Source: a virus. Taken from it: a stretch of DNA of 23,434 bases. Location of the stretch: IMG/VR virus record IMGVR_UViG_3300027816_000415, positions 1 through 23,434 of that record; one strand, given 5' to 3'. Position numbers and translations under genes: made by a program. The notes under the pieces were generated by a model, which made no database searches, was not told the DNA's origin, and saw only the letters and a list, made by a program, of their open reading frames with translations. Of the stretch, positions 1-23,434 are shown piece by piece (the stretch's first letter is position 1; each line of letters starts with the position of its first letter).

Positions 1-2203
1 TAGAACCTGATGTACCATCTGTACCATTAGAACCGCTAGTTCCTGATGTACCTGAAGATCCATCTATACCTGAAGTACCAGAGCTACCGTCTGTACCATT
101 ACTACCACTCGTTCCTGAAGATCCATCTATACCACTTGTTCCTGAACTACCATCAGTACCGTTAGATCCTGATGTACCTGAACTACCATCTGTACCATTA
201 CTACCTGAGGTACCATCAGTACCGTTAGATCCTGATGTTCCGCTTGTTCCAGAAGATCCGTCTGTACCATTTGAACCACTTGTTCCATCTGTACCATTAG
301 ATCCAGACGTACCCGAAGAACCTGAGGTTCCTGAAGATCCATCTATACCACTTGTTCCTGAACTACCATCAGTACCGTTAGATCCTGATGTACCATCTGT
401 ACCATTACTACCTGAGGTACCATCAGTACCGTTAGATCCTGATGTTCCGCTTGTTCCAGAAGATCCGTCCGTACCATTTGAGCCACTTGTTCCATCTGTA
501 CCATTGGATCCTGATGTACCGCTTGTTCCTGAAGATCCATCTATACCACTTGTTCCTGAGCTTCCGTCAGTTCCTGATGTACCTGAACTACCATCCGTTC
601 CTGATGTTCCATCTGTACCTGAAGTACCAGAAGAACCCGAAGAACCATCTGTACCATCCACACCACTAATACCACTTGTTCCTGAAGAACCACTTGTTCC
701 TGAAGAACCATCAATACCACTTGTACCATCAGTACCGTTAGAACCAGAAGTACCTGATGTACCACTTGATCCGTCTGTTCCGCTAGTTCCTGAAGAACCA
801 TCCGTACCATTAGATCCTGAAGTTCCACTTGATCCGTCTGTTCCGCTAGTTCCTGAAGAACCGTCTGTACCGTTTGATCCTGAAGTACCAGAAGAACCTG
901 ATGTACCACTTGTACCAGTTGTAACACCCAAAGGTGTAACAGCATATGAATAGTGTACATCACCCTCTGAGTAGAAAGTCACTGAAGATGTTGCACCTCC
1001 GATGTTTTCTACCAATACTTTAACCAATATTCTATCGGATACATCCAAAGTTGAACCCGAATAGAATGTATCTGTTAATACCATTGTTGGAGATGTACTC
1101 TGAATAAGAGCAAAATCGGTTGTGAATAATAGAGATTGAGTACCACCCGAGCTTATCTTATAAACTTGTGCAGCTGTTTGAACTGGTCCTACTGTTCTTG
1201 ATAAGTGAAAGTAGAATGACCAAATTCCTGAAGGAATAACAGTAACAGCTGGATTACCAAGAGGTGAAATGTATTCACCGAATATTACTGTTTGACCTGT
1301 TAATATTGTATCTGTATATGTTGATTGCGGTAAATTATCCGCATTTGTTCCCAATACTTTGAAAGAACCATCTGTTTCAGACTGATTGAAATAATAAATC
1401 AATCCTGATGCTCTACCGTCCTGTCCTGAAGTTCCTGATGAACCACTGGTCCCTGAGCTTCCATCGGTACCACTTGTACCTGATGATCCATCTATACCAC
1501 TTGTACCTGAGCTTCCATCAGTACCGCTTGTGCCAGACGATCCACTTGTTCCACCCGAAATTACGATTTCTGCTGCACCTGTACCCCCACTGATAACAGT
1601 ACCACCTGAAATAGTAATACCTGTAACCGAAGTTACAGTTGTAACACCATCAGAAACAGATAAATTTCCACCAGATGAAGCTGTGTTAAAAATTCTCCAT
1701 CTAGCATTACTTCTTGTAACACCACTAACACCTTCAATAGTAGACCCTGTCCATGCGTCGATAAAGTTCTGACCTGCAACAGTTGCATTGGTACAGATGA
1801 AGTTGTCACCTGAAGGTACCAAAGCACCTGAAATTTCTGCAGCATCCCAAAGTGCAGGATAGTTGTCAATTTGAAGTTGATAGGTTGTGTCGGCTGATAT
1901 CACATAAACCAACATACCAATTCTACGTCTTCCTGTTGATATCTCATCACTATTGATGTATACCTGATCAGGAACCGCAAATGGTGTATTATAAGCAAAC
2001 TCAATAGGAATAGTATTTGCCGAATTTGTGACTGATCCACCTGGTCCTATTGGATCATAAATTAAGTCTTGGTGCGAATAAACCTCCATGTATCCTCCAA
2101 TGGATAATACAGAGAAGTTTGTACCTTGGGGGTTATCAAGCGCAACCGAATCTGGTCCGTTTAATAACGTTCCCGAGATTGGATTTTTGTACTGAAAGCT
2201 CAT
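1..2203 (-). CDS. Collagen-like tail fibre protein (3' end outside window)
   Basis: The frame is open from an ATG at 2203 to the left edge, giving 734 codons without a stop, so the C-terminus is missing. Residues 1-217 form a non-repetitive N-terminal region, probably the virion attachment part. Residues 218-265 are sixteen Gly-X-Y triplets. Residues 266-429 are a globular, beta-rich domain resembling domains that recur in phage structural proteins (from memory, no family assigned). From residue 430 a second Gly-X-Y block runs to the edge. The triplets are mostly GTS, GSS, GTD, GSN and GID, with no proline, as in other phage collagen-like fibres. Such proteins form trimeric rods, and the lost C-terminus would be the likely receptor-binding tip. 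The leader is A-rich (AAATAAAAAAGAC before the ATG) with no Shine-Dalgarno. It lies 15 bases after the preceding gene, so it is probably cotranscribed. Fibre assignment is confident; the target is unknown. Confidence 0.85.
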   Translation of the reverse strand, partial: MSFQYKNPISGTLLNGPDSVALDNPQGTNFSVLSIGGYMEVYSHQDLIYDPIGPGGSVTNSANTIPIEFAYNTPFAVPDQVYINSDEISTGRRRIGMLVYVISADTTYQLQIDNYPALWDAAEISGALVPSGDNFICTNATVAGQNFIDAWTGSTIEGVSGVTRSNARWRIFNTASSGGNLSVSDGVTTVTSVTGITISGGTVISGGTGAAEIVISGGTSGSSGTSGTDGSSGTSGIDGSSGTSGTDGSSGTSGSSGTSGQDGRASGLIYYFNQSETDGSFKVLGTNADNLPQSTYTDTILTGQTVIFGEYISPLGNPAVTVIPSGIWSFYFHLSRTVGPVQTAAQVYKISSGGTQSLLFTTDFALIQSTSPTMVLTDTFYSGSTLDVSDRILVKVLVENIGGATSSVTFYSEGDVHYSYAVTPLGVTTGTSGTSGSSGTSGSNGTDGSSGTSGTDGSSGTSGSNGTDGSSGTSGTDGSSGTSGTSGSNGTDGTSGIDGSSGTSGSSGTSGISGVDGTDGSSGSSGTSGTDGTSGTDGSSGTSGTDGSSGTSGIDGSSGTSGTSGSNGTDGTSGSNGTDGSSGTSGTSGSNGTDGTSGSNGTDGTSGSNGTDGSSGTSGIDGSSGTSGSSGTSGSNGTDGTSGSNGTDGSSGTSGTSGSNGTDGTSGSNGTDGSSGTSGSNGTDGSSGTSGIDGSSGTSGSNGTDGSSGTSGIDGSSGTSGTSGSNGTDGTSGS
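2..916 (-). repeat. Long Gly-X-Y (collagen-like) coding repeat
   Basis: Glycine codons (GGT or GGA) fall every nine bases at all the positions I checked between 916 and 5, giving about 101 consecutive Gly-X-Y triplets within the window. X and Y are mainly Thr, Ser, Asp and Asn, with some Ile. The low complexity also leaves other frames on both strands open, which creates spurious ORFs. Confidence 0.9.
111..511 (-). repeat. Near-identical direct duplication inside the collagen block
   Basis: Bases 111-304 and 327-511 are near-identical direct copies. They differ by three substitutions that I can see and by one 9-base indel, which is exactly one Gly-X-Y triplet. This looks like a recent duplication followed by loss or gain of a triplet, consistent with slippage or unequal recombination that alters shaft length without breaking the frame. 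Confidence 0.8.
1409..1552 (-). repeat. Short Gly-X-Y block (16 triplets)
   Basis: A first collagen-like segment of 48 residues sits between the N-terminal region and the middle globular domain of the fibre protein. It uses the same GTS/GSS/GTD/GID triplets and ends with GQD-GRA, so the fibre probably has two rod segments separated by a knob. Confidence 0.85.
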
Positions 2204-2218
2204 GTCTTTTTTATTTTT

Positions 2219-3829
2219 TTATATTAGGGTGTTACCTTTAAAGTAAATATCGGAAACTGATGCGTTTATTCTGAAGTCTGTGTTAGTATTTGATGTATAC
2301 ACTCTGTAAGTACCTGCCGGTATTGTACCACCAGTGTATTCAACAGTAATGTTATAGTATGCTGCGGTCATATTTCTTGCTGTAAGCGCGTTTGGATTAC
2401 CCGCGATGTTTGTAGAAATCTGACTAATCTTTTGTCCATTAGTTGCTCCTGTTGAAACGATCCAAGTATACCATGCATTTCCTGCTGTACCACCTGAAAC
2501 TTTTGTTGTTTGGAATAGGTATGCGTTTATCGGATTACCGAAGGCATCGTTACCTCCCGAAGTCGTAGAAATAGGACCTGTCAAGATAGATGGTGCAGTT
2601 ACACCCCATCCTGAGAACGATAGGTAAGCATTAAACTGATCATTGAATGTGGTAGCATTAGCCGTTGTTGGGGTATTGATCCAGAATCCTCTAAACGAAG
2701 ATCCTTGCGATGACATCCATCCGTTGAATTGTGCAGTTGCCGCTTGTGGTTCAATCAATAAATAACCTTGTAATGGAGCTGGTGTTGGTGTTGGCGTTGG
2801 TGTTTCAGTTGGTGTTATTGTTGCCGTTGGCGTTGGAGACTCAGTTGGGGTCATTGTTGGACTCGCTGTGGTTGTAACCGAAGGTGTTGGTGTTGTAGTT
2901 TCAGTTGGTGTTAGAGTTGGCGTTGCAGTTTCTGTTGGAGACGGAGTTTGCGTAACTGTTTCAGTTGGAGTTATAGTTGGTGTTGGAGTTGGGGTCATCG
3001 TCTCAGTCGCGGATGCGGTGATTGAAGGAGTTGGTGTTGGTGTTTCAGTAGATGTTGCCGTTATCGAAGGAGTAGGAGTATTTGTTGGTGTCTCAGTCGG
3101 AGTTGTTGTAGGTGTTTCTGTGTTAGTTGGTGTTACACTTGGTGTGTTTGTAGGCGTCTCAGATGGGGTTGTAGTCGGAGTTTCAGTAGGCGTCTCAGTT
3201 GGTGTTTGAGTTGCAGTTGCTGCTGGTGTTCCTGTTGGTGTTTGAGTTGGTGTTTCAGTAGGTGTTGGCGTTTGAGTTGGTGTCTCACTTGCAGTCTGGG
3301 TTGGTGTTTGAGTTGCAGTTGCTGCTGGTGTTCCTGTTGGCGTTTGAGTTGGTGTCTCACTTGGCGTTGCTGATAATGTAGTTGTTGGTGTCGGTGTAGT
3401 TGTTGGTGTTTGAGAGGTGGTAGGAGTTGGTGTTTGTGTAGGGGTTTCACTCGGAGTAGTCGTCGGAGTTGGCGTAGGTGTCGGAGTTTCTGTTGTACTT
3501 GCAGTAGGAGTCGGGCTAGTTCCAACAGTTGCTGTTGGTGATGGAGTAAGTGTTGGTGTTGGGCTGGCAGTTGGAGTTGGAGTGACACACTCGAAGGTGA
3601 TTACCACACCATTGAACATGTCAGTTCTTGTTTGAGCAGAATAAGCTAAAGTCGCTCCTGTAAGACCTATTGGGAAAGTTGAATAATAAACATCAAATGG
3701 ACCTAAAGCATTCGAATTCGAAGCTAATCGCACTATGTAACTTGTACAGCCTGTTACTGTAAGTTGTTGTTCTATTGAGTTGTCACATCCTGGGGCATTA
3801 TTAACAACGAATATCGAATAAAGACTCAT
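2219..3829 (-). CDS. Virion surface protein with long Thr/Pro-rich linker
   Basis: This 536-residue protein has three parts. Residues 1-82 form a small N-terminal domain with three cysteines (CDNS, TGCTS, FECV). Residues 83 to about 351 are a low-complexity stalk of TPTPT, TETPT and SPTPT units. Residues 352-536 form a globular domain rich in Asn, Thr, Gly and aromatics, ending in an apparent beta-sandwich ([13 protein letters not shown]). Thr/Pro-rich stalks act as stiff extended spacers, so the C-terminal domain is plausibly displayed away from the virion. No enzymatic motif is visible and I do not recognise the C-terminal domain. The ATG start has an A-rich leader and no Shine-Dalgarno. 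The gene lies between a SprB-like protein and a collagen fibre, which supports an adhesin or decoration role (inference). Confidence 0.75.
2777..3583 (-). repeat. Thr/Pro-rich low-complexity stalk repeats
   Basis: This segment encodes the Thr/Pro stalk of the surrounding gene. Within it, bases 3198-3256 and 3300-3358 are near-identical direct copies offset by 102 bases, both encoding [17 protein letters not shown]. The antisense strand reads as a spurious Val/Gly-rich ORF. Confidence 0.8.
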
Positions 3830-3842
3830 TCAAGATTTTTTT

Positions 3843-3850
3843 TATAAATA
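3843..3850 (-). promoter_or_regulatory. Candidate late promoter or leader motif TATTTATA
   Basis: In the 66-base gap 3830-3895 the coding strand reads GGGTATTTATAAAAAAAATC ahead of the ATG at 3829, with 13 bases between motif and ATG. On the plus strand it reads TATAAATA, the T4-type late promoter box, but in the opposite orientation. The same element occurs in all four gaps longer than 20 bases. Its function is inferred from this recurrence only. Confidence 0.35.
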
Positions 3851-3895
3851 CCCTTTTCTACTAATTTATCATTGATATTATTACAATTATTTTTC

Positions 3896-4288
3896 TCAAG
3901 CTAGAATTACCTCGCAGTTAGGATCCGTTAAACTCAATGATGTAACACAAGAAGCTTCAACGGTTGATAACCCACCAACCTCACAGGATGAGGAACTAAT
4001 TGTAATATCTGTGACACAAGACACTGTATGAATAGTAATCAAGAATGAACATCCGAATCTACATTCTAAAAGTTCCATCCTTTCACAACCATTTGCATCA
4101 ACCATTGTTAAAAGAATGGCAGGTGCAGTAGCAAACACAGATGAAAGGGTCGCACCTGTTTGCGGAGGTATAGGATTACCTGAGGTAATTGTATAAATCA
4201 GGGTCTGATAGTTACCATAAATGTCTGAAACATAAACATTTATTGGGTATGTACCCCCCGTTACTGATAAAATTTCTACTCTTGTCAT
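3896..4288 (-). CDS. Small cysteine-rich protein, partial SprB-like repeat
   Basis: This 130-residue protein follows the SprB-repeat protein with a four-base ATGA overlap, so translation is probably coupled. I chose the ATG at 4288 over a GTG nine bases upstream because of that overlap and an AAGGTG sequence six bases before it. The first 75 residues resemble one degenerate SprB-type unit (VTGGTYPINVYVSD early, TMVDANGC later). The C-terminal half has seven cysteines and an internal duplication: SCVTDITISSSSCEV at residues 90-104 and SCVTSLSLTDPNCEV at 113-127. No signal peptide or enzymatic motif is visible. It may be an accessory of the neighbouring adhesin. The family is not recognised. 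Confidence 0.65.
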   Translation of the reverse strand: MTRVEILSVTGGTYPINVYVSDIYGNYQTLIYTITSGNPIPPQTGATLSSVFATAPAILLTMVDANGCERMELLECRFGCSFLITIHTVSCVTDITISSSSCEVGGLSTVEASCVTSLSLTDPNCEVILA

Positions 4289-6456
4289 GACAAACACCTT
4301 ATGTCGTATAATATAATTAGTTCAACAATCACTTCTTGGTTACCCAAGATGGCTTCCGATCTATCGGTTTCGATTGTAATTTCACTTGTGAGTTCATTAA
4401 TCGTAACTTCTCCAATACCAGGAATTGTTTCGAGTAAAGATTGAACTGTATTATACCACAATGAATCAGGTGCCGCGTCAACTAAACTATTGGATACATA
4501 AAACTCTTGGTCAAGTTCAACACCCAAAGGTTGCACTTCTACTCTTGCAACGAAAGTAGCGGTTACAAGATCACAATTTGTTCTTCCTGATGTGAGCTCG
4601 TCAAATCCACCATTCATTATCTGGGCAAGTCCTCTTTTTGTACCCGCCGCGAATGAGAATGTTTCTTCACCTACCAAGTAAGTTTGATACGAAACATAAT
4701 TTTTATCACAATCGATCACTGTTGATCTCGTTTGACTACATCCAGAAGAATCTATAATCGTAATTGAGTAGGTTCCTGCCGTGAGACCTGTAGCAACGAT
4801 ATCTTGAGGGTTACCCGGTACGTTATCTGACCATTGGTACGTGAATGGTGGAATACCGTCAGATATAAAAGCGGTTATTGAACCATCAGATCCTTGTCCA
4901 CATGATGTTGTGTATAGGTTATAAATCAACGGAACACTTGTATTGACAAATACTTGTTGAGTTTGTGTACAACCTGAAGCATCTGTTACAGTAATTTGGT
5001 GTTGTCCTGAAGAAACGTTCGTAAAAGTTATCGCACTTGCTGTTGTATCTAAAATATTTTGAATTCCATCTAAGGAGTAATCGAATGGAGAAATACCTCC
5101 GACTGATTTTTCAACCAACACAATTCCATTATTTCCAGCACAGGTTGTACCTGTTGTTGTTCCTGTAATTGTAAATGAGTTACTCGAAAGTATTGCGGAT
5201 TCTTGTAAGAAATAGCATCCATTACTATCTTCGAGGATCACAGTGTAGGTACCTCCTGATAGTTCAGTGAATGTATATGAAGCTGCATTAGATGTAATTG
5301 AGAAAGTGGATGCGTCGGGATAAATTAATGTAAACGTGTATGGTGAAGTACCCCCTAAAGCAGTTACTAAAATAGATCCGTCAGCATTACTACATGAACT
5401 TGGATTAACCGATAAAATAATATCAGATATTCCATTTTCAGTGGCTAAATCGATACCCGCACTAAATTTACACAAAGCAGCATCAGTCACTAAGAAATTA
5501 TATGATCCCGCAGGAACTCCACTCAAACTGAAACTCTGTGAATATGACACATCAATTTGTCCTGTGGATGCCGAATAATAATATGGGCCTGTACCGCCAG
5601 TTATTGTCATGGTTATTACACCATCGGAGTTTAAACAAGTAGGAATATTATCTACGACAAATCCTCCAAGACCAACAGGATCTACTTGACCTATTGATTG
5701 TTCCCTAATTTTTGAACATCCGGTTGCATCAGTAACTTTTACTGCGTAAGTACCAGCTGTTAGTCCCGTAAGAGTACTACCAGTTGAACCATCATTCCAA
5801 ATGTAAGTCCATGGTTGTACACCTGTTTGTCCCGTAATAATTAATTTACCTGATGGTTGTCCACACTGTGTATCAGGGACAATATAGAAACCGAAATCAA
5901 CTTCCACAGATGGATTCACAATGAATGTTTGTGTTGTTCCTGTACATCCACCAAAGTCTACTGCCTCAATGTAATATGTTCCCGCAGAAAGTTGTTGGAA
6001 AGTAACGGTTTCAAGTGAAGTTGTTGCTGATTGTAAAAGTTCCCCATTGAAAGTGTAAAGAAAGTAAGCACTCTCTGAAAAGTTAGATGAGTCTTGAACA
6101 GTCACACTTCCATTTGATTGGCTACATGTTGTTGCTGACACGTCTATGATTGTTGCACAGTTTCCTGATGAAACAGGAACGTTGACATCAAACTCCAAGT
6201 TTACAGGCATCGTAGAGTCATTAACTCTGAATGCGTAAGTTCCCGCTGAAAGACCGTTTGCAAATGCATATGTCAAATTAATTGACAATGGATCCAAATA
6301 ATCGTAATTATATGCCAGATAATTCGAATATCCCAATGGTGGTTGCCATTGAACTGTATACGGAGGAGTACCTCCTGAAAATCCGACTTGGATACTTCCA
6401 CTTCCGTTGTTTTGGCAATCGCCCGTGACAAAAACAATGTAATTAAACGACGCCAT
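4285..6456 (-). CDS. Virion protein with about seven SprB-like repeats
   Basis: This 723-residue protein is built from about seven tandem units of roughly 75-90 residues. Each follows the pattern C-x(n)-DGS-x(n)-GGxxPYxYxW, then L-[ST]-AGTY-x(n)-V-x-D-x-x-GC. This is the SprB repeat signature known from Flavobacterium gliding adhesins and other Bacteroidota surface proteins. Clear matches include GGTPPYTVQW with LSAGTYAFRVND, then LTAGTYAVKVTDATGC, then IPPFTYQW with LTAGTYSITIIDSSGC. From about residue 583 a different C-terminal domain of some 140 residues follows (SLVDAAPDSLW at 657-667), resembling the end of the gpI-type protein just upstream. The gene overlaps that gene by 14 bases. I used the ATG at 6456; a GTG at 6462 is an alternative. 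A surface or receptor-binding role is inferred. Confidence 0.8.
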   Translation of the reverse strand: MASFNYIVFVTGDCQNNGSGSIQVGFSGGTPPYTVQWQPPLGYSNYLAYNYDYLDPLSINLTYAFANGLSAGTYAFRVNDSTMPVNLEFDVNVPVSSGNCATIIDVSATTCSQSNGSVTVQDSSNFSESAYFLYTFNGELLQSATTSLETVTFQQLSAGTYYIEAVDFGGCTGTTQTFIVNPSVEVDFGFYIVPDTQCGQPSGKLIITGQTGVQPWTYIWNDGSTGSTLTGLTAGTYAVKVTDATGCSKIREQSIGQVDPVGLGGFVVDNIPTCLNSDGVITMTITGGTGPYYYSASTGQIDVSYSQSFSLSGVPAGSYNFLVTDAALCKFSAGIDLATENGISDIILSVNPSSCSNADGSILVTALGGTSPYTFTLIYPDASTFSITSNAASYTFTELSGGTYTVILEDSNGCYFLQESAILSSNSFTITGTTTGTTCAGNNGIVLVEKSVGGISPFDYSLDGIQNILDTTASAITFTNVSSGQHQITVTDASGCTQTQQVFVNTSVPLIYNLYTTSCGQGSDGSITAFISDGIPPFTYQWSDNVPGNPQDIVATGLTAGTYSITIIDSSGCSQTRSTVIDCDKNYVSYQTYLVGEETFSFAAGTKRGLAQIMNGGFDELTSGRTNCDLVTATFVARVEVQPLGVELDQEFYVSNSLVDAAPDSLWYNTVQSLLETIPGIGEVTINELTSEITIETDRSEAILGNQEVIVELIILYDIRCLS

Positions 6457-9448
6457 TTGCACAATTTATTGAAATGTTTATCCCAACATTGAGTGTTAGA
6501 AGTGTTTGAAGATTTTTTGGTATACAATCCATATTTGTAACGTTCAAAGTGTTTCCATTTAGGAAATAGTTCAACCCATAACGATATAAATTATCTAAAT
6601 TATCTGCCAAACTGTTTTTCCAAAGACTATTAGTAGGTACATCATTCAATCCATCCCCTTGATAGAATGGGTATAGGATTATTTGTTCGTCCCCTAGTTT
6701 TAAATCTACATACCAAGTTGTGGAAAGTGTATTTGTTATACAATCATTCAACGTTAATTCTTCTTCAGCTAAATATGTTTGTAGTGATTGTGCAAGAACC
6801 CCTTGGAAATTTGTGACAGTGCCGTTTCCGTTCAACCATGGGAATACTTTGAATTCAACAAATTCAGTTGAACAATCGTAATTGAAACAACTTCCCACAA
6901 TATAACATGCGTCAGCCGGTACGGGAACAAACTGACATCCTCTTTGTCTTCTGTAAACATACTTCTGTTTTTGGAAGATGGAATTCTCGAATCTTGTACC
7001 TGAATTCCAAATTGTTGTTGCCGGAATCATCTGCTCAACCAACTTCATCCAATAGGGACCTAAGCCCTCAACATAATCAATCAGTTTTTGATATGTGTAA
7101 TTGTTATTTGGTATTCCAATGGTATTTTCCTGTTCCAAATACTTCCAAAATATCGATGAAAGTGTTGGATATCCCCCAGTGTGTCCATCGGTTATGTACA
7201 ATCTATTTCTTACATTAATCGTATTCTGCCAAAATGTCTGTGCAAACTCAAAGAAAGTCTTTTTCTTAGGTTGTGGATTGATGAAAGTCCAATCTACCCC
7301 TCCGATTGTTGGAAAAGGTGTAGTCATTCCTGTTTCAGGAATTGGATAATCATAAAGTCTCGATTGATTCCATACATCATACACCAAACCTTGACCTGGA
7401 TTGAGGTATAAATCAACATTCTTCACATTTAGAACAAGTTTTTCCTTATCAATATAATAATAGGCATCATAACCAGCATCTGTGGAAATTCTAAGATCCT
7501 CATCATCAGAGACCCATGACTTTTTGTTATCAATCGTTTTCTGTAATTTGAATCCCTCAGTCATGTAAGGGAAATCTCTAAATCTTTCTAAATAGATCTG
7601 ACCATAAGTGAAGGGTTCTAAGACAGTTTGGAAAGTAGGGTTGGTTCCTGTGAAAACATTCTCAACTAACGGGATTTCAGGACTCCTATGTTGTGGTGTT
7701 GATTCGTACCAACCCGCTCCAACTTGGAAGAAGTACTCTTCGTTTGGTGTTGGCGCCTTTGGATATCCCTCAATGTCCATAGGAAAGTCAGATAATCCAA
7801 CATTGACCTCCTCTAATATTGTCGTTGATGTGAAAGCACTGTAAACCTGACCTTGAAGCTTATATGTTACTGTTGAAGATAAACTTGGAACATTATCTAC
7901 GTATGTTCCACCTGATATCTTTGCATATTGAACGGCAAATTGATCTAAATTAATTCTTTGATCGGCAACATATATGTTTTCATTGAATTCAATCAACGCT
8001 TCAGGTGCTCCAACCAGTCTCAGAAGAAACTCTACTGATCTTCTCGTACCCTTAGATCTGAATAGATAACCCGAGTTTAGAATAAGATTCCTATAGTATT
8101 GGTAATTCAATTCAGTTGGAGTTAAAGCTCTAGCATAACCCGGGTAAGCCGGTGCATTTGTCTGACCGAACACAGAATCCAAAAAGTTTTCATTTGTAAT
8201 CGGTGATATATTTGGTTCCCAACCTAAAGTCGCGGCTAAATTTTTCAATAACAAAGAAGGAATGTCATTCTGAATGGTGTAATTAACTGAAGTCATATTA
8301 GCCATACCATCAATGAATAATTTAACTTGATCGAAACTCCTACCGTAGATTTGAAGAATCTTTTCAACCTTTCTATCCTTTGTATCAAACTCCTTGAATG
8401 AGTCTTGAATCAAGAAACGCGAGATTAAATTAGTCTTGTACGAATCAAGTTCTTCTGAAACAAATGCAAGTTGTGTTAAGTACTCATCAAAAGCATTGGT
8501 CCTGATGTCCAAGTTCCATGTACCCTCCAAAGGCCAAGTTAAAGTTGTAAAGTTGTTGTAGAACTGACCGTTTTCATCCTCACTAGGCACCTGGAATACC
8601 GCAGTGTAAGGCGGTTCTATCAATCTATTGAGAAGGAATTTTTCAATCTCATCGAATGACTCGGCAAATACTTGGTCCACTACTAAATCATTTGGTCTGA
8701 TGTGGTAGTTGGAAGAATAGGTTGTTGCTGTTGTTCCGAACGGTGATCCCGAAACATAAAATGTTAATGTACCTGTCGCCAAACTATCTGAGGGTTCAAA
8801 AGAAAGGACTTTGAAGATATCGTAAGGGTTACTTGTGTTACCTGTATTCGTGATCGCAACGCAGTAATCAAGATAAGTACTGTTGAGGTTCCTCAACGGT
8901 GATGTTACAATCTCACGGGCTAGTATATTTGTTGCCGCAGAAATCGAATAATCAATCATAAAAGGATTTGTCAATCGATCAACATCAACAGAAAATATTG
9001 TTTCATCGTTTATCCCATCGTAAACAATATTATATGCAGTAAAACCAGTCAAAGATTGTTGGTTCATGAACCTCACATCTAAAGAAGCCGGAAACTTATT
9101 GATAATTCTTGTAACAGATACTTGTAATCTTTTAGCCAAAGAACCATACATAGAGAAGTTGGTAACTTCAGTCAAATCCAAATTCGGATAAACTCTAAAT
9201 TCTTTTGCAAAAATCAATCTGCTCTCCGCAAGTTGATCCACTTGTAAATCTTCTAAACTGATAGGTTTTGAAAAGGCACCAATATTAAATTCACGGTTAA
9301 CTTTTTCTGTAATACCTGTTGTAAATTCGAAATTACCTTGCGTAAGACCTCCACCCTCAACAGTTTGTAAACCTACAATATTGTCGGAGAATGTACCAGC
9401 CCCACTACCAGGTCTAGGTGGATAAAAATATTTTACTTGTTGAGCCAT
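6443..9448 (-). CDS. Baseplate protein with P2 gpI-type tail core
   Basis: This 1001-residue protein contains a recognisable gpI-type core near residues 395-500. It reads LLLKNLAATLGWEP, a gap with a small insertion, then YYRNLILNSGYLFRSKGTRRSVEFLLRLVG (RSKGTRR at 464-470). This is the pattern of phage tail protein I: a 'LP-LA-LG-' segment followed by helices ending in a (R/K)KGT turn. gpI works with the gp25/W and J/gp6 proteins in the baseplate wedge of simple contractile tails, and both relatives are encoded upstream here. The protein is far longer than P2 gpI (about 180 residues), with large extensions on both sides. The last 140 residues resemble the C-terminal domain of the SprB-repeat protein. 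The start ATG overlaps the preceding stop by one base (TAATG). Baseplate role is fairly sure; function of the extensions is unknown. Confidence 0.7.
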   Translation of the reverse strand: MAQQVKYFYPPRPGSGAGTFSDNIVGLQTVEGGGLTQGNFEFTTGITEKVNREFNIGAFSKPISLEDLQVDQLAESRLIFAKEFRVYPNLDLTEVTNFSMYGSLAKRLQVSVTRIINKFPASLDVRFMNQQSLTGFTAYNIVYDGINDETIFSVDVDRLTNPFMIDYSISAATNILAREIVTSPLRNLNSTYLDYCVAITNTGNTSNPYDIFKVLSFEPSDSLATGTLTFYVSGSPFGTTATTYSSNYHIRPNDLVVDQVFAESFDEIEKFLLNRLIEPPYTAVFQVPSEDENGQFYNNFTTLTWPLEGTWNLDIRTNAFDEYLTQLAFVSEELDSYKTNLISRFLIQDSFKEFDTKDRKVEKILQIYGRSFDQVKLFIDGMANMTSVNYTIQNDIPSLLLKNLAATLGWEPNISPITNENFLDSVFGQTNAPAYPGYARALTPTELNYQYYRNLILNSGYLFRSKGTRRSVEFLLRLVGAPEALIEFNENIYVADQRINLDQFAVQYAKISGGTYVDNVPSLSSTVTYKLQGQVYSAFTSTTILEEVNVGLSDFPMDIEGYPKAPTPNEEYFFQVGAGWYESTPQHRSPEIPLVENVFTGTNPTFQTVLEPFTYGQIYLERFRDFPYMTEGFKLQKTIDNKKSWVSDDEDLRISTDAGYDAYYYIDKEKLVLNVKNVDLYLNPGQGLVYDVWNQSRLYDYPIPETGMTTPFPTIGGVDWTFINPQPKKKTFFEFAQTFWQNTINVRNRLYITDGHTGGYPTLSSIFWKYLEQENTIGIPNNNYTYQKLIDYVEGLGPYWMKLVEQMIPATTIWNSGTRFENSIFQKQKYVYRRQRGCQFVPVPADACYIVGSCFNYDCSTEFVEFKVFPWLNGNGTVTNFQGVLAQSLQTYLAEEELTLNDCITNTLSTTWYVDLKLGDEQIILYPFYQGDGLNDVPTNSLWKNSLADNLDNLYRYGLNYFLNGNTLNVTNMDCIPKNLQTLLTLNVGINISINCANGVV

Positions 9449-10353
9449 TAACTAATAATCGTGTTGAAGTTTTTACTGAAATCGATATTATCACCTCTAT
9501 TTTGTCTAACCTCATATAGAAGATCATTGAATTGGTCCCTAATTTCAAACAAGTTGTATTGTCTGAATATATTGTTGTTAGAGTCATAGATGGTGTAGAT
9601 TCCATCATCAATAGACTTGGTCTGATTTCCGTAAAGTGCGATTGCTAGTGTTGAAACATCATACTCAACCATCTCAATATCGATTGTTACAGGATTGAAA
9701 AATGTATTCGTCAAAATAATATCTTGATCAGGTTGTCCAATGTATGGTGTAGCGTTTGGTTTGTTCGTAGGTGATGATGATGGTGATAGGGTCAAGAACA
9801 TAAGATTCGCAGTACTATCCGTATATCTGTATCTTATCGATTTTTGTTGTGTGTTTACTTGATTCGTAACAACAGGCTCACAGAAGAAATTCGATGTTAC
9901 AATTCTGAAGAAGTTAGGAATCTTAGTTCCATCTGCGTTCAAGTATTCGATTCTGAATCCAACAAGTCCCTGAGGTACAAATTTGTTTCTATACTCTTGT
10001 GGTATGAGATTAAGATCTAATACTAATCCTTTCACATTTGGTAAAGCACTTAACACACCACAATCAATGATTGTAGTTCTCACTTGAGCAGGTCTAATAA
10101 GAAGGGTATAAATTCCCAAAGCATTGAACTCTGTTGCCGGTAAAGTTAAATTGTATAATCCACCTAAAATCTCGACAGATGATCCACCGATTTGTTGGTT
10201 ACTAAAATAAGGGCGTAGTAAAGTTTTGGCATCGAGTTTTTTCAAAACGAAGTTGTTTGTTACGTCTCTTGACGGAGTATAATTCAAAATTATCTCCATA
10301 TCGTCTGGTGAACAGTCAGCTGGTCTTATTGTTCCGTATGAAGCTATCGCCAT
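9448..10353 (-). CDS. Putative virion structural protein (unknown family)
   Basis: This 301-residue protein begins MAIASYGTIRPADCSPDDME and shows no signal peptide or membrane segment. Its predicted character is beta-rich, with alternating hydrophobic strands such as GIYTLLIRP and KGLVLDLNLIP. A loop rich in Ser, Pro and Asn (SPSSSPTNKPNATP) lies around residue 195. I do not recognise a family. It sits immediately before the gpI-type gene, overlapping by one base, and is preceded by a gap with the recurring TATTTATA motif, so it may begin a transcription unit that includes the gpI-type and adhesin genes. A tail or baseplate role is inferred from position alone. Confidence 0.6.
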   Translation of the reverse strand: MAIASYGTIRPADCSPDDMEIILNYTPSRDVTNNFVLKKLDAKTLLRPYFSNQQIGGSSVEILGGLYNLTLPATEFNALGIYTLLIRPAQVRTTIIDCGVLSALPNVKGLVLDLNLIPQEYRNKFVPQGLVGFRIEYLNADGTKIPNFFRIVTSNFFCEPVVTNQVNTQQKSIRYRYTDSTANLMFLTLSPSSSPTNKPNATPYIGQPDQDIILTNTFFNPVTIDIEMVEYDVSTLAIALYGNQTKSIDDGIYTIYDSNNNIFRQYNLFEIRDQFNDLLYEVRQNRGDNIDFSKNFNTIIS

Positions 10354-10370
10354 TTTCTTTTGTTATTTTC

Positions 10371-10383
10371 TATAAATAGTTTA
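10371..10383 (-). promoter_or_regulatory. Candidate late promoter or leader motif TAAACTATTTATA
   Basis: The 35-base gap 10354-10388 contains TAAACTATTTATA on the coding strand, followed by an A-rich leader (GAAAATAACAAAAGAAA) and the ATG at 10353. The 12 bases TAAACTATTTAT are identical to those ahead of the giant gene at 19273. On the plus strand the core reads TATAAATA. Confidence 0.4.
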
Positions 10384-10388
10384 TCTGT

Positions 10389-11465
10389 TTATTTGGTTTC
10401 AACATTGAAGAATCTATATCCATAGTTTATTAAATCCCCCAAGTTATCAACCTCACCTAATCTTTGTATTTGTTCATATGCCGAGTTCTTACCCCTTTCA
10501 ACATATAAGTTTGTCACAATCTCAGCATCTCCAACCGCTTTTTGTAAAGCAGGATCTTTGTAAAAGAATTGAGCCGTCAGTTCATTTTCGGTGAATCCTG
10601 AACTCTTAACAAAGAATCTTGTTTCACCGTTAGCAAAATCATAATAATCAACATTCTGAATTGTGTATCCCGTCACAACAAGTGATATATCATTTATCAC
10701 TCCAAAAATCCCTCCGTCTTTAATTACAGGAGCACCAACAATAAATTTCTGTGGACCATATTGAGCCAACTCTTGGATTCTAGAATTAGTCAAACCTGAG
10801 ACTGTATATGGAACTGTTGTGAATGTTGATGACACCTGGTCTTGAACGTTATTCTCAGCGTCTCCTGAAAAAATAAAATTGTAACTTATAGGTGTTGCAG
10901 ACCAACTTCCTGTATTTGAAATAAAGAAAGCAGTCCCGTTAGGATTTATTATTGTGGCATCTCTGAAAGGTGTTACGATTTCTTTTTTTACAATGTTCGT
11001 ACCCCATGGATTTTTCTGTGTCAATGTTATTGTATAAGCACTAACCACCGTAGGATACTGATGTGAAATATATGCAGGTGTGAGTTGATCAAAATTATTA
11101 TTTGGTGACCCATCTCCCCAATCTATTGTATATGTGGATAGTTCAAGAAACTTCTTAAATTCATCTGAGGTATTATAAACATGATAAAGATAAGGTGCTG
11201 AAGTTGTTGCCGAGAATATGAAATTGGTAACAACATCTTTTTGATAAACAGCTCCGTCAAAAGGAGAATAAAATCCACAATCCAATGCCGTCTCAGTGAT
11301 CAAAATGGGTATCGTCAATCCTGTTAATAATGAAGATCCACCAGGTCCCGATGATAGAACTTGTGTCATCGCAGAGTAAACTCCAACAGGTGTACCTGAA
11401 TAATTTACAGTGAACAGATCTCCTTGAATAACCTCAGGTGATATAATGTAATTGTAATCTGGCAT
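10389..11465 (-). CDS. Putative structural protein with PKD-like domain
   Basis: This 358-residue protein has a segment at about residues 110-165 that fits a PKD-type beta-sandwich: YTIDWGDGS (WGDGS at 116-120), then HQYP at 135-138, AYTITLTQKNPWG, and a following strand. PKD domains are Ig-like modules for adhesion or spacing in surface proteins. The rest is beta-rich and unassigned, ending in a short helical tail (EQIQRLGEVDNLGDLINYGYRFF). No signal peptide or transmembrane segment is visible. The start ATG overlaps the upstream stop by one base. A tail or baseplate decoration role is plausible from position. The PKD match is by eye and moderate. Confidence 0.6.
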   Translation of the reverse strand: MPDYNYIISPEVIQGDLFTVNYSGTPVGVYSAMTQVLSSGPGGSSLLTGLTIPILITETALDCGFYSPFDGAVYQKDVVTNFIFSATTSAPYLYHVYNTSDEFKKFLELSTYTIDWGDGSPNNNFDQLTPAYISHQYPTVVSAYTITLTQKNPWGTNIVKKEIVTPFRDATIINPNGTAFFISNTGSWSATPISYNFIFSGDAENNVQDQVSSTFTTVPYTVSGLTNSRIQELAQYGPQKFIVGAPVIKDGGIFGVINDISLVVTGYTIQNVDYYDFANGETRFFVKSSGFTENELTAQFFYKDPALQKAVGDAEIVTNLYVERGKNSAYEQIQRLGEVDNLGDLINYGYRFFNVETK

Positions 11466-12253
11466 TATGGATTAATATATTCATACCATTTTATGGGTGT
11501 CAATCCCCCTACTCTTTGTGGTTGTATGTTGAATGTATCAAAAACTTGATATGTTCTTTTTTCGTAGTCTAAATCCAACCTATAATAAAAATATTCACTC
11601 TGTGAGAAATTATATTTGTTCCCTAATATAGATGACTGAGGTCTATTCATCATTCTCACAAATTGTCCTATCTTAGCATCAAAGAATTTTGCTGACATAT
11701 AAAATCTTGATACGTCCAAAAATGTTCTCTTCTTCAACCAGTAAACGAAGAATCCCTCTTTATCACCAACATAATTCAAGATGAATTTAGGTTTTCTTAT
11801 GAGGACATTCGTTGTCTGCATGAGTGTGTCCATTCTCTCCCCTTGTTGAGTTGGGATAATAATTGTGACATAATTTGTTTGTTCAGTTTCCAACGGACTG
11901 TCATAAAGATCCAATTTAAAGAAAGAGTTTCTGAAAGAGTTGGCATAATAGTAAATCTCTTGTGTTGTGAATCCTTCAGCCCTATAGTCTATTTTCCAAT
12001 TATTAACATTAGTCAGACCCGCCCCCTCATAAAAATAAAACTCATAATTAATTTCAGTTGAGTTTTGGAAATCTGCATGCGCAAATCTATTAACCTCGAA
12101 ATCTTTGTCAGACGCTAATAGTTCTTTTATTGCTTTGTCTTGAAACGCAACAATATCCGCCTCTGTATCCAAATACTCCCAATCCAAATTGATTGGAATA
12201 TTAATACTGTTGTTCACAGTACCTGAAAGTAATATTTGTTTACTCACATTCAT
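11465..12253 (-). CDS. Putative virion structural protein (unknown family)
   Basis: This 262-residue protein begins MNVSKQILLSGTVNNSINIP. It is rich in Tyr and Phe (for example EFYFYEGAG, SEYFYYRLDLDYEKRTYQVFD), as many phage tail proteins are. It has no signal peptide, membrane segment or enzymatic motif that I can see. A fairly basic central part (KPKFILNYVGDKEGFFVYWLKKRTF) precedes FYMSAKFFDAKIGQFVRMMN. It overlaps the upstream 580-residue gene by 14 bases and the downstream gene by one, so the group is probably cotranscribed and made in linked amounts. Function unknown. Confidence 0.6.
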   Translation of the reverse strand: MNVSKQILLSGTVNNSINIPINLDWEYLDTEADIVAFQDKAIKELLASDKDFEVNRFAHADFQNSTEINYEFYFYEGAGLTNVNNWKIDYRAEGFTTQEIYYYANSFRNSFFKLDLYDSPLETEQTNYVTIIIPTQQGERMDTLMQTTNVLIRKPKFILNYVGDKEGFFVYWLKKRTFLDVSRFYMSAKFFDAKIGQFVRMMNRPQSSILGNKYNFSQSEYFYYRLDLDYEKRTYQVFDTFNIQPQRVGGLTPIKWYEYINP

Positions 12254-13982
12254 CTACAATAGGTTTAGTTACAACAGTTGTTGTGTTTATGCTGAAACCA
12301 CTTATTGGACCAAACTTAGGTCCGGCTGTTAAGACTCCTCCGATATCGTATCCACCATCAGGGATTAATCTGAATTGTGATGCGTTGAACGGATAATGTG
12401 AAAAATTCAAAAATGGAAAGTCTACACCGTTGTCTTGTTCATCAATGAATCCGTATTCATATACGTCCCTCCACATGAACTGTTCATAAGCATTTGAATA
12501 ATATGCCCAAAAAGGAACCTGATCAGCATTTCTCAATTCACCTGTCTCCACATAATTAGAAAACGCACGAATCACCATTCCTATGTGAGGTTGGTAATAA
12601 TATCCACTTGGATTAGTTGTGGCAACTTGTTCACTTTTGAAGATGTCTTGGTTGTATTTGATTTTTTGATAGTATGGTGAAATAATTCTTTCTTGTTGTG
12701 TTATATTATTCCATTCACACCAATCACCACATAGAGTATCACCAGATTTAAAATCCAAATTATAGTAAAAGTCCTCAGTAGACCCGTTTGTCAATGTGTA
12801 TGATGAGTATCCAATGTTAGAATTAGATTTCAAATTATTACTATCCCAATATAAATTATTCCTTTCAGTGATATTAAATTGCCAACCTTCTTTTACTCCC
12901 GTTCCTTGTGTTGGTTTGTTGAAGTATCCTGAATATCCTTTGTTGATAATTGTCAAAAAGATTTCATTAAGTGGTCTTTTTTGATTGTCCAACAAATTTT
13001 CAATATTCAAATCATAGTTTGTCGTGAACGTATAGACTGATGATGCATTCTTCTGTGAAATCCTAGAAATATTATTAGGGGTTAGTGAAGAAAATTCGAA
13101 TTTTTTATTTGCAGTAAATGGAACTTCTTCAAAACCTGTTTTAGTTACAACAAGATCATTAGCATTTGTAATTATCTTATGCATCTTTACGTAATAAGTT
13201 GACTTGGATTCTCCCGAGTTAGTTATATCAACTATTTTCTTAAAGGTACCCTTAGAGTTATTTACAAATGTAGTTCCAGTATATCCAACATCAGTCATAT
13301 TGAAGATGTAAAGGTATGATCCAAATGTACCGTCACCTAAGGTATTAACTTGAAAGACTCTGTTACCATCATAATTTATTGATAATTCAACGTAGTCTCC
13401 AATCTGTAAGTTATGTTCCGCAATACAAACAAAAGAAATATAATTTGTTCCACCGAACTGTAATTTCTTTACCACAAAAGGTATTCCATCACCTGACAAC
13501 CAATTTGAACTATTGATACCGTCTGTCCAAAACATTTCCCTTGTAAAGTTATTACTATCAGGTAGACTTAAATAATAGGACCAATTATAAGTGTATGCAC
13601 TTTTGGCAACGTATGTTAAGTGTTGATCTTGTATGTTAGGTCTGAAGAACTCAAATTCATAATACTGAGGAAATCCTCTCCAAATACCACTCAACAAAGA
13701 TCTTTGAGTATCAACGTAGTAAAGATTGTATAAGAATGGAATATATTCTGTCGTCCCCGTGTAAGCATTTTCATAAATTGGACTTACTTTAAAGGTAGGT
13801 CTGAAAGTTGTTGATGCTTGTCTTTCCTCGTTAAATAAAACCGCTAAGTTTACTGAGGCAACACGATCATACTCTGTTAATTCGTTTTCTTTCGCATCAA
13901 AAGATACTTGAAGACTTTGGTCTACAGTTGGTGCTGATTTAAATCTCAGTCTACTTGGTACTATCGTTGTTGGTCCCATCAT
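12240..13982 (-). CDS. Putative virion structural protein (unknown family)
   Basis: This 580-residue protein begins with two adjacent ATG codons (MMGPTTIVPSRLRF). The first forms an ATGA overlap with the stop of the giant gene, so either could be used. It is acidic-aromatic, rich in Asn, Tyr and Phe, and appears beta-rich throughout, with no coiled coil, signal peptide or membrane segment. A small cluster CGDWCEWNN lies in the C-terminal half. The position directly after the gp25, gp6 and giant genes is where contractile phages carry further wedge or peripheral baseplate proteins. That is the only basis for calling it structural. Confidence 0.6.
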   Translation of the reverse strand: MMGPTTIVPSRLRFKSAPTVDQSLQVSFDAKENELTEYDRVASVNLAVLFNEERQASTTFRPTFKVSPIYENAYTGTTEYIPFLYNLYYVDTQRSLLSGIWRGFPQYYEFEFFRPNIQDQHLTYVAKSAYTYNWSYYLSLPDSNNFTREMFWTDGINSSNWLSGDGIPFVVKKLQFGGTNYISFVCIAEHNLQIGDYVELSINYDGNRVFQVNTLGDGTFGSYLYIFNMTDVGYTGTTFVNNSKGTFKKIVDITNSGESKSTYYVKMHKIITNANDLVVTKTGFEEVPFTANKKFEFSSLTPNNISRISQKNASSVYTFTTNYDLNIENLLDNQKRPLNEIFLTIINKGYSGYFNKPTQGTGVKEGWQFNITERNNLYWDSNNLKSNSNIGYSSYTLTNGSTEDFYYNLDFKSGDTLCGDWCEWNNITQQERIISPYYQKIKYNQDIFKSEQVATTNPSGYYYQPHIGMVIRAFSNYVETGELRNADQVPFWAYYSNAYEQFMWRDVYEYGFIDEQDNGVDFPFLNFSHYPFNASQFRLIPDGGYDIGGVLTAGPKFGPISGFSINTTTVVTKPIVDECE

Positions 13983-16900
13983 TCAGTTGCAACATATTTT
14001 TTAATAAATCTGTTCATGGAAGACTTGCCTACAGATAAACCAAAGTAAAAATGATAAGGTAGTCCTACAGTGAAATATGTGTTTAAGTTTACAGGATCGT
14101 AACTCGGTGAATCACTTGTATTTTTATCACCTTCAAATTGATATGCCTCTGCCAATGTACCAGGTTGGAACAGTACGTTACTTCTATTGTAGATGTACCC
14201 TCTCATGAAATCAGCCTTTGGATTCTCACCCATGAAATAATTCGAATTAATATCAGTTCTATTGAATCTTTGATAATAGCTTTTCTGTATTGTATTTGTT
14301 TTCCACTCGTTTTTTTCTGTACCGAAAATTGAATTACTATCTTTTGTTGTCCAAGAGTAGTAAGGTATCAGTTGTGAGTTACTTCCCAAGTAATCATAAA
14401 TTGCATTATTGTAGTCAACGTTATCATTCCTAATCAATCTTCTCGGAGATACTAAATCACGTGTTTGTGTTTCAGATGAGAAAAATATTCCCATAACAGG
14501 ATTTTTACTTCTGTCCTGACCTACATAGAATGGATTGTTAACATTCGTACCTGATTGAGCAGTGTAGGCTTCAAAATTAAATTCTTGAACACCTAACTCA
14601 GAATTTATAGAAATCATCTGAGCATAGTCTCCATCAATTTTTGATTTAACTCTACTGAAGAAAGAATTTACTGATCCATCCCCAAGACCAATGATATTCG
14701 CTAACCAAGTGGAACTAACTTGTCTCGAAACGATAAATAGACTCAATATGTCTTGTGGGTCATTGAATGATGTTGTAGGTATTTTATTTATATTATACCC
14801 ATAGAAGTCTGCATTCAATGTAACCTCCTGTGTGAAAGCATCTCTTGGCCCCATATCCATAATTGTTGTAGGGAATAAGATTTCCTTTTCGTTTCTTGTT
14901 CTTCCTCCTGTTCTTTGTTTACCAACGAAGTTAGAACCTGTGAATGGAGATGATCGGTAATAGAAATTATTAGTTTGATTATGTAATAACACAACGTCAT
15001 TACAATATTCATTGTAAGGACCGTTAGGGTCAACAGGATCAGTTGGTGGTTTGTAGAATCTTAAATTTCTAAATGGAAAATGATACAATACTCCATTAAC
15101 CCAATTATTGATAAAGGTATGTCCAAAGACACCCCTACAAGCAGCAAAATTTATTCTTGTCCTGGCCTTGAATTCCCCAAGTTGTTTGAAATCATTCGGA
15201 AGAGACAAGATAACCTTACTAACAAAAACATAACAACCGCCTTTAATTACTGTTTTCTTGTAACAATTATCTGTTTTTGGATAAACACCAAAACTTTCAG
15301 AATCACCAGAATAACATTTTAACGGTACCAGTCCTTGACAACTGAAAGTACTTGCAAATTGTTCTTCGTATTCACTCAATTCCTCAGCCGCGTCGTTTAT
15401 CAAAAATGATGATCCTTCAGTATCGTAAGACTCTACCACACCTTCGTCAGATATGAAATAAAATGCAAAATTTGTATTTTGATGTAATAGGTACGTATTA
15501 TTCAGATATCCTGATCTTGATGTGGATGTTGGAAGTCTGTCCGTTCTCATCACAATTTTTTGAGTATTTGCCTGAACGTTCATCGTTGTGGCAGTTGAAT
15601 ATGCTGGTGAGAAATAAACGTATCTATCATATCTCAGGGATGCTAAACCTTCTTCCAAGCTTCCTCCGACAGAAGCAAAGAAATATGATCCTCCCTCTAC
15701 GTATTCATCATTCCAATAACCATTCATTTTTTTGCCTTGTGACCATGGTTGTCTACTATAATAAGATCCAAAAACTACCCAATATGGATTCCAATCTGGT
15801 ACACCCAACGTTCTATAATTCGGTTGTAAACTTACAATTGGATAAACAGACATCCCAAAAACATTGACAGATGTATTAGCCTTCACATAAGCACCATTAC
15901 TTCCTGAGTTGATATCAATTTTAGAAGGAGTCAAAATAGAATATGTGTTAGTTGGAGATACCTGAAAACCATTGTTACCAACTTTAGTCGAATCCAAAGA
16001 AGAATAGTTTGTATGCATGTTCGTGCTGTAACCCGAATAATTTGATCCTGTATCAAAAATGTATGAATCAAAGAAAATAGGGTTACTTTCATTCGAGGAA
16101 TATTGGTCGTGTCTTGGTAAAACAAGCCCAGTCTGTATAGGAATATTCAATTTATATTTCGATGTTACTTGTACGGTTCCATAGGGTTGTCCACATATTC
16201 TTGATATATCTACGGTAGTTGTTTGTCTTGTACTATTAGGATCAACCCCTCTTTGTAAAATGACAACCATAACCTCTTTGTTGTCAGGTATATCAAAATA
16301 TGGCCTTGTTACATTATTTGGTAACCACGTTTTGGCCCCTTGCCCTAAACCAAAAAATCCTGTTCTAACATGATGTTCCTCCCATGTATACATTGCACCT
16401 CCAATATATCTTTCATTGAGACTTCTCTGACCCGAATAAAGTGAGGGGTTTAAAGACGCAAAATTTTGATATGTCATTGCTGTTATGACCTGAAAATACT
16501 CACAGTCGGATTTGGCCTTGACATACATCAAGTATTTCGGTTGTGAACACGTTGCTGTTGTTATAGTAACACCTTCATACGGAAATAAATCATTGACACA
16601 AATCGATCCTGGTGTCGGTGTTGTTCCCGAATGATAAACACCGTCACAATCGGTATAATACCAAAATTCACCATCGGATATAGTAGATACGCTACCCACC
16701 CAACAATTTTGAATTGTGTCAGCACTTTGGTTAACAATGTATTGTTGATTTAATAATTGATCAGGAAAATCAGGGTTCGCGTAATTAACTGTTATTGATC
16801 TTAGATTTTTAGCGTATCCCGTTGATGAGCTAAATCCTGAGAAATTCGTTGCGGCTTGACTCGTGTTAGGATCTAATGAATTGAATGGGTTTTGAAAGGT

Positions 16901-19273
16901 CATCATCCTACCTGTTACAAACTCTTCGGCAGAAGCGGGATCACACAGTATCGTGATTGTATTGTCATAATGGTACAAGCCTGAGTTTGCGCTTATGTCA
17001 GAAGCAACATAAGTCCTCACTTGATTCCAACCACCTGTATAGTTGAAATAATTGGCTTTCATATTGAATAGATTCAATCTTTCTGAGAGTGTCAAATCCA
17101 TAGAGGCGACAGGTCGATTACTTTGATCTCCAACAGGCATCCATATAGTCGCTGGTGTTCTCTGTCCTACAATACCTTGGTTGTTTCCCGCAATTATTCT
17201 TTGTAGGTTTTGTTGTTGTGCCGCCATAGGGTTTTCAACTGTCTGTATTCTACAAGCATTTCCCTGATCTTCAGCACTGAAAAATGTTGTTGAATAATAT
17301 TTGAACCATGGATCATCTTGACAATATTGTTCATCAAACATATTTCCATATGAAACAGGATTTGGTGAATCAACCAAGAGAGTAAGAGAGGTTGTTTTTA
17401 ATGATTCTTGAATAAATGCCGTAGTACTCACATTTTCCTCAGGACTTTCTTCAGTACAACTACATAACTCACAGTCAGGATATATTATCGTAGGTAATGA
17501 AATGTTCTTGAATGGATTACCCAACGAGTTGAATATATCTCTGAAAGATGGCGGTTTTGGACAGTTTATATTAACAAATGGTATTGCATCAACTATTTTA
17601 CAGAGAATATAAACAAACGTCGCTATAGTACCGTATACAAAAGTGATTAATATCTTTAGGATCGGCCATAGGAATGCCAAAATATGAACCACCACCATTA
17701 ATGGTACTAATAAGAGGGTTATAAAAGAAAAGAAAAAATTAAAAATGATAAAAATCAAATCGAAGTTTTTCACTCCATCGTTAGTTGGAAATCTATTATT
17801 GGTCGAATCACAAGTTGAATCTAATATTTCTTTGATACCAAGAAACCTTCCTCGGTTGGCGCCATTATGATAACCATCTATGAATTGTGATACAGTATAA
17901 ACTTTATTATACCCGAATTGATAAAATGTGTCCTCGCAATTTATTGCGGTTTGTGGACTAGCATAGTCATTCCAATCTAATGAGAATGAGTATGATTTCT
18001 GAAACTGTTGCCATTGTGTTACCGCACTATAATTTGGTGTATAAATCGGGCTCTTTGGATCTGAAAAATCCGCAGGATCGATAGCCGAACTTGTCCATCC
18101 ATATTCTCTGATATTAGGTACTAAATAATAAGCCCTCTTCACCTGTTTACCTAGATCATCTTCTTGTTCCCACTTGATTTTGAATCTATATTTTCCTTTC
18201 GTTGGTATACCTACATTGGGATCTAATGATATTGTTTTTTCTCCGAACTCATTCGTTACAATATAATCCAAATTCATAGGTACATCTACAAGGAATGTTC
18301 CGTCCCCATCAATTACCTTAGCCCCGCCATCAAACTCATAAACTTCCAAACCTGGTCGTCCGTTAGAATCCTGGCCAACAGTCTGACGAATACATAATAT
18401 TTCACCAGGACCAGATACCAAATCACATAGATTACCTGCCTCAGTCGAAGGTCTACAATTTTTTCTCAGAACTCTTCTGTCACTCGCAGAAATTACTGAA
18501 CCCATGAAAACAGCTGTTGGTTGGATATCGATATTTGCTTGTTCTCTTAAATCAAAATCTACTCTATTAATGGCTATTTGACAAACTTCAGGTTGTCCCC
18601 AAAGTGGTGAAACGTCTATGTTGGCTTGTAGTGATATAATCTGTGGAAGGGACGCTAAGTTTGGTGAAGAAGCAAATTGATTCCCGTTGAGTTGGGTTTC
18701 ATTTGCAATTCCCATTCTTATAAGGTCCTGTGGTGTGAGACTGAATTCTCCTATGTCCGATAAATCACAGTCCATGAAAACTGTTTGATTCCCTAATGGT
18801 ACACCCATAATCATATAATCCCCACTCTCGTTTGTTCTGACAGTATACTTGTAATACTTGTCATAAATTTGCATTACTGTTGGATTGGTAAGGACATCGG
18901 TTCTCGAAGGAAAAGTTCCCGTAGGAATGTGTGTTGAATATGATTTTTCATATGGAAGAAGATTGTATCTATAACCATCCTCGTTCTTCTCGTTTGTTGA
19001 TTTGTATGGATATATCGATGATACGATGTCGTTATTTCTATCTTCTTCTTGGATTGGGACGAATACAGATACTTTCACGTTCGGAACACCATATCCTCCG
19101 TTTGCAACCACACGTCCAACCACAACACCATAATCAGCACAATTTCTTGTATAGATGTCCTCACTTTGTATCTTCATCGAGAGGATCTCTAAAAAATCGA
19201 ACTCTTGATCAATCTGAACATTTAACGTTTGATCTTCTCCGATTTGAGTTTTAATTCTATAAGAATTGGCCAT
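13979..19273 (-). CDS. Giant baseplate-associated protein with hydrophobic segment
   Basis: At 1764 residues this is the largest gene here. Residues 48-170 resemble a carboxypeptidase-regulatory or Cna-B type beta-sandwich: VVVGRVVANGGYGVPNVKVSVF, then TVRTNESGDYMIMGVPLGNQTVFMD. A second similar module may lie around residues 270-380. Residues 504-567 form one long hydrophobic run (from FDLIFIIFNFFF through LLLVPLMVVVHILAFLWPIL to YILCKIVDAIPFV), enough for two or three membrane-spanning helices. A cysteine group follows (C571, then C601, C604 and C606 in DCELCSC). The remaining 1150 residues are beta-rich and aromatic. It sits next to the gp6-like gene, the position of gp7 in T4, but I see no clear gp7 homology. 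A role in the baseplate and possibly at the host membrane is inferred. Confidence 0.6.
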   Translation of the reverse strand: MANSYRIKTQIGEDQTLNVQIDQEFDFLEILSMKIQSEDIYTRNCADYGVVVGRVVANGGYGVPNVKVSVFVPIQEEDRNNDIVSSIYPYKSTNEKNEDGYRYNLLPYEKSYSTHIPTGTFPSRTDVLTNPTVMQIYDKYYKYTVRTNESGDYMIMGVPLGNQTVFMDCDLSDIGEFSLTPQDLIRMGIANETQLNGNQFASSPNLASLPQIISLQANIDVSPLWGQPEVCQIAINRVDFDLREQANIDIQPTAVFMGSVISASDRRVLRKNCRPSTEAGNLCDLVSGPGEILCIRQTVGQDSNGRPGLEVYEFDGGAKVIDGDGTFLVDVPMNLDYIVTNEFGEKTISLDPNVGIPTKGKYRFKIKWEQEDDLGKQVKRAYYLVPNIREYGWTSSAIDPADFSDPKSPIYTPNYSAVTQWQQFQKSYSFSLDWNDYASPQTAINCEDTFYQFGYNKVYTVSQFIDGYHNGANRGRFLGIKEILDSTCDSTNNRFPTNDGVKNFDLIFIIFNFFFSFITLLLVPLMVVVHILAFLWPILKILITFVYGTIATFVYILCKIVDAIPFVNINCPKPPSFRDIFNSLGNPFKNISLPTIIYPDCELCSCTEESPEENVSTTAFIQESLKTTSLTLLVDSPNPVSYGNMFDEQYCQDDPWFKYYSTTFFSAEDQGNACRIQTVENPMAAQQQNLQRIIAGNNQGIVGQRTPATIWMPVGDQSNRPVASMDLTLSERLNLFNMKANYFNYTGGWNQVRTYVASDISANSGLYHYDNTITILCDPASAEEFVTGRMMTFQNPFNSLDPNTSQAATNFSGFSSSTGYAKNLRSITVNYANPDFPDQLLNQQYIVNQSADTIQNCWVGSVSTISDGEFWYYTDCDGVYHSGTTPTPGSICVNDLFPYEGVTITTATCSQPKYLMYVKAKSDCEYFQVITAMTYQNFASLNPSLYSGQRSLNERYIGGAMYTWEEHHVRTGFFGLGQGAKTWLPNNVTRPYFDIPDNKEVMVVILQRGVDPNSTRQTTTVDISRICGQPYGTVQVTSKYKLNIPIQTGLVLPRHDQYSSNESNPIFFDSYIFDTGSNYSGYSTNMHTNYSSLDSTKVGNNGFQVSPTNTYSILTPSKIDINSGSNGAYVKANTSVNVFGMSVYPIVSLQPNYRTLGVPDWNPYWVVFGSYYSRQPWSQGKKMNGYWNDEYVEGGSYFFASVGGSLEEGLASLRYDRYVYFSPAYSTATTMNVQANTQKIVMRTDRLPTSTSRSGYLNNTYLLHQNTNFAFYFISDEGVVESYDTEGSSFLINDAAEELSEYEEQFASTFSCQGLVPLKCYSGDSESFGVYPKTDNCYKKTVIKGGCYVFVSKVILSLPNDFKQLGEFKARTRINFAACRGVFGHTFINNWVNGVLYHFPFRNLRFYKPPTDPVDPNGPYNEYCNDVVLLHNQTNNFYYRSSPFTGSNFVGKQRTGGRTRNEKEILFPTTIMDMGPRDAFTQEVTLNADFYGYNINKIPTTSFNDPQDILSLFIVSRQVSSTWLANIIGLGDGSVNSFFSRVKSKIDGDYAQMISINSELGVQEFNFEAYTAQSGTNVNNPFYVGQDRSKNPVMGIFFSSETQTRDLVSPRRLIRNDNVDYNNAIYDYLGSNSQLIPYYSWTTKDSNSIFGTEKNEWKTNTIQKSYYQRFNRTDINSNYFMGENPKADFMRGYIYNRSNVLFQPGTLAEAYQFEGDKNTSDSPSYDPVNLNTYFTVGLPYHFYFGLSVGKSSMNRFIKKYVATE

Positions 19274-19287
19274 TCAGTGACTTTTTT

Positions 19288-19300
19288 GATAAATAGTTTA
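19288..19300 (-). promoter_or_regulatory. Candidate late promoter or leader motif TAAACTATTTATC
   Basis: The 90-base gap 19274-19363 is the largest in the window. Its coding strand contains TAAACTATTTATC, then AAAAAAGTCACTGA and the ATG at 19273. Twelve of these bases match the element ahead of the gene starting at 10353. The plus strand reads GATAAATA. Upstream in the same gap lies a weak hairpin (CCATTT at 19323-19318, AAATGG at 19310-19305), not followed by a T-run. Confidence 0.4.
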
Positions 19301-19363
19301 ACCCCCATTTTCTAAGGAAATGGCGTACATTGTAATGATAATCTACTTGAACCGATAATAAAC

Positions 19364-21202
19364 TTAAGAGAACTGAACGTTTTGGAAGTTCTTCACTTTC
19401 ACTCTGATATCTTTGTTTGGATATCTTATTTGATACACCTGATTTGGTTGTGCAAATATGGTATCATCTACAGGTCTTATCTGTCTTGTAACATCGTTTG
19501 AATATGCCATTGAAGTTTGGAACCCTGAATATTGTCCTCCTACCTCATTGAATACATCGATGGCTGTTACGGTTATAACACCGTTCTCATCTTGAATCAA
19601 ACTGTTCAATTGTGAGATGTATATGTTTTGACCTAAGTTTCTGATCTGCGGATCTAAGAAAGTAGAAACCTTATTAATGATATTAGTAATAACTTGTCCT
19701 TGGTTTTGTGTGGCATCTAAGACAACCGAAATATCTAAACTTAAATCGATAACTTCCGCAGTTTCAATAGAAATGTAGTCGTTCATCATTCTATAGTTTG
19801 ATAGATAGTTTGCCAAGTTTTGTTTCAAGGTGTTCGAAACAATAGAAGTCAATTTACCTGTAGTGTCGTATGATAATATCTGAACGTTGATTTTGTTGTT
19901 GTTCTCCGTGATTGCAACTTTTGCAGGTGCTCCGAATTGAGAAGGCATCTTTCTTATCAAAGCTTCATAATCATTAACAGTTACCGCTCTGTTCTGTGAG
20001 GAAAAGTTGAATGCTACGTAGTTTCTTGTTTCTTCTACTGAAGGTTGTCCCGCTCCACCGATTGCAGCTGTAACGTTATTACATCTAAGTGAACTTGTTA
20101 CTTGTTGGTTAATATTATCTGAAGGTCCGTTCACAAAGAAACTTACGGTTCCAACCTGATTGATAACGTTTGTACCTAAGTTTGTAGATAAACCACCACC
20201 TGTTCTATATTGAACAAACAATGTTGTGTTCGCTCTCAAAGCAGAACCTAAAGACATATTGTTTTGATACAGTTGTAGATTCAATGGAACTCCTAAAGTT
20301 GTGAATTGATTCAAAGCGTCTTGTGATGTATTTGTACCACCACCAAAAGTCATCTTGAGAAATCCTTCAGGTGTATATTCTGTAATGAATCTATCGTTTG
20401 TTTGGATGTACTTACCAACTTTGATTCCAGGCTGATCAGACACTTTGGTAGGATCTTCAACAAAAATTCTGTCCTCAGCTAAAGCATCCACTTCGTACCA
20501 CCTATTGTCTACCCCTAAAAACTCATTAACTGTTGGTACTGTTGTATAACTTGTACCATCTTTCAGAAGTACACTTGTAACTCCAAGAACATTTTTTTCA
20601 GGTAGGAATAACTCCAAGAATGGTCTTACATCGGCTGGTCCAATAACTCTTTTGAATACTTTGGTGATACCGTTAACAACGACCTCTCTTTTAGTAATTG
20701 TATAGTTAACAATTCTATTACTTGAGTCGAAATTTGGAATCTTAAGTCTGTTTGGAAATCCTTGTGAATTATATGGTGAAGCAAAATCAATATCTTCAAC
20801 ATTCTCAAAAACTTGTCCTGCACCTACAACTTGAGATCCTCTTCTGAGTTGTCCCAAATATCTTTCATCTTCTTTGTCTCCAAATGCTGGAACTGTGATA
20901 GAAAAATCTACAAGAGCAACAGATGGTCTTTGTCCCGGTATTTTCAGACCATAAGTTCTGGCGATATTATAAATTGAAGACCTCTGTTGTGCATATTGTA
21001 ATACGGTCTCTTGTATACTTCTATCAATGTGATAGTGTAAGTTGTCGGCTACGGCTGCGTTCAAATCTAAGAATACTGAAAATACAGAAGCGTCATTGAA
21101 GTTCTGTATAAGTTCAGGGTAATAAGTTCGAACATATTGTATGAGTTCTTCCCTTATACCTTCAAAGTCTCTGGTTGTATATGAAATTTTACGATTAGCC
21201 AT
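19364..21202 (-). CDS. Baseplate wedge protein, gp6/J family
   Basis: This 612-residue protein is close in length to T4 gp6 (660). The N-terminus is typical of the gp6/J family: SYTTRDFEGIREELIQYVR at 7-25, then DASVFSVFLDLNAAVADNLHYHIDRS at 37-62, and QRSSIYNIARTYGLKIPGQRPS at 73-94. These helices lead into a beta-rich middle. A C-terminal part resembling the J-type 'RAVTVNDYEALIRKMPSQFGAPAKV' region follows the central domain. In contractile tails the protein dimerises to form the wedge ring of the baseplate that links gp25 and the peripheral proteins and opens when the sheath contracts. It starts five bases after the gp25-like gene, the same order as 25-6 in T4 and W-J in P2. No Shine-Dalgarno is present. 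Confidence 0.88.
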   Translation of the reverse strand: MANRKISYTTRDFEGIREELIQYVRTYYPELIQNFNDASVFSVFLDLNAAVADNLHYHIDRSIQETVLQYAQQRSSIYNIARTYGLKIPGQRPSVALVDFSITVPAFGDKEDERYLGQLRRGSQVVGAGQVFENVEDIDFASPYNSQGFPNRLKIPNFDSSNRIVNYTITKREVVVNGITKVFKRVIGPADVRPFLELFLPEKNVLGVTSVLLKDGTSYTTVPTVNEFLGVDNRWYEVDALAEDRIFVEDPTKVSDQPGIKVGKYIQTNDRFITEYTPEGFLKMTFGGGTNTSQDALNQFTTLGVPLNLQLYQNNMSLGSALRANTTLFVQYRTGGGLSTNLGTNVINQVGTVSFFVNGPSDNINQQVTSSLRCNNVTAAIGGAGQPSVEETRNYVAFNFSSQNRAVTVNDYEALIRKMPSQFGAPAKVAITENNNKINVQILSYDTTGKLTSIVSNTLKQNLANYLSNYRMMNDYISIETAEVIDLSLDISVVLDATQNQGQVITNIINKVSTFLDPQIRNLGQNIYISQLNSLIQDENGVITVTAIDVFNEVGGQYSGFQTSMAYSNDVTRQIRPVDDTIFAQPNQVYQIRYPNKDIRVKVKNFQNVQFS

Positions 21203-21207
21203 TTATG

Positions 21208-21669
21208 TTAAATATTGATGATTACAAAATCACTGGTCGCAAATGTCGAATCTTGGATTGAGTACTCTATTTTTATTTTCGCAGTATATTCTGCAGTTCC
21301 TTTACCAGGGTATCTGTAAATTTGAGATGTCTGAGAGTTTACCTCCAATTGATCGGGTGACTCCTCTTTCGGATCTAATGGTTCGATCGTAATTCTATTA
21401 AGTAACAGGTTTGGAATATATTTCTCAACATTCGCCCTTATGTCTGATTCAATAGCATCAAAAGTCAAACCATCCATAGGTTCGAAAATGTATTCATACA
21501 ACCTCGTTCCAAAGTCAGGTAGAAAATATCTTGCCCCTTTTCTCGTCAATAGAAGATTAATAAGATCCGCTCTTATTTCTTGATTTGCAGTATTAGTCAA
21601 ATCTAAGTAGTCACCTCTAACTGAATCACGAAAAGGAAAATTTATACCATATGTAGTACCGTCTCCCAT
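21208..21669 (-). CDS. Baseplate wedge protein, gp25/W (GPW) family
   Basis: This 153-residue protein matches the gp25/GPW family in length and sequence. NQEIRADLINLLLTRKGARYFLPDFGTRLYEYIFEP (residues 29-64) is the hallmark segment: an LLLT(x)KGxR turn, then PDFG(x)xLxxxIFEP. FDAIESDIRANVEKYIPNLLLNRI then follows, with IEPLDP where many members carry an EPR core motif. In T4 and P2 the protein sits at the baseplate wedge core, contacts the first sheath ring and helps trigger contraction. Despite the historical 'lysozyme' label of the family, no lysozyme catalytic pattern is visible. The gene follows a 21-base gap that carries the TATTTAT motif and precedes the gp6-like gene by five bases. Confidence 0.9.
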   Translation of the reverse strand: MGDGTTYGINFPFRDSVRGDYLDLTNTANQEIRADLINLLLTRKGARYFLPDFGTRLYEYIFEPMDGLTFDAIESDIRANVEKYIPNLLLNRITIEPLDPKEESPDQLEVNSQTSQIYRYPGKGTAEYTAKIKIEYSIQDSTFATSDFVIINI

Positions 21670-21674
21670 ATAGT

Positions 21675-21682
21675 GATAAATA
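21675..21682 (-). promoter_or_regulatory. Candidate late promoter or leader motif TATTTATC
   Basis: The 21-base gap before the gp25-like gene reads CCAAGTATATTTATCACTAT ahead of the ATG at 21669. The motif is only five bases from the ATG, closer than in the other three gaps, so if it is a -10 box the transcript would be leaderless or nearly so. The plus strand reads GATAAATA. Confidence 0.3.
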
Positions 21683-21690
21683 TACTTGGA

Positions 21691-21888
21691 TTATTTTTCA
21701 ATTAAAGTAATAGTACCCCTTACGTGTTTAGGTTCATAGGGACAATGTCTACATCCTGATCCACAACAAAATCCTCTCCTTGCATGCCACTCTTCCGTAA
21801 AAACTTTCTTATCACCTTCCATATAAAAGTCAGAAGGGAGAAGTTGTTTCTTCTCCCCCTGACTGGTGTTCTTTATTTCTTTGGACAT
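21691..21888 (-). CDS. Small cysteine-rich protein, DUF5522-like
   Basis: This 65-residue protein has a charged N-terminal half, then VFTEEWHARRGFCCGSGCRHCPYEP. The RG(F/Y)CCGSGCRHCPY pattern is that of DUF5522, small proteins I associate with Bacteroidota. Its CCxxxCxxC spacing also resembles the eukaryotic and bacterial 'oxidoreductase-like' motif (CCGxGCxxC). Four clustered cysteines plus a histidine suggest metal or Fe-S binding, but no function is established that I know of. The start codon overlaps the stop of the ribonucleotide reductase gene by one base (TAATG), so the two are probably translated together. A link to nucleotide reduction is possible but unproven. It may be a host-derived auxiliary gene. 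Confidence 0.7.
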   Translation of the reverse strand: MSKEIKNTSQGEKKQLLPSDFYMEGDKKVFTEEWHARRGFCCGSGCRHCPYEPKHVRGTITLIEK

Positions 21889-23434
21889 TATGCCATTACT
21901 ATTTCACAAGCACCTCCCGCACAAGCAACTTCGCCTGATAGGTCTGTGTTATCGTCAGCCTCAACAATCTTTGAGAGGTCAACGTCTTTGAGAGTTTCCA
22001 TCAACTCTTCATATTTTTCTTTAGTACAATCTTCGAATGGAGCTTGAATGTATGTTCCACCATCGTAAGGTAAAACAGAAAGACCATTATAGTGTTCTCT
22101 GTTTTCCCACATCCACTCACCTACCGCTGGCCACTCGTGTTCTCTGATTGAGATTGTTGCTGATACGTTGTGAGTATTGCTTCCTGTTCTGTGTCCACCT
22201 TTAACCCATTCAAGATGTACCTTCTTAACTCTTTCCAATAATTGAATTGGTGATTCGTTTCTTAGGATTGATCCTTCAGGTGCTTTTTGAGGGATTCCGA
22301 TTACCGCAGTGTCGTGTGGTCTGAAATATTCATCCTCAATTAATTCAGGATGGTTATTCTTTAGGTGAGTATAAATTGCTTCATTCTTACCTACTCTCAC
22401 TCTTCTGATGTAGTAGTCGTTGTGCCATGCGTGGATTCCTGATGATGTACCCAATGTAAGTGAAGTTGTACCTGCTGGTTTTACAGTTGTACATCTTGCC
22501 GCTTTATTGATACCAAGAATAGTTGCAACTCTTTCGTTCTCTTCTTTAACAACTTTAGCCGCCGCTTTCATATTCAAACCAAGAACCGCACCTGATCCGA
22601 TACCTGTCATTGAGATACCAACAAGAGCATCTTTCTCTGTTGTTCTTTGCCAAATTGGTCTTAGATAATGGAAGTCTGTGTAACCTGCCTGAAGTGTTCC
22701 AATGAACGCTGCAGCTTTTACTCTTGCTTCGTAATCTTCTTGAGATACCACATTAGATACGTTTACTTCTGTAAGGTTACAGAATTGGAAAGGACGAAGT
22801 GCGATCTCACAACAAGGATTGGTTCCCCAATCTTTATCATTACTCAAATAGATACCAGGTTCACCAGCACCACTTGCTTCGATTCTTTTCCACAGATCCA
22901 TAAAGTAATCTTTATCGATCTTGTGTCTCATCAGAGTTACAGAGTTGTTAGCTCTTCCTCTTTGTGGATTTGTTTCCCACCAAGCGCCACTCTTACAACC
23001 AATCATCTCATCATCAGATGCTGAGAATAAAGAGATAAGAGCTGCTCTTCTAATACCACCTGCAAGAACTGCGTCTGCAATATGACAAACCATATCATGA
23101 ACTTCGATTGGTCTGAGTTTTTCACCATCTTGTTTTGATTCCAAGATTCCCTCAAGTTTGATAAGACATTCTTTCAAAGGTTGAGGACCGGGAGCTTTAC
23201 CACCTGATGTTACAAGACGTGCTCCTTTTGGTCTGATATCTGAAAAATCAAATTCAATTTTTGAACCACCGAAGAAGTAAGATTTGATAAGAACCTTAAC
23301 GGCATCTGCCCATCCTTCAATAGAGTCAGCAACTAACCATCTTCTTCCTCTTTCTTGATTAGGTTTTCTAATCTCAGGTAGTTGTTCTACGTGATGTTTT
23401 TGTACTGAGTAGCCAACACCTGTTCCACCTAATA
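21888..23434 (-). CDS. nrdJ: Class II (B12-dependent) ribonucleotide reductase, 5' part missing
   Basis: The frame is open to the right edge, so 514 C-terminal codons are visible and the N-terminus lies outside. A TTG at 23177 is not the start, because coding continues upstream with GGTGVGYSVQKHHVEQLPEI and WADAVKVLIKSYFFGG, typical of this family. The enzyme reduces ribonucleotides to deoxyribonucleotides using an adenosylcobalamin-generated thiyl radical. NPCCEI carries the presumed thiyl cysteine (codon 22812-22814) and the catalytic glutamate (22806-22808). FCNLTEVN holds the second active-site cysteine (22779-22781). The C-terminal CAGGAC has the cysteine pair that re-reduces the active site, spaced as C731/C736 in the Lactobacillus leichmannii enzyme. 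It resembles the monomeric RTPR type, which needs no activating partner. It supplies dNTPs for phage replication, yet here it adjoins baseplate genes. Confidence 0.9.
   Translation of the reverse strand, partial: LGGTGVGYSVQKHHVEQLPEIRKPNQERGRRWLVADSIEGWADAVKVLIKSYFFGGSKIEFDFSDIRPKGARLVTSGGKAPGPQPLKECLIKLEGILESKQDGEKLRPIEVHDMVCHIADAVLAGGIRRAALISLFSASDDEMIGCKSGAWWETNPQRGRANNSVTLMRHKIDKDYFMDLWKRIEASGAGEPGIYLSNDKDWGTNPCCEIALRPFQFCNLTEVNVSNVVSQEDYEARVKAAAFIGTLQAGYTDFHYLRPIWQRTTEKDALVGISMTGIGSGAVLGLNMKAAAKVVKEENERVATILGINKAARCTTVKPAGTTSLTLGTSSGIHAWHNDYYIRRVRVGKNEAIYTHLKNNHPELIEDEYFRPHDTAVIGIPQKAPEGSILRNESPIQLLERVKKVHLEWVKGGHRTGSNTHNVSATISIREHEWPAVGEWMWENREHYNGLSVLPYDGGTYIQAPFEDCTKEKYEELMETLKDVDLSKIVEADDNTDLSGEVACAGGACEIVMA

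Follow-up and report, generated by a model that had tools for sequence, protein, structure and literature searches.

The gene at positions 4285 to 6456 on the minus strand of the window (the whole stretch analysed, an IMG/VR virus record of 23,434 bases) encodes a 723-residue SprB-repeat protein, identified by its open reading frame, its Pfam SprB match and synteny. This protein, which we call the rod, is quite probably a core structural component of the tail adsorption apparatus in widespread, large T4-like phages of Bacteroidota. Sequence comparison and structural modelling give it seven units in fixed order, a near-fixed length, a constant linkage to a 1001-residue neighbour and a C-terminal domain shared with that neighbour. 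The data best fit an old, standard part of the tail, not a recently stolen host adhesin or a mimic of one. Little is known about how large phages attach to uncultured freshwater Bacteroidota, and with about 200 loci, a fixed architecture and an obligate partner, the rod becomes a testable tail component and a marker gene for the group.

Seven SprB-type units and a shared C-terminal domain

The rod consists of seven units of about 76-98 residues each, followed by a non-repeat C-terminal domain of 140 residues. A preliminary description made from the DNA letters alone had claimed SprB-type repeats and proposed both a Pfam search and a structure prediction as checks. Pfam SprB (PF13573) matches the rod in four stretches with an E-value of 4.3e-22 and 77.9 bits, well above the gathering cut-off of 28, which places it in the SprB repeat domain family, and the same search of 14 control genomes gave no match. 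When aligned individually by hhalign to a profile of Bacteroidota SprB units, 7/7 units match with probabilities of 97.4-99.6%: unit 1 (residues 1-98, positions 6163 to 6456, 98.8%), unit 2 (residues 99-185, 5902 to 6162, 97.4%), unit 3 (residues 186-262, 5671 to 5901, 99.6%), unit 4 (residues 263-343, 5428 to 5670, 99.5%), unit 5 (residues 344-427, 5176 to 5427, 99.6%), unit 6 (residues 428-507, 4936 to 5175, 99.3%) and unit 7 (residues 508-583, 4708 to 4935, 99.6%), all on the minus strand, with the best Pfam stretch in unit 7. Six control stretches of a neighbouring protein did not match the SprB-unit profile (probability about 3% or less). The signature quoted earlier for the repeats, GGxxPYxYxW ... 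L-AGTY-V-D-GC, can be read clearly in five units (1, 3, 4, 5, 7), while units 2 and 6 have a degenerate form of it; since all seven units, including the two degenerate ones, match the profile and the controls do not, the original observation stands, and its "about seven" units are by alignment exactly seven.

Each unit is specific to its position. Units at the same position share 44-62% identity between phages, versus 23-36% at different positions, and rod units resemble same-position units most even in phages that are only 39% identical overall. A FastTree of 223 units recovered pure clades for six positions (unit 5 among them) and, for unit 6, one clade with 9/10 of its rows, while in a more careful IQ-TREE analysis of 64 units five positions were recovered as starred clades, with supports of 100/99 for unit 1, 99/98 for unit 2, 97/94 for unit 3, 99/98 for unit 4 and 97/87 for unit 7, and unit 5 was not resolved. 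These trees rest on 73 columns, too few for the deep branches, and the units may stem from one phage capture or from several.

The AlphaFold model of the rod (mean pLDDT 82, pTM 0.38) predicts seven beta-sandwiches and an alpha/beta end, that is, a chain of beta-sandwiches whose relative angles are uncertain. Its top solved match in Foldseek is the grappling-hook protein GhpA of Aureispira, a Bacteroidota surface protein (E 7e-21), and its top viral match is A0A6J5LD72 (UniProt/BFVD), a "SprB repeat" protein of an uncultured Caudovirales phage (E 1e-64). The latter is 714 residues long, is 32% identical to the rod over its full length and probably belongs to the same family, so that the rod family is already present in databases under a name assigned automatically. 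Our literature search found no paper on a phage "SprB repeat" rod family. The rod is of a known general kind, the Ig-like-domain phage protein, and is a distinct SprB-type variety of it with a phage-specific, docking-like domain.

This alpha/beta domain (residues 584-723; 4285 to 4707 with the stop codon, minus strand) aligns by hhalign with the C-terminus of the upstream 1001-residue tail protein (E 1.9e-6 with probability 89.7%; probabilities overall 77-90%), and the two aligned C-termini end together. Among 47 tiles of six neighbouring families only the C-terminus of the 1001-residue protein stands out (E 6e-6; next non-overlapping tile 0.016), and separate AlphaFold models of both C-termini have the same order of elements, strand-helix-strand-strand-helix-strand-strand-strand. 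Used alone as a query, the rod domain retrieves 203 viral loci; none of 74 bacterial matches covers it beyond a short overlap at its start, and by sequence it has no match among solved structures. The upstream protein (6443 to 9448, minus strand; C-terminal domain at about 6443-6862), an obligate neighbour by synteny, matches nothing in PHROG, Pfam or the PDB by sequence. Its AlphaFold model has a mean pLDDT of 46 and is confident only in the C-terminal and roughly the 100-340 regions, and a fold search with this low-confidence model gave no match. The rod and the 1001-residue protein, adjacent and obligate partners, each end in a copy of this domain, which suggests that it links the two. One near-identical relative (L006, 10001-12055) has a 41-residue in-frame deletion inside the rod C-terminal domain, which may be a real variant or an assembly error.

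A fixed member of the tail block

The major genes of the window all lie on the minus strand, in the order B12-type ribonucleotide reductase, gp25, gp6, a 1764-residue protein, four proteins of 262-580 residues, the 1001-residue protein and the rod, followed by a 133-residue protein, a Thr/Pro-linker protein and a collagen-like protein. The gp25-like (21208 to 21669; PHROG 261, E 1.6e-17) and gp6-like (19364 to 21202; PHROG 219, E 4.9e-27) proteins are homologues of baseplate wedge proteins. The rod frame starts with the ATG at 6456, or possibly with an in-frame GTG at 6462, and stops at 4285-4287. Its ATG sits within the end of the 1001-residue gene with an overlap of 14 bases and its stop overlaps the start of the 133-residue gene by 4 bases as ATGA, which places the rod in an operon 1001-rod-133 with the arrangement of translational coupling. 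The earlier assignment of the gene to a tail cluster is therefore borne out by the wedge genes upstream on the same strand and by the overlaps with both neighbours. The 133-residue protein (3896 to 4288, minus strand) contains one short DANGC-type motif and matches the SprB profile weakly, over 14 columns only, and on that ground we rejected it as a homologue of the SprB units; the N-terminal domain of the Thr/Pro-linker protein was likewise rejected, having no profile match. The reductase gene at 21888-23432 adjoins gp25, and at its position two relatives, G001 and G006 (L258, 5042-8434), carry ORFs of 808 and 315 residues that, judged by eye, look like a different reductase class.

A first scan found rod relatives, complete or almost so, in 16 virus contigs, down to 38% identity, and an alignment-based scan found 461 similar stretches, of which the best 80 of 461 were kept. 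About 80 contigs share the same six upstream genes, whose lengths hardly vary. Searching from the 1001-residue gene, the rod gene lies directly downstream in 78/80 loci, and in the remaining two the contig stops at that point; in other words, 78/78 contigs reaching past that gene carry a rod. Complete copies are nearly all 709-731 residues long, with one of 684 and a minority of 742-1133. Those longer copies that were inspected have the core of the others, extended by a Thr/Pro (TPTPT) linker and, in most of them, by a different tip. The rod is thus a fixed part of the tail block, and a variable repeat array is not the pattern. The longer genes are those of L044, L047, L052, L057, L082, L085 and L092; that of L052 ends in the linker, and that of L057 is classed as longer by length only. 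Elsewhere in the block, small Cys-containing ORFs inserted between conserved tail genes (L009, 5382-6062; L014, 5643-6167) are, judged by eye, possibly HNH endonucleases.

Phage group and host

The largest related contigs measure 317 and 326 kb. A gp23-type capsid gene is present in 6/14 related contigs searched, four of these six being among the five longest. The remaining contigs are fragments, from which its absence says little, and the window is not long enough to contain it. With gp6 and gp25 in the window and gp23 in relatives, the rod-bearing phages are T4-like.

These phages probably infect Bacteroidota. None of 12 window genes has a Shine-Dalgarno-like motif upstream, and genes lacking this motif are usual in Bacteroidota; moreover, of 74 bacterial records that contain similar repeats, 72 name a Bacteroidota taxon in their title. 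The preliminary description held that the repeats point strongly to such a host. The host itself remains probable on these two lines, but the repeats are a weaker pointer than was claimed, because the fibritin whisker of Citrobacter phage KKP_3664 also scores above the Pfam SprB cut-off, and SprB matches are therefore not specific to Bacteroidota. A "SprB repeat" in a phage is proof neither of host mimicry nor of a Bacteroidota host. The 1001-residue protein has no match in bacterial genomes, and it and the 1764-residue protein led to no cultured relatives.

Fibre genes downstream

Downstream of the operon lies a fibre-like protein (2219 to 3829, minus strand) with a conserved 83-residue N-terminus, a long Thr/Pro linker and a variable C-terminal tip. 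Between the window and one relative (L007) its N-terminus is 94% identical and its tip 58%; by sequence this gene evolves as expected of an adhesive fibre and is likely a modular one. It is followed by a collagen-like fibre protein (2 to 2203, minus strand; Pfam Collagen E 2e-50), which runs off the contig. Many related contigs also stop within collagen-like repeats, and such ends are probably assembly breaks. In the same region, the collagen-like fibre of relative L099 has a Peptidase_S74 chaperone at its end, and such chaperones are a hallmark of tail fibres. Further downstream, G001 carries fibre and sugar genes. After its fibre genes (L257, 14263-17129) are two GT7-type glycosyltransferases fused to laminin-G domains, near an epimerase and a radical SAM protein and adjoined by Ser/Thr-rich fibre genes, and virion glycosylation is a possible function of this arrangement.

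Proposed role in adsorption

We propose that the rod is present in the virion as an extended structure of seven SprB/Ig-type beta-sandwich domains, ending in the domain that it shares with the 1001-residue protein. This domain would dock the rod to that protein or to a joint assembly, and the rod would carry or space the tips that contact the host, which are fused to its C-terminus in some relatives and encoded in most as the separate linker-tip and collagen-like fibres. The simplest reading is that the rod positions these tips. More tentatively, the whole might form an adsorption apparatus built around an SprB-fold rod and docked by a domain duplicated from the neighbouring tail protein, with this scaffolding holding exchangeable tips that are maybe glycosylated by transferases which the phage encodes nearby. 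If so, SprB-type folds would be a building material common to host gliding adhesins and phage tails.

A possible head or neck location

The alternative that survives best, although we consider it unlikely, is that the rod resembles Hoc or fibritin in decorating the head or forming a neck whisker, with Ig-like domains that attach loosely to the environment and aid capture or dispersal. Such a location is possible because both Hoc and the KKP_3664 whisker contain strings of Ig-like domains. In T4 Hoc a row of Ig domains is followed by a C-terminal capsid-binding domain (PMC10385173); the rod is alike in having an Ig-like string and a distinct C-terminal domain, and the best PHROG match of the rod is to Hoc-like head decoration (PHROG 2973, E 3e-11), a match that covers only the Ig-like part. 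The whisker of KKP_3664, a Pseudotevenvirus and similar to the rod-bearing phages in being T4-like, is likewise a virion protein with Ig-like domains that score as SprB, and its gene lies between gp12 and gp13 (L255, 2213-4774). Among solved structures, the "neck whiskers protein gp24" (9occ) is a weak match to the rod. However, the KKP_3664 whisker has a fibritin N-terminus and a Fibritin_C domain, whereas the rod has neither, and the same searches that detect PHROG 1056 and Pfam Fibritin_C in KKP_3664 find neither of them in the rod. The rod is also longer than Hoc, and its C-terminal domain resembles a neighbouring tail protein and, by sequence, not a known capsid-binding or fibritin domain. 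Furthermore, domain number varies among Hoc-like proteins (PMC10385173), yet in the rod it is fixed at seven. Finally, the rod gene lies in a baseplate and fibre block, and we rejected its equivalence with the whisker (wac) locus since the genes read further downstream in G001 are the fibre and sugar genes, not neck genes.

Possible receptor binding by the rod itself

A second alternative, which we regard as quite improbable, is that the rod is itself the receptor-binding fibre and that its SprB-type units directly contact glycans or surface proteins of the host. Binding to glycans or proteins is common among Ig-like units, and units 1 and 2 of the rod diverge somewhat faster than units 3 and 7. 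Nevertheless, the rod is conserved fairly evenly along its length, at a level near that of other tail proteins and with no hypervariable tip, whereas the tip of the linker-tip protein clearly evolves faster than its N-terminus (58% versus 94% identity); in addition, no glycan-binding site was identified in the rod.

Relation to host SprB adhesins

The preliminary description also proposed that the protein could mimic the host surface or bind the partners of SprB. The rod units are indeed homologous to those of Bacteroidota SprB adhesins such as Flavobacterium SprB and Aureispira GhpA, with which they share family and fold, and among solved structures the best match is a surface protein from this phylum. 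In F. johnsoniae, SprB and the other T9SS effectors carry both a Sec signal peptide and, C-terminally, a sorting domain (PMC12618676). The rod differs from the bacterial proteins in the sorting domain: Pfam finds no CHU_C domain, and Por_Secre_tail falls below its cut-off and lies in unit 2 instead of at the C-terminus. By inspection only, its N-terminus (MASFNYIVFVTGDC) shows no evident basic and hydrophobic signal core. The rod also differs in unit number, which is fixed at seven, whereas one open frame holds 5-69 full units in the bacterial SprB proteins used for comparison (all with five or more), and nearest-unit identity is 35% in the phages versus a bacterial median of 45%. We rejected host mimicry and recent capture on the fixed length, the position-specific units and the missing sorting domain, and the proposal of surface mimicry or SprB-partner binding is not supported either, the gene being an obligate member of the tail block. 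That the phage acquired a host-type adhesin for surface display, mimicry, superinfection exclusion or binding of SprB partners is accordingly the least probable of the readings, and barely so at all, given units that are old and fixed by position and a phage-specific C-terminal domain found in 0/74 bacterial matches.

A protein of the host type does occur in LR756502, a 642 kb record named as a phage (L256, 13417-18429). It has 13 Pfam SprB stretches, and the same Pfam search that found no sorting domain above cut-off in the rod finds PKD and CHU_C T9SS domains in it. We rejected it as a member of the rod family on these domains, its 13 stretches and its non-tail neighbours, which are topoisomerase, SpoVR and glutamate synthase genes.
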